DNA of 64,000 nucleotides, taken from NCBI RefSeq assembly GCF_016412875.1, contig NZ_JAEKPD010000007.1, positions 248,001-312,000 of the forward strand, given 5' to 3'. Below are positions 1-64,000 of this stretch, piece by piece; position 1 is the first letter of the stretch; each line of letters opens with the position of its first letter. This DNA is from Palleronia pontilimi (GTDB lineage Bacteria; Pseudomonadota; Alphaproteobacteria; Rhodobacterales; Rhodobacteraceae). Under the pieces are notes generated by a model, which was not told the origin of the DNA, made no database searches, and saw only the letters and a list, made by a program, of their open reading frames with translations. A program made the translations under genes and the position numbers.

Positions 1-1135
1 TGACCTTGATGTTCACGTTCTCGTCGCGCAGCGCCTTGAACATCCGGGCCGCGACGCCCGCGTGGCTGCGCATGCCGATGCCCACCACGGACACCTTGCT
101 GACCTCGGTATCGGCGACCAGGTCGTGGTAATTGATCTCGCCGCGCTGCTTGGCGTCTTCCATCGCTTTCGCGGCGCGCTTCACCTGGTCCACGGGGCAC
201 GAGAAGGTCATGTCGGTGCGCCCTTCCTCCGAGATGTTCTGCACGATCATGTCCACGTTCACGCCCGCCTCGGCCAGGGGGCCGAAGATCGCGGCGGCGA
301 TGCCGGGCCGGTCGGCCACGCTGATGAGGGTCATCTTCGCTTCGTCGCGGGAATAGGCCACACCGGCCACTACGTTGTTTTCCATGATCTCGTCCTCTCC
401 GCAGACCAGGGTTCCGGCCGTTTCGTCGTATTCGTCGAATGAGCTGAGCACCCGCAGCTTCACCTTGTAGCGCATCGCCAGCTCCACCGACCGGGTCTGC
501 AGCACCTTGGCGCCCAGGCTGGCGAGCTCCAGCATCTCTTCGAAGGCGATGCGGTCGAGCTTGCGGGCCTTGGACGTGATGCGGGGATCGGTGGTATAGA
601 CGCCGTCCACATCCGTGTAGATGTCGCAGCGCATCGCGCCGAAGGCCGCGGCGAAGGCGACTGCGGTGGTGTCGGACCCGCCGCGGCCCAGGGTGGTGAT
701 GCGGCCCTCGGGCGATATGCCCTGGAAGCCCGCGACCACGGCGACCTTCATGCCGTCCGCGAAGCGCGCGTCCAGATTGGCGGTCGGGATGGATTCGATT
801 CGCGCCGCGCCATGCGCGCCATTGGTCTTCAGCGGCACCTGCCAGCCCTGCCAGCTGCGCGCGGGGATATCCATTTCCTGCAGCGTCAGCGCCATCAGCC
901 CGGCGGTCACGTTTTCGCCCGAGCTGACCACCGCGTCGTATTCGCGCGCGTCGTAAAGCGGCGAGGTCTCGTCGACCCAGCCCACCAGCTCGTTGGTCTT
1001 GCCCGACATGGCCGACACGATCACGATGACATCGTGGCCGTTGGCCACCTCGCGGCCCACGCGCTTGGCGGCACGCTTGATGCGGTCGGTGGTGCCGACC
1101 GATGTGCCGCCGAATTTCATCACCAGCACTGACAT
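1..1135 (-). CDS. lysC: Aspartate kinase, 3' end cut off by window
   Basis: Catalyses ATP-dependent phosphorylation of aspartate, the first step to lysine, threonine and methionine. The visible 378 codons begin MSVLVMKFGGTSVG, the classic KFGGTS substrate/ATP-binding motif of the amino acid kinase fold. Further on are GRGGSDTTA and DVDGVYTTDPR, both typical of LysC, and then the paired ACT regulatory region. Bacterial LysC is about 410 residues, so roughly 30 C-terminal residues lie beyond base 1. The ATG at 1133-1135 opens directly on the conserved N-terminus. It is divergent from the PsiE-like gene. Feedback control by lysine/threonine is expected from the ACT region but is inference. Confidence 0.95.
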   Translation of the reverse strand, partial: MSVLVMKFGGTSVGTTDRIKRAAKRVGREVANGHDVIVIVSAMSGKTNELVGWVDETSPLYDAREYDAVVSSGENVTAGLMALTLQEMDIPARSWQGWQVPLKTNGAHGAARIESIPTANLDARFADGMKVAVVAGFQGISPEGRITTLGRGGSDTTAVAFAAAFGAMRCDIYTDVDGVYTTDPRITSKARKLDRIAFEEMLELASLGAKVLQTRSVELAMRYKVKLRVLSSFDEYDETAGTLVCGEDEIMENNVVAGVAYSRDEAKMTLISVADRPGIAAAIFGPLAEAGVNVDMIVQNISEEGRTDMTFSCPVDQVKRAAKAMEDAKQRGEINYHDLVADTEVSKVSVVGIGMRSHAGVAARMFKALRDENVNIKV

Positions 1136-1261
1136 GCCGTCCCCTGCAAGGCCCCTGAATTCCGCGCGCTTTTATGGGGCGCGCGGGGTGGGCGCAAGCC
1201 AGCACGCTCGCCCGGGCCGCGTCCCACGCTAGGTTTTCGGCTGTCCTAGTGGAGTGCGGGT

Positions 1262-1702
1262 ATGTCCGACAGAAAAGAAGGTCCGTTCCTGGCGGTCTAT
1301 ACCTGGTTCGAGCGCGTGGTCTCGGGCGTCATCCTGCTGGGCATGGTCGGGGTGGTGATCCTGGCCACCTATTCGTTCCTGCGCACGCTGGTGGGCATCA
1401 CCCTGGCCGAGAACGCGACGCTGGATTACGTGCAGTTCCAGACGCTGTTCGACCGGGTGCTCGCCGCGGTGATCGCGGTCGAGCTGGCCCATTCGATCCG
1501 CCAGATGGTGGCGGGCGATCACGGTTTCGGGCAACTCAGGACCGTGATCTCGATCGGGATGCTGGCGGTGGTGCGGAAGCTGATCGTGCTCGAGGTCGAC
1601 CAGGCCACGGGCGGGTTCCTGCTGGGCATCGCGGCGGCGGTGGCGGCGTTGGCGATCGGCCTGGTGGCGATCCGCTGGATCGAGAACCGCCGCCCGGACT
1701 GA
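1262..1702 (+). CDS. PsiE-like (phosphate-starvation-inducible) membrane protein
   Basis: A 146-residue inner-membrane protein with about four hydrophobic segments (near residues 17-40, 60-80, 92-110, 116-138). The order of segments and the VELAHSIRQM / VVRKLIVLE region match the PsiE family (PF06146 as I recall it), whose biochemical role is unknown. The ATG has a GGAG at 1251-1254. It stands alone between lysC (-) and the monooxygenase, and a double-palindrome repeat begins 7 bases after its stop. No phosphate box could be identified with confidence, so regulation by phosphate is not supported here. Confidence 0.75.
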   Translation: MSDRKEGPFLAVYTWFERVVSGVILLGMVGVVILATYSFLRTLVGITLAENATLDYVQFQTLFDRVLAAVIAVELAHSIRQMVAGDHGFGQLRTVISIGMLAVVRKLIVLEVDQATGGFLLGIAAAVAALAIGLVAIRWIENRRPD

Positions 1703-1708
1703 GGGCCC

Positions 1709-1749
1709 GGATTTCTCGAGAAATCCGTCACGTTTTCCTCGAGGAAAAC
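1709..1749. repeat. Double-palindrome repeat, copy 1
   Basis: Two perfect 18-bp palindromes centred on CTCGAG: GGATTTCTCGAGAAATCC (1709-1726) and GTTTTCCTCGAGGAAAAC (1732-1749), separated by 5 bases. Each can fold as a 7-bp stem with a TCGA loop. The same pair with the same 5-base spacing recurs at 3686-3726. It lies just 3' of the PsiE-like gene. It could be a dispersed repeat family, a protein-binding site or an mRNA 3' structure. Confidence 0.85.
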
Positions 1750-1756
1750 GGCCCCG

Positions 1757-1782
1757 GCGCCGCGGACGCGCATCCGCGGCGC
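1757..1782. repeat. Perfect 10-bp stem hairpin in the monooxygenase leader
   Basis: GCGCCGCGGA (1757-1766) pairs perfectly with TCCGCGGCGC (1773-1782) around a 6-base loop. There is no T-run on either side, so it is not a standard terminator. A second small inverted repeat, CTAAG-AC-CTTAG, follows at 1802-1813, close to where the promoter of the monooxygenase should lie, and may be an operator. Confidence 0.5.
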
Positions 1783-1878
1783 GCTGCGCGACTGCTTGCC
1801 ACTAAGACCTTAGACCCATGGATACTTGACGTATGGTCAGGCAATTTGAGCTTCTCAGTGGAGAAGGAGATATCAAAA

Positions 1879-3678
1879 ATGCTCGACACCACCCTTACCG
1901 ACCAGACCCAGGAATTCCTCGACCAGTTCGGCGCCGCGCTGGCCCGCGGCGATATCGACGCGGTGCGCGAGATGTTCGTCGAGGATTGCTATTGGCGCGA
2001 CCTGGTCACCTTCACCTGGAACATCAAGACCATGGAGGGCCGCGACCAGGTGGCCGACATGCTCAAGGCGCGGCTGGACGAGGTGAAGCCGTCGCACTGG
2101 ACCCTGCTGGAAGACGAGTTGCCCACCGAAGAGGGCGGCATCGTCACCGCCTGGATCACCTTCGAGACGGACGTGGCGCGCGGCTTCGGCCTGCTGCGCC
2201 TGAAGGACGGCAAGATCTGGACGCTGCTCACCACCATGCAGGAGCTGAAGGGCCACGAGGAACCCAAGGGCTTCGACCGGCCCATGGGCGCCGAGCACGG
2301 CGCCGACAAGGACCGCACCACCTGGCAGGAAGAGCGCGCGCGCGAAGCGGCCGAGCTGGGCTACAAGACACAGCCGCACACCGTCATCATCGGCGGCGGA
2401 CAGGGCGGCATCGCGCTGGGCGCGCGGCTGCGCCAGCTGGGCGTGCCCACCATCATCGTGGAAAAGAACGACCGCCCCGGCGACAGCTGGCGCAAGCGCT
2501 ACAAGTCGCTCTGCCTGCACGACCCGGTCTGGTACGACCATCTGCCCTACATCAAGTTCCCCGAGAACTGGCCCGTCTTCAGCCCCAAGGACAAGATCGG
2601 CGACTGGCTGGAAATGTACACCAAGGTGATGGAGCTGAACTACTGGACCCGCTCCGAGGCCAAGTCGGCCAAGTTCGACGAGGCGACCGGCGAATGGACC
2701 ATCGTCGTGGATCGCGACGGCGAAGAGGTGATCCTGAAGCCCAAGCACCTGGTCATGGCCACCGGCATGTCGGGCAAGATGAACAAGCCCGACTTTCCCG
2801 GCGCCGACCAGTTCAAGGGCGAGATCCAGCATTCCAGCGAGCATCCCGGCCCCGATGCCTACACTGGCAAGAAGGTGGTGGTGATCGGGTCCAACAACTC
2901 GGCCCACGACATCTGCGCCGCGCTTTGGGAGCATGACGCAGACGTGACCATGGTGCAGCGGTCGTCCACCCATATCGTGAAGTCCGACAGCCTGATGGAT
3001 GTGGGCCTGGGCGATCTCTACTCCGAGAAGGCGGTGCGCAACGGCGTGACGACCGAGAAGGCCGACATGATCTTCGCGTCGCTGCCATACAAGATCCTGC
3101 ACGAGTTCCAGATCCCCGTCTACGAGGAGATCGCCAAGCGCGATGCCGATTTCTACAAGGGGCTCGAGGATGCGGGGTTCCAGCACGATTGGGGCGATGA
3201 CGGATCGGGCCTGTTCATGAAATACCTGCGCCGCGGGTCGGGCTATTACATCGACGTGGGCGCGAGCCAGCTGGTCATCGACGGCAAGGTGAAACTGGTG
3301 AACGGCCAGATGAAGGAATTCACCGAGACCGGCGTGCGGCTGGAGGACGGCACCGAGCTCGAGGCCGACCTGGTGGTGCTGGCCACCGGCTACGGGTCGA
3401 TGAACGGCTGGGTCGCGGACCTGATGGGCCAGGACATGGCGGACATGGTCGGAAAGGTCTGGGGCCTGGGGTCCGACACCACCAAGGATCCCGGCCCGTG
3501 GGAAGGCGAGCAGCGCAACATGTGGAAGCCCACGCAGCAGCCGAACCTGTGGTTCCACGGCGGCAACCTGCACCAGTCGCGGCACTATTCGCTGTACCTC
3601 GCGCTGCAGCTGAAGGCGCGCGAGGCGGGACTGCCGACGCCGGTCTACGGGTTGCAGCCGGTGCACCACCTGAGTTGA
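1879..3678 (+). CDS. FAD-dependent flavin-containing monooxygenase with N-terminal NTF2-like domain
   Basis: 599 residues. Residues 1-125 look like an NTF2/SnoaL-type cone (DQFGAALARGDIDAVREMF, then DCYWRDLVTFTW). Residues 165-590 are a flavin monooxygenase: FAD-binding GGGQGG at 172-177 and a second nucleotide site VIGSNNSAHD from 335, with an ATGY motif near the C-terminus. The fusion is a recurring architecture among proteins annotated as NAD(P)/FAD-dependent oxidoreductases; the substrate is unknown. The ATG at 1879 follows a strong GAGAAGGAG Shine-Dalgarno; the reading frame stays open upstream to 1174, but that part lacks any conserved sequence. Flanked on both sides by double-palindrome repeats. 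Confidence 0.9.
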   Translation: MLDTTLTDQTQEFLDQFGAALARGDIDAVREMFVEDCYWRDLVTFTWNIKTMEGRDQVADMLKARLDEVKPSHWTLLEDELPTEEGGIVTAWITFETDVARGFGLLRLKDGKIWTLLTTMQELKGHEEPKGFDRPMGAEHGADKDRTTWQEERAREAAELGYKTQPHTVIIGGGQGGIALGARLRQLGVPTIIVEKNDRPGDSWRKRYKSLCLHDPVWYDHLPYIKFPENWPVFSPKDKIGDWLEMYTKVMELNYWTRSEAKSAKFDEATGEWTIVVDRDGEEVILKPKHLVMATGMSGKMNKPDFPGADQFKGEIQHSSEHPGPDAYTGKKVVVIGSNNSAHDICAALWEHDADVTMVQRSSTHIVKSDSLMDVGLGDLYSEKAVRNGVTTEKADMIFASLPYKILHEFQIPVYEEIAKRDADFYKGLEDAGFQHDWGDDGSGLFMKYLRRGSGYYIDVGASQLVIDGKVKLVNGQMKEFTETGVRLEDGTELEADLVVLATGYGSMNGWVADLMGQDMADMVGKVWGLGSDTTKDPGPWEGEQRNMWKPTQQPNLWFHGGNLHQSRHYSLYLALQLKAREAGLPTPVYGLQPVHHLS

Positions 3679-3685
3679 GGGGGCC

Positions 3686-3726
3686 GGATTTCTCGAGAAA
3701 TCCGTGATGTTTTCCTCGAGGAAAAC
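3686..3726. repeat. Double-palindrome repeat, copy 2
   Basis: Carries the same two perfect 18-bp palindromes as 1709-1749 (3686-3703 and 3709-3726) with an identical 5-base gap; only the gap sequence differs (GTGAT against GTCAC). It starts 8 bases after the monooxygenase stop, so the two copies bracket that gene. Confidence 0.85.
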
Positions 3727-3744
3727 GTTTGCCTGCCCGAAGAA

Positions 3745-3784
3745 ACGAAAACCGCCGGAGCCTTGCAGCTCCGGCGGTGTCGTT
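3745..3784. terminator. Bidirectional intrinsic terminator
   Basis: ACCGCCGGAGC (3751-3761) pairs perfectly with GCTCCGGCGGT (3768-3778) over a 6-base loop, flanked by ACGAAA on the left and TCGTTT on the right. It sits between the convergent monooxygenase (+) and dctP (-) genes and can serve both. Confidence 0.85.
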
Positions 3785-3804
3785 TGCGGTTGCCGCGGCG
3801 GGCT

Positions 3805-4881
3805 TTACTGGATCGTGGCTTCGCGCTGGGCGGCGATCTCGGCCTCGACCTTTTCCACGGTCGCGGTCATCGCGTCATAGACGGCCTTGCCGCCGTCGAC
3901 GTTCTGGGTGAACCAGTCGTAGACTGGTGCCGCCGCATCCGCGAACATCTGCTTCTGCTCGGGCGTGGGCACATAAAGGTCGCCGCCGCCCTCCTGGAAC
4001 GCCTGGTAGGCGTCGATGGACTTGCGCTTGGGCGACGCGAAGGTGGCCTGTTGCAACTGGTAGAACCCGTCCACGACGATGCGCTTCTGGTCGTCGGTCA
4101 GACCGTTGAACCGCTCGCCATTCATGAACCACAGCGCGCCCATATAGGCGTGGCCGTCCAGCGTCAGGTATTGCAGGCCCGCATCGGGAAACTTCATGCC
4201 CATGATGTCGGTGATGCCGTTCTTCGAGCCCTCGACCACGCCCGTCTGCAGCGAGGTGAAGAGTTCCGGCCACGGGATCGGGGTCGGAGACGCGCCGAGG
4301 GCGCGCGTCAGTTCCTGCGGCAGGTCGGCGACCACGGTGCGGATCTTCAGTCCTTCCAGGTCGGCGGGGGTTTCGATCCGCCGCTGGGTGTTGGCGAAGT
4401 TGCGCCAGCCGCCGGTATTGCCGATGGTCATCAGCTTGATCGCGCCGCCGGAGGTCTCTTCGACCATGTCCTGCATGGTGGTCACGAACTCGGTGCCGTT
4501 CTCCAGCACGCCCTCCGCCACGCGGTCGTTGGCCATCAGGTAGGGCAGGTCCAGCACCTGCACGAAGGGGAAGATGCCGGAGGTCCCGCCCGAGGTCGAC
4601 ACGTAGATGTCGATGGCGCCGTCGGCCACGCCCTGCATGCACTCGGCGCCGTTCGAGCAGAGCTGCGTGCCGATGAACATCTCGACCGCGATGGCGCCGT
4701 TGGAGGCCTGCTCGACGAAGTTCTTGAACACGATCAGGCCGTCGTAATCCTCGTCGTTTTCGTTCGAGTTGGCCGTGGCGCGCAGGGTGATCGTTTCGGT
4801 GTGCTCGGCGGCGAAGGCGGTGACGGCCGTGCCCCCCAGCAGGGCCGCGGACAGCGCGGCGGTGGTCAGGTGTTTCAACAT
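3805..4881 (-). CDS. TRAP transporter substrate-binding protein (DctP family)
   Basis: 358 residues with a Sec signal peptide (MLKHLTTAALSAALLGG, cleavage near AFA-AE). It is the periplasmic solute receptor of a tripartite TRAP importer. The DctP signature is visible: GLKIRTVVADLPQELTRALG carries the conserved arginine that usually salt-bridges an anionic group of the ligand, then TSLQTGVVEGSKNG. It is the last gene of a minus-strand operon that runs from the monooxygenase at 9399 through DctQ and DctM. The ligand is unknown; context suggests a sulfosugar or its glycoside, which is inference. Confidence 0.93.
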   Translation of the reverse strand: MLKHLTTAALSAALLGGTAVTAFAAEHTETITLRATANSNENDEDYDGLIVFKNFVEQASNGAIAVEMFIGTQLCSNGAECMQGVADGAIDIYVSTSGGTSGIFPFVQVLDLPYLMANDRVAEGVLENGTEFVTTMQDMVEETSGGAIKLMTIGNTGGWRNFANTQRRIETPADLEGLKIRTVVADLPQELTRALGASPTPIPWPELFTSLQTGVVEGSKNGITDIMGMKFPDAGLQYLTLDGHAYMGALWFMNGERFNGLTDDQKRIVVDGFYQLQQATFASPKRKSIDAYQAFQEGGGDLYVPTPEQKQMFADAAAPVYDWFTQNVDGGKAVYDAMTATVEKVEAEIAAQREATIQ

Positions 4882-4903
4882 CTGTTCTCTCCCTTGTTGA
4901 TGG

Positions 4904-6193
4904 TCAGTTCGCGAAGCCCGTCAGGCGCGGGATCGTCATGGATAGCGCGGGGATATAGGTGATCAGGAAGATCACCAGCACCTCGACCGCGAGGAAGGGC
5001 AGGATCGCCCGGGAAATCGCTTCGACCCGTTCGCCGCTGACCGACGAGGCCACGAAGAGCACCAGCCCCATGGGCGGCGTGGCCAGCCCCACGGTCAGGT
5101 TCACGGACATGATGATGGCGAAGTGGATCGGATCGACGCCGAGGTCGACGAAGATGGGCCCCAGGATGGGCCCCAGGATGATGATCGCGGGGCCCGCGTC
5201 CAGGAACATGCCCACGGCGAACAGCAGCAGGTTGATGAGGAACAGCAGGATCAGCGGGTTTTCCGACAGCGACAGGATGTAGTCGGCCATGATCTCGGGC
5301 GCGTGGCTGAGCGACACCACCGTCTTGAACGCCATCGCAGCCCCCACCAGCAGCAGCACCACGGCCGAGGTCGTGGCCGAGCGCGACAGCACCTCGCCGA
5401 TTTCCGAGAATTTGAGGGTCCGCATGACGAAGAGCCCGATGAAAAGGGCATAGGCCACGGCGACGGCGGCGGCCTCGGTCGGGGTGAAGATGCCCAGAAG
5501 GATCCCGCCCATGATGATGACGGGGGTCAGCAGCGGGAAGAACGCCTTCAGACTGGCCTGTCCGCGCTCGGCCCACGTGCTTTTCCGGCTGGCGACGGGG
5601 AAATCGTACTTGTCGGCCATGAATTTGATGACGATCATCAACCCGACGCCGACCAGCGCACCGGGCACGATGCCCGCCAGGAACAGCGCGGCGACCGACT
5701 CGCCCATGACGTAGGCATAGATGATCATGATGCCCGAGGGCGGGATGATCGGGCCGATGACGGAACTGGCAGCGGTGATGGCGGCGGCGAACTTGCGGGT
5801 ATAGCCCTGACGCTCCATCGCCGGGATCAACATCGAGCCGAGCGCGCTGGTATCGGCCACGGCCGAGCCCGACAGCCCCGCGAACAGCATCGAGCTCAGC
5901 ACGTTCACGTGCGCCAGCCCGCCGCGCAGGTGTCCCATGAGCGCCTGAGAGAACTCGACCAGCCGCGCGGTGATGCCGCCCTTGTTCATCAGCTCGCCCG
6001 CCAGCATGAAGAACGGGATCGCCATCAGCGGGAAGCTGTCCATGCCGTTATAGACATTGCGATAGAGCAGGGTGATGTCGCGCTCTTGCCCGGCCATCCA
6101 CAGCAGGATTCCGGGGGCTGCCAGCAGGCCGAAGAAGACGGGCAGGCCCAGCACCAGGAAGATCAGGAAAACGGGCAGGAACCAGATCAGCAT
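4904..6193 (-). CDS. TRAP transporter large permease (DctM family)
   Basis: 429 residues, very hydrophobic, about 12 transmembrane segments. This is the ion-coupled transport subunit of the TRAP system. Typical motifs are PLMAIPFFMLAGELM, GLSGSAVADTSALGSMLIP and SSVIGPIIPPSGIMI. Its start is one base after the dctQ stop and its stop is 22 bases from dctP, so the three form one transcription unit. Transport is presumably Na+-driven, as known for the family. Confidence 0.95.
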   Translation of the reverse strand: MLIWFLPVFLIFLVLGLPVFFGLLAAPGILLWMAGQERDITLLYRNVYNGMDSFPLMAIPFFMLAGELMNKGGITARLVEFSQALMGHLRGGLAHVNVLSSMLFAGLSGSAVADTSALGSMLIPAMERQGYTRKFAAAITAASSVIGPIIPPSGIMIIYAYVMGESVAALFLAGIVPGALVGVGLMIVIKFMADKYDFPVASRKSTWAERGQASLKAFFPLLTPVIIMGGILLGIFTPTEAAAVAVAYALFIGLFVMRTLKFSEIGEVLSRSATTSAVVLLLVGAAMAFKTVVSLSHAPEIMADYILSLSENPLILLFLINLLLFAVGMFLDAGPAIIILGPILGPIFVDLGVDPIHFAIIMSVNLTVGLATPPMGLVLFVASSVSGERVEAISRAILPFLAVEVLVIFLITYIPALSMTIPRLTGFAN

Positions 6194-6194
6194 G

Positions 6195-6776
6195 TCATTC
6201 CGCCATGATTTCTTCTTCGGCGGGCGCGATCTCTTTCAGGTCCTCGGCGCCCAGAAGCGTCAGGATGTTGCGCAGGATCAGCTCGATATTGACGATCAGC
6301 ATGAGCACGACACCGACAAGCAGGCTGGCCATCATCCACGACCGCGGGATGCGGTACCAGCCGTCGGGCAGCGGCAGATACAGCGACGCGGTGGCGAAGC
6401 GACCGCCGAAGCCCGTGACCTCGGACCAGCCGATGCGGACGGCGAAGCCCAGCACCACGGCTGCGATGGCCAGAAGGACCAGCGATAGGGCGGCGGCCAG
6501 CACGCGCGGCAGCAGCACCAGGATCGTGTCGATGGCCACGAAACCGCCCCGGCGATAGGCCATGGGCGCCATCAGGCCGGTCATCCACAGCATCATGAAG
6601 CGCGCGGCCTCGTCGGGCCAGGGCAGGGCGTTGTTAAGCACGTAGCGAAAGAAGACCTGGACCAGGATCGCGGCGACCATCAGCGCGATGGCGACGATGG
6701 AGACGATGCGGCCCACCGGCAACACCAGGTCGTTCCATGTCTGGAAAGGCCACAAAAGGCCCTTCAGGACGCGCAT
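6195..6776 (-). CDS. TRAP transporter small permease (DctQ family)
   Basis: 193 residues with four predicted membrane helices. It forms the membrane complex with DctM. The FRYVLNNALPWPDEAARFMMLW segment around residues 44-65 corresponds to the conserved family region joining helices 1 and 2 (WPDE motif). It follows the flavin reductase by 70 bases on the same strand and so probably belongs to the same operon as the upstream enzymes. Confidence 0.92.
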   Translation of the reverse strand: MRVLKGLLWPFQTWNDLVLPVGRIVSIVAIALMVAAILVQVFFRYVLNNALPWPDEAARFMMLWMTGLMAPMAYRRGGFVAIDTILVLLPRVLAAALSLVLLAIAAVVLGFAVRIGWSEVTGFGGRFATASLYLPLPDGWYRIPRSWMMASLLVGVVLMLIVNIELILRNILTLLGAEDLKEIAPAEEEIMAE

Positions 6777-6846
6777 GCGCCGCTCCTCCCTATGTCGCCC
6801 CCGCGCCCCGTTGATCGCGGCTGCGTCGTCTTCTCACCTTTGCAGG

Positions 6847-7347
6847 TCAGTCCAGCCTTGTGAACTGCCCATATTTTCCGCCCGCGAAGATCAGCGGAGC
6901 GCCATCCCGGTGCACGGCGCTGAGCACCCGGCCGATGACGATGACGTGGTCGCCCGCGTCGTGGATCGTCTCGGTCGTGCAGTGGAACCGCGCCAGGCAA
7001 TCCTCGATCAGGGGCGTGCCGTCGTCGTGGCGCCACCAGTCGAGCTTGTCGAAGGCGTCGCCTTCCTTGACGAAGGTATCGGCCAGCGCGACCTGGTCGT
7101 CGGCCGCCACGTGGATGGCGAAATTGTCGCATTCGGTGAAGGGCTTGAACCGGCTCGACGACTTGGCGGGCGCCCACAGCACCAGCGGCGGATCCAGCGA
7201 GACCGACGCGAAACTGTTGGCGGTGATGCCCAGCGGCCCGGTATCGGCCCCCGTCGTGATGACCGTGACGCCCGTGGCGAAGCGGCCCAGGGCCTGCCTG
7301 AGCGCGCGTCCGTCCTGCGGGGAAACCTGCGTGGCGACCTTGTCCAT
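6847..7347 (-). CDS. Flavin reductase (HpaC/SmoA-like)
   Basis: 166 residues, a FMN-binding split-barrel NAD(P)H:flavin reductase. The motifs ALGRFATGVTVITT, LGITANSFASVSLDPPL and the late GKYGQF are typical. Such enzymes deliver reduced flavin to two-component monooxygenases. Only 4 bases separate it from the aldo/keto reductase, and the flavin-dependent monooxygenase is the first gene of the same operon, so its partner is very likely that enzyme (inference). In the sulfo-SMO pathway SmoA has this role. Confidence 0.9.
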   Translation of the reverse strand: MDKVATQVSPQDGRALRQALGRFATGVTVITTGADTGPLGITANSFASVSLDPPLVLWAPAKSSSRFKPFTECDNFAIHVAADDQVALADTFVKEGDAFDKLDWWRHDDGTPLIEDCLARFHCTTETIHDAGDHVIVIGRVLSAVHRDGAPLIFAGGKYGQFTRLD

Positions 7348-7351
7348 CCGC

Positions 7352-8245
7352 TCAGGGTACTTCCCGGCCGATGGCGTAGGAATAAAGCTCGAACCAGTCC
7401 TGGCGGCTGATCTTCACCTTCCGGGCGTCGCCGATGGATTTGATGCGGTCCAGGTTGTTGGTGCCCATGACGGGCAGGATGCGGGCGGGATGGGCCAGCA
7501 GCCAGGCGACGGCGACGGCGGCCATGTCGCAGCCCTCGCGCTTGGCGAAATCGGAAAGGTTGGTGCGCAGCTTGGTGTGGCCGCCCTTGCCGGTCATCAG
7601 CGTGCCGCCGCCAAGGGGCGACCAGGCCATGGGCGCCGCGCCGTATTCCTGGATGAAGGCCAGGTCGCCGTTGGTGAAGGGGTCGGTGTGGCCCAGCGAC
7701 ATCTCGATCTGGTTGGCGACCAGCTTGGTCTGCATGGCCGATTGCAGCAGCGTCCAGTCGTGCCGCTTGAAGTTCGACACGCCCACGGCGCGCACCTTGC
7801 CCGCCTTAACGGCGGCATCCAGCGCGGCGCCGGTGTCGTGGTGGTCCATGAAGGGATCGGGGCGGTGGATCAGCAGCAGGTCGATCTCGTCGATGCCCAT
7901 GAGCTTCAGCGACTGGTCGATGGACGCTTCGATATGCGCGCTAGAGGTGTCGTAATGCTTGACCCGCGCGCCCTTGTGCCGCCCGGCGGGGGCCACGATG
8001 CCGCATTTCGTCACGATCTCGATGCGCTGGCGCAGATCCTTGGTCAGGGCCTTGCCCATGATCTCTTCCGCCATGTAGCCGCCGTAGATGTCGGCCTGGT
8101 CCAGCGTGGTGATGCCCTGGTCGATGCAGGCCTCGATCTTGTCGCGGACATGGGCGGCGCTGGTGTCGGAATCGTCGCCGAGCCGCCACATCCCATAGAC
8201 GATCCGGCTGAGGCTCAGCCCCTCTTGCAGTTCCACGCGATCCAT
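7352..8245 (-). CDS. Aldo/keto reductase (possible 6-oxo-glucose reductase, SmoB-like)
   Basis: 297 residues, a TIM-barrel NAD(P)H oxidoreductase. The catalytic tetrad can be placed at D52, Y57, K80 and H127 (LLLIHRPDP). The ATG at 8243-8245 shares its A with the TGA of the preceding monooxygenase (TGATG), indicating translational coupling; the frame is open further upstream but that region overlaps the monooxygenase. In the known sulfo-SMO pathway an aldo/keto reductase reduces the 6-oxo-sugar left after desulfonation to glucose, which would fit here, but substrate specificity cannot be read from the sequence. Confidence 0.9.
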   Translation of the reverse strand: MDRVELQEGLSLSRIVYGMWRLGDDSDTSAAHVRDKIEACIDQGITTLDQADIYGGYMAEEIMGKALTKDLRQRIEIVTKCGIVAPAGRHKGARVKHYDTSSAHIEASIDQSLKLMGIDEIDLLLIHRPDPFMDHHDTGAALDAAVKAGKVRAVGVSNFKRHDWTLLQSAMQTKLVANQIEMSLGHTDPFTNGDLAFIQEYGAAPMAWSPLGGGTLMTGKGGHTKLRTNLSDFAKREGCDMAAVAVAWLLAHPARILPVMGTNNLDRIKSIGDARKVKISRQDWFELYSYAIGREVP

Positions 8246-9399
8246 CAGCGGCGTTCTCCTGCCCCGAGCGGGGTCTTCGGTGTCGCCGCGGGCACGCGTC
8301 CATAGGCGTGCGGCAGCGAACAGGTTTTCAAATGCGGCAGGATCCGGGACCCGACCGATCGGCACTCATCAAGGTGAGGGTAGCCCGAGAAGATGAAAGC
8401 GCGAATCCCCATTTCGCGATAGGCCTCGATCTCGCTCAGGACCTGGTCGGTGCTGCCCACCAGTGCGGCGCCGCAGCCCGAGCGCGCGCGCCCGATCCCG
8501 GTCCACAGATGCGGCTCGACATAGCCGAACTGGTCGGCCAGGTCGCGGGCGCGGGCCTGGTGGCTGACACCCAGGCTGGTGCTGTCATGGGCACGGTCTC
8601 GGATCAGCGCGCCGTATTCGTCGTCCAGCTTGCTGACCAGGTGCTCGGCGTATTCCTTCGCCTCGGCCTCGGTATCGCGCACGATCATGTGGACGCGCAG
8701 GCCGTAATCCAGCGTTCTGTCATATTCCTCAGCGACTTGATGGACGGCTTTCATGCGCTCGGCGATCTGGTCCTTGGGCTCGGGCCACATGAGATAGACG
8801 TCGCAATGCTCGCCGCAGAGATCCAGCGCGGGGGGCGAGTAGCCGCCGAAGTAGAGCAGCGGCCCGCCGGTCTGGTAGGGCTTCGCGGGATCCGTCGTAA
8901 TCCCTTTGAAATCATATACCTGTCCGGTGAAGTTGATCTCGTCCCGCGTCCAGGCCTGTTTCAGGATCTCGACCACCTCGCGCGAGCGCTGGTAGCGGAA
9001 GGCGCTGTCGGCTTTTTCGCCCGGGAAGTCGGACGAGATCACGTTCAGCGTCAGTCGACCTTCCAGCATGTGATCCAGCGTCGCCACCGTGCGCGCCAGC
9101 ATGATCGGCTGCATCTCGCCGCAGCGGATGGCGGCCAGCATGTTGATGCGGTCCGTGATCGGCGCGCCGCCCGCCACAAAGCTGAGCGTGTCCTGGCCCA
9201 CCTGGTAGGACGACGGGCACAGGATGTTGCGGAAGCCCTGCGCCTCGGCCTCTTTCAGGATCGCGCTGCAATGGGACCAGCTGGACCGCAGATTCCCGTC
9301 GGGCATGCCGAGATATTCGTAATCATCCGAACAGAGCGCCGCGAACCACGACACTTCGATCGCGTCCAGATCGGCCGATGTGATGGGAACGATGCTCAT
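8245..9399 (-). CDS. SsuD-like FMNH2-dependent monooxygenase (candidate sulfoquinovose monooxygenase)
   Basis: 384 residues of the bacterial-luciferase-like superfamily, closest in pattern to alkanesulfonate monooxygenases. Diagnostic stretches are [27 protein letters not shown] and, near residue 300, [18 protein letters not shown], which parallels the SsuD glycine-rich active-site loop. SsuD-type enzymes cleave C-S bonds of sulfonates using FMNH2 and O2. First gene of the operon with the aldo/keto and flavin reductases, the trio SmoC-SmoB-SmoA. The start at 9399 leaves a short divergent promoter region to the GntR gene. Alternatives are methanesulfonate- or dimethylsulfone-type substrates. 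Confidence 0.88.
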
Positions 9400-9457
9400 G
9401 CGCGCGACCCTTTCAGACGGTGCATTTTCAGCTTGCCTAGCATGGCCCCGAATGTGC

Positions 9458-9474
9458 ATCAATCGTATATCAAT
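9458..9474. promoter_or_regulatory. Possible operator: ATCAAT direct repeat in the divergent promoter region
   Basis: ATCAAT occurs at 9458-9463 and 9469-9474, an 11-base period or one helical turn, in an AT-rich island of otherwise GC-rich DNA between the monooxygenase operon (-) and the GntR gene (+). A minus-strand -35 like TTGATG lies within it. It could be the GntR binding site; this is inference from position only. If the regulator starts at 9442 instead of 9490 it would lie in coding sequence. Confidence 0.3.
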
Positions 9475-9489
9475 TCCGTCAAGGCCGCC

Positions 9490-10191
9490 ATGCCCCCGCC
9501 ACCGACCGCGCCGCTTTACCGGCAGATCACCGACCTTCTGGTGCGCCAGATCGCGTCCGGCACGTTGATCGCCGGCGAACGTCTGCCGCCCGAACGCGAG
9601 CTTGCGCAAACCCACCGGGTCGCCGTGGGCACCGTGCGGAAATCACTGCGGGAATTGCAGGCGCAGGGGCTGATCGAGCGGCGGCACGGCTCGGGCAATT
9701 ACGTGCGGGGGGTGCGCGATATCGGCGGGCTGTACGGCTTCTTCCGGCTCGAGCCGCCCGGCGGCGAGGGGCGGCCGGATGCGCGGCTGATCGCATTCGA
9801 TCTGCGGCCGAAGCCAAGTGACGCGCCGGACTTCGGCGAGGATCCCCAGGCGTTTCGCATCAGGCGCCTGCGCAGCCTGGACGGCACTGCCGCCGCACTC
9901 GAGGAAATCTGGCTGGACCGGGCCCGCGGGTCCGGTCTGACGCGCGATGTGATCACACCGTCGCTCTACAACACCTATCGCACGCACCTGTCCCTGCGCA
10001 TCGTGCGGGTCGAAGACCGGATCGGCGTGGCCGGCTTGCCCGATTGGGCGGATGAGCGTCTTGCGCAACCGGTTGGAACGCTCATGGGACACGTGGAGCG
10101 CCTGGCCTGGGCGCAGGATGGCACGCCCTGCGAATTTTCGCGAACCTGGTTCGATTCGGACAAGGTTCGCTACGTGAATCGGCTCAAATAG
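9490..10191 (+). CDS. GntR-family transcriptional regulator (HutC-type)
   Basis: 233 residues from ATG 9490 (AAGG at 9481-9484), or 249 from ATG 9442; I prefer 9490 because the conserved region starts PLYRQITDLLVRQIASG. The winged helix follows: GERLPPERELAQTHRVAVG then TVRKSLRELQAQGLIER and GSGNYV. The C-terminal half is a UTRA-like ligand domain. It is divergent to the monooxygenase-TRAP operon and 8 bases before the Gfo/Idh/MocA gene, so it probably controls both sides in response to a sugar-like inducer (inference). Confidence 0.88.
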   Translation: MPPPPTAPLYRQITDLLVRQIASGTLIAGERLPPERELAQTHRVAVGTVRKSLRELQAQGLIERRHGSGNYVRGVRDIGGLYGFFRLEPPGGEGRPDARLIAFDLRPKPSDAPDFGEDPQAFRIRRLRSLDGTAAALEEIWLDRARGSGLTRDVITPSLYNTYRTHLSLRIVRVEDRIGVAGLPDWADERLAQPVGTLMGHVERLAWAQDGTPCEFSRTWFDSDKVRYVNRLK

Positions 10192-10199
10192 GAATATGA

Positions 10200-11294
10200 A
10201 TGCCTGAAATCGTAAATTACGGGATCATCGGGTGCGGGATGATGGGGCAGGAGCACATGCGCAATATCGCCCTGTTGCCCGACGCCCGCGTCGTCGCGGT
10301 GGTCGAACCCGACAGCCAGCAGGCAGCCCTGGCGCGCGCGCTGGCCCCGCAGGCGCAGCTCTGTCCCGATATCGACGCCCTGCTGGCCGTCGCGCCGCTG
10401 GATTGCCTGGTCGTGGCGTCGCCCAACAACCTGCACGTGGACCAGATCGCGCAGATCGCCGCCCGCCGCGCGCTGCCCATGCTGATGGAAAAACCGCTCT
10501 TCACGGCGCCGGACCAGGCGCGGTCCCTGTTGCAGATCGACTATTCCGCGCCGATCTGGGTGGCGATGGAATACCGCTACATGCCCCCGATCCAGGCGCT
10601 GATCGAGCAGGTAGACGCGGCCACCGGCGGTCCGGTCATGCTGACGATCCGCGAGCACCGCTATCCGTTCCTTCAAAAGGTCGGCGACTGGAACCGGTTC
10701 AACGACCGTTCGGGCGGCACGCTGGTGGAAAAATGCTGTCATTTCTTCGATCTCATGCGCCTGATCCTGCGCGCCGAGCCGGTGCGGGTCATGGCCAGTG
10801 CGTCGCAAGCGGTCAATCACCGCGACGAAGTGATCGACGGACGCCGCCCGGACATCTGGGACAACGGCTATGTCATCGTCGATTTCGACAACGGCGCGCG
10901 CGCGATGCTGGAATTGTGCATGTTCGCCGAGGGCGCGCGGTTCCAGGAAGAGATCAGCGTGGTCGGTCCCAAGGGCAAGATCGAGGCGCATGTGCCGGGA
11001 CCGGGCCGCTTCTGGCCCACGCATCTGGGCGCGCCGCCCGTGGCGCAGGTCATCATCAGCCCGCGCAGTCCGCGCGGCCCGCAAGCCATTGAAGTTCCGG
11101 TGGATCCGACGCTTCTGGATGCGGGTGACCACAACGGCTCGACCTTCTACCAGCATAGCCGTTTCCGCGAGGTCGTGCTGGGGCGCGGCCCGGTCGAAGT
11201 GTCGTTGCAGGACGGCGCGATCGCGGTCGAAATGGGGCTTGCCGCGCAGGACTCCGCCCTGACGGGACAGGCCGTGACGTTGCCGCGCCGCTGA
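10200..11294 (+). CDS. Gfo/Idh/MocA-family NAD-binding protein (candidate NAD-dependent sulfoquinovosidase or sugar dehydrogenase)
   Basis: 364 residues. The N-terminal Rossmann fold shows GIIGCGMMGQEH, AVVEPD and the MEKPL motif near residue 97; the C-terminal half has GGTLVEKCCHFFDLMRL. Most relatives are sugar or inositol dehydrogenases. As I recall, NAD-dependent sulfoquinovosidases of family GH188 also have this fold, and one would supply the glycosidase missing from the adjacent monooxygenase operon. That assignment is inference and needs phylogeny. Co-transcribed with the GntR gene, 8 bases apart. Confidence 0.85.
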   Translation: MPEIVNYGIIGCGMMGQEHMRNIALLPDARVVAVVEPDSQQAALARALAPQAQLCPDIDALLAVAPLDCLVVASPNNLHVDQIAQIAARRALPMLMEKPLFTAPDQARSLLQIDYSAPIWVAMEYRYMPPIQALIEQVDAATGGPVMLTIREHRYPFLQKVGDWNRFNDRSGGTLVEKCCHFFDLMRLILRAEPVRVMASASQAVNHRDEVIDGRRPDIWDNGYVIVDFDNGARAMLELCMFAEGARFQEEISVVGPKGKIEAHVPGPGRFWPTHLGAPPVAQVIISPRSPRGPQAIEVPVDPTLLDAGDHNGSTFYQHSRFREVVLGRGPVEVSLQDGAIAVEMGLAAQDSALTGQAVTLPRR

Positions 11295-11559
11295 CGAGCG
11301 GTGAAGGTGGATCGAGGTCAACGGCGGCGTGGGCGCCATACCGCTGGAAGCTCGTGCGCCTTCGGATCCGACCGCAACCGCGTGTGCGGACAGGGTTTTG
11401 CATCGCAAAACCGGGCGCCATGGCCCGGGGCCTTGGAAATTCGCCGCGACCATCGAAAAGGTGACCGCTTTGCGCCTTCACGCCAGCCCTGACTTCGCAT
11501 AGATAACATGCGGACGTTCCGGCGGCGCTGCACGTGCCGCCCGAAAAGGGAGAGAGCAG

Positions 11560-11814
11560 ATGCTCAACAATATCGGCCTTCCGGGCCTTCTTTTGATCGC
11601 AGTCGTGGTGCTGGTGCTGTTCGGGCGCGGCAAGATCTCGTCCTTGATGGGCGAAGTCGGCAAGGGGATCACCGCCTTCAAGAAGGGCGTGAGCGACAGC
11701 GACGACGAGGCCAAGAAGGCCGAGAACGCGCGCGAGATCGCAAGCCCCGATGAAAGCGACAAACCTGCGACCCCCGCGGTGCACACCGACGACAAGTCCG
11801 AGACCCGCACCTAA
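11560..11814 (+). CDS. tatA: Sec-independent translocase protein TatA
   Basis: 84 residues: one N-terminal membrane helix (about residues 6-20), the [17 protein letters not shown] hinge and amphipathic helix, then a charged acidic tail. TatA polymerises to form the pore for folded twin-arginine substrates. The start has an upstream AGGGAGAG Shine-Dalgarno. First of tatA-tatB-tatC. The 265 bases before it (11295-11559) hold no gene that I can support; they probably carry the promoter, with an AT-richer stretch ATAGATAACATG near 11499. Confidence 0.95.
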
Positions 11815-11838
11815 CCGTTCCCGAAGGGAGCCAGGCCC

Positions 11839-12312
11839 ATGTTCGACATCGGGATGACCGAACTGCTGGTCATCGGCATCGTCGCGTTGATCGTGGTGGG
11901 GCCGAAGGACCTGCCGGGCATGTTCCGCACGCTTGGCCGCTTCACCGGCAAGATCAAGGGCATGGCCCGCGAGTTCCAGCGCGCCATGGACGACGCCGCC
12001 GACGAGGCGGGCGTGAAGGATATCAGCCGCGACCTGAAGGGCATGAGCAACCCGAAGAAATACGGGTTGGACAAGCTGAACGAGGCCGCGGATTCCTTCG
12101 AGAAGTGGGAGCCCGGTAAGTCGGCGTCGTCGAAGCCGAAAGGTCCGGCAACGCAGGCCCTGAGTGACAAGCGCAAGGCCGAAGCCGACGACCTGCGCCG
12201 GGCCGCGGCCGAGCGGGCCGATGGCGGCTTGCAGGCCGAGCCTGCCGCGGCGAAGGACACCGGCACCGCGGCGGACACGCCGCTGACCAAGGCCACGGAG
12301 TCCGACGCGTGA
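11839..12312 (+). CDS. tatB: Sec-independent translocase protein TatB
   Basis: 157 residues. MFDIGMTELLVIGIVALIV is the TatB membrane helix, followed by VGPKDLPGMFRTLGR and an amphipathic helix; the tail is Ala/Lys/Glu rich. With TatC it forms the receptor for twin-arginine signal peptides. It lies 24 bases after tatA, and its TGA overlaps the GTG start of tatC. Confidence 0.95.
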   Translation: MFDIGMTELLVIGIVALIVVGPKDLPGMFRTLGRFTGKIKGMAREFQRAMDDAADEAGVKDISRDLKGMSNPKKYGLDKLNEAADSFEKWEPGKSASSKPKGPATQALSDKRKAEADDLRRAAAERADGGLQAEPAAAKDTGTAADTPLTKATESDA

Positions 12313-13208
12313 GCGCGCAGGACGAGATCGAAGACAGCGCCGCGCCGCTGATCGAGCACCTGGCCGAGCTCAGGACACGGCTGATCCGCTCGGTGGTCGC
12401 GTTCATCATCGGGATGGTGATCTGCTTCACCGTGGCCACGCCGATCTTCAACTTCCTGACCGATCCTCTGTGCCAGGTGCTGGCGCAGCGCGGCCAGGAT
12501 TGCGACCTGATCTTCATCTCGCCGCAGGAAGGCTTCTTCGTGGCGATCAAGGTGTCGCTGCTGGGCGGGCTGTTCCTGGCCTTCCCGATCATCGCGGGCC
12601 AGATGTGGCGCTTCGTGGCGCCCGGGCTCTACAAGTCCGAGCGCGGCGCGTTCCTGCCCTTCCTGGTGGCGTCGCCCTTCATGTTCGTGCTGGGCGCGGC
12701 CTTCGCCTTCTACGTGGTCACGCCGCTGGCCTACGACTTCTTCCTGGGCTTCCAGCAATTCGGCGATGCCGGGCAGGCGGTCACGCCCGAGCAGAACGCA
12801 GCACCGCTGTCGGTGGTCTTCCAGGGCTCGGCGCAGGAATACCTGAACCTGACGATCAAGTTCATCGTGGCCTTCGGGCTGTGCTTCCAGCTGCCGGTCC
12901 TGCTGACGCTCATGGGCAAGGCGGGACTGGTCAGCGCGCGCGGCCTTGGCGAAGTGCGTAAATACGCCGTTGTCGGCATCCTGGTCTTGGCCGCGCTGGT
13001 GACGCCGCCCGACGTGATCACCCAGGTGATCCTGTTCGTCGTTGTCTACGGGCTCTACGAGGTGTCGATCATCCTGGTGCGCCGGGTCGAGCGCCAGCGC
13101 ACCGCCGCGCTGCGGGCCGAAGGCGTGCTGGGCGAGGACGAAGAGCTCTACGATTACGACGACGACCTGGACGATGGCGAGCCCGACGACGACACGAAAC
13201 GTCCGTAG
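12309..13208 (+). CDS. tatC: Sec-independent translocase protein TatC
   Basis: 299 residues with six membrane helices. The N-terminal APLIEHLAELRTRLIRS is the cytoplasmic signal-peptide contact region of TatC. The C-terminus carries an unusually acidic, Asp-rich tail (YDYDDDLDDGEPDDD). The GTG start overlaps the tatB stop by three bases. It encodes the core Tat receptor subunit, likely used by the SMP-30-like protein and MsrB in this window. Confidence 0.96.
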   Translation: MSAQDEIEDSAAPLIEHLAELRTRLIRSVVAFIIGMVICFTVATPIFNFLTDPLCQVLAQRGQDCDLIFISPQEGFFVAIKVSLLGGLFLAFPIIAGQMWRFVAPGLYKSERGAFLPFLVASPFMFVLGAAFAFYVVTPLAYDFFLGFQQFGDAGQAVTPEQNAAPLSVVFQGSAQEYLNLTIKFIVAFGLCFQLPVLLTLMGKAGLVSARGLGEVRKYAVVGILVLAALVTPPDVITQVILFVVVYGLYEVSIILVRRVERQRTAALRAEGVLGEDEELYDYDDDLDDGEPDDDTKRP

Positions 13209-13249
13209 CGCGCGAAGATCCGCATGACGTCAAAAGGGAATAGCCGCGC

Positions 13250-14083
13250 ATGACCGACGCGTTGGACCGGATCGCCGACGCGCTCGAGCGCATGGCGCCG
13301 CCGCCCCTGGCCGATCCGGACTGGGACGCGGCAGATGCCTTCGTCTGGCACGTGACCCCCGACCGGCTGGATCCGGTGACGCGGATCGCGCGGGTGGAGG
13401 TGGGCCTGCTGGTGGGCATCGACCGGTCGCGCGACACGCTTCTGGCCAATACCCGCCAGTTCGCGCGCGGTCTGCCTGCCAACAACGCGCTGCTGTGGGG
13501 TGCTCGCGGCATGGGCAAGTCGTCGCTGGTCAAGGCGATCCACGCCGAAATCGGCCGCGATCACCCGCTGAAACTGGTCGAGGTCCAGCGCGAGGACCTG
13601 CCGTCCATCGGCCGCCTGCTGGGCCACCTGCGCGCCGCGCCGCACCGTTTCATCCTGTTTTGCGACGACCTGTCGTTCAGCCATGACGACCAGCATTACA
13701 AGTCGCTGAAGGCGGTGCTGGATGGCGGGATCGAGGGGCGGCCGGACAACGTGGTCTTCTATGCCACGTCGAACCGCCGCCACCTGATGCCCCGCGACAT
13801 GATCGAGAACGAGCGCGCCAGCGCCATCTCGCCCACCGAGGCGACCGAGGAAAAGGTATCGCTGAGCGACCGCTTCGGGCTGTGGCTGGGCTTCCATCCC
13901 TGCACCCAGGACGAATATCTCGCGATGATCCGCGGCTATTGCGACGCGCACGGCATCGACATCGACGACGCCACCCTGCGCGCCGAGGCGATCGAATGGC
14001 AGGCCACCCGCGGCGCCCGCTCGGGCCGCGTGGCCTGGCAATACTTCACCGACCTGGCAGGCCGCCGCGGCGTCGATCTCTGA
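13250..14083 (+). CDS. DUF815-family AAA ATPase
   Basis: 277 residues. Walker A GARGMGKSSL near residue 84 and a Walker B-like ILFCDDLSF near 140; AAA-type fold of family DUF815 (PF05673). Its function is not established. It follows tatC by 41 bases, a neighbourhood common in related genomes. The ATG at 13250 begins the conserved MTDALDRIADALERM segment. A dispersed repeat element starts 15 bases after its stop. Confidence 0.88.
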   Translation: MTDALDRIADALERMAPPPLADPDWDAADAFVWHVTPDRLDPVTRIARVEVGLLVGIDRSRDTLLANTRQFARGLPANNALLWGARGMGKSSLVKAIHAEIGRDHPLKLVEVQREDLPSIGRLLGHLRAAPHRFILFCDDLSFSHDDQHYKSLKAVLDGGIEGRPDNVVFYATSNRRHLMPRDMIENERASAISPTEATEEKVSLSDRFGLWLGFHPCTQDEYLAMIRGYCDAHGIDIDDATLRAEAIEWQATRGARSGRVAWQYFTDLAGRRGVDL

Positions 14084-14097
14084 CGCCACGCCCCTGC

Positions 14098-14143
14098 TTC
14101 ATCTTTCCCGAAATACCTCGGGGGTGCGGGGGCTGGCCCCCGC
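14098..14143 (+). repeat. Dispersed 3'-end repeat element, copy 1 (conserved head plus hairpin)
   Basis: Head TTCATCTTTCCCGAAATA (14098-14115), a short CCTCGGGGGT linker, then hairpin GCGGGGGC/GCCCCCGC (14126-14143). Related copies lie at 26850-26899 (+) and 50090-50133 (-). All are downstream of a gene on the same strand. There is no T-run, so any terminator role would be atypical. Confidence 0.75.
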
Positions 14144-14151
14144 TGGTCCCG

Positions 14152-15360
14152 TCACGCGGCCCCCGCGCCCTGGGTCGCCGTGTAGACCGCGTAAAGCGAC
14201 TGGCTTCCGGCCATGAACAGCCGGTTACGCTTGGGCCCGCCGAAGCACAAATTGCCGCAGACTTCCGGCAGCCGGATCCGGCCCAGAAGTGCGCCGTCGG
14301 GCGACCAGCAGGTGACACCGCTATACCCCACGTTGCGCCCCGCGTTCGACGACGACCAGACGTTGCCGTAGACATCCACCGCCAGCCCGTCGGGTCCGCA
14401 TTTCACCCCGTCCACCATGCAGTCGGTAAAGAGCCGCCCGTTCACCGCTTCGCCCTCGGGCGTGACGTCGAATGCGAAGATGTTGCCCTCGCCGCCGACG
14501 CCGCCATCGCCCGGGCCGGGTCCGGTGGACGCGATGTAAAGCGTGGTCTCGTCGGGGCTGAGCGCCAGGCCGTTGGGGTCGGGGGCTCCGTCCTGTCCCA
14601 CCACGCGGGTGATCGTTCCGTCGGGCGCGATGCGGTAGGTTGCGGTTTCCATCTCGCGCACCGCGTCGCCGATCTCGGGCGGCTGGCCCAGCCGCTGGTT
14701 GATCAGCCCGTCGGGATTGGTGGGCCCGCCCGGCGCGCCCACGGCGCCTTCGTAGAGCTGACCGCCATAGGGCGGGTCGGTGAACCAGTAGCTGCCGTCC
14801 TTCGCGGCCACGATGTCGTTGGGCGAATTGAAGCGCATGCCTTCGAACCGGTCGGCCAGCACCGTCACCGATCCGTCCAGCTCGTAGCGGACCACCCGGC
14901 GGGTCAGGTGCTCGCAGCTCAGCTGCCGCCCCTGCCAGTCGAAGCTGTTGCCGTTGGAGTTGTTGGACGGGTAGCGGAACGTGCTCACGTGGCCGTCGTC
15001 TTCCAGCCAGCGCATCTGGCGGTTGTTGGGGATGTCCGAGAAGATCAGGTACTTGCCGACACCGTTCCAGGCGGGCCCCTCGGCCCAGAGCGCGCCCGTC
15101 CAGAGCCGCTGGATGGGCGCGTTGGCCTGGGCGAGGCCGTTGAAGCTGGGATCCACCGCGATCACGTCCGCATCCCAGAAATATACGTTGGGCGGCGCGT
15201 CGGGGCCGAACTGGCGCGGCGGATCGCTGACCGTCGACGGGGGTTCGACGGGGCCGAGGGCCGGGCCGGACTCCTGCGCCTGCGCCGCGGTCAAGGCAAA
15301 TCCCGCGGACCCCGCGCCGATCGCCCCCAGCGCCGCGCGCCTTGAAATTAGATCAGCCAT
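14152..15360 (-). CDS. Exported SMP-30/gluconolactonase-like protein with Tat-type signal
   Basis: 402 residues. The N-terminus ISRRAALGAIGAGSAGF looks like a twin-arginine signal (RR at 7-8) ending near AQA. The rest is a six-bladed propeller of the SMP-30/LRE type: GPAWNGVGKYLIFSD, FNSPNDIVAAKDGSYWFTDP, DPNGLALSPDETTLYIA and GPDGLAVDVYGNVW. Members hydrolyse sugar lactones or related esters with a bound divalent metal. The substrate here is unknown and it has no metabolic neighbours. The dispersed repeat lies between its stop and the convergent DUF815 gene. Confidence 0.87.
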   Translation of the reverse strand: MADLISRRAALGAIGAGSAGFALTAAQAQESGPALGPVEPPSTVSDPPRQFGPDAPPNVYFWDADVIAVDPSFNGLAQANAPIQRLWTGALWAEGPAWNGVGKYLIFSDIPNNRQMRWLEDDGHVSTFRYPSNNSNGNSFDWQGRQLSCEHLTRRVVRYELDGSVTVLADRFEGMRFNSPNDIVAAKDGSYWFTDPPYGGQLYEGAVGAPGGPTNPDGLINQRLGQPPEIGDAVREMETATYRIAPDGTITRVVGQDGAPDPNGLALSPDETTLYIASTGPGPGDGGVGGEGNIFAFDVTPEGEAVNGRLFTDCMVDGVKCGPDGLAVDVYGNVWSSSNAGRNVGYSGVTCWSPDGALLGRIRLPEVCGNLCFGGPKRNRLFMAGSQSLYAVYTATQGAGAA

Positions 15361-15476
15361 GTCAATCTCTCCCTGAAAAAATCGTGCCAGGGAACAAGAC
15401 TAGGCACCGCCGCAGGACGCTGTCGCGCAGCACTGTCGCCGCGGCGCGGAAACGGGCGGGAAGCCGCCGAGCCGCG

Positions 15477-16643
15477 CTATTCCAGGTAGCCCACCGGATC
15501 GACCGAATCGAAGCCTTCGCGCACCTCGAAATGCAGGAAGCTGGGGTCGGTGTCGCGGATCCGGGCAACGGTCTGGCCGCGGGCCACGCTGTCGCCCTTC
15601 TGCACGCCGATCCCTTCCACGCCCGCATAGACCGTCAGGATATTGCCCGGATGGCGCAGCACCAGGATGGGCACCTGGTCGGTGTCGCGGGTGATCGCCG
15701 CGACCGTTCCCGCGTCGGCGGCCCTGACCGGGGTTCCGGGCGTGGCCGAGATGTCGATGCCGTCGTTGCGCCCCTTGCGATAGGGCCGGATGATCGGACC
15801 GGTGACGGGGAAGACGAACTTGCCGCCCGCGCTTTGCGCGCCCAGGTCGGGCGAGGCGGGCACATCCCGGGGCGGCGCCTGGTCGAGCTGTTCGTCGGGC
15901 AGGGGCTGCACGGCCGATGGCGGTGCGGGGGCCACCGAGCCTGCGCCGGGGGCCGTGACGCTTTCGGGCGGCGCTTCGGTCGCCACGGGGATCAGCAGGA
16001 AGCTGCCTTCGCGCACGGTCATGTCGGCGTCGAGGCTGTTCCACTCGGCCAGCGCCCTGACCGGAACGCCGTAGCGCCGCGCGATGGAAAAGGCCGTCTC
16101 GCCGCGGGCGACCTGATGGCGCGTGGGCTCTTGCCCGGTCTGGATGCCGCGCGCCTCGGCCCGTCGGATCGCTTCGCCCGCGCGCTGCTCGAGCGGCGTT
16201 GAGGTGATCGATTCCACCGCCAGACCCGGCGTTTCGAGCGCCGGGCGGATCGGACCGGCGATGGGGGCCCCGGTGGCAGGCGACGGCTCGGCCACGCGGC
16301 GGGGCAGGGCGATGATTTCGCCGCGCCGCAGCGGCACGTTCGGGGGCAATCCGTTGTAGCGCGCCACCTCGTCGGCGGGCAGGCCCACGCGGCTGGCGAC
16401 GGCCTGCACGGTGTCGCCGCGCTGGGCGACGGCCACCTGGTAGCTGGGATAGGAGACGATGCCACGGCTGTCGGGGCGCGGCGGGGCCGCCACGGCCTGC
16501 CGCACCGCGGTGGAGGTGTCGAAGCCGTCGACCGTGTCGCGCAGATCGAAATCGAACGTCCCGGTCTGGTCGCAGGCCGCCAGGCCAAGCGCCGACGCCA
16601 GGATCAGCGGCAGGGGCCGCATCGATAGGGGGGGGAAGGTCAT
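15477..16643 (-). CDS. NlpD-like lipoprotein: LysM repeats and M23 peptidase domain
   Basis: 388 residues. Lipoprotein signal with lipobox LAAC (Cys24), two LysM-type repeats (QVAVAQRGDTVQAVASRVG and HQVARGETAFSIARRYGV), a proline-rich linker, and a C-terminal M23 domain (KFVFPVTGPII, NDGIDISATPGTPV, SFLHFEVREG). The first zinc-ligand His of active M23 enzymes is replaced in RKGRNDGIDI, as in NlpD/EnvC-type amidase activators, so it probably lacks peptidase activity. ATG 16643 has GAAGGA 8 bases upstream. A run of eight C's lies at codons 4-6. Adjacent to pcm and surE, the usual nlpD neighbourhood. Confidence 0.9.
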   Translation of the reverse strand: MTFPPLSMRPLPLILASALGLAACDQTGTFDFDLRDTVDGFDTSTAVRQAVAAPPRPDSRGIVSYPSYQVAVAQRGDTVQAVASRVGLPADEVARYNGLPPNVPLRRGEIIALPRRVAEPSPATGAPIAGPIRPALETPGLAVESITSTPLEQRAGEAIRRAEARGIQTGQEPTRHQVARGETAFSIARRYGVPVRALAEWNSLDADMTVREGSFLLIPVATEAPPESVTAPGAGSVAPAPPSAVQPLPDEQLDQAPPRDVPASPDLGAQSAGGKFVFPVTGPIIRPYRKGRNDGIDISATPGTPVRAADAGTVAAITRDTDQVPILVLRHPGNILTVYAGVEGIGVQKGDSVARGQTVARIRDTDPSFLHFEVREGFDSVDPVGYLE

Positions 16644-16770
16644 GTCTGCTCGTCCTTCGTCGGGGGCGCAGGCCTCTTGCCGGGCCGATAGCGCGCCGTC
16701 TGTTTCCGCCTCGTTCGGCCCCCGGATCTGTGCCCGGATGACCTTGCCGCATTCCCTTCCGACCGGCGCG

Positions 16771-17412
16771 TTACTCGCGCCCCAGTCCTTCCAGCAAGGG
16801 CACGAAGCGCACCTTGCGCAGGGCTTCGTAGTCGAAGCCGTCTTCCGTCCGCGTCACCTTCACCAGCGTCTGAACCGCGTCGCTCTGGCCCACGGGCACG
16901 ATCATGATACCGCCGACACGCAATTCCGCCAAGAGGGGACCGGGCGGGTCTTCGGCGGCCGCCGTGACCAGGATGCGGTCGAAGGGCGCCTGGTCGTCCA
17001 GACCGTGGCTGCCGTCGGCGGTGAAGGCGGTGACATTGGTCAGGCCCAGCCGGTCGAAGACCTCGCGCGCCTCGGTCACCAGGCGGCGGTGACGGTCGAC
17101 CGAATAGACCCGGCGGGCCAGTTGCGACAGGATCGCCGCCTGGTAGCCCGAGCCGGTCCCGATCTCGAGCACCTTGTGACGCGGCTGCACGTCCAGCGCC
17201 TGCGTCATCAGACCCACGACCGACGGCTGGCTGATGGTCTGGCCGCAGGCGATGGGCAGGGGCATGTCCTCGTAGGCGCGGTCGGCGAAGATGCCGCGCA
17301 CGAAAGCGCCCCGGTCGATCTTTTCCATCGCGTCGAGCACGCGCTTGTCGGTGATGCCCTGGCTGCGCAGCGCGAACAGGAATTGCATCCGGGTCGCGGC
17401 GTCCACGCTCAT
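16771..17412 (-). CDS. pcm: Protein-L-isoaspartate O-methyltransferase
   Basis: 213 residues. It repairs isoaspartyl residues with S-adenosylmethionine. The conserved [23 protein letters not shown] motif [16 protein letters not shown], and [12 protein letters not shown] are present. The start at 17412 overlaps the surE stop as ATGA, so translation is coupled to surE. The pairing pcm-surE-nlpD is widely conserved in proteobacteria. Confidence 0.95.
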
Positions 17413-18182
17413 CCCAGCGCGTCCGACAGGGACGCGAGCGCGCCGTGATTGGTCAGGTCCGCGGTCAGCGGCGTGACCGACACGTAGCCGTCCAGGTTCG
17501 CCGCCGCGTCCGAACCCTCGGCGGTGGGGCGCTGCTGGTCGCCGCCCCGGATCCACAGGAAGCTGCGGCCCGAAGGCGCTGTCACGGGCGCGACGTGAAA
17601 GCCCGTGCCGCGGCGAAAGCCCTGCGAGCAGGCGCGCACGCCCTTGACCTGGTCGGACGGGAAGGGCGGAAAGTTGACGTTGTAGAAGGTGCGGTAATCC
17701 TCGTCGCCCCATTGATCGGCCGCCAGGATCGCGCGCACGACACGCTCGCCCCAGCCGCGCGCGGCGTCGAACGTGTCGTCCAGCTTGCGGTTGCCCGGAC
17801 CGTAGAACTGGCTGAGCGCGATCGAGTTGATGCCTTGCAGCGCGCCTTCCATAGCGGCGCCGATGGTGCCGGAATAGAGCACGTTCTCGGCCGCGTTGTT
17901 GCCCCGGTTCACACCCGACAGGATCAGGTCGGGCGGGCCGGGCAGGATTTCGTGCAGCGCGCCCAGCACGCAATCGGCGGGCGAGCCTTCGGCGGCCCAG
18001 ACCCGATCGCCGTGCTGCTGGATTAGGGTCGGGTGGACGTAGTTGATGCAATGCGCGACGCCCGACTGCTCGAAGGCGGGTGCCACGGTCCAGACCTCGT
18101 CGCCGATGGCATGCGCGATCTCGGAAAGGACCTGCAGGCCGGGCGCATGGATGCCGTCGTCATTGGTGATGAGGATGCGCAA
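17409..18182 (-). CDS. surE: 5'/3'-nucleotidase SurE
   Basis: 257 residues. Metal-dependent nucleotidase/exopolyphosphatase. [15 protein letters not shown] carries the metal-binding Asp8-Asp9, followed by APAFEQSGV and [23 protein letters not shown] 18182 opens on the invariant N-terminus. First of a surE-pcm pair with a four-base overlap; the NlpD-like gene follows. Confidence 0.96.
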
Positions 18183-18248
18183 AGCAGGGCCGCCTTTCGA
18201 TGGGGTCTGAACCCTGTCTAGGTCAGGCCAAATCGGGCAGCAAGCCGC

Positions 18249-18884
18249 CTAGAGCAGCGACACGATGCGTGTGGCTTCCTCGGCGCAGGACGTGAGCGCG
18301 GCGCGGTCTTCGCCGGGGAAAAACCGCGCCCGCGTGGCCGTGGGCATGGCGGCCGGGGTCACGATCTCGACACGCGGTCCGGTGCGCGCGGTCTCGGCCT
18401 GCCACGAGCGGGCAAGCGCGATCTGCGCGGCCTTCGTCGCCCCGTAATGGCCGAAGAACTTTTCGCCCGCGCGGGGATCGTCGAAGAACACGGCGCGGCC
18501 TTCGGTGCCCAGAAGCGGCGCGACCATGGGGATCAGGGTCGCGGTGGCGGTGGCGTTGACCGCGACACTTTTCTGCCAATCCTTCGCGGCCAGGTGCGGC
18601 GCGGGCGCCAGGGGGGCCGCGTGCACGGCAGGGTGAAGCCAGAGCGCAAGGCGGCCCCAGCGGTCATAGATCCCGCGGCAGAGATGCGCCATGGCGTCGG
18701 CATTGGTCACGTCCATGGGCGCGAGCGTCGCCTGTCCGCCGCGCGCCTGGATGCTGTCGTCGAGCTCTTCCAGCGCGCCGGTGGTGCGGGCGACGGCGAC
18801 GATGTGATGGGTGTCGCAGAGCGCCAGCGCCAAGGCCGCGCCCAGGCCCCGCGATGCACCTGTGATGAGGGCTACGTCGGTCAT
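18249..18884 (-). CDS. Short-chain dehydrogenase/reductase
   Basis: 211 residues. The N-terminus DVALITGASRGLGAALALAL has the TGxxxGxG cofactor loop, and FGHYGATKAAQIAL carries the YxxxK catalytic pair. It is shorter than classic 250-residue SDRs. Substrate unknown. 66 bases upstream of surE on the same strand. The 260 bases between its start and the next gene (18885-19144) show only a GACCCGC/GCGGGTC hairpin (18939-18957) and no gene I can support. Confidence 0.85.
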   Translation of the reverse strand: MTDVALITGASRGLGAALALALCDTHHIVAVARTTGALEELDDSIQARGGQATLAPMDVTNADAMAHLCRGIYDRWGRLALWLHPAVHAAPLAPAPHLAAKDWQKSVAVNATATATLIPMVAPLLGTEGRAVFFDDPRAGEKFFGHYGATKAAQIALARSWQAETARTGPRVEIVTPAAMPTATRARFFPGEDRAALTSCAEEATRIVSLL

Positions 18885-19144
18885 GGGCGCGGTGTGCTGC
18901 GTCGCGCGCGCGGGGTCAAGCGGTCAGCCGCATCAATCGACCCGCGCGAAGCGGGTCCGGTCGTGCCTGTGAGGCGACGCCCGCCTGCCGCGGCCCTGCG
19001 CGGCATGGGGGATAACCGTTTGCGCGCGCCCCCCGTTCTTCCTATCGTGGCGCGGGAACGATCCGTCGCCTGCAGGACCGAAGGGAAGACGGGTGTCATC
19101 TCGAGAAGAAGACGGACAGATCGGCGGCACGGTGCTCCAGCCGC

Positions 19145-19525
19145 GTGTTCCTGACAGTCCTGATCGGTGTCTGTTCGATCCTGATCGTCCTGGGGTTCCT
19201 GAACGATGCCGTGACCGGGGGCGATCCCGACAAGCAGGGCGATTGGCTGATCAACCACCACGCGCAGCTGATCCGGCGCGGGCCCATCGGACCGGTCCTG
19301 ATCGTTCTGGGCGACGTGACCGGGATCGGCCTGGTGTCCCTGACCATTTCGCTGCAAGTCACGCTTCACGCGACATTCGCCTGGGCGTTCTGGCGGCTTG
19401 CCGCGCATCCGGGCGTGGCGCTCTATGTCGTCGCCATCGACTGGGAGCGCTGGATCGCGTTGCATGTCTTCAGCGCGACGCTGTTCTTCCTGACGGCTTT
19501 GCGCCTGAAGTTGATCGTTCCCTGA
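19145..19525 (+). CDS. Small integral membrane protein, function unknown
   Basis: 126 residues from a GTG at 19145; the same frame has no ATG, GTG or TTG close upstream and no clear Shine-Dalgarno, so the start is uncertain. About three hydrophobic segments (residues 2-18, 48-68, 108-125) separated by a basic loop INHHAQLIRRGPIGP. I do not recognise the family. Supported by its membrane-protein pattern and G/C-ending codons; the antisense frame is also open but gives no recognisable protein. Confidence 0.55.
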   Translation: MFLTVLIGVCSILIVLGFLNDAVTGGDPDKQGDWLINHHAQLIRRGPIGPVLIVLGDVTGIGLVSLTISLQVTLHATFAWAFWRLAAHPGVALYVVAIDWERWIALHVFSATLFFLTALRLKLIVP

Positions 19526-19595
19526 CCGACGATGCGCTGCTTTCGGGCCTGTCTGCGCCGTGCCCTGCGGGACCGCGTTGGCCCGGGATCTGCGG

Positions 19596-20039
19596 TCAGT
19601 CCCGGTAATCGGCAGGCTTGAGGTCCGCGCCGTCGTTCACGTGGCTTTCGGCGCCCGGCACGATATCGGTGTTGTGGGCCGAGACGCACAGCCAGGTGCC
19701 GTCGCCCTGCCGCGCCATGACGAAGCTCATCACGGTCTGGCGCGGGCCCGCTTCGCTGCCATCCGGCGCGGTTTGACCGTCCAGGTGCATCCGCGCGTGG
19801 AGCACGCAGACCCCGCCCAGATCCCGCCGCTTGACGCGCCCCACGCGCAGCGTCGAGGCGGAGAACATGCCGCGCAGCCCGTAGGCGTGGGCGCGCCGGA
19901 TCGCGTCGCGGTCGTGCCACCAAAGCCCGACGACGTTGACGAAATCCGCGTCCGGCGCGAACAGGGCGGCCAGCGCATCGGCATCGCGCGCCATCCACGC
20001 TTGCACGAAAAGCGCAGGCATATCGCCCGGATCCCGCAT
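19596..20039 (-). CDS. DUF4440/SgcJ-type NTF2-like protein
   Basis: 147 residues. The pattern FVQAWMARDADALAALFAPDADFVNVVG, split here by notable NTF2 positions, and WWHDRDAIRRAH near residue 40 match small NTF2-like proteins of the SgcJ/EcaC group. Some are hydrolases or isomerases, most uncharacterised. ATG 20039 is preferred over 20066 because AAGGGAAGGA lies just upstream of it. Convergent with the small membrane protein; divergent from the ClC gene. Confidence 0.75.
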   Translation of the reverse strand: MRDPGDMPALFVQAWMARDADALAALFAPDADFVNVVGLWWHDRDAIRRAHAYGLRGMFSASTLRVGRVKRRDLGGVCVLHARMHLDGQTAPDGSEAGPRQTVMSFVMARQGDGTWLCVSAHNTDIVPGAESHVNDGADLKPADYRD

Positions 20040-20121
20040 TTCCGATCCTTCCCTTTTCGCAGCCACACCAATGTCCTAGAGGTAAAACACGCATTGCAGT
20101 CTTCCAAGGGTCACGCAGCAC

Positions 20122-21810
20122 ATGACCGATCGCGGCCCGAATCCGAACTGGTCCCTGCTGAACGAGGTGGTCGTCAGCTGCCGCAACGGCTGGCGCGTCC
20201 TGCGCCACCGGGGGCCGGGGCAGATCCAGTTCTGGTTCATCGCGCTTGCCGTCGGCTGTGCATCGGGTTTCGCGGCGCTGTTCTTTCGCAAGGGCATCGA
20301 GTGGCTGCAGGCGACGCTTTACGGCACCGACGACATCAGCGCGCTGACCCAGTTCGCCCAGGCGCTGCCGTGGTACCTGATCCTGCTCTACCCGATCTGC
20401 GGCGGGCTGGTCGTCGGACTGATCCTGAACCGCTATACCGAGGCCGGGCGCGTGCGCTCGGTTGCCGACGTGATCGAGGGCGCGGCGCTGCGCGATGGCC
20501 GGGTCGAGGTGAAGGAGGGGCTGGCCTCCGCGGCGGCGTCGCTGATCACGCTGGGCTCGGGCGGCTCGTCTGGGCGCGAGGGCCCGGTGGTCCACCTGGC
20601 GGCCGTGATCGCCACATGGGTCAACAACCTGATCCGGGCCAACGGGATCACCGCGCGCGATCTGCTGGGCTGCGCAGTGGCGGCGGCGGTGTCGGCCAGC
20701 TTCAACGCGCCCATCGCGGGCGCGCTGTTCGCGCTGGAGGTCGTGCTGCGCCATTTCGCCGTCCACGCCTTCGCCCCCATCGTCATCGCGTCGGCGGCGG
20801 GCACGGTCATCAACCGGCTGGAATTCGGCGACGTGACCGAGTTCATCCTGATCGAAGAGGGCGTGTTGTCCTTCTACCAGGAGCTTCCGGCCTTCCTGAT
20901 CCTGGGGCTGGTCTGCGGGCTGATGGCGGTGGTGCTGATGCGCGCGATCTTCTTCGCCGAAGATCTGGCCAGCGAAGGGCAGGCGCGGCTCGGCCTGCCG
21001 CGCTGGGCGCGCCCGATGGTGGCGGGCGCGCTGCTGGGCGGCATTGCCATCTACTTCCCCCATATCATCGGCGTGGGATATGAGACGACGTCGCTGGCAC
21101 TGACCGGCCAGTTGGTGCTGCACGAAGTGGTCGTGCTGGCCATCGTGAAGACCGCCGCCGTCGCAATCACCATGGGCGGGCGCATGGGGGGCGGCGTGTT
21201 CTCGCCGTCGCTGATGCTGGGCGCGCTGGTGGGACTGGCCTTCGGGCTCGTGGCGACCAGCGTCTTTCCCGAAGTGTCCGGGGCCGAGACGCTTTATGCG
21301 CTGGCGGGGATGGGCGCGGTTTCGGCGGCGGTGCTGGGCGCGCCGATTTCGACGACGCTGATCGTGTTCGAGCTGACCGGCGACTGGCAGACCGGGCTGG
21401 CGGTGATGGTGGCCGTGTCCACCTCCACCGCACTGGCGTCACGCCTGGTCGATCGCAGCTTCTTCCTGACCCAGCTGGAGCGGCGCAACATCCACCTGGC
21501 GGCCGGGCCGCAGGCGTATCTTCTGTCGATGTTCCGCGTGAAGAACGTCATGCGCGGCCCCGATCACGAACGGGCCGCGCCCCGCGATCAGATCTGGGAG
21601 GCCATCGAGCGCGGCATCCTGATCGAAGGCGACGCCACGCTGGAAGAAGCCATGCCCATGTTCGAGGACACGACCCGGCTGTTCATCCCGGTCGTCAAGC
21701 TGGGGGCGCGGGGCGAGCCGCCGGAAATGCTGGGCGCGCTCTTTCACGTGGACGCGCTGCGCGCCTATAACCGGGCGCTTGCCGCGACCGCCGCCGAAGA
21801 GCATTCTTGA
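20122..21810 (+). CDS. Chloride channel (ClC) family protein
   Basis: 562 residues. The three ClC selectivity motifs are present: GSGGSSGREGP at 145-155 with the gating glutamate E153, FNAPIAGALFALEVV at 194-208, and GGGVFSPSLMLGA near 355. The second motif ends Glu206-Val207; in H+/Cl- exchangers the second position is glutamate, in channels it is valine. A CBS-like region seems to occupy the C-terminal 90 residues. It probably mediates passive anion movement across the inner membrane (inference). Confidence 0.92.
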   Translation: MTDRGPNPNWSLLNEVVVSCRNGWRVLRHRGPGQIQFWFIALAVGCASGFAALFFRKGIEWLQATLYGTDDISALTQFAQALPWYLILLYPICGGLVVGLILNRYTEAGRVRSVADVIEGAALRDGRVEVKEGLASAAASLITLGSGGSSGREGPVVHLAAVIATWVNNLIRANGITARDLLGCAVAAAVSASFNAPIAGALFALEVVLRHFAVHAFAPIVIASAAGTVINRLEFGDVTEFILIEEGVLSFYQELPAFLILGLVCGLMAVVLMRAIFFAEDLASEGQARLGLPRWARPMVAGALLGGIAIYFPHIIGVGYETTSLALTGQLVLHEVVVLAIVKTAAVAITMGGRMGGGVFSPSLMLGALVGLAFGLVATSVFPEVSGAETLYALAGMGAVSAAVLGAPISTTLIVFELTGDWQTGLAVMVAVSTSTALASRLVDRSFFLTQLERRNIHLAAGPQAYLLSMFRVKNVMRGPDHERAAPRDQIWEAIERGILIEGDATLEEAMPMFEDTTRLFIPVVKLGARGEPPEMLGALFHVDALRAYNRALAATAAEEHS

Positions 21811-21814
21811 TCGC

Positions 21815-22156
21815 TCAGACCCGTTCGACCGCCAGGTCTTCGTGCTGGAACGCCACGTGCCCGGCGATCTGCTTCACGTCGTCCTTCGGATCCTCGTAGG
21901 ACCATGCTGCATCGTTGAGGGTCACGCTTTTCGTGACGATCGAGAAGTAGCTGGCCTGGCCCTTGTGGGGGCAGGTCGTCGTCTTGTCGGACGTGTCCAG
22001 GAACGCCATGGCGATGTCGCTGCGGGGAAAATAGACCACGTCGGAATAGCCGTCTTCGTGCAGCATGAGGGCGTCGGTCGACTCGCCGATCACCGCGCCG
22101 CCCGCGCGCACGACCCACGTGCCTTCGGCGTTTTCGATTGTGATCCGATCAGACAT
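21815..22156 (-). CDS. DUF427 domain protein
   Basis: 113 residues. GDAxxA-like core: GGAVIGESTDALMLHE, VVYFPRSDI, TTCPHKGQASYFSI and AWSYEDPKDD are characteristic of DUF427 (PF04248), small barrel proteins of unknown function. The ATG at 22156 begins right before the conserved part; upstream codons in the open frame look non-coding. Convergent with the ClC gene, 4 bases apart. Confidence 0.9.
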   Translation of the reverse strand: MSDRITIENAEGTWVVRAGGAVIGESTDALMLHEDGYSDVVYFPRSDIAMAFLDTSDKTTTCPHKGQASYFSIVTKSVTLNDAAWSYEDPKDDVKQIAGHVAFQHEDLAVERV

Positions 22157-22217
22157 CCGCTGGCCCTCCCTTGCGATGTGAGCGCGCAGACTAGCAGACC
22201 CGCGCGCGCTGGCAATG

Positions 22218-24026
22218 TCAGAGCGGCGCGGTCGCCCGCGCAAGCCAGTCCGCCGCCCGGGCGCTCAGTTTGCCCGCCATGCGCGCGGCCACGTCCCGGT
22301 GATAGCCGTCGATCCAGGCGCGTTCGCCCGGCGACAGGACGCCCGCGTCGATCAGGCGTCGGTCGATGGGCACCCATGTCAGCGTCTCGAAGCTCAGCAT
22401 GTCGCGATCGGCGTCGGCGGTGGCCAGGGCGGGTGCCGGGCGCACGACCACGAGGTTTTCGATCCGGATGCCCCACGCGCCCTCGCGGTAATACCCCGGC
22501 TCGTTCGACAGGATCATGCCGGGCTCGAGCGCGATTTCGCTCTGGCGGCTCAGCCTTTGGGGGCCTTCGTGCACGCTGAGATAGACGCCCACGCCATGCC
22601 CGGTGCCGTGGCCGTAATCCTGCCCCGCCATCCATAGCGGCGCGCGCGCCAGCGCGTCCAGGTCGCGCCCCGCCAGCCCCTTCGGCCAGCGCGCGCGGCT
22701 GATCGCGATCATCCCCTTCAGCACCCGCGTGAAGGCCGCGACCTGCGCGGCGTCGGGCGCACCCACGGCCATCGTGCGGGTGATGTCGGTGGTGCCGTCC
22801 ACGTACTGCCCGCCGCTGTCCACGAGCAGCAGGTCGCCCGACGCGACGGCCCGGTTGCTGTCCTGCGACACACGGTAATGGGTGATCGCGCCGTTCGGGC
22901 CGGTGCCCGCGATGGTGTCGAAACTGATGTCGCGCAGCGCATTGGTGGCCCGCCGGAACCCTTCCAGCGCGCGCACCACGTCGATTTCGGTCAGGCGCGC
23001 GCCGTTCGTCACATCGTCCAGCTGCGCGTCGAGCCAGCACAGGAACTCGCACATCGCGGCGCCGTCGCGCAGATGCGCGGCACGGGTGGCCGCGATCTCG
23101 GCGTCGGATTTGCGGGCCTTGGGCAGCAGGCAGGGATCCATGTCCCAGGCGACGTCGATGCCCGCCTCCGCCAGCGTCTGACCGACGATGAAAGGCGCGC
23201 TGTCACGGTCCACCCGCACGGGGCCGCTGAGATTGGCCAGGGCCGCGACCAGCCCGTCGGGCGGCAGGATATCGACGCCGTCCAGCGCCACGCCATCCAG
23301 TTTCGCCGGATCGACGAACAGGCGCACGTCGCCGCTGGCCGCCTCGATCAGCGCGAAGCACTGCACGATCGGGATCCGGGGGATGTCGCTGCCGCGGATG
23401 TTCAAGAGCCAGCAGATCGAGTCGGGCAGGCTCAGAACGGCCCAGGCCTGGTCCGCCGCGCGCAGATCCTTCGCGATCCGGACGCGTTTCTGGGCCGCCG
23501 ATGCCCCCGCCAGAGCGTCGGGATAGGTCTGGGCCTTTCCCTTGGGCGGGTCCGGCCGGTCCGTCCAGACCGCGTCCAGCGGGTTCGAGACCGGTTTCAG
23601 GGACAGATCGCTCGCCCCGAAGGCCTTGCGCAGGCGCTCCACCTCGGCTTGGGTGTGCAGCCACGGATCGAACCCCACCACCGCGCCCGGCTTCAGCGTC
23701 TCGACCAACCAGTTCGACAGCTTCGCGGCCGGGATTTCGTGAACCGAGATGCTGGAATCCACCTGCGCGCGCGCCTGCAGCGTGTAGCGCCCGTCGACGA
23801 ACAAGGCCGTGCCCGCCGCCGAGACGGCGCATATCCCCGCCGAGCCGGAGAATGCCGTCAGCCATGCCAGACGGGCGTCGCGATCGGCCACGTATTCCCC
23901 CTGGTGCGCATCGGCGCGCGGCACCAGGAACGCATCCAGTCCGCGCGCGGCCAGTTCGGCACGCAGCGCGGCGATGCGGGGCGGCCCCTGGTCGGGACGG
24001 TTCGAGACATCGAAATCCTGGAACAT
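22218..24026 (-). CDS. Aminopeptidase P family (M24) metallopeptidase
   Basis: 602 residues, a full-length three-domain aminopeptidase P (X-Pro aminopeptidase). Two creatinase-like N-terminal domains are followed by the pita-bread domain with metal ligands in LLLVDSGGQYVDGTTDITR (two Asp), GHGTGHGVG (His), SNEPGYY (Glu) and IRIENLV (Glu). It removes N-terminal residues preceding proline in the cytoplasm. ATG 24026 begins MFQDFDVSNRP. Confidence 0.93.
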   Translation of the reverse strand: MFQDFDVSNRPDQGPPRIAALRAELAARGLDAFLVPRADAHQGEYVADRDARLAWLTAFSGSAGICAVSAAGTALFVDGRYTLQARAQVDSSISVHEIPAAKLSNWLVETLKPGAVVGFDPWLHTQAEVERLRKAFGASDLSLKPVSNPLDAVWTDRPDPPKGKAQTYPDALAGASAAQKRVRIAKDLRAADQAWAVLSLPDSICWLLNIRGSDIPRIPIVQCFALIEAASGDVRLFVDPAKLDGVALDGVDILPPDGLVAALANLSGPVRVDRDSAPFIVGQTLAEAGIDVAWDMDPCLLPKARKSDAEIAATRAAHLRDGAAMCEFLCWLDAQLDDVTNGARLTEIDVVRALEGFRRATNALRDISFDTIAGTGPNGAITHYRVSQDSNRAVASGDLLLVDSGGQYVDGTTDITRTMAVGAPDAAQVAAFTRVLKGMIAISRARWPKGLAGRDLDALARAPLWMAGQDYGHGTGHGVGVYLSVHEGPQRLSRQSEIALEPGMILSNEPGYYREGAWGIRIENLVVVRPAPALATADADRDMLSFETLTWVPIDRRLIDAGVLSPGERAWIDGYHRDVAARMAGKLSARAADWLARATAPL

Positions 24027-24078
24027 CGCGCCCCTTCCTTTCGTCTTCAGGTATCGCGGCGCGGCGGCCGATGCAGGT

Positions 24079-25953
24079 TCAATGGATGTTCCGGATGCCC
24101 AAGACCCGCGCCCGCTTGCGCGGGTCGCTGTCGAAAAGCCCGGCCAGTTGCTCGGTCATGGCACCGGCCAGCTGCTCGGCATCGGTGATGGTGACGGCGC
24201 GGTTGTAATAGCGCGTCACGTCGTGGCCGATTCCGATGGCGATCAGCTCCACGCGCTTGCGCCGCTCGACCATGTCGATCACGTCGCGCAGGTGCTTTTC
24301 CAGGTAGTTCGCCGGGTTCACCGACAGGGTGCTGTCGTCCACCGGCGCGCCGTCCGAGATCACCATCAGGATCTTGCGCGCCTCGGGGCGGGCCGACAGC
24401 CGCCGATGCGCCCATTCCAGCGCCTCGCCGTCGATGTTTTCCTTCAGCAACCCTTCCTTCATCATCAGGCCCAGGTTGGTGCGCGCCCGCCGCCAGGGCG
24501 CGTCGGCGGCCTTGTAGACGATGTGGCGAAGGTCGTTCAGCCGACCCGGTCGCTGCGGGCGGCCAGCGTTCAGCCACGCCTCGCGCGCCTGTCCGCCCTT
24601 CCAGGCGCGGGTGGTGAAGCCCAGGATCTCGGTCTTCACCTGGCAACGCTCCAGCGTGTGCGACAGCACGTCGGCGCAGATCGCGGCGATGCTGATCGGC
24701 CGTCCCCGCATCGAGCCCGAATTGTCCAGCAGGATCGTCACCACCGTGTCGCGGAACTCGGTGTCCTTCTCGACCTTGAAGCTCAGCGGCGTGGTGGGGT
24801 TGGCCACGACGCGCGCCAGGCGGCCCGCGTCCAGCGTGCCCTCTTCCAGGTCGAACTCCCACGAGCGGTTCTGCTTGGCCTGCAGCCGCCGCTGCAGCTT
24901 GTTGGCAAGTCGCCCCACAGCACCCTTGATGGGCTCGAGCTGCTTGTCGAGATAGGCGCGCAGTCGCTCCAGCTCGGCCGGTTCGGCCAGTTCCTCGGCG
25001 CGGATCTCCTCGTCGTGGGACTGGTCGTAGACCACGTAGCCCGGATCGGCCTCGCTGACGGGGGGCGGGGGCGGCGGCTCCATGGGCGCGTCGCCCTCGG
25101 GCATCTCGACCTCGTCGCCCGCTTCCATGTCGGCGGTCTCGTCCATCGAGATCTCGGCCTGCGCCGCGTCCTGGGTCTGCTCCTGGGATTGCGCGGCGTC
25201 GGCGTCCTGATCCTCGCCGCTGTCGTCGTCGCCGGTGCTGTCGGGATCGGTGCCGTCGTCGGGCTCGTCCTGGGCTTCGCTGTCGTCGTCGGCATCCTCG
25301 GCGTCGGGATCCTCGCCCAGCTGGTCGCCGTAGCCCAGGTCGTCGATCACCTGCCGCGCCATGCGCGCGAAGCCAGCCTGGTCCGACAGCGTGTCCTGCA
25401 ACCCCTCGAGGGTCTGGCCCGCCTGGCCTTCGAAGAACTCGCGCCACAGCGCCGCCGCCTTCTCGGCCCCCTCGGGCAGATCGCGGCCCGTGGCCATCTG
25501 GCGGATCAGGTAGCCCGCGGCGACCGACAGCGGCACTTCCTTGCGCTCGCCCACGTTGTCGTAGCCCTTCTTGACCACCTCGGCCTCGATGCGCGCGTCG
25601 ATATTGCCCGCTGTGCCGGGCATGATCCGCGCGCCCATGGCCTCGCAGCGGGCGTTTTCCATGGTCTCGTAGATCTCGCGCGCCATCTGGCCGGGCGGGG
25701 CGTAGCGGTTGAAGGTGGCGGCGTCGTGATACCGGCGGCGCAGCGCGAAGCTGTCCGCGGTGCCGCGCGCCAGCATGACCTCGTCGCGGCTCATCCGGCG
25801 ACTGATCTGCGGCAGGCGCAGCCCGTCATTGTTCATCCCCGGCGGATCGACGGAATAGGTCACGCCCATGTCGGGGTCGTCGGCCAGCACGCGGGTGGCT
25901 TCGGCCAGGGCCTTCTTGAACGGATCGGCTGGATTGTCGGGCGGTTTGCTCAT
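24079..25953 (-). CDS. cobT: Cobaltochelatase subunit CobT
   Basis: 624 residues. Part of the aerobic CobNST complex that inserts cobalt into hydrogenobyrinate a,c-diamide. Strongly acidic middle region (around residues 210-290), then a C-terminal von Willebrand A domain with the MIDAS motif DNSGSMRG at 410-417. ATG 25953 starts [16 protein letters not shown], typical for CobT. CobS is encoded upstream on the same strand but separated by a plus-strand gene. No cobN in the window. Confidence 0.96.
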
Positions 25954-26237
25954 GGCGCGCAATCTAGCCTGCGTGGCTGCAGACACAATGCGAAGGCGCC
26001 CCGGTTGCCGCGCTTTTCGAGCTCCGCACGATTTTGTGCGCCGCTGCCATGGGCCGGAATTGGCCGATCGCCCGGGGCGAAACGGTCCGGTTTTGGCCGA
26101 TTCCGGCGCCCCGCGGGTCCGGCTATCGCGCGGGTCGTGCCCCGAGCGCAGACTTGACGCTCACATCGACCGCCGCCGACGGGCGCCGCGAAGGGGCGCG
26201 CCCGCGCGATCCGGCGGTCGCGACAAGGAGGAAAGTG

Positions 26238-26783
26238 ATGTCTGCACTGTTCAAGAAGACCGGACCTGCCGCCCTGCTCGCGCTGCTCGCCACCGTCCCG
26301 CTGGCGGTCTCGGCCCAGACCGAGGCCACGGACGGCGCGACCGCGCCCGTCGAAGGCGATGCCATGGCCAATGACGTGGCCCAGGCCGAGCCCGCCCCGC
26401 CCCCGAAACCCGTCGAAGGCCAGATCGTGATGCAAAGCGAGAACACGATCCTTGCCGACGACCTGCTGGGCAGCCGCGTCTATTCGCAGACCGGCGAAAG
26501 CATCGGCGATATCGACGACATGATCGTGACCCTCGACGGAGCCGTCGAAGGCATCGTGATCGGCGTCGGTGGTTTCCTGGGGATGGGCAAGAAGTCGGTC
26601 GCCCTTCAGATGAGCGCGCTGTCCACCAGCACCGATGACATGGGCAATGTCCGGCTGGTCACCAGCGCGACCAAGGCCGACCTGGAAGCGGCCGACGAAT
26701 TCGTCAGCGTCTCGCGCCAGCGCGCCATCGAGCAGAACCAGCAAGCGGTCGAAAGCCAGGGTGCCGAGGGTACCGGCGGCTAG
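26238..26783 (+). CDS. Exported PRC-barrel domain protein
   Basis: 181 residues. Signal peptide to about residue 27 (cleavage VSA-QT), an Ala/Pro-rich linker, then a PRC-barrel: DDLLGSRVYSQTGESIGDIDD and VIGVGGFLGMGKKSVALQ. PRC barrels of this exported type are found in many alphaproteobacteria; role unknown. ATG 26238 is preceded by AAGGAGGAAAG. It lies between cobS and cobT on the opposite strand, interrupting that pair. Confidence 0.85.
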   Translation: MSALFKKTGPAALLALLATVPLAVSAQTEATDGATAPVEGDAMANDVAQAEPAPPPKPVEGQIVMQSENTILADDLLGSRVYSQTGESIGDIDDMIVTLDGAVEGIVIGVGGFLGMGKKSVALQMSALSTSTDDMGNVRLVTSATKADLEAADEFVSVSRQRAIEQNQQAVESQGAEGTGG

Positions 26784-26820
26784 GCCCGCCCGGCCACGCC
26801 GAAGCCGCGACCGAAATTGA

Positions 26821-26859
26821 AAAAGGGGCGACCCCGCACGGGCCGCCCCTTCATCTTTT
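26821..26859. terminator. Bidirectional intrinsic terminator
   Basis: AGGGGCG-A-CCC (26824-26834) pairs with GGG-C-CGCCCCT (26840-26850) with one mismatch and a 5-base loop; AAAA precedes it and TCATCTTTT follows. It serves the convergent PRC-barrel gene (+) and cobS (-). Confidence 0.8.
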
Positions 26860-26899
26860 CGAAAATATCCCGGAGAGCGCGAGAGGCAGCGCCTCTCGC
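26850..26899 (+). repeat. Dispersed 3'-end repeat element, copy 3
   Basis: Head TTCATCTTTTCGAAAATA (26850-26867) resembles copies at 14098 and 50133, and is followed by hairpin GCGAGAGGC (26879-26887) / GCCTCTCGC (26891-26899) with loop AGC. The stem sequence differs from the other copies but pairing is perfect. Confidence 0.65.
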
Positions 26900-26916
26900 A
26901 CGGGCGCAGGCCCGTC

Positions 26917-27903
26917 CTAGCCCAGCGACAGGCTGGCGGCGCTTTCGGGCAACTCCTCGTCGAAGCAGCGCTGGTAGAACTCGGCCACCGTCTCGCGCTC
27001 GAGCTCGTCGCACTTGTTCAGGAACGACAGCCGGAACGCGTAGCCCACGTCGTTGAAGATGTTGGCGTTCTGCGCCCAGGCGATGACGGTCCGGGGCGAC
27101 ATGACGGTCGATAGATCGCCGTTCATGAAGGCCGTGCGGGTCAGGTCCGCGACGGTGACCATCTGCCCCACGATCTTGCGGCCCTTGTCGGTGTCGTAGC
27201 CCGGCATCTTCGCCATCACGATCTCGGCCTCGGCGTCGTGGTCCAGGTAGTTCAGCGTGGCCACCAGCGACCATCGGTCCATCTGGCCCTGGTTGATCTG
27301 CTGGGTGCCGTGGTAAAGCCCGGTCGTGTCGCCAAGACCCACCGTGTTGGCGGTGGCGAACAGGCGGAAATAGGGGTGCGGTTCGATCACCTTATTCTGG
27401 TCCAGCAGCGTCAGCTTGCCGTCCACCTCCAGCACCCGCTGGATCACGAACATCACGTCGGCGCGGCCCGCGTCGTATTCGTCGAACACGATGGCCGTCG
27501 GGTTGCGCAGCGCCCAGGGCAGGATGCCTTCCTGGAACTCGGTCACCTGCACGCCGTCGCGCAGCTTGATCGCATCCTTGCCGATCAGGTCGATCCGGCT
27601 GATATGGCTGTCCAGGTTCACCCGCACGCAGGGCCAGTTCAGCCGCGCCGCAACCTGCTCGATATGGGTGGACTTCCCGGTGCCGTGATAGCCCTGGATC
27701 ATCACCCGGCGATTGAACTGGAAGCCCGCCAGGATCGCCAGCGTGGTGTCGGGATCGAAGCGATAGGTGCTGTCGAATTCGGGCACGCGATCGGTGCGCT
27801 CGGCGAAACCGTGCACCTTCATGTCGCTGTCGATGCCGAACACATCGCGCACCGAGATATCTTCGGTGGGTTTGGCGTCGATATCAATGCTGCCATCGGC
27901 CAT
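26917..27903 (-). CDS. cobS: Cobaltochelatase subunit CobS
   Basis: 328 residues, an AAA+ ATPase that with CobT powers CobN in aerobic cobalamin synthesis. Walker A GYHGTGKS at 71-78, Walker [11 protein letters not shown], and the sensor segment [15 protein letters not shown] 27903 starts [12 protein letters not shown]; the open frame continues upstream but there the sequence is not conserved. A 20-base-period direct repeat lies about 65 bases upstream of the start. Confidence 0.96.
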
Positions 27904-27966
27904 CGGGAAAGGTCCTTTCATCCGGTCCCAAGGGCGTCGAATACGGGACCAAGTGCATCTGCCGCG

Positions 27967-27996
27967 CGTGGTGCAACATATCCCTTCGTGGTGCAA
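27967..27996. promoter_or_regulatory. Direct repeat CGTGGTGCAA x2, possible operator
   Basis: CGTGGTGCAA occurs at 27967-27976 and 27987-27996, a period of exactly 20 bases (about two helical turns), in the divergent region between cobS (-) and the ECF sigma gene (+). Read on the minus strand it is TTGCACCACG twice. Such spacing suits two regulator dimers on one DNA face. No regulator can be named. Confidence 0.45.
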
Positions 27997-28089
27997 GGGG
28001 AAGGGGCGCGGGCGCTTTGACGCTGGTGTTGGCGGACGCCGTTTGATCTAGTCCCCCGCAACAAGAACGCGCTGCGCCGGGAGATCCGC

Positions 28090-28635
28090 TTGCCTACAAC
28101 CGCCGAAGATGTCGAGGTCATGATCCTTGCCGTGGCCGACCAGGACCGCACGGCCTTCCTGTCGCTTTACGATGCGACCAGCGCGAAACTTTTCGGCGTC
28201 TGCCTGCGTGTCTTGAAGGATCGCGGGGATGCCGAAGACGTCTTGCAGGACGTGTTCATCAAGATCTGGCGCAATGCCGACCGCTACAAGGCCAACGGGC
28301 TGAGCCCGATGACATGGCTGATCACCGTCGCAAGAAATGCGGCGATCGACCGGGTGCGGACGCGCAAGGCGCCCGCAGAGGATACGGAAGCCGCCGAGCG
28401 GATGCCCGCATCCGGCCCCACCCCCGAAGGCGCGGCCATCGCCGCGTCCGAGGCACGACGAATAGCCGCCTGCTTGGGGGAGCTGGAGGACAACCGCGCA
28501 GACGCCGTGCGCGGGGCATATCTGGACGGCCAGTCCTACCAGGATCTGGCAGACCGGTTCGATGTGCCACTGAACACGATGCGAACCTGGCTTCGGCGGA
28601 GCCTGATGAAACTGAAAGAGTGCATGAGCCGATGA
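28090..28635 (+). CDS. ECF-type RNA polymerase sigma factor
   Basis: 181 residues from TTG 28090 (GGGAG upstream at 28079-28083); an in-frame ATG at 28120 is an alternative. Region 2 spans LYDATSAKLFGVCLRVLK to FIKIWRNADRY with the DAEDVLQD motif, and region 4 spans DAVRGAYLDGQSYQDLADR to the DNA-contact helix TMRTWLRRSLMKLKE. Its TGA overlaps the ATG of the RskA-type anti-sigma gene. It is presumably released by oxidative or envelope stress and autoregulates the operon (inference). Confidence 0.92.
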   Translation: MPTTAEDVEVMILAVADQDRTAFLSLYDATSAKLFGVCLRVLKDRGDAEDVLQDVFIKIWRNADRYKANGLSPMTWLITVARNAAIDRVRTRKAPAEDTEAAERMPASGPTPEGAAIAASEARRIAACLGELEDNRADAVRGAYLDGQSYQDLADRFDVPLNTMRTWLRRSLMKLKECMSR

Positions 28636-29348
28636 GCAAGCACGACATCACCCCCGGCACACCCGATGCCGACGCGCTGGCCGCCGAGTACGTGTTGCAC
28701 CTGCTCGACCCCGAGGAGCGCGCGCGCGTCGAGGCGCTGCTGGATGTCGACGGCGCCTGGCGCGGCCGCGTGGCCGACTGGTCCGAGCGGCTGGGGCTGA
28801 TGGCCGATGAGATCGACCCCGTCACCCCGCCCGCCCATCTGCGCGCCCGGGTGGAACGCCTGGTCGCAGAAGATCGCGCGGCCGGGACGGACAAGCCGCG
28901 CGCGCGGCGATCCGGCTGGCTTCAGGCGCTCCTGGGCGGGGGCGTCGCCGCGACGCTGGCCGTCCTGCTTCTGATGGTCGCGCTGCCCCGGATCCAGCCG
29001 CCCGACAGCGGCCCGCTTTATGCAGCCGACGTCGCCACAGCCGACCAGGCCCTGCTGGTCGAGGCGCACTACGATCCCGATGCGGCGCAACTGACGATCA
29101 CCCGCGTGGCCGGAAGCGCGCCGCCGGGCCGCGACCTGCAGATGTGGCTTCTGACCGAAGACCAGCCGCCGCACTCGGTCGGGATCCTGCCCGAAGACGG
29201 CACCCTGTCGATCCCGGTGATCCCGTTCTGGGGCCAGCGCATCCCGACGGGCCGCTTCGCGATCTCGGAAGAGCCCCCGGGCGGATCGACCGACGAGATC
29301 GGTCCGACCGGCACCGTTCTGGCGGTGGGCGAAGTCCAGGAAATATGA
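28632..29348 (+). CDS. RskA-type membrane anti-sigma factor
   Basis: 238 residues. The N-terminal AAEYVLHLLDPEERARVE is the anti-sigma domain typical of RskA/anti-sigma-K. One membrane helix near residues 100-120 (ATLAVLLLMVALP) separates it from a periplasmic RskA C-terminal domain with DLQMWLLTEDQPPHSVGIL. It should bind the upstream ECF sigma factor and release it on an envelope signal. The ATGA overlap couples it to the sigma gene; msrB follows after 83 bases. Confidence 0.9.
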   Translation: MSKHDITPGTPDADALAAEYVLHLLDPEERARVEALLDVDGAWRGRVADWSERLGLMADEIDPVTPPAHLRARVERLVAEDRAAGTDKPRARRSGWLQALLGGGVAATLAVLLLMVALPRIQPPDSGPLYAADVATADQALLVEAHYDPDAAQLTITRVAGSAPPGRDLQMWLLTEDQPPHSVGILPEDGTLSIPVIPFWGQRIPTGRFAISEEPPGGSTDEIGPTGTVLAVGEVQEI

Positions 29349-29431
29349 CGGTTCTTCACAGTGTTGCGAGACCCGGAGACGCAATCGGCGCGCGGGATTA
29401 TGTAGAATGCAGAGAGTCTGGAGGACCCCGC

Positions 29432-29926
29432 ATGCATAGACGACAAATCCTGATCGGCGGCACCGCGCTTGCCCTGATGCCCCTGGCGTCGAGGTTCGCC
29501 ACCGCGGCCGAGACATTCGAGGTCACGCGCTCGGAATCCGAGTGGAGGGCGATGCTGACCGACAAGGAATATTACGTGATGCGCGAAGAGGGCACCGAAC
29601 GTGCGTTCACGTCGCCGCTGAACGACATCACCGCGCCGGGCACGTTCTACTGCAAGGGCTGCGATCAGGCGCTGTATGTGACCGAAACCAAGTTCAAGTC
29701 CGGGACCGGCTGGCCGTCCTTCTACCAGCCCCTGCCGGACGCCGTGGCCACGAAGCCTGATCCCGGGATTTTCGGGACCCGCACCGAAGTCCATTGCGAT
29801 CGCTGCGGATCCCACCTGGGACACGTGTTCGACGACGGCCCCCCGCCGACCGGCAAGCGCCATTGCATCAACGGGATCGCGATGGTCTTCCGGCCCGAAG
29901 GCGGTGGCGACCCGGTCGTGGGCTGA
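29432..29926 (+). CDS. msrB: Exported peptide-methionine (R)-S-oxide reductase
   Basis: 164 residues. It reduces methionine-R-sulfoxide in proteins. Zinc-binding pairs C74-xx-C77 and C122-xx-C125 and the catalytic Cys145 in GKRHCING are all present. The N-terminus MHRRQILIGGTALALMPL, with paired arginines and cleavage near ATA, suggests Tat export, so this is a periplasmic MsrB. GGAG lies upstream of the ATG at 29432. Third gene of the ECF-anti-sigma operon and its likely target. Confidence 0.93.
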   Translation: MHRRQILIGGTALALMPLASRFATAAETFEVTRSESEWRAMLTDKEYYVMREEGTERAFTSPLNDITAPGTFYCKGCDQALYVTETKFKSGTGWPSFYQPLPDAVATKPDPGIFGTRTEVHCDRCGSHLGHVFDDGPPPTGKRHCINGIAMVFRPEGGGDPVVG

Positions 29927-29956
29927 GGCCGGACCGAAACGAAAAGACGGTAAATG

Positions 29957-29996
29957 ACGGGCTGCGACCAGTGCTTGGCGCAGCCCGTTTCTTTTG
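29957..29996 (+). terminator. Intrinsic terminator of the ECF-RskA-msrB operon
   Basis: ACGGGCTGCG (29957-29966) pairs perfectly with CGCAGCCCGT (29979-29988) over a 12-base loop and is followed by TTCTTTTG. Confidence 0.85.
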
Positions 29997-29997
29997 C

Positions 29998-30115
29998 GCC
30001 CGTGGCGGCTGTATCGCACCCGTGTAAGCGTGGTCCCGCGCAGGGAACGGGCCCCGAGCGTGTCTGCGGCGCGTGACTGCGAAGGCCGCGCACCGGCCTT
30101 CACGTCCCTTTTTTT
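29998..30115 (+). ncRNA. Candidate small RNA ending in a T7 terminator
   Basis: Between the msrB terminator and the convergent J-domain gene is about 115 bases with no ORF but with structure: CCCGT (30019-30023) with ACGGG (30047-30051), enclosing TCCC/GGGA (30034-30037, 30043-30046). It ends in hairpin GAAGGCCG (30081-30088) / CGGCCTTC (30094-30101) followed after seven bases by seven T's (30109-30115). A second plus-strand terminator-like structure after the operon terminator implies a separate transcript. No known RNA family recognised; 5' end and promoter unclear. Confidence 0.35.
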
Positions 30116-30138
30116 AGACAGTCAGGCCGGTCCGCCCG

Positions 30139-30777
30139 TCAGTTGGTGAAATTGCGGCTGTCCTTGATCTGGTCCCACGCCCAGACCACTTCGCCCAGCT
30201 GTTCCTCGTGGCCCCGGTCGCCGCCGTTCATGTCCGGGTGCAGCACCTTGATCAGCGATTTGTACGCCTTGCGGATCTCGGCCTTGGTCCAGTGATCCTT
30301 GGCTTCGAGGATCTCGACCGCGCGCCGCTCGGTGGGCGGCAGGCGGCGCGTGGTGCCGCCGGTCATGGACTTGCCCGGATTGCGCGTGGCGTTGTCGCCC
30401 AAGACCTGGTGCGGATCGTCCACGCCCAGCCGCGCCCAGGCGCGCTGTTCGTCCGACTTCTTGCCGAACGGCTTCGTCTCGCGGCCCCAGACCCGATCCT
30501 TCGCGATCTGACTGTCGAATTCTTCCTCGGTGGAGCCGTTGAAGAAGTTCCACTTCAGATTGTACTCGCGCACGTGATCCTTGCAGAACCACAGGTATTC
30601 ATCCAGGTGATCGGGCGAGCGGGGCGCACGGTACTGGCCGTGCTCTTCGCAGCCGGGGTGTTCGCACACCCGCGTCGAGGTCTCGAAAGCGCCCGACATC
30701 CCGCGTTTTCCGCGCGGATTCTTCTTCTTCGCGGAGGTCACGCGTATATCGAATCCGAAGGGGTCGCTTTTGGGCAT
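30139..30777 (-). CDS. J-domain protein with N-terminal Cys-rich segment
   Basis: 212 residues. The C-terminal J domain has the HPD motif at 180-182 (KSLIKVLHPDMNGGD), stimulating an Hsp70 partner. The N-terminal part has Cys38, Cys43 and Cys65 in CEHPGC and FCKDH, possibly a metal site. This short alphaproteobacterial J-protein usually neighbours bolA and cobS, as here. Divergent from bolA with a 73-base gap; the ECF module lies between it and cobS. Confidence 0.9.
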   Translation of the reverse strand: MPKSDPFGFDIRVTSAKKKNPRGKRGMSGAFETSTRVCEHPGCEEHGQYRAPRSPDHLDEYLWFCKDHVREYNLKWNFFNGSTEEEFDSQIAKDRVWGRETKPFGKKSDEQRAWARLGVDDPHQVLGDNATRNPGKSMTGGTTRRLPPTERRAVEILEAKDHWTKAEIRKAYKSLIKVLHPDMNGGDRGHEEQLGEVVWAWDQIKDSRNFTN

Positions 30778-30850
30778 GATGGCTCCTTTCCAGTGCGGAG
30801 GGGAGAGTTTAGAGAAACAATCGCCAAGGTGAAGAGGGGATTTGCGTGAA

Positions 30851-31108
30851 ATGCCGGTGATCGACGAAATCCGTACGCGGCTGGATGCCGCATTCGACCC
30901 GCGTGCGCTGGACGTGCGGGATGACAGTGCCCAGCATGCGGGACATTCGGGCGCACCCGCGGGGGGCGAAAGCCACTTCTCGGTGACGATCCGCGCCGAC
31001 GCGTTCGGCGAGATGAGCCGCCTTCAGCGCCATCGCGCCATCCACGCGGCGCTGGGCCCCGAGCTCGTGGCGCGCATTCACGCGCTGGCGCTGGACGTGG
31101 ACGGCTAG
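30851..31108 (+). CDS. BolA family protein
   Basis: 85 residues from ATG 30851 (TTG 30842 would add three). BolA/IbaG signature: VIDEIRTRLDAAFDPRALDV, ESHFSVTIRADAF and RHRAIHAALG. BolA proteins work with monothiol glutaredoxins in Fe-S handling or stress control. Its TAG overlaps the stop of the convergent DUF4177-like gene as CTAG. Confidence 0.92.
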   Translation: MPVIDEIRTRLDAAFDPRALDVRDDSAQHAGHSGAPAGGESHFSVTIRADAFGEMSRLQRHRAIHAALGPELVARIHALALDVDG

Positions 31109-31545
31109 TCCCGGGCCGCGCCGGGCACGGGGCGCAGCGCGCCGTCGGGCGCACGTTTCGCGCTGAGGCTGCCGGTCTTGCGCGGCTCGGGCGCGGGGGC
31201 GTCCGACGCGGCGATTGGCGCGTCATGGGCCTGGGGCGCGTCGCGCTGGGCGTTCAGCTGCGTTTGCCACTGGGCCGCGCCGTCCTGCGCCGGGGCGGCC
31301 TCGACCGTGTCCACCCAGCGGCGATAGATCAGCACCGTGACCGTTTCGGTCACCGTCTTGCGCAGGAACCCCTGCGACGCGCTGACCACCAGGGTTTCGG
31401 AACGCTGGTATTCCCAGGCATCGCGGCCTTCCGCGTTCAGCGCCTCTTCCAGTCCCAGCGCGAAGCGCGCGGCGGTATCTTTCACGCCCTTGGTGCGCGG
31501 CGCCTCTTTCGGGGCGGGAACGACGCGGTATTCGTAATAGGACAT
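31105..31545 (-). CDS. DUF4177-like protein
   Basis: 146 residues. The N-terminal half, MSYYEYRVVPAPKEAPR then EEALNAEGRDAWEYQRSETL and VLIYRR, is a DUF4177-like small fold; the C-terminal 60 residues are Ala/Pro-rich and probably disordered. Function unknown. ATG 31545 chosen because conservation starts there. The 200 bases up to gatB hold no gene I can support. Confidence 0.75.
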   Translation of the reverse strand: MSYYEYRVVPAPKEAPRTKGVKDTAARFALGLEEALNAEGRDAWEYQRSETLVVSASQGFLRKTVTETVTVLIYRRWVDTVEAAPAQDGAAQWQTQLNAQRDAPQAHDAPIAASDAPAPEPRKTGSLSAKRAPDGALRPVPGAARD

Positions 31546-31746
31546 GGGCTTCCCCCGGATTGGGCTTCGGACGCCGCGTCTATCAGCGATCCGAAGCGGT
31601 CTGTCCAGACCCGTCCCGCGGCAGCCTGCGCGCCGTGCGGGCCCGTTCGAGGCGCGGCCCGCCGACGGCGGTGACGATCGGCGGAGTGCCGCCGCCCCGA
31701 GACCCATGCGCGCGTTGCGGGATCAGGGATCGCGGTGCCGGTCGGG

Positions 31747-33264
31747 TCAGCTACCGGCGAGTTTCTGCGCGACGATCTGGTTCACGACCTTGGGATTGGC
31801 GGTGCCGCCCGTGGCCTTCATCACCTGGCCCACGAACCAGCCCGCCAGCTTGGGGTTCTGCTTGGCCTTTTCGACCTGCGCGGGATTGTCGGCGATGATC
31901 CGGTCCACCGCGTCTTCGATGGCACCGGTGTCGGTGACCTGCTTCAGCCCGCGGTCTTCCACGATCTGTTCGGGGTCGCCGCCTTCGGTATAGACGATTT
32001 CGAACACTTCCTTGGCGGTCTTGCCCGAGATCTCGTCGGCCTTGATCATCCGGACGATGGCGGCCAACTGCGCGGGCGCGACGGGGCTGTCGGTGATCGC
32101 CCGGTCGTCCTTCTTCAGGCGGCCGAAGAGCTCGTTGATGACCCAGTTCGCGGCCATCTTGCCGTCGCCCGCGTCCTTGGCCACCGCTTCGAAAAAGGCC
32201 GCATCTTCCACATCCGCCGTCAGCACGCCCGCGTCGTATTCGGTCATGCCGTACTCCAGCACGAAGCGCGCGCGCTTCTCGTCGGGCAGTTCGGGCAGCG
32301 ACGCGGCGATGTCGTCGACCCAGGCCTGCTCGATCTCGAGCGGCAGCAGGTCGGGGCAGGGGAAGTAGCGGTAATCGTGCGCTTCTTCCTTCGACCGCAT
32401 GGACCGCGTCTCGCCCTTGTCGGGATCGTAGAGCCGGGTTTCCTGCACCACTTCGCCGCCGTCTTCGATGATGGCGATCTGGCGGCGGGCTTCCACGTCG
32501 ATGGCGGCCTGGATGAACCGCATGGAGTTCATGTTCTTGATCTCGCAGCGGGTGCCCAGGTGGCTGAAATCCTGCGTCTCCTGGTAGCGTTCGTAATCGC
32601 CCGGACGGCAGACCGACACGTTCACGTCGGCGCGCAGGTTGCCGTTCTGCATGTTGCCGTCGCAGGTGCCAAGATAGCGCAGGATCTGGCGCAGCTTGCC
32701 GACGTAGGCCGCCGCTTCCTCGGGGCCGCGGATGTCGGGGCGGCTGACGATCTCCATCAGGGCGACGCCGGTGCGGTTCAGATCCACGAAGCTCATGTTC
32801 GGGTCCATGTCGTGGATCGACTTGCCCGCGTCCTGTTCCAAGTGGATCCGCTCAATCCGCACCAGCCGCGCAACGCCCGGCCCCATGTCGACCAGCACTT
32901 CGCCCTCGCCCACGATGGGGTGGTAAAGCTGGCTGATCTGGTAGCCCTGCGGCAGGTCGGGGTAGAAGTAGTTCTTGCGGTCGAAGGCGCTGGTCAGGTT
33001 GATCTGCGCCTTCAATCCCAGCCCGGTCTTGACCGCCAGCGCCACGCAGCCTTCGTTGATGACCGGCAGCATCCCCGGCATGCCCGCGTCCACGAAGGCC
33101 ACGTTGCTGTTCGGCTCGGCCCCGAACAGGGTCGACGCCCCGGAAAAGAGCTTGGCTTTCGACGCCACCTGGGCGTGGACTTCGAGCCCGATCACCAGCT
33201 CCCAGTCGTCCTTCGCACCCTGGATCACCTTGGGCTTGGGCGTCTCGTAGGTCAGGTCGAGCAT
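31747..33264 (-). CDS. gatB: Asp-tRNA(Asn)/Glu-tRNA(Gln) amidotransferase subunit B
   Basis: 505 residues. The tRNA-kinase subunit of GatCAB. The signature [21 protein letters not shown] opens the protein; [32 protein letters not shown] and [15 protein letters not shown] follow, with the C-terminal GatB/YqeY domain ([11 protein letters not shown] and later). ATG 33264 precedes the conserved start; the frame stays open for 284 further codons upstream, which overlap the next genes antisense and are not coding. Divergent from the SLT-like lipoprotein. Confidence 0.97.
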
Positions 33265-33432
33265 GGCATGATCCTTTGCAAAAGGGCTGGACGTCGCGTC
33301 TGGATATGCCGGGGGTCGGTCGGGAACAAGGGGTCGGCTTGGCGAGATACCGCCGGGTCGGGATCGCCGGACTCGCGCGATATCGCCGAATCGAGCTAGA
33401 GCAACACGATCGTAAATCACTCGGTGTGAAAA

Positions 33433-34056
33433 ATGCTGAAACGTGCCGCCTTTTGCCTGCTGCTTCTGATTCCCGCCTGCGTGTCCTCGAAACCGCAAGT
33501 CGAGGACGTGCCGGACGAGCTTCCCGTGACCCGCTGGGATTTCCGGCCCGAATCCAACGTCTGGACCGAGGCCACCCTGACCGCGCTCGAACAGCACGGC
33601 GCGATCCTGCCCGCCATGGTGCCCGCCGACTACGCGGAATGGTGCCCGGAATACGCCAACCAGACCGAAGAAGGCCGCGCGGCTTTCTGGACCGGGCTGC
33701 TGTCGGCGCTGGCCAAGCACGAAAGCACCTGGAATCCCAGTGCGGTGGGCGGCGGCGGGCTGTGGTACGGGCTGACGCAGATCGACCCGCGCACGGCCAG
33801 GGCCTATGGCTGCGAGGCCACGTCGGGCGAAGGTCTGAAGAACGGCGCGGCGAACCTGCGCTGTGCCGTGCGCATCGCGGCCAAGCAGGTCTCGAAGCGC
33901 GGGACGATCACCCGCGGGATGCGCGACTGGGGTCCGTTCCATTCGGCCCAGAAGCGCGCCGAGATGGCGGCGTGGACCCGCGCGCAGCCCTATTGCAGCC
34001 GCCCCGCCGAGCCCGAGCGGACCTCGCCCTTCGCCTTCCTGACGCCCAAGACCTGA
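33433..34056 (+). CDS. Lipoprotein with lysozyme-like (SLT) domain, tandem copy 1
   Basis: 207 residues. Lipoprotein signal with lipobox IPAC (Cys16). Single-domain transglycosylase-like fold: [10 protein letters not shown] with the likely catalytic Glu97, [24 protein letters not shown], and ANLRCAVRI. Could cleave or remodel peptidoglycan from the outer membrane's inner face. The adjacent downstream gene is a paralog, 47 bases away. Starts at ATG 33433. Confidence 0.82.
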
Positions 34057-34102
34057 AGCTTGCGAGCTTGCGATGCGGGCACCCGGCCCTAGTTTTGCGC
34101 GT

Positions 34103-34834
34103 ATGATACGTGCCATTGCTCTTTGCCTTGCCTGCGTCGCGCTGCCCGCCTGGGCCGAACACGTCCGACCGAAGGCCCGCCCGACGCTTGATCCGATTCC
34201 GGTGACCCGCTGGGATCACCGCGCCGAATCCGAACGGTGGAGCCGCGCGGGGCTGCAGGCCCTGAAATCCCACGGCGCGCCCCTGGTCGAGATGGACCCG
34301 AGGGACATCGCGGCCTGGTGCCCGGGCTACCGCAACGCGCCGCTGGAAGACCGCCGCGCGTTCTGGGTCGGGTTCCTGTCGGCCCTCGCCAAGTATGAAA
34401 GCACCCACAAGCCCAGCGCGGTCGGTGGCGGCGGGAAATGGTTCGGCCTTCTGCAGATCGCGCCCGCCACGGCGCGCGCCTACGACTGCAGGGCGGGGAC
34501 GGGCGAGGCGCTGAAGAACGGGCCCGCCAATCTGAGCTGCGCCATCCGCATCATGTCGGAAACGGTCGGTCGCGACGGCGTCGTGCACGCCCGCGAGCCG
34601 CGGTGGAGCGGTGTGTCGGCCGATTGGGGACCGATGCGTTCGGCCGTCAAGCGGCAGGACATGCGCAATTGGCTGCGCGGTCAGGAATACTGCCAGATGC
34701 AGACATCGCTGCGGCCGAAGCCGCGCCCCGCGCCCGAAGAGCTGGTGATGGGGCCCGTGCGCAAGCTGATCCGGTCGCAGGCCCGGCCGGAACTGGCCAC
34801 CCTGCGGCGCTTCACCGAAACCCGTCCCTTCTAG
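34103..34834 (+). CDS. Exported lysozyme-like (SLT) protein, tandem copy 2
   Basis: 243 residues from ATG 34103 (34073 is an alternative without a better signal). Sec signal [15 protein letters not shown], no lipobox. It shares with its neighbour [16 protein letters not shown] (likely catalytic Glu99), [16 protein letters not shown] and ARAYDC, plus a C-terminal extension of about 45 residues rich in Pro/Arg. A tandem gene duplication with divergence from lipoprotein to soluble export is likely. Confidence 0.82.
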
Positions 34835-34839
34835 AACGG

Positions 34840-35727
34840 TCAGGCCGATCCGGCCTTTCCGCGCGAGCCCGAGATCAGCGCGGGCGGGCGCGCGCTGCCG
34901 AACAGCGGCTGCGCCCGGTCGCCGCTCAGCGACAGGGTGGCGTTCTTCAGAAAGCGGATCGCCTCGTCCGAATTGGCATCCAGCGCCTTGCCCGAGATCG
35001 GTTGCCCGATCGAGATGCGATAGGGCTGGCTGGCCTTGTTCAGCATCTCGTGGAACAGGGTGATGTCGCGCAGCGTCTCGTGCAGCAGGTCGAAGAGGTA
35101 AAACAGCGCCGAGTTGCGCGCGCCGATATGGATCGGGATCACCGGCACTTCGAACTTGCGCGCCAGCATCGCGGCCGACGCCATCCAGTCCCGCTCGTAA
35201 AGTCGCAGGCCCCGCCGCTTGGCCAGGCGGCCGGACGGGAAGATGATGCCCAGACGCCCTTCCTTCATGGCGCGCATGGTGAAGGCCATGGTTTCGCGGG
35301 TCTTGCCGTGGCTGCGCTTGTCATGGCGCCATTCCACCGGCGCGATCATGCCTTCCAGCTGGGGCACGACCTTCAGGATGTCGACATTGGCATAGAAATA
35401 CAGATCCGGGCGCAACGGCGCCAGCAGATGGTGCAGCATGATGCCGTCGGCGATGCCGGTGGGATGGTTGGCCACGATCAGCGCGGGGCCATGGCGCGGA
35501 ATGTGATGCAGGCCGGACACCTGCAGGTCACGCGCCAGCATGTGGCCCATGCGGTCCATCAGCGCGCGGCCCGACCAATCTTCCATCTCGCGGGCCAGCT
35601 CGACCGTGCGATCGTAGCTCAGCATGCGGTGGAGGATCGGGCGGATCGCGCGGATCGCCAAGGAGTCGCGGGCCAGCCATTCGGCCCGCTCTTCGATCTG
35701 CTGATCTATGCGCTCTTTCACGGCCAT
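34840..35727 (-). CDS. 1-acyl-sn-glycerol-3-phosphate acyltransferase-like protein
   Basis: 295 residues from ATG 35727 (the frame allows 35787). PlsC-type catalytic motif VANHPTGIADG near residue 110 and later IIFPSGRLAKRRG and VPVIPIHIG, the acyl-acceptor motifs. The spacing between His and Asp (HPTGIAD) is one residue longer than canonical HX4D, as seen in the haemolysin-like acyltransferase branch. Probably acylates a lysophospholipid or lyso-ornithine lipid; substrate not determinable. Confidence 0.85.
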   Translation of the reverse strand: MAVKERIDQQIEERAEWLARDSLAIRAIRPILHRMLSYDRTVELAREMEDWSGRALMDRMGHMLARDLQVSGLHHIPRHGPALIVANHPTGIADGIMLHHLLAPLRPDLYFYANVDILKVVPQLEGMIAPVEWRHDKRSHGKTRETMAFTMRAMKEGRLGIIFPSGRLAKRRGLRLYERDWMASAAMLARKFEVPVIPIHIGARNSALFYLFDLLHETLRDITLFHEMLNKASQPYRISIGQPISGKALDANSDEAIRFLKNATLSLSGDRAQPLFGSARPPALISGSRGKAGSA

Positions 35728-35849
35728 GAGGGACCACGCTGCTTCACCCGTTCCACCAGAGATGGCGTTGCGGACACCCGAAGGCAAGCGCCGCCACCGG
35801 GGCAGGGGGGGATGAGCGTATCATCGCCCGTCCGCTTCGCGCGCCCCAT

Positions 35850-36407
35850 CTAGGCCGCCGAAGCCTGTGTGCGGCTGTTTACCGCGTCGATGATGGCCTG
35901 GCAGAATGCGTCCAGATCGTCGGGATTGCGGCTGGTGATCAGGTTGGCGTCCTGCGCGACGGGCTCGTCCACCGCGGTGGCACCCGCATTCGCAAGGTCG
36001 GTCCGGATGGATTTGTAGCTGGTCAGCCGCTTGCCCGCGACCAGCCCGGCCTCGATCAGCAGCCAGGGCGCGTGGCAGATCGCGGCCAGCGGCTTGCCGC
36101 TGTCGCCGAAGGCCTTGATGCGGCCCACGGCGTCTTCGTTCACGCGCAGCACGTCGGGATTGATCTGGCCGCCGGGCAGGACCATCGCGTGATAGTCGTC
36201 TATATCCACGTCCGCGATCGCCTTGTCGGCCTTGACCGTGTCGCCCCAGTCGGTGACGTCCCATCCCTTGATGTCCGCGCCGTCGGGGGTGGCGACATGG
36301 ACCGTGGCCCCCGCCGCTTCGAGTTGCTTCTTCGGCTCGGTCAGTTCGCTTTGCTCGAACCCGTCCGAGGCCAGGATGATGATCTTCGCGCCGTCGATAG
36401 TGGGCAT
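35850..36407 (-). CDS. DJ-1/PfpI family protein (class-I amidotransferase-like)
   Basis: 185 residues from ATG 36407, which has GGAG six bases upstream; MEIP before it is not needed. The nucleophile elbow AAICHAPWLL holds Cys111-His112 and Glu17 lies in DGFEQSE, the PfpI/YhbO-type triad. Members act as glyoxalases, deglycases or chaperones in stress. Isolated between an acyltransferase and pepN. Confidence 0.92.
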   Translation of the reverse strand: MPTIDGAKIIILASDGFEQSELTEPKKQLEAAGATVHVATPDGADIKGWDVTDWGDTVKADKAIADVDIDDYHAMVLPGGQINPDVLRVNEDAVGRIKAFGDSGKPLAAICHAPWLLIEAGLVAGKRLTSYKSIRTDLANAGATAVDEPVAQDANLITSRNPDDLDAFCQAIIDAVNSRTQASAA

Positions 36408-36472
36408 GGGAATCTCCATCTGTCAGTGACTAAGTGTTGACCTGACAACCCGTATCTCCCGGTCAGGGTTCC

Positions 36473-39025
36473 TCAGCCGTCCAACATCCGGCCCACCATC
36501 TCGCCCGTGTCGCGCGACAGATCCGGCGCGGCGCTGATCCGGTCCAGCGCGTCGCGCATCAGTCCCTGCCGGTCGGCGTCGTAGCGGGCGCGCGTTTCGA
36601 ACAATGTCGTCATCCGCGCCGCGGTCTGCGGATTGACCGGGTCGAGCTTGATCAGCCAGTCGGCCACCAGCGCGTAGCCGCTGCCATCGGCCTTGTGGAA
36701 GCTGGCGTGGTTCATCCCGAGCGCCCCGATGACCGAGCGGAAGCGGTTGGGGTTCTTCCAGTCGAAATCCGGATGCTCCACCAGCCGCGCGGCGATGGCC
36801 GCGCCTTCGGTGCCAGGGGCTGCGGCGATCTGCAGCGAGAACCACTTGTCCAGCACCAGGCGGTGATCCTTCCAGCTCTGGTAGAACCGCGCCAGGGCGT
36901 CGTCGGCCGCGCCGATGCGGATCAGCGGGACCAGCGCGCCCAGGCTGTCGGTCATGTTGTCGGCGGCGTCGAACTGGCGGCGCGCGCGGTCGCCGCCGTC
37001 CAGCTTGGTCAGGTAGGCCAGCGCGGCGTTGCGCAAGGCCCGCTTCCCGGCATCGGCCGCGGCGGGATCGTAGGGGCCATGGACCTGCATCCCGTCGTAA
37101 AGCGCCGTCAGGGTGCTTTCCAGATCCACGGCCATGGCATGGCCCAGGTCCCGACGTGCTGCCGCGATGGCGTCTGGGTCGGGGGTCTGTCCCGCCAGCG
37201 CCAGCGTTCCGGCCATGTCGTCGTCGGAGGGCAGGCCGAGCACCAGCGCCCGGAACGCGGGGTCCAGCGTCTCGTCGGCCAGCACGGGCTGCAGCGCGGC
37301 CAGGAAGTCCGGGTCGGAATCCGCGCCGTCGGTCACCATCGCCGTCAGCGCGGCCTTGGCCAGCATGCGGCCCGCTTCCCACTTGTTGAACGGGTCGGTG
37401 TCATGGGCCAGCAGCACCGCGCGGTCGGCCTTGGCGAGGTCCAGATTGAGCGTCACGGGGGCCGAGAAATTGCGCAGGACCGACGGCACCGCGTCATCGG
37501 TGCCGATGTCGAAGCTGACGCGGGTCGGCGTCTCCGACACCTCGATCACGGTCGTGGCAAGCACCTCGCGCCCGTCCCGCGCGATGGCGCCGAGCGACAC
37601 CGGGATGACCGGAAGCGCCTTGTCGGTCTGACCGGGCGTCTCGGGGATCGCGGCGTCGATCTTCAGCGTCAGCGTGCCGTCTTCAAGCCGCCAATCCACG
37701 TCCAGGACCGGCGTGCCGGCCTGGCTGTACCACAGCTTGAACTGGGTCAGATCGCGGCCCGTCGCATCCTGGAACACCGCCAGCCAGTCCTCGATGGTGC
37801 AGGCCTGCCCGTCGTGGCGTGCGAAATAGAGGTCGAGCGCCTTCGCGTAGCCGTCGTCGCCCACCAGGCGCCGCAGCATCCCGATCAGCTCGGCCCCTTT
37901 TTCATAGACGGTGGCGGTGTAGAAGTTGTTGATTTCGATATAGCTTGCGGGCCGGACGGGGTGCGCCAGCGGGCCCGCATCCTCGCGGAACTGGCGGCCG
38001 CGCAGCATCTGCACGTCGCCGATGCGCTGCACCGCGTGGGACCGCTCGTCACCCGAGAATTGCTGGTCGCGATAGACGGTCAGCCCTTCCTTCAGGCACA
38101 GCTGGAACCAGTCGCGGCAGGTGATGCGGTTGCCGGTCCAGTTGTGGAAATATTCGTGCGCGACGATGGATTCGATCCGCGCGTAATCGTCGTCGGTCGC
38201 CGTTTCGGGCGACGCCAGCACGTAGCGCGCGTTGAAGATGTTGAGCCCCTTGTTCTCCATCGCGCCCATGTTGAAGTCGTCCACAGCGACCACGTTGAAG
38301 ACGTCCAGGTCGTAGGCGCGGCCATACACCCGCTCGTCCCACGCCATCGACCGCTTCAGCGCATCCATGGCGTAGGCGCATTTGTCCTCGTCGCCCGGGC
38401 GCACCCAGATGTTGAGCGCGACATCGCGCCCCTCGCTGGTGGTGAAGCGGTCGGAATGGGCCACCAGGTCGCCAGCCACCAGCGCGAAAAGGTAGGCGGG
38501 CTTGGGATGCGGGTCTTCCCATTCGGCGAAACCGTCGCCCGATGCGCCCGGATTGCCGTTGGACAGCAGCACCGGAAGGTCCGAGTTGATCCGGACGGTG
38601 AAGGGGGCCATCACGTCCGGGCGGTCTGGATAATAGGTGATCTTGCGAAAGCCCTCGGCCTCGCACTGGGTGCAGAACATGCCGTTCGAGATGTAGAGCC
38701 CTTCGAGCGCGGTGTTGGACGACGGGTCGATCTCGACCGCGCATTCCCACACGAAGGGCGCATCGGGCGCGTCCACGGTCAGCCCGGTGGCGTCAAGCCG
38801 GGGCGCCACCTCGGCCCCGTCGATCCTGGCCCAGAGCAGGGTCAGCCCCTCGCCATCCAGCCGCAGCGGGCCGCGGGTGGCATCGGGGTTCGGCCGCATC
38901 CCGATCCGCGCCGTGACCCGGGTGGCCGATCGTCGCAGATCGAAGGACAGGTGAACGTGCTCTACAATATGGCTGAAAGGCGCGTAGTCTGTCAGATGAA
39001 CGGCACGGGGGGCGGCTTCTTTCAT
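36473..39025 (-). CDS. pepN: Aminopeptidase N (M1 family)
   Basis: 850 residues. Cytoplasmic zinc aminopeptidase. Zinc site H290-E291-x-x-H294 (VAHEYFHNWTGNR) and the exopeptidase motif GAMENKGLNIF about 30 residues earlier. Domain order follows the E. coli PepN type: beta N-terminus, thermolysin-like core, alpha C-terminus. Its stop lies 65 bases from the DJ-1 gene on the same strand; divergent from the small membrane protein at 39129. Confidence 0.97.
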   Translation of the reverse strand: MKEAAPRAVHLTDYAPFSHIVEHVHLSFDLRRSATRVTARIGMRPNPDATRGPLRLDGEGLTLLWARIDGAEVAPRLDATGLTVDAPDAPFVWECAVEIDPSSNTALEGLYISNGMFCTQCEAEGFRKITYYPDRPDVMAPFTVRINSDLPVLLSNGNPGASGDGFAEWEDPHPKPAYLFALVAGDLVAHSDRFTTSEGRDVALNIWVRPGDEDKCAYAMDALKRSMAWDERVYGRAYDLDVFNVVAVDDFNMGAMENKGLNIFNARYVLASPETATDDDYARIESIVAHEYFHNWTGNRITCRDWFQLCLKEGLTVYRDQQFSGDERSHAVQRIGDVQMLRGRQFREDAGPLAHPVRPASYIEINNFYTATVYEKGAELIGMLRRLVGDDGYAKALDLYFARHDGQACTIEDWLAVFQDATGRDLTQFKLWYSQAGTPVLDVDWRLEDGTLTLKIDAAIPETPGQTDKALPVIPVSLGAIARDGREVLATTVIEVSETPTRVSFDIGTDDAVPSVLRNFSAPVTLNLDLAKADRAVLLAHDTDPFNKWEAGRMLAKAALTAMVTDGADSDPDFLAALQPVLADETLDPAFRALVLGLPSDDDMAGTLALAGQTPDPDAIAAARRDLGHAMAVDLESTLTALYDGMQVHGPYDPAAADAGKRALRNAALAYLTKLDGGDRARRQFDAADNMTDSLGALVPLIRIGAADDALARFYQSWKDHRLVLDKWFSLQIAAAPGTEGAAIAARLVEHPDFDWKNPNRFRSVIGALGMNHASFHKADGSGYALVADWLIKLDPVNPQTAARMTTLFETRARYDADRQGLMRDALDRISAAPDLSRDTGEMVGRMLDG

Positions 39026-39082
39026 ACCTGTGAACTCTCGATCCTTGGGACTTCCTTCATGCGCACTACGTATGGGTCAATC

Positions 39083-39102
39083 GGGCCGCCAGCAAGCGGC
39101 CC
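39083..39102. promoter_or_regulatory. Hairpin in the leader of the small membrane protein/DUF2256/glcB operon
   Basis: GGGCCGC (39083-39089) pairs perfectly with GCGGCCC (39096-39102) across a six-base loop, 27 bases before the first start codon. The following TGTCTTGCTTGC is only weakly T-rich. It may be an attenuator-like leader structure or part of the pepN-divergent promoter region. Confidence 0.3.
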
Positions 39103-39128
39103 TGTCTTGCTTGCAAACGAGGTATGAA

Positions 39129-39326
39129 ATGTCTGCTCCGAACACCGATGTCGAAAAGCAGAGCAACCGCCACAAGGTGCCCCTGGTCGGGATGACCATG
39201 ACCGTCGTCTGGTCTGCCCTGCTTCTGGTGGCCCTGCTCGTATGGATCAGCTGGAACGGCAACGAGCCGGCCAACGACACACCCATCGACGAAGAAGGCG
39301 CTGCCGCCACCACCACCGCCCAGTAA
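39129..39326 (+). CDS. Small single-pass membrane protein, function unknown
   Basis: 65 residues from ATG 39129 with GAGG seven bases upstream. One membrane helix (VVWSALLLVALLVWI), a basic N-terminus and an acidic, Ala/Thr-rich C-terminus. I do not recognise the family. It ends exactly where the DUF2256 gene begins, so the two are translationally linked. Confidence 0.7.
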   Translation: MSAPNTDVEKQSNRHKVPLVGMTMTVVWSALLLVALLVWISWNGNEPANDTPIDEEGAAATTTAQ

Positions 39327-39509
39327 GTGCCGCGCGGTGTTGCGAAGGCCGATTTGCCGCAAAAGGAGTGTTCTTTTTGCGGCCGGCCCTTCGTGTGGCG
39401 AAAGAAGTGGCGCCGGGATTGGGACAGCGTAAAGTATTGTTCCGACAAGTGCCGTGCGCTGGCGCGGCGCACTTCCACATCCCAAAGACCAAATAACGAG
39501 GCCCCATGA
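39327..39509 (+). CDS. DUF2256 small zinc-ribbon-like protein
   Basis: 60 residues starting at GTG 39327, directly after the previous TAA. Pattern [16 protein letters not shown], then [10 protein letters not shown], four cysteines likely to bind zinc; this is DUF2256. Function unknown. Its TGA overlaps the ATG of glcB (ATGA), so expression is coupled to malate synthase. Confidence 0.85.
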
Positions 39510-41737
39510 CCGACCGCACCCATCGCTGTGAGCTGCAAGTCGCCACCGAGCTAGCCGAATTCCTGGAAAGCCGGGCGCTGCCGGGGACCGGCGTCGACAC
39601 CGATGCCTTCTGGCAGGGGTTTTCGGATCTCGTGCACGAGCTTGGACCGAAGAACGCCGAGCTTCTCGAGACCCGCGCGACGATGCAGGCGCAGCTCGAT
39701 GCCTGGCACCGCGACAACCCCGGCAAGATCACCGATCGCGACGGCTACCACGCGATGTTGCGCGACATGGGATACCTGGTCGATGACGGCCCCGATTTCA
39801 GCATCGAGACCGAGAACACCGACCCGGAAATCGCCCACGTGCCCGGACCGCAACTGGTCGTGCCGATCATGAACGCGCGCTATGCGCTGAACGCCGCCAA
39901 CGCCCGCTGGGGGTCGCTTTACGACGCGCTCTACGGCACCGACGCGCTGGGCGACCTGCCGCAGGGCAAGGAATACGACCCCGAGCGCGGCAAGCGCGTC
40001 ATTGCCCGGTCCAAGCGGGTGCTGGACGAGGCCGCGCCGCTGATCAGCGGCAGCCACGACCAGCTGATCGGCTACCGGATCACCAGCGAAGGGCTGGAAG
40101 GCGTCATCCTGAACGACCAGGACTGGCGCGCGGCCGATGCCACCCGCAAGGACAAGGATCACCGCCCCGCGGGCAACACGCCCGAGGTCGAGCACACGCT
40201 GCCCCTGGCCGACCCGTCGCAATTCGTGGGCTACCGCGGCGACCAGTACGCGCCGAGCTCGGTCGTGCTGAAGAAGAACGGCTTGCATATCGAGATCGTC
40301 ATCGACCGCGACCACCAGATCGGCGGCAGCGACCAGGCGGGCGTGGCGGACATCCAGCTTGAATCCGCGATCTCGGCGATCATGGATTGCGAAGACAGCG
40401 TCGCCGCGGTGGATGCACCCGACAAGGTGCTGGCCTATGCGAACTGGCTGGGTCTGATGAGGGGCGACCTGGCCGAGGACGTAACCAAGGGCGGCAAGAC
40501 CTTCACCCGGCGCCTGAACGACGACCGCACCTACACCGCGCCCGATGGCGGCACGCTGACGCTGAAGGGCCGCGCGCTCATGCTGATCCGCAACGTGGGC
40601 CACCTGATGCGCAACCCCGCGATCCTGGACCGCGACGGCAACGAGGTGTTCGAAGGGCTGATGGACGCGGTCTGCACCACGTTGATCGCCATGCACGACC
40701 TGCAACGCGACGGCGGCAACTCGGTCCATGGCTCGGTCTATGTGGTCAAGCCCAAGATGCACGGCCCCGCCGAAGTGGCCTTCGCCGACCGGATCTTCAC
40801 CCGGGTCGAGCAGATGCTGGGCCTGCCCGCCAACACCGTGAAGCTCGGGATCATGGATGAAGAGCGCCGCACCTCGGCCAATCTGCGCGAATGCATCCGC
40901 GCGGCCAAGTCGCGCGTCGCCTTCATCAACACCGGCTTTCTGGACCGCACCGGGGACGAGATCCACACGTCGATGGAAGCGGGCCCCATGGTGCGCAAGG
41001 GCGAGATGAAGAACTCGGCCTGGATCGAGGCCTACGAGGATCGCAACGTCGACATTGGCCTCGCCTGCGGGCTGAAGGGTCGCGCGCAGATCGGCAAGGG
41101 GATGTGGGCCATGCCCGACCTGATGGCCGACATGCTGGAGCAGAAGATCGGCCACCCGAAATCGGGCGCCACCTGCGCGTGGGTGCCGTCGCCTACCGCC
41201 GCGACGCTGCACGCGCTGCATTACCACCAGGTCGACGTGCACGCGGTCCAGGACGAGCTGGCACAGGGCGGTCCGCGCGGCACGCTGGAAGATTTGCTAA
41301 CGATCCCGCTATCGGACGCCAACTGGTCCGAGGACGACATCACGTCGGAAATCGAGAACAACGCCCAAGGCATCCTGGGCTACGTGGTGCGCTGGGTCGA
41401 TCAGGGCGTGGGCTGCTCGAAAGTGCCCGACATCCACGACGTGGGCCTGATGGAAGACCGCGCGACCTGCCGGATCTCGAGCCAGGCGCTGGCCAACTGG
41501 CTGCATCACGGCGTGGTCTCGGAAGATCGCGTCATGGACGTGATGAAGAAGATGGCCGAGGTCGTGGACCGCCAGAACGCGGACGACCCGAACTACACGC
41601 CCATGGCGCCGTCCTATGACACGGTGGCCTTCCACGCCGCCTGCGATCTGGTGTTCAAGGGGCGCGAACAGCCCTCGGGCTACACCGAGCCGGTGCTGCA
41701 CGCCCGGCGCCTGGAGTTGAAGGGACAGACCGCATGA
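39506..41737 (+). CDS. glcB: Malate synthase G
   Basis: 743 residues. Condenses glyoxylate with acetyl-CoA to malate. Isoform G features: a long insert absent from [40 protein letters not shown] (the Glu-Asp metal site) and [13 protein letters not shown]. The ATG overlaps the DUF2256 stop, and its own TGA overlaps the GlcG-like ATG. Essential for growth on glycolate, glyoxylate or C2 compounds. Confidence 0.97.
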
Positions 41738-42156
41738 TGACCTCGGACCAGGCGCTGATCGCCGTGACGCAAACGCTGGCCAAGGGGCGCGAGATGGGGC
41801 TGAAGCCATTGTCGGCCATCGTGCTTGACGCGGGCGGCCACCCGCTGGCCTTTCACCGGGCCGATGGCGCATCGCCGGGCCGCTATGCCATCGCCCATGG
41901 CAAGGCGTACGGCGCGGTGATGCTGGGCATGACCGGCAGCCAGCAGATGGACCGGGCCGAGGCGCAGCATTATTTCATGACCGCCGCCAACGGCGTCTTC
42001 GGCGGTGCGGTGGTCCCCGTGCCCGGCGGCATCCTGATCCGTGACGACGCAGGTGCGGTGATCGGCGCGCTGGGCGTGACCGGCGACACGTCCGACAATG
42101 ATGCGAAGGCGGGCCTGGCGGCCTTGGCCGAGGCGGGGTTGAACGGCGACGCGTAA
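41734..42156 (+). CDS. GlcG/HbpS-type protein
   Basis: 140 residues. The GlcG/HbpS fold: [29 protein letters not shown], and [24 protein letters not shown]. GlcG clusters with glycolate-utilisation genes; HbpS relatives bind haem. ATGA overlap with glcB argues for a role in glyoxylate or glycolate metabolism, not experimentally defined. Confidence 0.9.
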
Positions 42157-42189
42157 GCTCGCCGAAGGATCGGGCGAAGGAGGTATTCG

Positions 42190-42354
42190 ATGACAGGTGA
42201 GTCGGAAAACCTGCTTTCCATCAAAACCCTGCGCGCTTGTCTTCATCCATCCGAAGATACCAACCTGGCGCAGGTGCCTTGCCGGGCGGTGGTCCGGCTT
42301 GGCGCATCCCGGACGCTCTGTTATCAACCGCCATGGCAAGGAGGACTGGCATGA
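42190..42354 (+). CDS. Candidate 54-residue small ORF coupled to the glutamine amidotransferase gene
   Basis: ATG 42190 has a perfect AAGGAGG Shine-Dalgarno (42177-42183, 6-base spacing) and runs 54 codons to TGA 42352-42354, which overlaps the ATG of the next gene (ATGA). The downstream gene has the same heptamer with the same spacing. Against it: third-position G/C is only about 55-60 percent, well below neighbouring genes, and no domain is recognised. It may be a leader peptide for translational coupling and not a functional protein. Confidence 0.4.
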   Translation: MTGESENLLSIKTLRACLHPSEDTNLAQVPCRAVVRLGASRTLCYQPPWQGGLA

Positions 42355-43130
42355 GGCGCCCCATCGTCGGCATCATCGGGAACCACCACCTGATCAACGA
42401 CAGCTACGAAATCCACGGCGGCGGTCGGATGAACAGCGAAGCCGTGTCGCAGGTCACGGGCGCCGTGCCGCTGATCATCCCCAGCGATCCCGCGATCGTC
42501 AGCGTGGCAGAATTGATGGACACCTGCGACGGCTTCCTCTTCACCGGTGGCAGGCCCAACGTGCACCCCGAGGAATACGGCGAGACGCCGACCCCCGCCC
42601 ATGGCGATTTCGACCGCAACCGCGACCGCATCGCGCTGCCGCTGATCCAGGCCTGCGTCGCGGCGGGCCAGCCGATCCTGGGCGTCTGCCGCGGTTTCCA
42701 GGAGGTCGCGGTCGCCATGGGCAGCACGCTGCACCCCGAGATCCGCGAATTGCCGGGGCGCATGAACCACCGCATGCCCCCCGACGGCACCATCGAAGAG
42801 AAATTCGCCCTGCGCCATACCGTTACCTTCACCGAAGGCGGGCCGTTCCACCGGCTGATGGGTGCCCGCGAGGTCATGACCAACACGCTGCACGGGCAGG
42901 GCATCAAGCAGCCGGGCGCGCGCTTCGTCATCGACGGCCACGCGCCCGACGGCACCCACGAGGCGGCTTACGTCGCCGACGCGCCGGGTTTCACGCTGGC
43001 GGTGCAGTGGCACCCCGAGTACCGCGCGGCCGAAGATCCCGTGTCGCGCCCGCTCTTCGCGGCCTTCGGCGATGCGGTGCGCGCGTGGGCCGCCCGCAAG
43101 GCGCCGCAGTCAGTCCGGCAGATCGCCTGA
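42351..43130 (+). CDS. Gamma-glutamyl-GABA hydrolase-like class-I glutamine amidotransferase (PuuD-like)
   Basis: 259 residues. Peptidase C26/PuuD-type: GFLFTGGRPNVHPEEYG, the nucleophile Cys113 in LGVCRGFQE, and AVQWHPEYR with the catalytic His and Glu. PuuD hydrolyses gamma-glutamyl-GABA in putrescine degradation; the actual substrate here is not known. ATG 42351 with AAGGAGG is preferred over the earlier in-frame ATG at 42333. Its 3' end overlaps the convergent exported protein by 21 bases. Confidence 0.88.
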   Translation: MRRPIVGIIGNHHLINDSYEIHGGGRMNSEAVSQVTGAVPLIIPSDPAIVSVAELMDTCDGFLFTGGRPNVHPEEYGETPTPAHGDFDRNRDRIALPLIQACVAAGQPILGVCRGFQEVAVAMGSTLHPEIRELPGRMNHRMPPDGTIEEKFALRHTVTFTEGGPFHRLMGAREVMTNTLHGQGIKQPGARFVIDGHAPDGTHEAAYVADAPGFTLAVQWHPEYRAAEDPVSRPLFAAFGDAVRAWAARKAPQSVRQIA

Positions 43131-43589
43131 CGCCTGCTCGTCGACATCCGCTTCCGCGGTGTCGTCCGTTTCGGGGCGGCTTTCGGGCCGTTTGACGACC
43201 GACGGCGCGATCTCGAAGGCGCGGCGCACCGGCTCCGTCCCGAACACGCGTCCGCCGTAGCGGCGTGCGGCGGCCAGCACGGTGGCATCGGGGTTCTCGG
43301 CGCAGAAGGTGGCGATGGACGTCACGATGTCGATGGAGGACGCCGCCGACAGGGGCTCGTCCTCGACCAGCATTTCGCCCGCGTCGATCCGCCCGGCCAT
43401 GTAGCCCAGCAGCCAATCGCCGGCCTGCGCCAGCAGGGGCGCGTTCTCGGCCCCGGTCACGTCGGAACAGGCGGACAGCCCGATGCCGCCGATCCCGGCC
43501 TTCGCGGCCAGGTCGCGCATGCTGGCGTCGTCGCCCTGGGCTAGCGCTGCCCCGGCGCTCATCATCACGATTGCGATCGCGGATTTCAT
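43110..43589 (-). CDS. Exported Rap1a/HdeA-like protein of unknown function
   Basis: 159 residues. Signal peptide MKSAIAIVMMSAGAALA cut before QGDD. The mature part has two cysteines (SACSDVTG, IATFCAENPDAT) spaced like the HdeA/Rap1a folds, and a charged C-terminal tail. Only a loose resemblance, so no function is assigned. Convergent with and overlapping the PuuD-like gene; divergent from the M23 gene, 51 bases away. Confidence 0.7.
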   Translation of the reverse strand: MKSAIAIVMMSAGAALAQGDDASMRDLAAKAGIGGIGLSACSDVTGAENAPLLAQAGDWLLGYMAGRIDAGEMLVEDEPLSAASSIDIVTSIATFCAENPDATVLAAARRYGGRVFGTEPVRRAFEIAPSVVKRPESRPETDDTAEADVDEQASGDLPD

Positions 43590-43640
43590 TCGCACTTGCC
43601 CTCCACGGCCCGAATGGGCACCGCTGACAGATAGCACAGC

Positions 43641-44486
43641 ATGGGGGAAAATCCGATAAAGGCGCTGAGCTTCCTCTGCCTGACCGCGTTCGCGCTGGCG
43701 CTTGGCCTGCCGTCGGCGGACGCCCAGACGCGCAACCAGTGTTTCGAGGTGCTGTGTATCGACACCGCGACCCGCGGCGAGACGACGATCCTGACCGCGC
43801 GCAACACCGCGCGCAACACGCCGATCACCGTTTCGCTGGCCTTGCGGCTGGACAACCTGGACGCGGAAGGCACCGGCCAAGCCGTCCTGGCCCCCGGCAA
43901 GGCGCGCCAGCTCTTTATCCTGACGCCGCGCGGGCGCGGAGCATCAGAATTCACCTACGACTATAGCTGGATGCCCGGCGATTTCCGGGCGCGCCCGGAT
44001 CCGCGCGCGACCTATGCTCTGCCCTTCCGCGGGGCCGCGCTGCCCGTCTTACAAGGCTGCGACGGCTGGTTTTCCCATCGCGGTGAGCTGGGCCAGTCCA
44101 TTGATTTCGCCATGCCCATCGGCACCCAGGTCCATGCCGCACGGGCGGGGCGCGTGATCTTCACGAAGAGGGACAGCCAGCGCGGCGGCCCGTCGCAGCG
44201 CTTCATCAATGACGACAACAAGGTGCTGGTGCAGCACGCCGACGGCTCGGTCGCGGCCTACGCGCACCTGGCGTTCGACAGCGCGCGGGTGGTGCCGGGA
44301 CAGGATGTGCGCGCGGGCGACGTGCTGGCGCTGTCGGGCAATACCGGATTTTCGGCTGAGCCCCACCTGCATTTCGAGCTTTACACGCCCAAGCCCGAGG
44401 GGGGGCGCCAAACCTGGCCGGTGCGCTGGCGGATCGGCGACGAAACGGTCGTCTGTCCGCGCCGTGGCACGGTTCTCAACAACTAG
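43641..44486 (+). CDS. Exported M23 family metallopeptidase
   Basis: 281 residues. Signal peptide to about residue 28 (PSADA-QT). The N-terminal half is an uncharacterised beta-rich region; the C-terminal M23 domain has SHRGELGQSIDFAMPIGT (likely zinc His and Asp) and SAEPHLHFELY (HxH). Both metal motifs appear intact, so it is probably an active peptidoglycan endopeptidase, unlike the NlpD-like protein at 15477. Its stop overlaps the convergent SDR stop as CTAG. Confidence 0.87.
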   Translation: MGENPIKALSFLCLTAFALALGLPSADAQTRNQCFEVLCIDTATRGETTILTARNTARNTPITVSLALRLDNLDAEGTGQAVLAPGKARQLFILTPRGRGASEFTYDYSWMPGDFRARPDPRATYALPFRGAALPVLQGCDGWFSHRGELGQSIDFAMPIGTQVHAARAGRVIFTKRDSQRGGPSQRFINDDNKVLVQHADGSVAAYAHLAFDSARVVPGQDVRAGDVLALSGNTGFSAEPHLHFELYTPKPEGGRQTWPVRWRIGDETVVCPRRGTVLNN

Positions 44487-45244
44487 GTCTGGCCGCCGCT
44501 GATCTCGATGCACTGGCCGTTGACGCTTTTGGACGCGGAATCGCAGAGCCACAGCGCGGCGGCGGCGATTTCGGACACCTCCATCAGCCGCTTGTGCCGA
44601 TTGGCGCGAATCATCGTCTGGCGCGCCTCGTCTTCCCCCATCCCCGTCCGCTCGGATATCTCGGCGGTGTTGCGCGTGACGATATCGGTGTCCACGTAGC
44701 CGGGACAGATCGCGTTGAAGGTGATGTGGCCGCCCATGTAATCCTCGCTCAGGCCGCGGATCAGGCCGATGACGCCGTGCTTGGATGCCGAGTAGGCAGG
44801 GGCCCCGCGCAGGCCGCGCACGCCCGCGATCGAGCTGATCGCGATGACCCGGCCCGCGGGCACGTCGCGCATGGTCTTCAACGCTTCGCGCAGGGTCAGG
44901 AACACGCCGTCCAGATTGGTGGCCAGGATCTTGCGCCAGAAGGCCAGGTCCATCTTGTGCAGGCTGCGCCCCTCGGCGATGCCCGCGTTCGCCACGCAGA
45001 TCGCGATCGGCCCGCGCGCCGCAACCGCCTGGGCGAAGCCGTCCACGACGGCTGCCTCGTCGGTCACGTCCATGACCAGCGGGTGCAGGCCGGGCGTCGC
45101 GTCCGCGGCGTCCTGAAGCGCCTGTTTCCGCCTACCGGTGATCGTCACTTCCGCGCCCGCACCCGCGAGGGCTTGCGCGATGGCCAGACCGATACCGCTG
45201 CCACCGCCCGTGACGATGGCGTGCTGTCCGCTGAGATCCGGCAT
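44483..45244 (-). CDS. SDR oxidoreductase (3-oxoacyl/3-hydroxybutyrate dehydrogenase-like)
   Basis: 253 residues. Classical SDR: TGGGSGIGLAIAQAL cofactor loop, NAGIAEG, catalytic Ser in IAISSIAG, YSASKHGVIGL (YxxxK) and NAICPGYVDTDI. The pattern resembles 3-hydroxybutyrate dehydrogenases and FabG relatives. ATG 45244 chosen because the conserved MPDLSGQHAIVTGG begins there. Divergent from the ICMT-like gene. Confidence 0.88.
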   Translation of the reverse strand: MPDLSGQHAIVTGGGSGIGLAIAQALAGAGAEVTITGRRKQALQDAADATPGLHPLVMDVTDEAAVVDGFAQAVAARGPIAICVANAGIAEGRSLHKMDLAFWRKILATNLDGVFLTLREALKTMRDVPAGRVIAISSIAGVRGLRGAPAYSASKHGVIGLIRGLSEDYMGGHITFNAICPGYVDTDIVTRNTAEISERTGMGEDEARQTMIRANRHKRLMEVSEIAAAALWLCDSASKSVNGQCIEISGGQT

Positions 45245-45327
45245 GGTGCACTCCGACTGAAGGCGGCTAGGGTGGCCGCGACATGACCCCGAAGGTGAGA
45301 GCAGATCGCATGGAAGGCAAGACACCG

Positions 45328-45768
45328 ATGCGCTGGATCGACATTCCGCCGAACTGGCTGGCCGCGCATCTGCTGGCGCTGTGGGTGCTGGGCGAGGGCG
45401 GGCCGCAAATCGAAGGCCGGGTCTGGGATGCGCTTGGGGTGTGCCTGATCGTGCTGGGACTGGCGCTCATGCTCTGGTCGGTGGTCTGGATGGTGCGCGC
45501 GCGCACGACGCCGATCCCGCACCGGATGCCGTCGGCGCTGGTGACGGGCGGGCCGTTCCTGTTCTCGCGCAACCCGATCTATCTGGGCGACATGATGATC
45601 CTGGCCGGTGCCGTCGCCTGGAGCGGGGCGGTTCTGGGACTGCTCCTTCTGCCGCTTCTGCTGGTCATCCTGACGCGACGCTTTATCATCCCCGAAGAGA
45701 AACGCCTGACACGCGCGTTTGGACCGGCCTATGAAAGCTGGGCCAGGCGGGTCAGGCGGTGGTTGTAA
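45328..45768 (+). CDS. Isoprenylcysteine carboxyl methyltransferase-like membrane protein
   Basis: 146 residues from ATG 45328 (GGAAGG ten bases upstream); ATG 45310 and 45283 are possible and would leave little room for promoters. Four or five membrane helices; the SAM-binding region of the ICMT/PEMT family is visible as LVTGGPFLFSRNPIYLGD and EEKRLTRAFGPAYESW. Substrate unknown; bacterial members methylate lipids, amines or ions. Confidence 0.8.
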   Translation: MRWIDIPPNWLAAHLLALWVLGEGGPQIEGRVWDALGVCLIVLGLALMLWSVVWMVRARTTPIPHRMPSALVTGGPFLFSRNPIYLGDMMILAGAVAWSGAVLGLLLLPLLLVILTRRFIIPEEKRLTRAFGPAYESWARRVRRWL

Positions 45769-45798
45769 GGGTTGAAAAGGTTTCGCGCGGTGGGCTGC

Positions 45799-45827
45799 TT
45801 GCGAAATATTATTGCGCAGGCTAGTCA
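45799..45827 (+). promoter_or_regulatory. Possible sigma-70 promoter of pntAB
   Basis: TTGCGA (45799-45804) and TAGTCA (45822-45827) are separated by 17 bases, in an AT-rich island (AATATTATT) in the intergenic region before pntA. The match to consensus is moderate. Confidence 0.35.
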
Positions 45828-45870
45828 GCTTCGTTGACGGGACAGCAAGGCGCACAAGGAGAGGGCGGAG

Positions 45871-47442
45871 ATGAAATTCGGCGTAATCGGCGAACACCAG
45901 GACAGCGAGGCGCGCGTCGCGATGACGCCCGCCTCGGCGGCGCAACTGCAAAAGCTGGGCCATGAATGCGTGATCCAGGCAGGGGCGGGCGCCAAGGCGG
46001 ACTTCGCCGATGACCTTTACCGCGACGCAGGCGTCGAGGTTCTGGACAGCAAGCAGGCGGTCTTCGACCAGGCCGACGTGATCGCCAAGGTGCGACCGCC
46101 CTCCGAAGAAGAAGTGGACATGCTGCGCGAAGGCCAGACGCTGATCTCGTTCTTCTATCCGGCCGAAAACGAGGACCTGATGAAGCGCGCCGCCGACAAG
46201 GGCGCATCGGTCATCGCCATGGACATGGTGCCGCGCATCAGCCGCGCGCAGAAGATGGACGCGCTGTCGTCCATGGCCAATATCGCGGGCTACCGCGCCG
46301 TGATCGAGGCGGCCAACAACTTCGGCAGCTTCATGACCGGCCAGGTGACCGCCGCGGGCAAGGTGCCGCCGGCCAAGATCCTGGTGGTGGGCGCGGGCGT
46401 CGCGGGCCTGGCCGCCATCGGTGCCGCCACGTCGCTGGGCGCCATCACCTACGCCTTCGACGTGCGCCCCGAAGTGGCCGAGCAGGTCGAGTCCATGGGC
46501 GCCGAGTTCGTCTATCTCGACTTCGAGGGCGAGGATGACGGCGCGGGCGAGGGTGGGTATGCCAAGCCCTCCAGCCCCGAGTTCCGCGAGGCGCAGCTGG
46601 CCAAGTTCCGCGAAATGGCGCCGGACATGGACATCGTCATCACAACGGCGCTGATCCCCAACCGCGAAGCGCCCGAGCTCTGGACCGAGGACATGGTCAA
46701 GGCCATGAAGCCCGGCTCGGTGATCGTGGACCTGGCCGCCGAGAAGGGCGGCAACTGCAAGATGACCGTCAAGGACGAGAAGATCGTCACCGACAACAAC
46801 GTCACCATCATCGGCTATACCGATTTCCCCAGCCGGATGGCCAAGCAGTCCTCGACGCTCTATTCCACCAACGTGCGGCACATGATGGCCGATCTGACGC
46901 CCGAAAAGGACGGCCAGATCGTGCATAACATGGAAGACCAGGTGATCCGCGACAGCACCATCGCCCATGGTGGCGAGGTGACGTGGCCACCGCCCAAGCG
47001 CGAAAGCCCGTCCCCCAAGAAAGAGCAGAAATCCGAGAAGCCGAAGAAGAAGACGGCCGAGGAAAAGGCCGCCGAAGAGGCCGAGGCGTTCAAGAAGCAG
47101 ACCCAGCAACAGGTGGGCATGCTGGCCGCGGGCGGCGTCCTGCTGCTGCTGGTCGGCGCCGTGGCGCCCGAGAGCTTCATGAGCCACTTCATCGTCTTCG
47201 CGCTGGCCTGTTTCGTGGGCTTCCAGGTGATCTGGGGCGTGGCGCACAGCCTTCACACGCCGCTCATGGCCGTGACCAACGCCGTCTCTGGCATCGTCAT
47301 CCTGGGCGCGCTTCTGCAGATCGGGTCGGGCAACTGGATCGTCGTGATCCTGAGCTTCGTGTCGGTGCTCATCGCATCCATCAACATCGTCGGGGGCTTT
47401 TTGGTGACGCGCCGGATGCTGTCGATGTTCGTCAAATCGTAA
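45871..47442 (+). CDS. pntA: NAD(P) transhydrogenase subunit alpha
   Basis: 523 residues, the fused E. coli-type alpha subunit. NAD-binding dI domain with GAGVAGLAA at 174-182 and the RQD-loop region; then a Lys/Glu-rich linker (about 375-405) and four membrane helices to the end. With PntB it couples proton flow to NADPH formation. AGGAGAGGG precedes ATG 45871. pntB begins 10 bases after its stop. Confidence 0.96.
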
Positions 47443-47452
47443 GGGGACCATC

Positions 47453-48901
47453 ATGATCGGACTGGGTATCCAATCGGCGGCCTATATCGTCGCCACCATC
47501 CTGTTCATTCTGGCCCTGGGCGGTCTGAAGGACGAGGAAAGCGCCAAGCGCGCCATCTGGTACGGCATCGTCGGCATGGCGCTGGCCGTGTTCGCGACCG
47601 TGTTCGGGCCGGGCGTGCAGAACCTGCTCATCATCTTGGTGGCGGTCGCCGCGGGCGGCTTCGCGGGCTGGTTCATCGCGGGCAAGGTGCAGATGACCGA
47701 GATGCCGCAGCTGGTGGCGGCGCTGCATTCGTTCGTGGGCCTCGCGGCCGTGTTCATCGGGCTCAACGCCGACATCATGCTGGGCGCCGTCAGTGCCATG
47801 CGCGACAGCGGCATGAGCCTCGAGGACGCGGGCCTCACCGGCTTCGGTGAAAAGCTGTGGAACAAGGACACGGTCGAGATCGCGATCCTGAAGGTCGAGG
47901 TCTTCCTGGGCATCTTCATCGGTGCCGTGACCTTCACCGGCTCGATCATCGCCTTCGGCAAGCTGGCGGGCAAGGTGGACGGCAAGTCCAGCCAGCTGCC
48001 CGGCGGGCACATGCTGAACCTGGGATCGGTCATCGCCTGCCTGATCCTCGGGATCCTCTACTACAACGGGGCGGGCATCTGGGCGCCCGTGCTGGTCGCG
48101 ATCATCGCGGGCTTCATCGGCTATCACCTGATCATGGGCATCGGCGGCGCCGACATGCCGGTGGTGGTGTCGATGCTGAACAGCTACTCGGGCTGGGCCG
48201 CGGCGGCGATCGGCTTCACGCTGGAAAACGATCTGTTGATCGTGACCGGCGCGCTGGTGGGCTCATCCGGTGCGATCCTGTCCTACATCATGTGCAAGGG
48301 CATGAACCGGTCCTTCGTCAGCGTGATCCTGGGCGGCTGGGGCGGCGAAAGCAGCGGCGGCAGCCAGGACATCGACGGTGAAATGGTCGCCATCGACGCC
48401 GACGGCGTGGCCGATGCGCTGCAGGATGCCGACAGCGTCATCATCGTGCCGGGCTACGGCATGGCGGTCGCGCAAGCGCAGCAGGCGGTCAGCGAGCTGA
48501 CCAAGAAGCTGCGCGACGCCGGAAAGAAGGTGCGCTTTGCCATCCACCCGGTCGCGGGCCGTCTGCCCGGCCACATGAACGTGCTGCTGGCCGAGGCCAA
48601 GGTGCCCTACGATATCGTGCTCGAGATGGACGAGATCAACGACGACTTCAAGGATACCGACGTGGTCATCGTCATCGGCTCGAACGACATCGTGAACCCG
48701 GCGGCCAATGACGATCCGGGCTCGCCCATCGCGGGGATGCCGGTGCTGCACGTGTGGGAGGCCAACCAGGTCTTCGTGTCGAAGCGCGGCTCGGGCACCG
48801 GCTATTCGGGCATCGAGAACCCGCTCTTCTACAAGGAGAACACGCGGATGTTCTATGGCGACGCGAAGGAATCGGTGAACGAGCTTCTCAAGAAGCTCTG
48901 A
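47453..48901 (+). CDS. pntB: NAD(P) transhydrogenase subunit beta
   Basis: 482 residues. About nine membrane helices (dII), then the NADP-binding dIII domain from about residue 315: [33 protein letters not shown] and [16 protein letters not shown] are invariant features. It completes the proton-translocating transhydrogenase with pntA and is followed by a strong terminator. Confidence 0.97.
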
Positions 48902-48923
48902 GACCGGCGACACGACCGACAAC

Positions 48924-48960
48924 CGGCACCGCGGGGGCGACTCGCGGTGCCGTTTTCCTT
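48924..48960 (+). terminator. Intrinsic terminator of pntAB
   Basis: CGGCACCGCG (48924-48933) pairs perfectly with CGCGGTGCCG (48943-48952) over a nine-base loop and is followed by TTTTCCTT. The convergent antiporter ends at 48966. Confidence 0.9.
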
Positions 48961-48965
48961 GCGGG

Positions 48966-49913
48966 TCAGACCGCGCCCTGCACCAGGAATGCCAGGTAGC
49001 CTGCGTAGCCCGCCAGCAGCAGCGCGCCTTCGCCGCGGGTGATCTTCCAGCCCGTCACGGCGACCCAGCCCAGCGCCACGGTCACGGCCAGCATCACCCA
49101 GACATCGAAGGCGGCGATGCTGTCGGGCATGGCGATGGGCTTGACCAGCGCCGTCGTGCCCAGGATGCCGAGCAGGTTGTAGATGTTCGATCCGACCACG
49201 TTGCCGAAGGCCAGGTCGCCCTGGCGGCGCAACGCGGCCATGATCGACGTCACCAGCTCGGGCAACGACGTGCCCACGGCGACGATGGTCAGCCCGATGA
49301 TCGCGTCCGACACGCCCCAGCGTTCGGCCAGCGCCACGGCCGCGCCCACCAGGAGCGACGCCCCCCAGACGGTCAGCGCGATGCCACCCACGGCCAGCAC
49401 GATCGACAGCAGGACGCCCGGCTGGGCGGGCTCGTCGCCCATGTTGGGCAGGGGGGCGGCTGTTTCGGTCCGGGTCCGCTCGCCCAGATAGGCCAGCGTG
49501 ATATAGGCGATCAGCCCGCCGATCAGCGCCAGCCCGACGGGGCGTGACAGCGTGCCCAGCTGGCTCAGGATCACGACGGCGATGGTCGCGGCGATCAGCG
49601 CCAGCCCGTCGCGCCGGAAGGCGGCGGGCGACACGATGACGGGAAGAAGCACGGCAGACACGCCGAGGATCAGCAGGATATTGGCGATGTTCGAGCCGAC
49701 CACGTTGCCGACGGCGATGCCCGGCGAGCCCGCCAACGCGGCCTGGATCGACGTGACGAGCTCGGGCGTCGAGGTGCCGAAACCCACGACGGTCAGGCCG
49801 ATCAGCAAGGGCGAGACGCCGAAGCGGGCCGCCAGTGCCACGGCGCCGCGCACCAGCAGCTCGCCGCCCGCGACCAGGAAAACCAGGCCGATGCCCAGTG
49901 CAAGAAATGTCAT
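48966..49913 (-). CDS. Calcium/sodium antiporter (CaCA family, YrbG-like)
   Basis: 315 residues with about ten membrane helices in two inverted halves. Each half carries an alpha repeat: GFGTSTPELVTSI with GNVVGSNIANILLILG, and AVGTSLPELVTSI with GNVVGSNIYNLLGILG, holding the ion-binding Glu residues. It exchanges Ca2+ for Na+ or H+. Convergent with pntB. The 252 bases upstream (49914-50165) have no gene I can support; they contain a dispersed repeat copy. Confidence 0.95.
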   Translation of the reverse strand: MTFLALGIGLVFLVAGGELLVRGAVALAARFGVSPLLIGLTVVGFGTSTPELVTSIQAALAGSPGIAVGNVVGSNIANILLILGVSAVLLPVIVSPAAFRRDGLALIAATIAVVILSQLGTLSRPVGLALIGGLIAYITLAYLGERTRTETAAPLPNMGDEPAQPGVLLSIVLAVGGIALTVWGASLLVGAAVALAERWGVSDAIIGLTIVAVGTSLPELVTSIMAALRRQGDLAFGNVVGSNIYNLLGILGTTALVKPIAMPDSIAAFDVWVMLAVTVALGWVAVTGWKITRGEGALLLAGYAGYLAFLVQGAV

Positions 49914-50089
49914 GATGAAGCCATCCGAAACGCCGGTCGCATGGTGAAGGCGGCCCCGACATCACGGGTGACCGGCCACCCGCCAGAGGGGCCCGGGGCC
50001 CGTGACTGATCGCCTACATCGGGTGCGCCGAGGGCTGGCACAAGGGGGCCGGCGAAAGATATCGGCGCGGGTGCGAGGGGGGGAGGGCG

Positions 50090-50133
50090 CCGGGGCGCTG
50101 CCCCGGACCCCGAGGTGTTTCGGGAAAGATGAA
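50090..50133 (-). repeat. Dispersed 3'-end repeat element, copy 2
   Basis: On the minus strand it reads TTCATCTTTCCCGAAACA, linker CCTCGGGGT, then hairpin CCGGGGC/GCCCCGG (50090-50096 with 50100-50106). It starts 32 bases after the glpK stop, on the same strand as glpK. The head is nearly identical to copy 1 at 14098. Confidence 0.75.
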
Positions 50134-50165
50134 GCCGCGAGGCCGCGCGCCGGTGGCGCCTCCGC

Positions 50166-51650
50166 TCAGACCCCCATGGTCGCCTGCACGGCGCGCTGCC
50201 AGCGATCGTATTTCGACGCGCGGGTGCGGTCGTCCATGTCGGGATGGAAGGTCTTGTCGATGCGCCACCTGTCGGCGAAGCCGTCCATGTCGGGGTAGAG
50301 CCCCGCGCGCGATCCGGCCAGCCAGGCGACCCCCAGAGCCGTGGTTTCCAGCACCTTCGGCCGGTCCACCTTGGCGCCGATGATGTCGCTGAGGAACTGC
50401 ATGGCCCAGTCCGACGCACTCATGCCGCCGTCCACGCGCAGGGTCTGCGCCTCGCCTTCGGACCAGTCGGCCTGCATCGCTTCCAGCAGGTCACGGGTCT
50501 GGTAGCCCACCGATTCCAGCGCCGCCTTGGCGAATTCCGCGGGGCCGGAATTGCGCGTGAGCCCGAAGATCGCGCCGCGGCAATCGGCGTTCCAATAAGG
50601 CGCGCCGAGGCCGGTGAAGGCGGGGACCAGCACCACGTCCTGGTTTTCGTCGGCTTTCTCGGCCAGCGGCTGCGTTTCTTTCGCTTCGCGGATGATCTTC
50701 AGCCCGTCGCGCAGCCATTGGACCACGGCGCCCGCGATGAAGATCGAGCCTTCCAGGCAATAGGTGGGCGTGCCGTCGAACTGGTAGGCGATCGTCGTCA
50801 GCAGCCGGTTTTCCGACGCTACCGCCGTGTCGCCAGTGTTGAGCAAAGCGAAACAGCCGGTGCCGTAGGTGGATTTCAGCATTCCGGGCCGGAAGCACGC
50901 CTGGCCGATGGCGGCGGCCTGCTGATCGCCCGCCACGCCCAGGATGGGGATCTCCCGCCCGAAAAGGTCGGGCCGGGTCATGCCGAAATCCGACGCGCAG
51001 TCGCGCACTTCGGGCAGCATTTCCAGTGGAATGTCCAGAAGCTCGGCGATGGTGGTGGACCAGCGCCCCTTGTGGATGTCGTAAAGCAGGGTGCGGCAGG
51101 CATTGGTGGCGTCGGTGACGTGGGACGCGCCGCCGGTTAGCTTCCAGATCAGGAAGGTGTCGACGGTGCCGAACAGAAGCTCGCCGTTGCGGGCCCGGTC
51201 GCGCGCACCGTCCACGTTGTCGAGGATCCATTTCAGCTTGGTGCCCGAGAAATAGGGGTCGAGCAGCAGGCCCGTCTTGGCGGTCACCATGCTTTCGTGG
51301 CCGTCCGATTTCAGCTGCTGGCAGATCTCGGAGGTGCGGCGGTCCTGCCAGACGATGGCCTTGTGGATGGCGCGCCCGGTGTCCTTTTCCCAGACCACGA
51401 CGGTTTCGCGCTGGTTGGTGATGCCGATGGCGTCGATGGCGTCGGCCCCGATCCCGGCCTTTTCGATCACGCCGCGGCAGGTGGCGGCCGTGGTGGTCCA
51501 CAGATCCGAGGCGTCGTGTTCGACCCAACCGCTGGCGGGGAAATGTTGCTCGAATTCCTCCTGCGCGGTGGCGGTCACCTGCATGTCGGCGTCGAACAGG
51601 ATCGCGCGGGTCGAAGTGGTGCCTTGGTCGATGGCCAGGATGTGGGTCAT
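50166..51650 (-). CDS. glpK: Glycerol kinase
   Basis: 494 residues. FGGY family: the phosphate motif DQGTTSTRA at 8-16, [39 protein letters not shown] and [13 protein letters not shown] are all typical of GlpK. It makes glycerol-3-phosphate for GlpD, encoded just upstream on the same strand. ATG 51650 has GAGGA. The open frame before it is not conserved. Confidence 0.97.
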
Positions 51651-51696
51651 GGGATCCTCGTGTCTGGTGTCGTGGGACAACGTGGCGCGGGGCGTC

Positions 51697-51715
51697 CGCG
51701 GGGGCAAGCCCCGCG
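51697..51715. repeat. Hairpin between glpD and glpK
   Basis: CGCGGGG (51697-51703) pairs perfectly with CCCCGCG (51709-51715) over GCAAG, in the 89-base gap between glpD and glpK. It could shape relative expression of the two genes or protect the glpD 3' end; no T-run. Confidence 0.35.
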
Positions 51716-51739
51716 CGGGGGACGGGGCCGCCCGGCGGA

Positions 51740-53359
51740 TCAGGCGGCCTGCCGGCCCGCCCGCGCGTCGCGCATCCAGTCGTCCAGCGCGGCGATCTCG
51801 TCGTCGCTCATCCGCAGGCCCAGCTTGGTGCGGCGCCAGACCACGTCTTCGGCGGTGCGGGCGTATTCGTGCTCCATGAGCCAGCGCACTTCGGCTTCCG
51901 TCAGGGTGCCGCCGAACGCGCGGCCCAGGCCGTCCATCGACGTGGCATCGCCGCAGACCAGCTTGGCCTCGGTCCCGTAGGCGCGGATCAGGCGCGCGGC
52001 GTGGTAGTCGCCCAGGAAGGGATAGGCCTTTTTCAGATCTGCGGTCAGCTTGGCCACGCCGTCCACCGGAAAATCGCCGCCGGGCAGGGGGATGCCCGCG
52101 GTCCAGTCGCCGGGCAGGTTGGCGTAGAAGGGCTTGAGCTTCGCAATCGCCTGTTCGGCCAGCTTGCGATAGGTCGTGATCTTGCCGCCGAAGACGTTCA
52201 GAAGCGGCGGCTCGGAACCGCGACCGCCATCGGTGGCGGGGCCCGCGTCCAGCGACAGAACGTAGTCGCGGGTGGCTGCCGTGGCCGACTTGGCCCCGTC
52301 ATCGTAGAGTGGGCGCACGCCGGAATAGGTCCAGACGATGTCGTCGCGGGTCACCGGCTTCTCGAAGTAGTTCGACGCGAAGTCGCACAGGTACTGCGCC
52401 TCTTCGGGGGTGCATTCGGGCTTCACGCTGGGATCGTGGCCGTGGTCCTTGTCGGTGGTGCCGATCAGGGTGAAATCCGTCTCGTAGGGGATGGCGAAGA
52501 TGATGCGCCCGTCTTCGCCCTGGAAGAAATAGCACTTGCCGTGATCGTAGAGCTTCCTGGTGACGATATGCGACCCGCGCACCAGCCGGACCCCTTCGGA
52601 CGAGTTCATGCGCACCGTGTTCTTCACCACGTTTTCGACCCATGGCCCGCCCGCATTCACCAAACCGCGGGCGCGGACCGTTTCCTGCGCGCCGGTCTCG
52701 ATGTCTTCCAGCGTGATCTCCCACAGCCCGTCGCGCCGCTCGGCCGACAGGACCTTGGTGCGGGTCATGATGCGCGCGCCGCGTTCTTCGGCGTCGCGGG
52801 CGTTGAGCGTGACCAGGCGCGAATCCTCGACCCAGCAATCGCTGTACTCATAGGCCTTCTTGAATCGGTCGCTGATCGGCTTGCCCTCGGGCGCGGTTGT
52901 CAGGTCCAGCGTCTTGGTGCCCGGCAGGTATTTGCGCCCGCCCAGGTTGTCGTACATGAACAATCCCAGCCGGATCAGCCAGGCGGGGCGGCGGCCCTTC
53001 ATCCAGGGCATCACCGTGTTCAGCAGCTTCGAGGTGGGCGTGTCGCCCTCGAACCGCATGTCGGGCGAATAGGGCAGCACGAAGCGCATGGGCCAGCTGA
53101 TATGGGGCATGGCTTCCAGCAGCGTTTCACGCTCGACCAGCGCCTTTTTCACCAGTCCCACCTCGAAGAATTCCAGGTAGCGCAGGCCGCCGTGGAAGAG
53201 CTTGGTGGATTTCGACGACGTGGCGCCCGCCAGGTCGCCCATCTCGGCCAGTGCGACGCTCAGGCCGCGGCCCTGGGCGTCGCGGGCGATGCCGGTGCCG
53301 TTGATGCCGCCGCCGATGACGAACAGGTCGTGGATCTTGGTCTCTTGGGTCTCGGCCAT
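51740..53359 (-). CDS. glpD: Aerobic glycerol-3-phosphate dehydrogenase
   Basis: 539 residues. Membrane-associated flavoprotein oxidising glycerol-3-phosphate to dihydroxyacetone phosphate with quinone. FAD loop GGGINGTG at 16-23, [15 protein letters not shown], and the C-terminal domain with [23 protein letters not shown] 53359 begins [17 protein letters not shown]. The same frame is open upstream for a further 420 codons, but that is antisense-like noise over the photolyase gene. Confidence 0.97.
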
Positions 53360-53457
53360 GGTCGGTCCCCCTGTCTGATGACTGCGTTCTGACAGACAAT
53401 AGACCGATTGGCCGCAAGATGCAGGGGGAGAGTGTGGATTTGCCGCGCGCGCCGCGC

Positions 53458-54609
53458 TCAGACCAGGTCCAGCAGGTCGGGAATGCGCTTCTTCAGCTTG
53501 AAGAACCCCGCCGTCGCGTGGGGCCAGGCGGCCTGGTTGTAGGCGTGGTGCACGAACCGGATCGGCAGATCGGTGGCCCGCAGCAGATCCCGCGCGGGGC
53601 CGGTGGGCACGTAGGGGACGACGATCTGCTGTAGCTCGTGGCGTTGCGCCCAGCGGGTCAGGGATTCGGCGTCGTCCAGCCGCTCGGCGTCCAGGTCCAG
53701 CCGTGTTTCGGTGTCGGCCAGCGCCCGATCGGTGAAGTCCAGCACGTGCGGCGCGACCTTCAGGGGCGAGCGTCCCGCCGCGCCGCTGAGCGTCGCGCTG
53801 GCCGCGAAGGCCATGTCCGGAAGGTCCGGCGTCAGGTCTTCCTCGGTCAGCAGCAGACCGCTGCGCAGATCGGGATCGACCTTCTGCGGCGGGGGCAGGT
53901 CGCGCGGCTCGGGCAAGGGAGGACCGTCCAGCGGGGCGGGATCTTCGTTCAGCTCGCCCTTGGGGTCGAATTGCCCGCCCGAGAAGCGCCTGATGTTGTC
54001 GGCGCGCGCCACGTAGTGCTTTCCGCGCGTGTGCAGCCCCGCCACCCAGCGCCACGAGCACGTGTTGGAGGCCGGATCGCCGTCGAGCAACTGGCGCAGG
54101 AAGAAATCCGCCCCAAGCTGCCACGGCAGGCGCAGGGTGAAGATCCAGATCGACGCGAACCACATGCGTGCGTGGTTGTGCAGCCAGCCGGTGTCGGTCA
54201 GCTGCCCCGCCCAATGGTCGAAACAATCGATACCGGTCGCACCCGCGCAGGCCTGCTCCCACCCCTTGCGCAGGCCGCTTTCGGTGGCCAGCCTGTTGCG
54301 GGCGGCGTCGACCCCGGTCCGGTAATCGTCCCAGATCTCCGGGCGCAGTTCGAGCCACCCCTTGAAATAGCTGCGCCACACGACTTCCTGGATGAACTTT
54401 TCGGCCGAGTCGGACCCGTGCACGTCCAGCACCGCGCGCAGGACCTCGGGCTCGGACACCAGACGGTGGCGCAGCCAGGGCGACAGTTGCGACACGCCGT
54501 CGGGACGGTCGAAATTGCGGCGCTGGGCATAGGATGCACCGGCATCGGGCAGGAAGGCGTGCAGCCGCTCGAGCCCGGCGGCGCGGGTGGGGATGAAGTC
54601 CTGGGTCAT
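53458..54609 (-). CDS. Photolyase/cryptochrome-like FAD-binding protein without N-terminal antenna domain
   Basis: 383 residues. Residues 10-225 match the photolyase FAD domain: YAQRRNFDRPDGVSQLSPWL, TGIDCFDHWAGQLTDTGWLH, HNHARMWFASIWIF and LLDGDPASNTCSWRWVAGLH. Normally a 130-residue antenna domain precedes this; here it is absent. Instead, a C-terminal region (about 275-383) with alpha/beta character, LQQIVVPYVPTGP and YNQAAWPHATAGFFKLKKRI, follows. Relatives exist in other roseobacters as far as I recall. Photorepair activity is unproven. ATG 54609; 98 bases upstream of glpD. Confidence 0.85.
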   Translation of the reverse strand: MTQDFIPTRAAGLERLHAFLPDAGASYAQRRNFDRPDGVSQLSPWLRHRLVSEPEVLRAVLDVHGSDSAEKFIQEVVWRSYFKGWLELRPEIWDDYRTGVDAARNRLATESGLRKGWEQACAGATGIDCFDHWAGQLTDTGWLHNHARMWFASIWIFTLRLPWQLGADFFLRQLLDGDPASNTCSWRWVAGLHTRGKHYVARADNIRRFSGGQFDPKGELNEDPAPLDGPPLPEPRDLPPPQKVDPDLRSGLLLTEEDLTPDLPDMAFAASATLSGAAGRSPLKVAPHVLDFTDRALADTETRLDLDAERLDDAESLTRWAQRHELQQIVVPYVPTGPARDLLRATDLPIRFVHHAYNQAAWPHATAGFFKLKKRIPDLLDLV

Positions 54610-54748
54610 GGGGGGGCAAGCTAGCCCGAAGGTCGCGTCGGGCGAGGCGGTCTGGCTTGGGCTTCGTGACGTGGGTCTCCCGCGACGGATGAAGCGGCCG
54701 GGCGGCGCGCTATGTGATGGCCCCAGCGCAAAACAGGCCGGAGATCCC

Positions 54749-55870
54749 ATGAACATTTTCACATTCCGCACGGCATCCCAGATCCAGTTCGGTCGCGGCA
54801 TCGCCCGCGACAGTGCGGCGTCCATCGCGACGCTGGGCAAACGGGTCCTGCTGGTGGGCGGCGGCACGCCCGCGCGGTCCGACTGGCTGGCCGACGCGCT
54901 TGACGCCAGGGGCTGCACGGTGGCGCGTTTTTCGGTCTCAGGCGAGCCGGACGTAGCCATGGTGCAGGCGGGCGTCGAGGCCGCGCGCTCTGCGGGTGCG
55001 CAGGTGGTGGTCAGCCTTGGCGGCGGCGCGGTCATCGACGCGGGCAAGGCCATCGCCGCGCTGGTCCCGGCGACGCGCGACCTGATGGATCACCTTGAAG
55101 TCGTGGGCAAGGGCCTGCCGCTTGAAGCGGCGCCGCTGCCCTTCGTCGCGCTGCCGACGACGGCAGGCACCGGGGCCGAGGTCACGAAAAACGCGGTGAT
55201 CGGTGTGCCCGATGCCGGGCGCAAGGTCAGCCTGCGCGACGACCGGATGCTTGCCGACATGGCGATCGTCGATCCGGCCCTGACGGATGGCTGCCCGAAA
55301 TCCGTGACCCTGGCCAGCGGGCTGGACGCGGTGACGCAGGTCATCGAGCCCTATCTCAGCACCAAGGCCAACCCGCTGACCGACGCGCTGTGCCGCGCGG
55401 CGATTCCCATGGGACTTCAAGCCCTGGTCCGGCTGATGGAGGGTGAGAACCCCGACGCCCGCGATGCGCTGGCCTATGTCAGCCTTTCGGGGGGCCTCGC
55501 GCTGGCCAATGCTGGTCTGGGTGCGGTCCACGGCCTTGCCGGGCCCATCGGCGGTGTCAGCCCCGCGCCCCACGGTGCCGTCTGCGGCGCGCTGCTGCCC
55601 CATATCCTGCGCGCCAATTCCGCCCGGCTGGACGGGGACATGGCCGCTCGCATGGCCGAGGTGCAGGGCTGGATCGACACCGCGCTGGACGGCCAGGACC
55701 TGGCCGACTGGTCCCGCGCGCAAGGATTGCCGACGCTTGGCGACATGGGACTGGACGCCGGGCAATTCGACTCGGTGGCGCAGGCGGCGGCGGAATCGTC
55801 GTCGATGAAGGGCAATCCCGTGGCGCTGGACCGCGCGACGCTGGTCGAGGTCTTGCGGGCGGCCGCCTGA
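54749..55870 (+). CDS. Iron-containing alcohol dehydrogenase
   Basis: 373 residues of the group III ADH family. N-terminal FGRGIARDS, the GGGAVIDAGKAIAALV cofactor motif, PTTAGTGAEVTKNAVI, and metal-ligand region AHGLAG-like VHGLAGPIGGVSPAPHGAVC. Substrate unknown; could be a lactaldehyde, maleylacetate or similar reductase. ATG 54749 is preceded by GGAGA. Divergent from the photolyase-like gene. Confidence 0.9.
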   Translation: MNIFTFRTASQIQFGRGIARDSAASIATLGKRVLLVGGGTPARSDWLADALDARGCTVARFSVSGEPDVAMVQAGVEAARSAGAQVVVSLGGGAVIDAGKAIAALVPATRDLMDHLEVVGKGLPLEAAPLPFVALPTTAGTGAEVTKNAVIGVPDAGRKVSLRDDRMLADMAIVDPALTDGCPKSVTLASGLDAVTQVIEPYLSTKANPLTDALCRAAIPMGLQALVRLMEGENPDARDALAYVSLSGGLALANAGLGAVHGLAGPIGGVSPAPHGAVCGALLPHILRANSARLDGDMAARMAEVQGWIDTALDGQDLADWSRAQGLPTLGDMGLDAGQFDSVAQAAAESSSMKGNPVALDRATLVEVLRAAA

Positions 55871-56014
55871 CGCCGCGGCAGCGCCGCGATCCGCAGGCCG
55901 GTGCGCGGCCCCGCGGTAAAAACCTCGTGCCCTTGCGGCGGCTGGGACGCGATACTAAGACTCAGTCAACCAGAACGGCGTACTCCCAACCATAAGCATC
56001 CCGAGGCAGTTTTT

Positions 56015-56644
56015 ATGCACGACCCCTATGAGCATTACATGAACCTGGTCCCCATGGTGGTCGAACAGACCAGCCGGGGCGAGCGGGCCTACGACATCTT
56101 CTCGCGCCTGCTGAAAGAGCGCATCATCTTCCTGTCCGGCCCGGTCCATGACGGCATGTCGTCGCTGATCGTGGCACAGCTGCTGCACCTGGAAGCCGAG
56201 AACCCGAAAAAGGAAATCTCGATGTATATCAACAGCCCCGGTGGCGTCGTCACCAGCGGTCTGTCGATCTACGACACCATGCAATACATCAAGCCGCCGG
56301 TCAGTACGCTGGTGGTAGGCCAGGCCGCGTCCATGGGATCGCTCCTGCTGACCGCGGGCGAGTCCGGGATGCGCTTCTCGCTGCCCAACAGCCGGGTGAT
56401 GGTCCACCAGCCGTCGGGCGGCTACCAGGGCCAGGCCACGGACATCATGATTCACGCGCAGGAGACGCAGAAGCTGAAGGACCGGCTGAACCAGATCTAC
56501 GTCAAGCATACCGGCCAGCCGCTGAAGAAGGTCGTCGATGCGCTGGAGCGGGACAACTTCATGTCGGCCGAAGACGCCAAGGACTGGGGCCTGATCGACG
56601 AGATCGTCGAAAACCGCCCCAAGGATGAAGATCCGTCGTCCTGA
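56015..56644 (+). CDS. clpP: ATP-dependent Clp protease proteolytic subunit
   Basis: 209 residues. Serine protease with Ser106 in [10 protein letters not shown] and His131 in [11 protein letters not shown]; the N-terminal [19 protein letters not shown] is invariant. ATG 56015 gives the usual alphaproteobacterial length; the frame is open upstream but non-conserved. Paired with clpX 165 bases downstream, with a terminator-like hairpin between them. Confidence 0.97.
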
Positions 56645-56655
56645 TCGCGGCCCGG

Positions 56656-56685
56656 CCCCGGTGCTTCCCGCGCGCCGGGGTTTTT
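56656..56685 (+). terminator. Intrinsic terminator between clpP and clpX
   Basis: CCCCGGTGC (56656-56664) pairs with GCGCCGGGG (56672-56680), nine pairs including one G-T, over a seven-base loop, followed at once by TTTTT (56681-56685). It implies that clpX has its own promoter in 56686-56809, or that read-through sets the ratio. Confidence 0.85.
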
Positions 56686-56809
56686 GCGATTGCGGGTCAA
56701 AACCCGGTGCCTTAGGCTTGGGGCAGAGGGTAGTACGAGGCGCGGACCACGCGAAAACGCGGATCCGCCGACACCAGTAACGGGTCTTCCGGACCCGGAG
56801 GAACCGACG

Positions 56810-58063
56810 ATGGCGACGAATTCAGGCGAAAGCAAGAACACGCTTTACTGCAGTTTCTGCGGTAAATCCCAGCACGAGGTGCGCAAGCTCATTGCGGGGC
56901 CCACGGTGTTCATCTGCGATGAATGCGTCGAGCTTTGCATGGACATCATCCGCGAAGAGACCAAGTCGGCGGGTCTGAAATCGTCGGACGGTGTGCCCAC
57001 GCCCAAGGAAATCTGCGACGTGCTGGACGATTACGTGATCGGCCAGATGCACGCCAAGCGCGTGCTGTCGGTGGCCGTGCACAATCACTACAAGCGCCTG
57101 AACCACGCGGGCAAATCCGATATCGAGCTGGCGAAATCCAACATCCTGCTGATCGGCCCCACCGGCTGCGGCAAGACGCTTCTGGCGCAGACGCTGGCGC
57201 GCATCTTGGACGTGCCCTTCACCATGGCCGACGCCACGACCCTGACCGAAGCGGGCTATGTGGGCGAGGATGTGGAGAACATCATCCTCAAGCTGCTCCA
57301 GGCGTCCGAGTACAACGTCGAGCGCGCCCAGCGCGGCATCGTCTATATCGACGAGGTCGACAAGATCACCCGGAAGTCCGACAACCCGTCGATCACCCGC
57401 GACGTGTCGGGCGAGGGCGTGCAGCAGGCGCTTCTGAAGATCATGGAAGGCACGGTGGCTAGCGTTCCGCCCCAGGGCGGTCGCAAGCATCCGCAGCAGG
57501 AATTCCTGCAGGTGGACACGACCAACATCCTGTTCATCTGCGGCGGTGCCTTCGCGGGGCTTGAAAAGATCATCTCGGCCCGCGGCAAAGGCAGTGCCAT
57601 CGGCTTCGGCGCCGACGTGAAGGATGCCGAATCCCGCGGCGTGGGCGAAATGTTCGGCGAGCTCGAGCCCGAGGATCTGCTGAAATTCGGCCTGATCCCC
57701 GAATTTGTCGGCCGTCTGCCCGTGATCGCCACGCTGGAGGATCTGGACGAGGACGCGCTGGTCACGATCCTGACCAAGCCGAAGAACGCCCTGGTCAAGC
57801 AGTATCAGCGCCTGTTCGAGCTGGAGGACACGCAGCTCAGCTTCACCGAGGATGCGCTGACGGCCATCGCCAAGCGCGCGATCGAACGCAAGACCGGCGC
57901 GCGCGGCCTGCGCTCGATCATGGAAGACATCTTGCTGGACACCATGTTCGACCTACCCGGGCAGGAAAGCGTGGAAGAGGTCGTGGTGAACGAAGAGGCC
58001 GTCAATTCGGACGCGTCGCCGCTGATGATCCACTCGGAAGGGAAGGAAACCGCGTCGGCCTGA
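56810..58063 (+). CDS. clpX: ATP-dependent Clp protease ATP-binding subunit
   Basis: 417 residues. N-terminal zinc-binding domain CSFCGKSQ and CDECVELC (four Cys), AAA+ domain with Walker A GPTGCGKT at 116-123, Walker [11 protein letters not shown], and the pore/IGF region [16 protein letters not shown]. Unfolds and feeds substrates to ClpP. ATG 56810 has CGGAGGA upstream. Confidence 0.98.
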
Positions 58064-58088
58064 CGACGCGGCCTGCTGTGCATCCTTG

Positions 58089-58112
58089 ACGCCGCGGCTT
58101 TGTCCGCGGCGT
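58089..58112. terminator. Hairpin after clpX, possible terminator
   Basis: ACGCCGCGG (58089-58097) pairs perfectly with CCGCGGCGT (58104-58112) across a six-base loop. The downstream side has only TT, so termination would be inefficient. It lies between clpX and the convergent exported protein. Confidence 0.5.
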
Positions 58113-58142
58113 TCGACCGTCAGCGCAGGTATTCCAAACTTT

Positions 58143-58478
58143 TCAGCGGGTTTCCCCATCTCCGGGCATCGCGTCGATCCTCTGGAGGGTGTCGGCGCGC
58201 TTCCGGTCGCTTTCGGTGCCGCGGATCGTCGCAAGCGGCCCGGTCACCAAGATCCGCTCGGCCCGCTGGCGCTCGGCGATTTGCTTCACCAGGTCGATCG
58301 ACAGCGCCAACAGCGACAGCGGGCGCGGTTCGGGATCATAGCTCACCTGCAGGATCTTCGAGCGGTCGAAGGACTTGATGTCCGCAAGGTCGAACACGCC
58401 GGTCGCGCCGCCAGCGCTGAACGCCGTCATCGCCAGGGCCAGGGCGCAAGTGCACAGCATCAGTCTAATGAGGCGCAT
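58143..58478 (-). CDS. Small exported protein, function unknown
   Basis: 111 residues from ATG 58478, which has AAGGGAA upstream. A signal peptide RLMLCTCALALAMTAFSAG is followed by a mostly helical mature part (LALSIDLVKQIAERQRAERIL). No family recognised. Convergent with clpX and divergent from the RidA gene. Confidence 0.65.
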   Translation of the reverse strand: MRLIRLMLCTCALALAMTAFSAGGATGVFDLADIKSFDRSKILQVSYDPEPRPLSLLALSIDLVKQIAERQRAERILVTGPLATIRGTESDRKRADTLQRIDAMPGDGETR

Positions 58479-58563
58479 GGGCAGATTCCCTTTCTTGGCC
58501 CTTCCGTTCGGCCGAAGGATCGGGAAAGCTTCCGGCGAAATTATGACGAAAGGGTTAAGGACG

Positions 58564-58950
58564 ATGGAGCGCATCGGAACGGGCACACCTTTCGAAGCAC
58601 AGATCGGCTACGCCCGTGCCGTGGTCTGCGACGGATGGGTCTTCGTGTCGGGCACCACCGGCTATGACTACGCCACGATGCGGATGCCGCCCGGCATCGA
58701 GGATCAGTGCCGCAACGCGCTTGCGACCATCGAAGGCGCGCTGGCGCGGGTCGGGGCCGGGCTGCACGACGTGGTGCGCGTGCGCTACATTCTGCCCGAT
58801 CCGGCCGATTGGCCCGCCTGCTGGCCCCTGACGCGCGCGGCCTTTGGCGACGCGCCGCCCGCGGCCACGATGATCTCGGCCGGGCTGCAAGCGCCTGAGA
58901 TGCGGATCGAGATCGAGGTGACGGCGCGCTTGCCCACTGGACGCCCATGA
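58564..58950 (+). CDS. RidA family protein (YjgF-like)
   Basis: 128 residues from ATG 58564 (TTAAGGA upstream); ATG 58543 would add seven. Signature: [40 protein letters not shown] and [12 protein letters not shown]. RidA deaminates reactive enamines, but this sequence belongs to a divergent RidA subgroup and its substrate is not certain. Confidence 0.88.
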
Positions 58951-58993
58951 CCCTTTGCGCCATATGTCAGGCACCCCCTACCGGAGCCCGACC

Positions 58994-59377
58994 ATGAGCA
59001 TTCTGAGCAAGATCCTGAGCGCCGTGACCTGGTGGAACGGGGGCACTTTGAACACGCGGCTCTGGTCTTGGCGCAAAGGTACGCGCGTCGGCGAAGACGA
59101 TCAGGGCAACGTGTTCTACCAGACCGCCGACGGCAGCCGTCGCTGGGTCATGTATAACGGCCTGGTCGAAGGCAGCCGCGTCAGCCCCGAATGGCACGGC
59201 TGGCTGCACCACACCTGGGACGAGCCGCCGACCGAGCGGCCCTTGCCGAAAAAGGCGTGGGAAAAGCCGCATCTGCCCAACCTGACCGGCACGCCCGCCG
59301 CCTATGCGCCCGCGGGCTCGATCCGGCGCGAAGAGCCCAAGCCCCGCGCCGATTACGAGGCGTGGAGCCCCGAATGA
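58994..59377 (+). CDS. NADH:ubiquinone oxidoreductase accessory subunit NDUFA12 homolog
   Basis: 127 residues. The 17.2-kDa complex I subunit found in alphaproteobacteria and mitochondria: [52 protein letters not shown]-type core and [21 protein letters not shown] 58994. It overlaps the next gene by ATGA. Confidence 0.94.
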
Positions 59378-59757
59378 TCCGCCCGCTGGCCGCCCTTTTG
59401 TTGGCGCTGGCCCCGGGCATCGCGCAGGCGCAGTTCCGCGATACCTCGGTCACGCAGGTGCCGACCGACCGCGCGGGCGGCGTCGTTCTGCGCGGGCTCG
59501 ACCGGACCACGGGCGATGTGCGCGACATGGAGCTGCGCCAGGGCGAAACGCAGGCCCTGGGAAACCTGCAGGTCACGCTGGGCGAATGCCGCTATCCGCA
59601 GAACAACCCGTCGGGCAACGCGTTCGCCTATCTCGTGATCCGGGAAGCGGGCGTCGAGCAACCGGCCTTCACCGGCTGGATGATCGCGGCGTCGCCCGCC
59701 CTGAGCGCGCTGGAACACCGCCGCTACGACGTCTGGGTCATGCGCTGCAATAGCTGA
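59374..59757 (+). CDS. Exported DUF2155 protein
   Basis: 127 residues. Signal peptide [22 protein letters not shown]2155 core: [35 protein letters not shown] and [23 protein letters not shown]. Function unknown, usually next to the NDUFA12 homolog and aat as here. The start overlaps the previous stop; its last 34 bases overlap the convergent aat. Confidence 0.92.
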
Positions 59758-60395
59758 TCGGGCGTGGGCACCGGCGCCTGCGGGGTGAAGCGCGCCCGCT
59801 GCACCAGCGCCTCGGCCAGGCGCGCCCGGTAGGTGGCGCGCGGGATCTCGACGGCCCCCAGCGTTGCCAGGTGGTTCGTCAGGAACTGGGTGTCGAACAG
59901 TTGAAATCCGTCCTGGCGCAGCCGGTCGACCAGGTAGGCCAGCGCGATCTTCGACGCATCGCGGCGGCGTGAGAACATGGATTCCCCGAAGAAGGCCGCG
60001 CCAAGGACCACGCCGTAAACGCCGCCCGCCAGGATGTCGCCGTCCCAGACCTCGATCGAATGGGCCACGCCCGCGGCGTGCAGGTCGCGATAGAGACCGG
60101 CGATCGTGTCGTTGATCCAGGTTTCGTCCCGGTCCGCGCAGCCCGCGACGACGCCCGCGAAATCGCGGTCGAAGCTGACGGTGAAAGGCTGCGCCCGGAT
60201 CCGGCGGCGCAGCGATCGCGAGATCCGAAAGGCGTCCAGCGGCAGCACCCCGCGCTGGCGCGGATCGACCCAGAAGATATCGTCCGCCCCGCGTCCTTCG
60301 GCCATGGGAAAGACGCCTTGCGCGTATGCCTGCACCAGTAGCTCGGGCGTGATGCGCGGGCTGGCGCCCCCTATTGGAGGTTCGTTTCCAGCCAA
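59724..60395 (-). CDS. aat: Leucyl/phenylalanyl-tRNA--protein transferase
   Basis: 223 residues. N-end rule enzyme attaching Leu/Phe to N-terminal Lys/Arg. Signatures: [47 protein letters not shown] and [18 protein letters not shown]. It overlaps the accC 3' end by 25 bases if ATG 60395 is used. Confidence 0.95.
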
Positions 60396-61717
60396 TGTTC
60401 CAGCCAGTGGATCGTGTAATCGCCACTCTGGATCGCGGGCTCCTGCAGCAGCGCGTGGAACAGCGGCACCGTGGTGTCGACGCCGTCGATGATCAATTCG
60501 CCCAGCGCGCGCTCGAGCCGCGCGAGCGCTTCGGGGCGGTCGCGGCCGTGCACGATCAGTTTGCCGATCAGCGAATCGTAGTAGGGCGGGATCGTGTAGC
60601 CGTCGTAAAGGGCGCTATCCATGCGCACGCCCAGACCGCCGGGCGCATGGTATTGCGAGATCCTGCCGGGCGACGGGTTGAATTTGGGCAGCTTTTCCGC
60701 GTTCAGACGCACCTCGATCGCGTGGCCGTTCAGCGCAAGCGTGTCCTGATCGAACTCCATCGGCAGGCCCGCCGCCACGCGGATCTGCTCGCGCACCAGG
60801 TCGATGCCGAAGATGGCTTCGGTGACGGGATGTTCGACCTGCAGGCGGGTGTTCATCTCGATGAAGAAGAATTCGCCGTTCTCGTACAGGAATTCGATCG
60901 TTCCGGCGCCGGAATACTTCATCTCGGCCACCGCATCGGCGCAGGTCTTGCCGATCTCGGCGCGCTGTTCGGCGCTGATGGAGGGCCCGGGGGCTTCTTC
61001 CAGCACCTTCTGGTGGCGGCGCTGCAGCGAGCAGTCCCGCTCGCCCAGGTGCACCGCGCGGCCCTTGCCGTCGCCGAAGACCTGGATCTCGATATGGCGC
61101 GGGGTGCCCAGGTATTTCTCGATGTAGACCTCGTCGTTGCCGAAGGCCGCCTTGGCTTCCGAGCGCGCGGTCTGCCACGCGCTTTCCAGGTCGTCCGCGG
61201 TCCGGGCAAGTTTCATGCCGCGTCCGCCACCCCCGGCCGTGGCCTTGATGATGACCGGAAAACCCATGTCGCCCGCCAGCGCGCGCGCGGTCTCGAGATC
61301 GGGCACGCCGCCCTCGGATCCGGGGACGCAGGGCACGCCCAGCTTCTTCATCGTCTCCTTGGCGGTGATCTTGTCGCCCATCATGCGGATATGTTCGGCC
61401 GAGGGGCCGATGAAGGTGATCTCGTGATCCTCGACGATCTGCACGAAATTGGCGTTTTCGGACAGAAAACCATAGCCCGGGTGGATCGCCTGTGCGCCGG
61501 TCACCTCGCAGGCCGAGATGATGTTGGGAAAGCTGAGATAACTTTTGCCCGCGGCGGGGGGGCCGATACAGACGGATTCGTCGGCCATTCTGACATGCAT
61601 CGCGTCGGCGTCGGCGGTCGAATGGACGGCGACGGTGCCGATGCCCATCTCGCGCGCGGCGCGGATCACGCGAAGGGCGATTTCGCCGCGATTGGCGATC
61701 AGGATCTTGTCGAACAT
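60371..61717 (-). CDS. accC: Acetyl-CoA carboxylase biotin carboxylase subunit
   Basis: 448 residues. ATP-grasp enzyme carboxylating the biotin on AccB. N-terminus [17 protein letters not shown], the glycine-rich loop [11 protein letters not shown] near 160, [37 protein letters not shown] 61717 lies eight bases after the accB stop. Forms the accBC operon; aat follows. Confidence 0.98.
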
Positions 61718-61725
61718 GATCGCCC

Positions 61726-62220
61726 CTATTCGATGACCATGAGGGGCGCGCCGAATTCCACGGGCGCGCCGTCCTCGACCAGGATCCGCTTGACCGTGCC
61801 CGCGCGCGGCGCGGGGATCTGGTTCATCGTCTTCATGGCCTCGACGATCAGAAGCGTCTGGCCTTCCTTCACCTTGTCGCCCACAGACACGAAGTCCGGC
61901 GCGCCCGGCTCGGGCGCCATGTAGACGGTTCCGACCATGGGGGACGTCACGGCACCGGGCTGGGAGGCGGGATCGGACCTTTCGGCGGGCGCGCCTTCGT
62001 CCTGCGCCGCCGGGGGTGCGGCGGGCGCGGCTTGCGCCTGCGGTGCGGGGGCATAAGCCGGGGCGGGGGCGACAAACTGGCCACGGCTGACACGCACATC
62101 CAGGCTGTCATCCTCGCCGTATTCGCGCTTCACGCGCAACTCGGTCAGATCGTTCTCACGCAGAAGCTCGGCCAGTGCCTTGATGAAGGTCACGTCGGAT
62201 TTGTGCGGGGTTTCGGTCAT
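61726..62220 (-). CDS. accB: Acetyl-CoA carboxylase biotin carboxyl carrier protein
   Basis: 164 residues. Helical N-terminus, Ala/Pro-rich flexible linker (about 51-90), and the biotinyl domain with the acceptor Lys130 in [12 protein letters not shown]. First gene of accBC, the first committed step of fatty acid synthesis. Confidence 0.97.
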
Positions 62221-62340
62221 GCCATCGGATTCCCATCTGCCGTTCCCTTTCGCGGGAAACTGTTGTCCTTGCTCTATAAGCTAGGCGGCAACAGGTGGAA
62301 AGCGACTTGGCCGAATCGGACCGGCGCTGTGGTTTCCGGC

Positions 62341-62622
62341 TCAGAGCACCCGGTTCATGGTGCCGCGCAGCACTTGCGTCGCGGGGTATGTCTGCGCGCC
62401 GTCGGCGGCCTGGCTTTCCTGCGGCCCGACCACGCGCTGCCTGGCCTGCAATTGCTCCAGCGTCGTCATCGCGAAGGTGGGTCGCGGACCGGACGGACCG
62501 TCGGGATCCTGTTTCACGCTGGAAATCACCGCATCGTTGCGCCTGGCAAGGGCGGCGGCATGGCCCGCCGGGCTCATCCGCAGGGTGGCGATCTCCTTCG
62601 GGAAGCTCAAAGCATCGATCAT
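62341..62622 (-). CDS. Small conserved-looking protein, function unknown
   Basis: 93 residues from ATG 62622, with GAGGTG upstream. Sequence MIDALSFPKEIATLRMSPAG, then a Gln/Ala-rich segment with TLEQLQARQRVVGPQE; no signal peptide or membrane helix. I do not recognise a family. Convergent position upstream of accB with a 120-base gap. Confidence 0.55.
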   Translation of the reverse strand: MIDALSFPKEIATLRMSPAGHAAALARRNDAVISSVKQDPDGPSGPRPTFAMTTLEQLQARQRVVGPQESQAADGAQTYPATQVLRGTMNRVL

Positions 62623-62742
62623 GGGGGCACCTCGGTTCCTTTTTCCTGACACGATTTGCATCCGTCCAATTTGCGCCCCGAATCGTAACAGAACCTTAAT
62701 GACACACTGGAATTTCGGCGGCATTTGAGCGAAGAGGTCCGC

Positions 62743-62770
62743 TTGACTGCCAAGGCGGCTCTGATAGCGT
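62743..62770 (+). promoter_or_regulatory. Possible sigma-70 promoter
   Basis: TTGACT (62743-62748) and TAGCGT (62765-62770), spaced by 16 bases, about 40 bases before the GTG start of the small exported protein at 62810. Confidence 0.4.
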
Positions 62771-62809
62771 CGCGCGGGTTCGAAAACCACAATTCCGGGG
62801 GATGCACGG

Positions 62810-63067
62810 GTGAAGACGCTTCTGATGATCGCGCTGGTGACCGCCGCGCCCGCCACGTGCAGCCTGAGCGACGACGCGCCAGGAACGGTGCGCAACGTGT
62901 CGCCCGCAGCCTTGGCGGCCCTGCCGCGCGGCATTGATCCGGGCTTCCTGATCAAGGACGAGAACGGCTGCTACGGGATCGCGCTTGAAGCCACGGAAAC
63001 GCCCAGCGGACCGCCGCTTCTGAACGCCGCGGGCCAGCAGGTCTGTGATGGCGACGCCGCCGCCTGA
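62810..63067 (+). CDS. Small exported protein, function unknown
   Basis: 85 residues from GTG 62810. Signal-like MKTLLMIALVTAAPATC, followed by a short mature region with NVSPAALAALPRGIDPGFLI and two cysteines (NGCYG, QVCDG). No family recognised. A plausible promoter lies upstream. Its 3' end overlaps the DUF1989 gene by 20 bases. Confidence 0.6.
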   Translation: MKTLLMIALVTAAPATCSLSDDAPGTVRNVSPAALAALPRGIDPGFLIKDENGCYGIALEATETPSGPPLLNAAGQQVCDGDAAA

Positions 63068-63875
63068 CGCGGATGCCCGCCGGGCCGTGAAGCCCGTCAT
63101 CTGCTATCCCGCCGACAGCTTACCGCCCGCCAGGGGCGCGGTGCCGCTTGCCGACGCGCCCCACACCCAGGTCCAGGTGCCGCCGCGGGACGCGCGCAGC
63201 ATCACCGTCTCGGCGGGCCATGTCCTGCGCATCCTGTGCCCCGATGGCCCGCAAGTGGGCGATCTGAACCTGTTCGCAGCCGACAACCTGGACGAGCGGT
63301 TCTATAGCGGCAAGACCCGCGCGCTGCACGGCAGCCACGTGGGGGTCGGCGATCGGCTCTGGTCGGGCTTTCCCTACCTGCGGCCCATGGCCACCATCGT
63401 TGCCGACAGCCTACACTGGTACGGCGTGGACGCGTTCGGCGGGCGCGTCCATGACGTGATCGGCACCCGCTGCGACCCCTACACCGCGCATCTGCTGAGT
63501 GGCCAGACCTACCACCAGTGCTGCCATTCCAACCTGACGCGCGCGCTGGCCGATCATGCCGGGCTGGACCTGCGCCAAGCCGAGCGCCATGTCCACGACG
63601 TGCTGAACGTGTTCATGTGCACCGGCTTCGACCGCGCCACGGGGCAGTATTTCATGAAGTCCACGCCCGCGCGGGCCGGAGATCACCTGGACCTGCTGGC
63701 CGAGATCGACCTGCTGGCCGTTCTGAGCGCCTGTCCGGGCGGCGATTGCGGGTCCGAGCATTCGTCGGATGCCGCCATATGCCATCCGCTCAGGATGGAG
63801 GTGTTCGCGCCGCGCGATCCGGTGACGCACGAGGCGCCGCGCCCGAACGGCTATGACCGCAGCCATGGGCGCTGA
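63048..63875 (+). CDS. DUF1989 (urea carboxylase-associated) family protein
   Basis: 275 residues. DUF1989 pattern: GHVLRILCPDGPQVGDLNLFA, HGSHVGVGDRLWS, GTRCDPYTAHLLSG, VHDVLNVFMCTGFD and SACPGGDCG. Cysteines C-x-x-C-like and His residues suggest metal binding. Members are found with urea carboxylase or aminomethyltransferase genes; function not established. ATG 63048 (GTG 63045 just before it). Confidence 0.88.
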   Translation: MATPPPDADARRAVKPVICYPADSLPPARGAVPLADAPHTQVQVPPRDARSITVSAGHVLRILCPDGPQVGDLNLFAADNLDERFYSGKTRALHGSHVGVGDRLWSGFPYLRPMATIVADSLHWYGVDAFGGRVHDVIGTRCDPYTAHLLSGQTYHQCCHSNLTRALADHAGLDLRQAERHVHDVLNVFMCTGFDRATGQYFMKSTPARAGDHLDLLAEIDLLAVLSACPGGDCGSEHSSDAAICHPLRMEVFAPRDPVTHEAPRPNGYDRSHGR

Positions 63876-63878
63876 GCG

Positions 63879-64000
63879 TTAGCCGGGGTTGCCGCGGGCC
63901 TTCGCGTCGGCGTCGAGCCCGTCCCACCAATCGGCGTAGCTGGAATTCCACGGCGCCTTGCGCGTCTCGTCGGGGGCGTCGTCGTCCCACCAGACCGGGC
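63879..64000 (-). CDS. C-terminal end of an unrecognised protein, cut by window
   Basis: A minus-strand frame is open from base 64000 to the TAA at 63879-63881 (40 codons). It ends KAPWNSSYADWWDGLDADAK and so on, preceded by VWWDDDAPDETR: acidic and rich in Trp. The length cannot be known; G/C-ending codons support coding. Convergent with the DUF1989 gene, 3 bases apart. No family can be assigned. Confidence 0.6.
   Translation of the reverse strand, partial: PVWWDDDAPDETRKAPWNSSYADWWDGLDADAKARGNPG

Follow-up and report, generated by a model that had tools for sequence, protein, structure and literature searches.

The region between positions 3805 and 11294 of the window (the whole stretch of 64,000 nucleotides of Palleronia pontilimi DNA that was analysed) is, with a probability of roughly 0.9, a sulfo-SMO (sulfo-ASMO) cluster for the use of sulfoquinovose (SQ) and SQ glycosides, such as sulfoquinovosyl glycerol (SQGro). 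The identities proposed for its enzymes rest on close homology, and that of the sulfoquinovosidase additionally on conserved named residues; the cargo of its TRAP importer and the link between its GntR regulator and a putative operator are suggested by genomics. SQ is the sulfur-containing sugar found in the membranes of plants and algae, and Roseobacter reportedly grow on it (Liu 2023, ISME J). Its production is put at about 10 billion tons a year in PMC10755693, and little is said in the literature searched about its uptake by marine bacteria.

Gene content and distribution

The region shows eight open genes in the ORF check, and each of them has a Pfam family match above the curated cut-off in the profile search. 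Six genes are on the minus strand: dctP (3805-4881; PF03480, 1.8e-52), encoding a TRAP substrate-binding protein which is a probable SQ or sulfoquinovoside binder; dctM (4904-6193; PF06808, 4.6e-120; TIGR00786 above cut-off), encoding the TRAP large permease; dctQ (6195-6776; PF04290, 2.5e-21), encoding the TRAP small permease; a gene encoding a flavin reductase probably of the SmoA type (6847-7347; PF01613, 1.1e-38); smoB (7352-8245), encoding an aldo/keto reductase; and smoC (8245-9399), encoding an LLM monooxygenase. The gaps range from -1 base, where the aldo/keto reductase and monooxygenase genes overlap, to 70 bases between dctQ and the flavin reductase gene. Divergent to them, on the plus strand, are a gene encoding a GntR/UTRA regulator (9490-10191, with an alternative ATG at 9442; PF00392 and PF07702) and sqgA (10200-11294), encoding a protein of the Gfo/Idh/MocA fold. 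Gene content, strands, divergent pair and gaps are those of the original prediction. Dozens of other genomes contain this block, so the gene order is not due to chance.

Monooxygenase and reductases

In pairwise comparison the monooxygenase shows 80.7% identity to 7oh2 and 79.2% to 7olf, which we take to be SmoC proteins (their PDB names are generic), versus 32.2% to SsuD of E. coli and 32-33% to SsuD and MsuD, the latter presumably represented by 7jv3. In the tree, 7oh2 and 7olf are nested within the clade that holds the window monooxygenase, and SsuD and MsuD are outside it. The match to the SsuD equivalog TIGR03565 (E 5.7e-70) reaches 236 bits, below the cut-off of 518, and the match to the SfnG equivalog reaches 137 bits against a cut-off of 383; the tree covered SsuD and MsuD, without SfnG. 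On identity, score and tree an SsuD or MsuD function is rejected, and the tree and the identities place the protein in the SmoC clade, as an FMNH2-dependent SQ monooxygenase by homology. The PDB label of 7olf is methanesulfonate sulfonatase.

The aldo/keto reductase has as its best solved relative 7bby (E 1.8e-122), presumably SmoB, although its PDB name is generic. Homologues of this reductase are found in 80/80 named loci, and its best solved match and its position adjoining SmoC point to the SmoB type. The sulfo-SMO reading in the original prediction is thus borne out for both enzymes. The flavin reductase shows a Flavin_Reduct domain, its best NCBIfam match is FerA, below the cut-off, and homologues are present in 64 of the 80 named loci; it is probably of the SmoA type and would supply reduced flavin.

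The GH188 sulfoquinovosidase

Among solved structures, the Gfo/Idh/MocA protein matches 8zn9 (6e-156), 8qc3 (3.5e-113) and 8qc2 (3.8e-112), with 51.7% identity to 8qc3 over 356 positions; 8qc2 and 8qc3 are the codes given for FlSqgA and ArSqgA in PMC10755693. All eight SqgA residues tested (K107, Y136, R166, L170, K172, E189, H193 and H321) are kept at a constant offset, and they include R166, L170 and K172, the sulfonate triad published in PMC10755693; Glu163 of the same source is off this offset and was left out of the residue test. The first seven residues, H321 being left out of this count, are invariant in 80/80 aligned sequences (the window and 79 loci). By its relatedness to SqgA and its eight kept residues, the protein is a GH188 NAD+-dependent sulfoquinovosidase, and the different glycosidase foreseen in the original prediction is this Gfo/Idh/MocA protein itself.

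A GH188 gene is found in 79/80 named loci. No GH31 was found in the whole genome by a PF01055 search, which as a positive control gave matches in 6/14 control genomes. The sulfo-SMO cluster of Agrobacterium tumefaciens, reportedly described by Sharma et al. in 2022, has a sulfoquinovosidase which we take to belong to GH31. As presented in PMC9594981 and PMC12890257, C-S cleavage in that organism gives sulfite and 6-dehydroglucose, and then glucose. Both clusters show an SsuD-type SQ monooxygenase, a flavin reductase and an aldo/keto reductase; in A. tumefaciens they go with a sulfoquinovosidase and an ABC transporter characterised for SQGro, and in the window with a TRAP transporter and a GH188 enzyme. 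In PMC10755693 (Kaur et al., 2023), GH188 is described as near-universal in the sulfo-SMO clusters from marine bacteria of the Roseobacter clade, which lack GH31. The window fits this description, and since these clusters with GH188 are published there, the sulfo-SMO core is not new. In the passages of that paper covered here, no discussion of the importer of these clusters was found.

The N-terminus of SqgA begins directly with a Rossmann motif and shows no export signal by eye, so the enzyme is probably cytoplasmic and the glycoside would need to be imported.

Occurrence of the TRAP importer

DctP, DctQ and DctM are all present and form a TRAP transporter by family (PF03480, PF04290 and PF06808); by eye, the N-terminus of DctP is hydrophobic and resembles a signal peptide. 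Among relatives TRAP is the most frequent type of importer, in 44 of the 80 named loci. An ABC sugar importer, for which SQ is at most a presumed cargo, is nearby instead in 20/80, and neither type was found in 14/80, which were searched in part; two loci (L017 and L069) are without an importer label in the monooxygenase tree. Because of the loci with ABC instead and those with neither, TRAP is not obligatory.

The family sample contains 295 genomes, of which 124 are SmoC-positive: 114 of them have a GH188 and 72 an orthologue of DctP within 10 kb. The neighbourhood survey proposed in the original prediction accordingly finds the SMO and GH188 block to be recurrent and the TRAP arrangement to be common among relatives. 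The proposed variant with a TRAP importer stands as far as the family of the importer is concerned, with SQ or its glycosides as the probable cargo. It is not an unusual combination: SMO with GH188 in Roseobacter-clade bacteria is in print (PMC10755693) and TRAP is common among relatives, so the layout is widespread.

A DctP orthologue is found in 102 sampled genomes, and SmoC or GH188 is also present in 99 of them. Twenty-six genomes with the orthologue are SmoC-negative, and 20 of these show GH188 within 10 kb of DctP. Seventeen of these 20 regions were retrieved for gene content, and 15 (L132-L144, L147 and L148, from the same family) show an SQ-isomerase-like gene with a kinase and/or an aldolase gene, and are sulfo-EMP2-like. 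These clusters have the DctPQM subfamily and a GH188 as in the window, but contain SQ-isomerase-like, PfkB kinase and LacD-type aldolase genes in place of SmoABC, a DeoR-type regulator in 11/15, and a GH188 clade of their own. The sulfo-EMP2-like pathway sometimes comes with a sulfopyruvate decarboxylase. In three genomes with the DctP orthologue, neither SmoC nor GH188 passes the thresholds applied: SmoA or SmoB adjoins DctP in two, and neither does in the third, whose DctP is 51% identical.

The TRAP prevalence, a DctP subfamily common to two pathways and the TTGAT-N6-TTGAT element described below are added here. In the literature search no description of a TRAP importer for SQ was found, and an earlier one is possible. 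The word trap is absent from PMC13372026, PMC9594981 and PMC12890257 in a word search; the passages seen with it in PMC11659671 and PMC10504371 concern other things than an SQ TRAP importer, and two of its three occurrences in PMC12421959 concern instruments.

Cargo of the importer

All trees come from quick searches, with SH-aLRT as the only measure of support. The GH188 tree sorts by pathway, sulfo-SMO versus sulfo-EMP2-like, with one change. Two DctP trees mix the pathways, with 11 and 9 changes, and the mixing held in the second, which was made without L142, L143, L145, L146, L149, L150, L151 and L124. In the AU test of DctP against a single EMP2 clade, p was 0.005 and 0.0025. There is some clustering by pathway, since as few changes appear in 6/500 shuffles for the first tree and 4-5/500 for the second, and the starred branches of the DctP tree force only two changes. 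The presence of the same DctP subfamily beside GH188 in SmoC-less clusters, together with the pathway-mixed tree, argues for SQ or its glycosides as cargo. We consider it likely that DctPQM is a dedicated TRAP importer for SQ and SQ glycosides, an interchangeable uptake module passed within this family between sulfo-SMO clusters, which are desulfonating, and sulfo-EMP2-like clusters, which are sulfoglycolytic, each pathway keeping its own GH188 lineage.

That the enzymes are those of sulfo-SMO while the TRAP transporter carries another compound or free SQ only, SQ glycosides entering elsewhere, is unlikely. Carboxylates are frequent ligands of TRAP binders, and the loci with an ABC importer or with neither type leave room for other importers; however, this DctP subfamily adjoins GH188 where SmoC is lacking, its tree mixes pathways whose common step is the use of SQ or its glycosides, and a GH188 enzyme with no export signal by eye calls for glycoside import. 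It is very improbable that the operon serves general alkanesulfonate or methanesulfonate assimilation of the SsuD/MsuD type and that its TRAP transporter imports short sulfonates: the monooxygenase is within the SsuD superfamily by its TIGR03565 match, 7olf carries the label mentioned above and the solved isethionate TRAP binder 8t9t is distantly related to DctP (1.1e-25), but the identities, the clade and the equivalog score all separate the monooxygenase from SsuD and MsuD, and neither the adjoining GH188, with its sulfosugar-binding residues, nor the aldo/keto reductase has a known part in alkanesulfonate use.

The relatives of DctP in the PDB are distant (the best is 4p47, 1.1e-34) and give nothing firm on the cargo, and the list of residues separating SQ-linked DctP from 4p47 and 4nq8, from which L143 and L150 were left out, is descriptive only. 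The predicted structure of DctP has a mean pLDDT of 72.7; since residues 158-161, 180-187 and 200-233, in the likely ligand region, are below 50, no conclusion on the binding site is drawn.

The dedicated SQ importer, if true, would be a further kind besides the ABC type, and a TRAP importer adjoining GH188 in two pathways would mark SQ use in genomes and metagenomes independently of the pathway. DctP is one protein that is directly testable, as is the regulator site.

Proposed pathway and conserved promoter-like element

In the proposed pathway, whose chemistry would be that published for relatives, the anionic sugar would be captured by DctP in the periplasm and then imported by DctQM. SqgA would split SQ glycosides through transient NAD+ oxidation at C3, SmoA would make reduced flavin, and with this flavin and O2 SmoC would break the C-S bond; the products would be sulfite and 6-dehydroglucose, the latter then being reduced to glucose by SmoB. 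A direct-repeat element that overlaps the smoC promoter may be the site through which GntR controls the divergently transcribed operons.

This element, TTGATNNACNATTGATNNAC (9454-9473, minus strand), lies over a -35-like box of the smoC operon and, by its conservation, is a putative GntR operator. The repeat TTGAT-N6-TTGAT is found between SmoC and GntR in 81/88 homologous regions versus 3/17600 shuffles, in a stricter form in 52/88, and is absent from 7/88; the exact site occurs once in the 3.72 Mb assembly. A putative -10 element, TAGGCA (9434-9439, minus strand), is 17 bases from the -35-like TTGATG (9457-9462), and the spacing and the conservation in the aligned consensus suggest that the pair may act as a promoter. 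Because the conserved promoter- or operator-like element occupies 9454-9473, the GntR start at 9490 is more likely than that at 9442.

Composition of the cluster and assignment of its enzymes

The eight genes of the original prediction (window 3805-11294: dctP, dctM, dctQ, a smoA-type gene, smoB and smoC on the minus strand, and a GntR regulator and a Gfo/Idh/MocA gene on the plus strand) are found on the DNA with the predicted coordinates and spacing, and each encodes a member of the expected Pfam family. The assembly holding them has 3.72 Mb in 64 contigs. The monooxygenase is distant from E. coli SsuD (32.2%) and from 7jv3 (32.7%), which is presumably MsuD, and shows 80.7% identity to PDB 7oh2 and 79.2% to 7olf over full-length alignments. 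Phylogeny places it in the clade of the latter two, in line with its proposed assignment to SmoC. In a quick tree of 94 rows, 7oh2 and 7olf are nested within the Rhodobacterales SmoC clade, grouped with plasmid proteins of Roseicitreum and Rhizobium sp. SL42 (starred support of 100), and the Emticicia and Novosphingobium rows show long branches and an unsure placement. We take 7oh2 and 7olf to be the SmoC of Agrobacterium and Rhizobium, and 7bby to be SmoB (Sharma et al. 2022). The closest SmoC of a named genome, among the best 80 of at least 575 relatives, belongs to Palleronia salina (90%), which would place the source organism close to Palleronia within the Rhodobacterales. The Emticicia plasmid record L128 contains at 6489-9563 a SmoC relative (53%) adjoining a sodium/solute symporter. 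In the stretch shown, whose annotation table is incomplete, neither an aldo/keto reductase nor a Gfo/Idh/MocA gene is annotated. Facing the dctP end of the window cluster, a gene at 1879-3678 (plus strand) encodes a flavin-monooxygenase-like protein of 599 residues that carries a SnoaL-like domain at its N-terminus; a 78% identical stretch lies beyond dctP in Palleronia rufa (L005), and none was found in the 21 kb of the homologous locus L002.

The top solved match of the Gfo/Idh/MocA protein is 8zn9, titled only 'Oxidoreductase, putative'. It also matches the solved structures 8qc3 and 8qc2, which PMC10755693 gives as ArSqgA and FlSqgA, the GH188 prototypes. All 8 SqgA residues checked (K107, Y136, R166, L170, K172, E189, H193 and H321) are kept with a single constant numbering offset, which upholds the suggested kinship with GH188; Glu163 of PMC10755693 does not map at this offset and was left out. 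Since a profile search of the genome gave zero PF01055 (GH31) matches, the two known sulfoquinovosidase families are probably represented there by GH188 alone. The sulfo-SMO core with a GH188 partner is already in print; no description of the TRAP layout was found in the literature searched, whose coverage of the most relevant papers was limited.

Distribution of the TRAP layout

In the scan of named genomes at least 575 stretches encoded a relative; the survey covers the 80 best, a choice that biases the sample to near relatives. Among these best 80, SmoB is present in all, GH188 and GntR in 79 each and SmoA in 64. DctQ, DctM and DctP occur together in 44 and are interrupted by contig ends in a further two; 20 show a nearby ABC sugar importer resembling one of two reference sets, which may serve sulfoquinovose (SQ) uptake, and in 14 neither importer was found, in at least two of them (L017 and L069) owing to contig ends. 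Loci L004, L007, L020, L036 and L049, and the Roseicyclus loci L022, L028, L034, L046, L052, L058 and L065, contain SmoCB with no SmoA homologue found in the available stretch, so reduced flavin would need another source; several of these SmoA-less loci have an ABC sugar importer nearby and no TRAP. In a family sample of 295 genomes, nearly one per genus, SmoC was found in 124 (E <= 1e-100), GH188 in 144 (E <= 1e-90) and the DctP orthologue in 102 (E <= 1e-100), DctP and GH188 being scored in most genomes on the best six first-look candidates only. Within the 124 SmoC-positive genomes, GH188 lies at most 10 kb away in 114 and DctP in 72, and four further genomes have DctP on a separate contig from SmoC. 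A match was present in 29 plasmid records, of which nine were inspected: in six, GH188, SmoCBA and TRAP are arranged as in the window, that of Marinovum has an ABC importer, and those of Emticicia and Novosphingobium have different layouts. By this neighbourhood survey, the combination of TRAP and GH188 proposed as a variant is real, but it is not unusual, the TRAP layout being widespread among relatives. Of the seven SmoC-clade plasmid records with inspected annotation, four (L123, L124, L125 and L127) list a putative sulfate exporter within the cluster or next to it. PF03601, the family taken to represent such exporters, has one match in the window's genome, on a different contig from the cluster.

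SmoC-less clusters and the TRAP cargo

The DctP orthologue occurs without SmoC in 26 of the 295 genomes, and GH188 is within 10 kb of DctP in 20 of them. Gene content was obtained for 17 of these 20, from stretches that stop at fixed points, so the counts are lower bounds. Of the 17, 15 carry two or more of three gene types (isomerase, PfkB kinase, LacD/DeoC aldolase), and all 15 have the isomerase; the five isomerases scanned match the SQ isomerase model NF048012, all under its cut-off. Judged by their resemblance to L137 genes, at least eight of the 15 have an SSADH-like aldehyde dehydrogenase, at least 10 a 2-hydroxyacid dehydrogenase and at least seven an aldose epimerase. From this gene set we infer that the 15 clusters would encode a sulfo-EMP2-like route. 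Sulfopyruvate decarboxylase genes in at least four (L135, L140, L147 and L148), with the cut-off exceeded by both subunits scanned (one alpha, one beta), suggest that sulfolactate is degraded further within the same cell. A gene for a MauG-like di-haem protein is present in 12 of the 15 (L132-L144, L147 and L148). Clusters L146 (8700-9100), L149, L151 and L152 keep TRAP plus SmoA and/or SmoB; SmoC was not found in them, and runs of N are not the cause. SmoB and GntR of L146 lie only about 266 bases apart, with the operator-like element retained.

The GH188 proteins of the sulfo-EMP2-like clusters form one side of a single branch with a starred support of 100. The pathway labels of DctP are mixed, with 11 changes in a tree of 71 rows, 66 of them labelled (AU p 0.005 against one EMP2 clade), and with nine changes (p 0.0025, 63 rows) after removal of long or odd rows. 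The labels are still somewhat clustered, equally few changes arising in 6/500 and 4-5/500 shuffles, and the starred branches force just two changes, which leaves it uncertain how many exchanges took place. Median identities to the window proteins agree with the trees: 73% in both groups for DctP (n=15 and n=50), and 52% in the sulfo-EMP2-like group (n=15) versus 66% (n=86) for GH188. The simplest reading of these sequence comparisons is that a single cargo, SQ or an SQ glycoside, would be common to both pathways.

Repeat element in the SmoC-GntR region

The region between SmoC and GntR shows the element TTGAT-N6-TTGAT (window 9454-9473, minus strand), a putative GntR operator, in 81 of 88 regions versus 3 of 17600 shuffled regions; since the regions are related, the former figure measures conservation and not independent events. 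A stricter form is present in 52 of the 88, and both forms are missing in seven. At 17 bases from the second repeat, a sigma-70-like spacing, lies TAcGCA (TAGGCA in the window, 9434-9439, minus strand). The exact element pattern has one site in the window's genome, at this locus. In L145, a cluster with GntR, GH188 and TRAP and without SmoC, the element is placed between GntR and DctQ, which links GntR to the TRAP genes.
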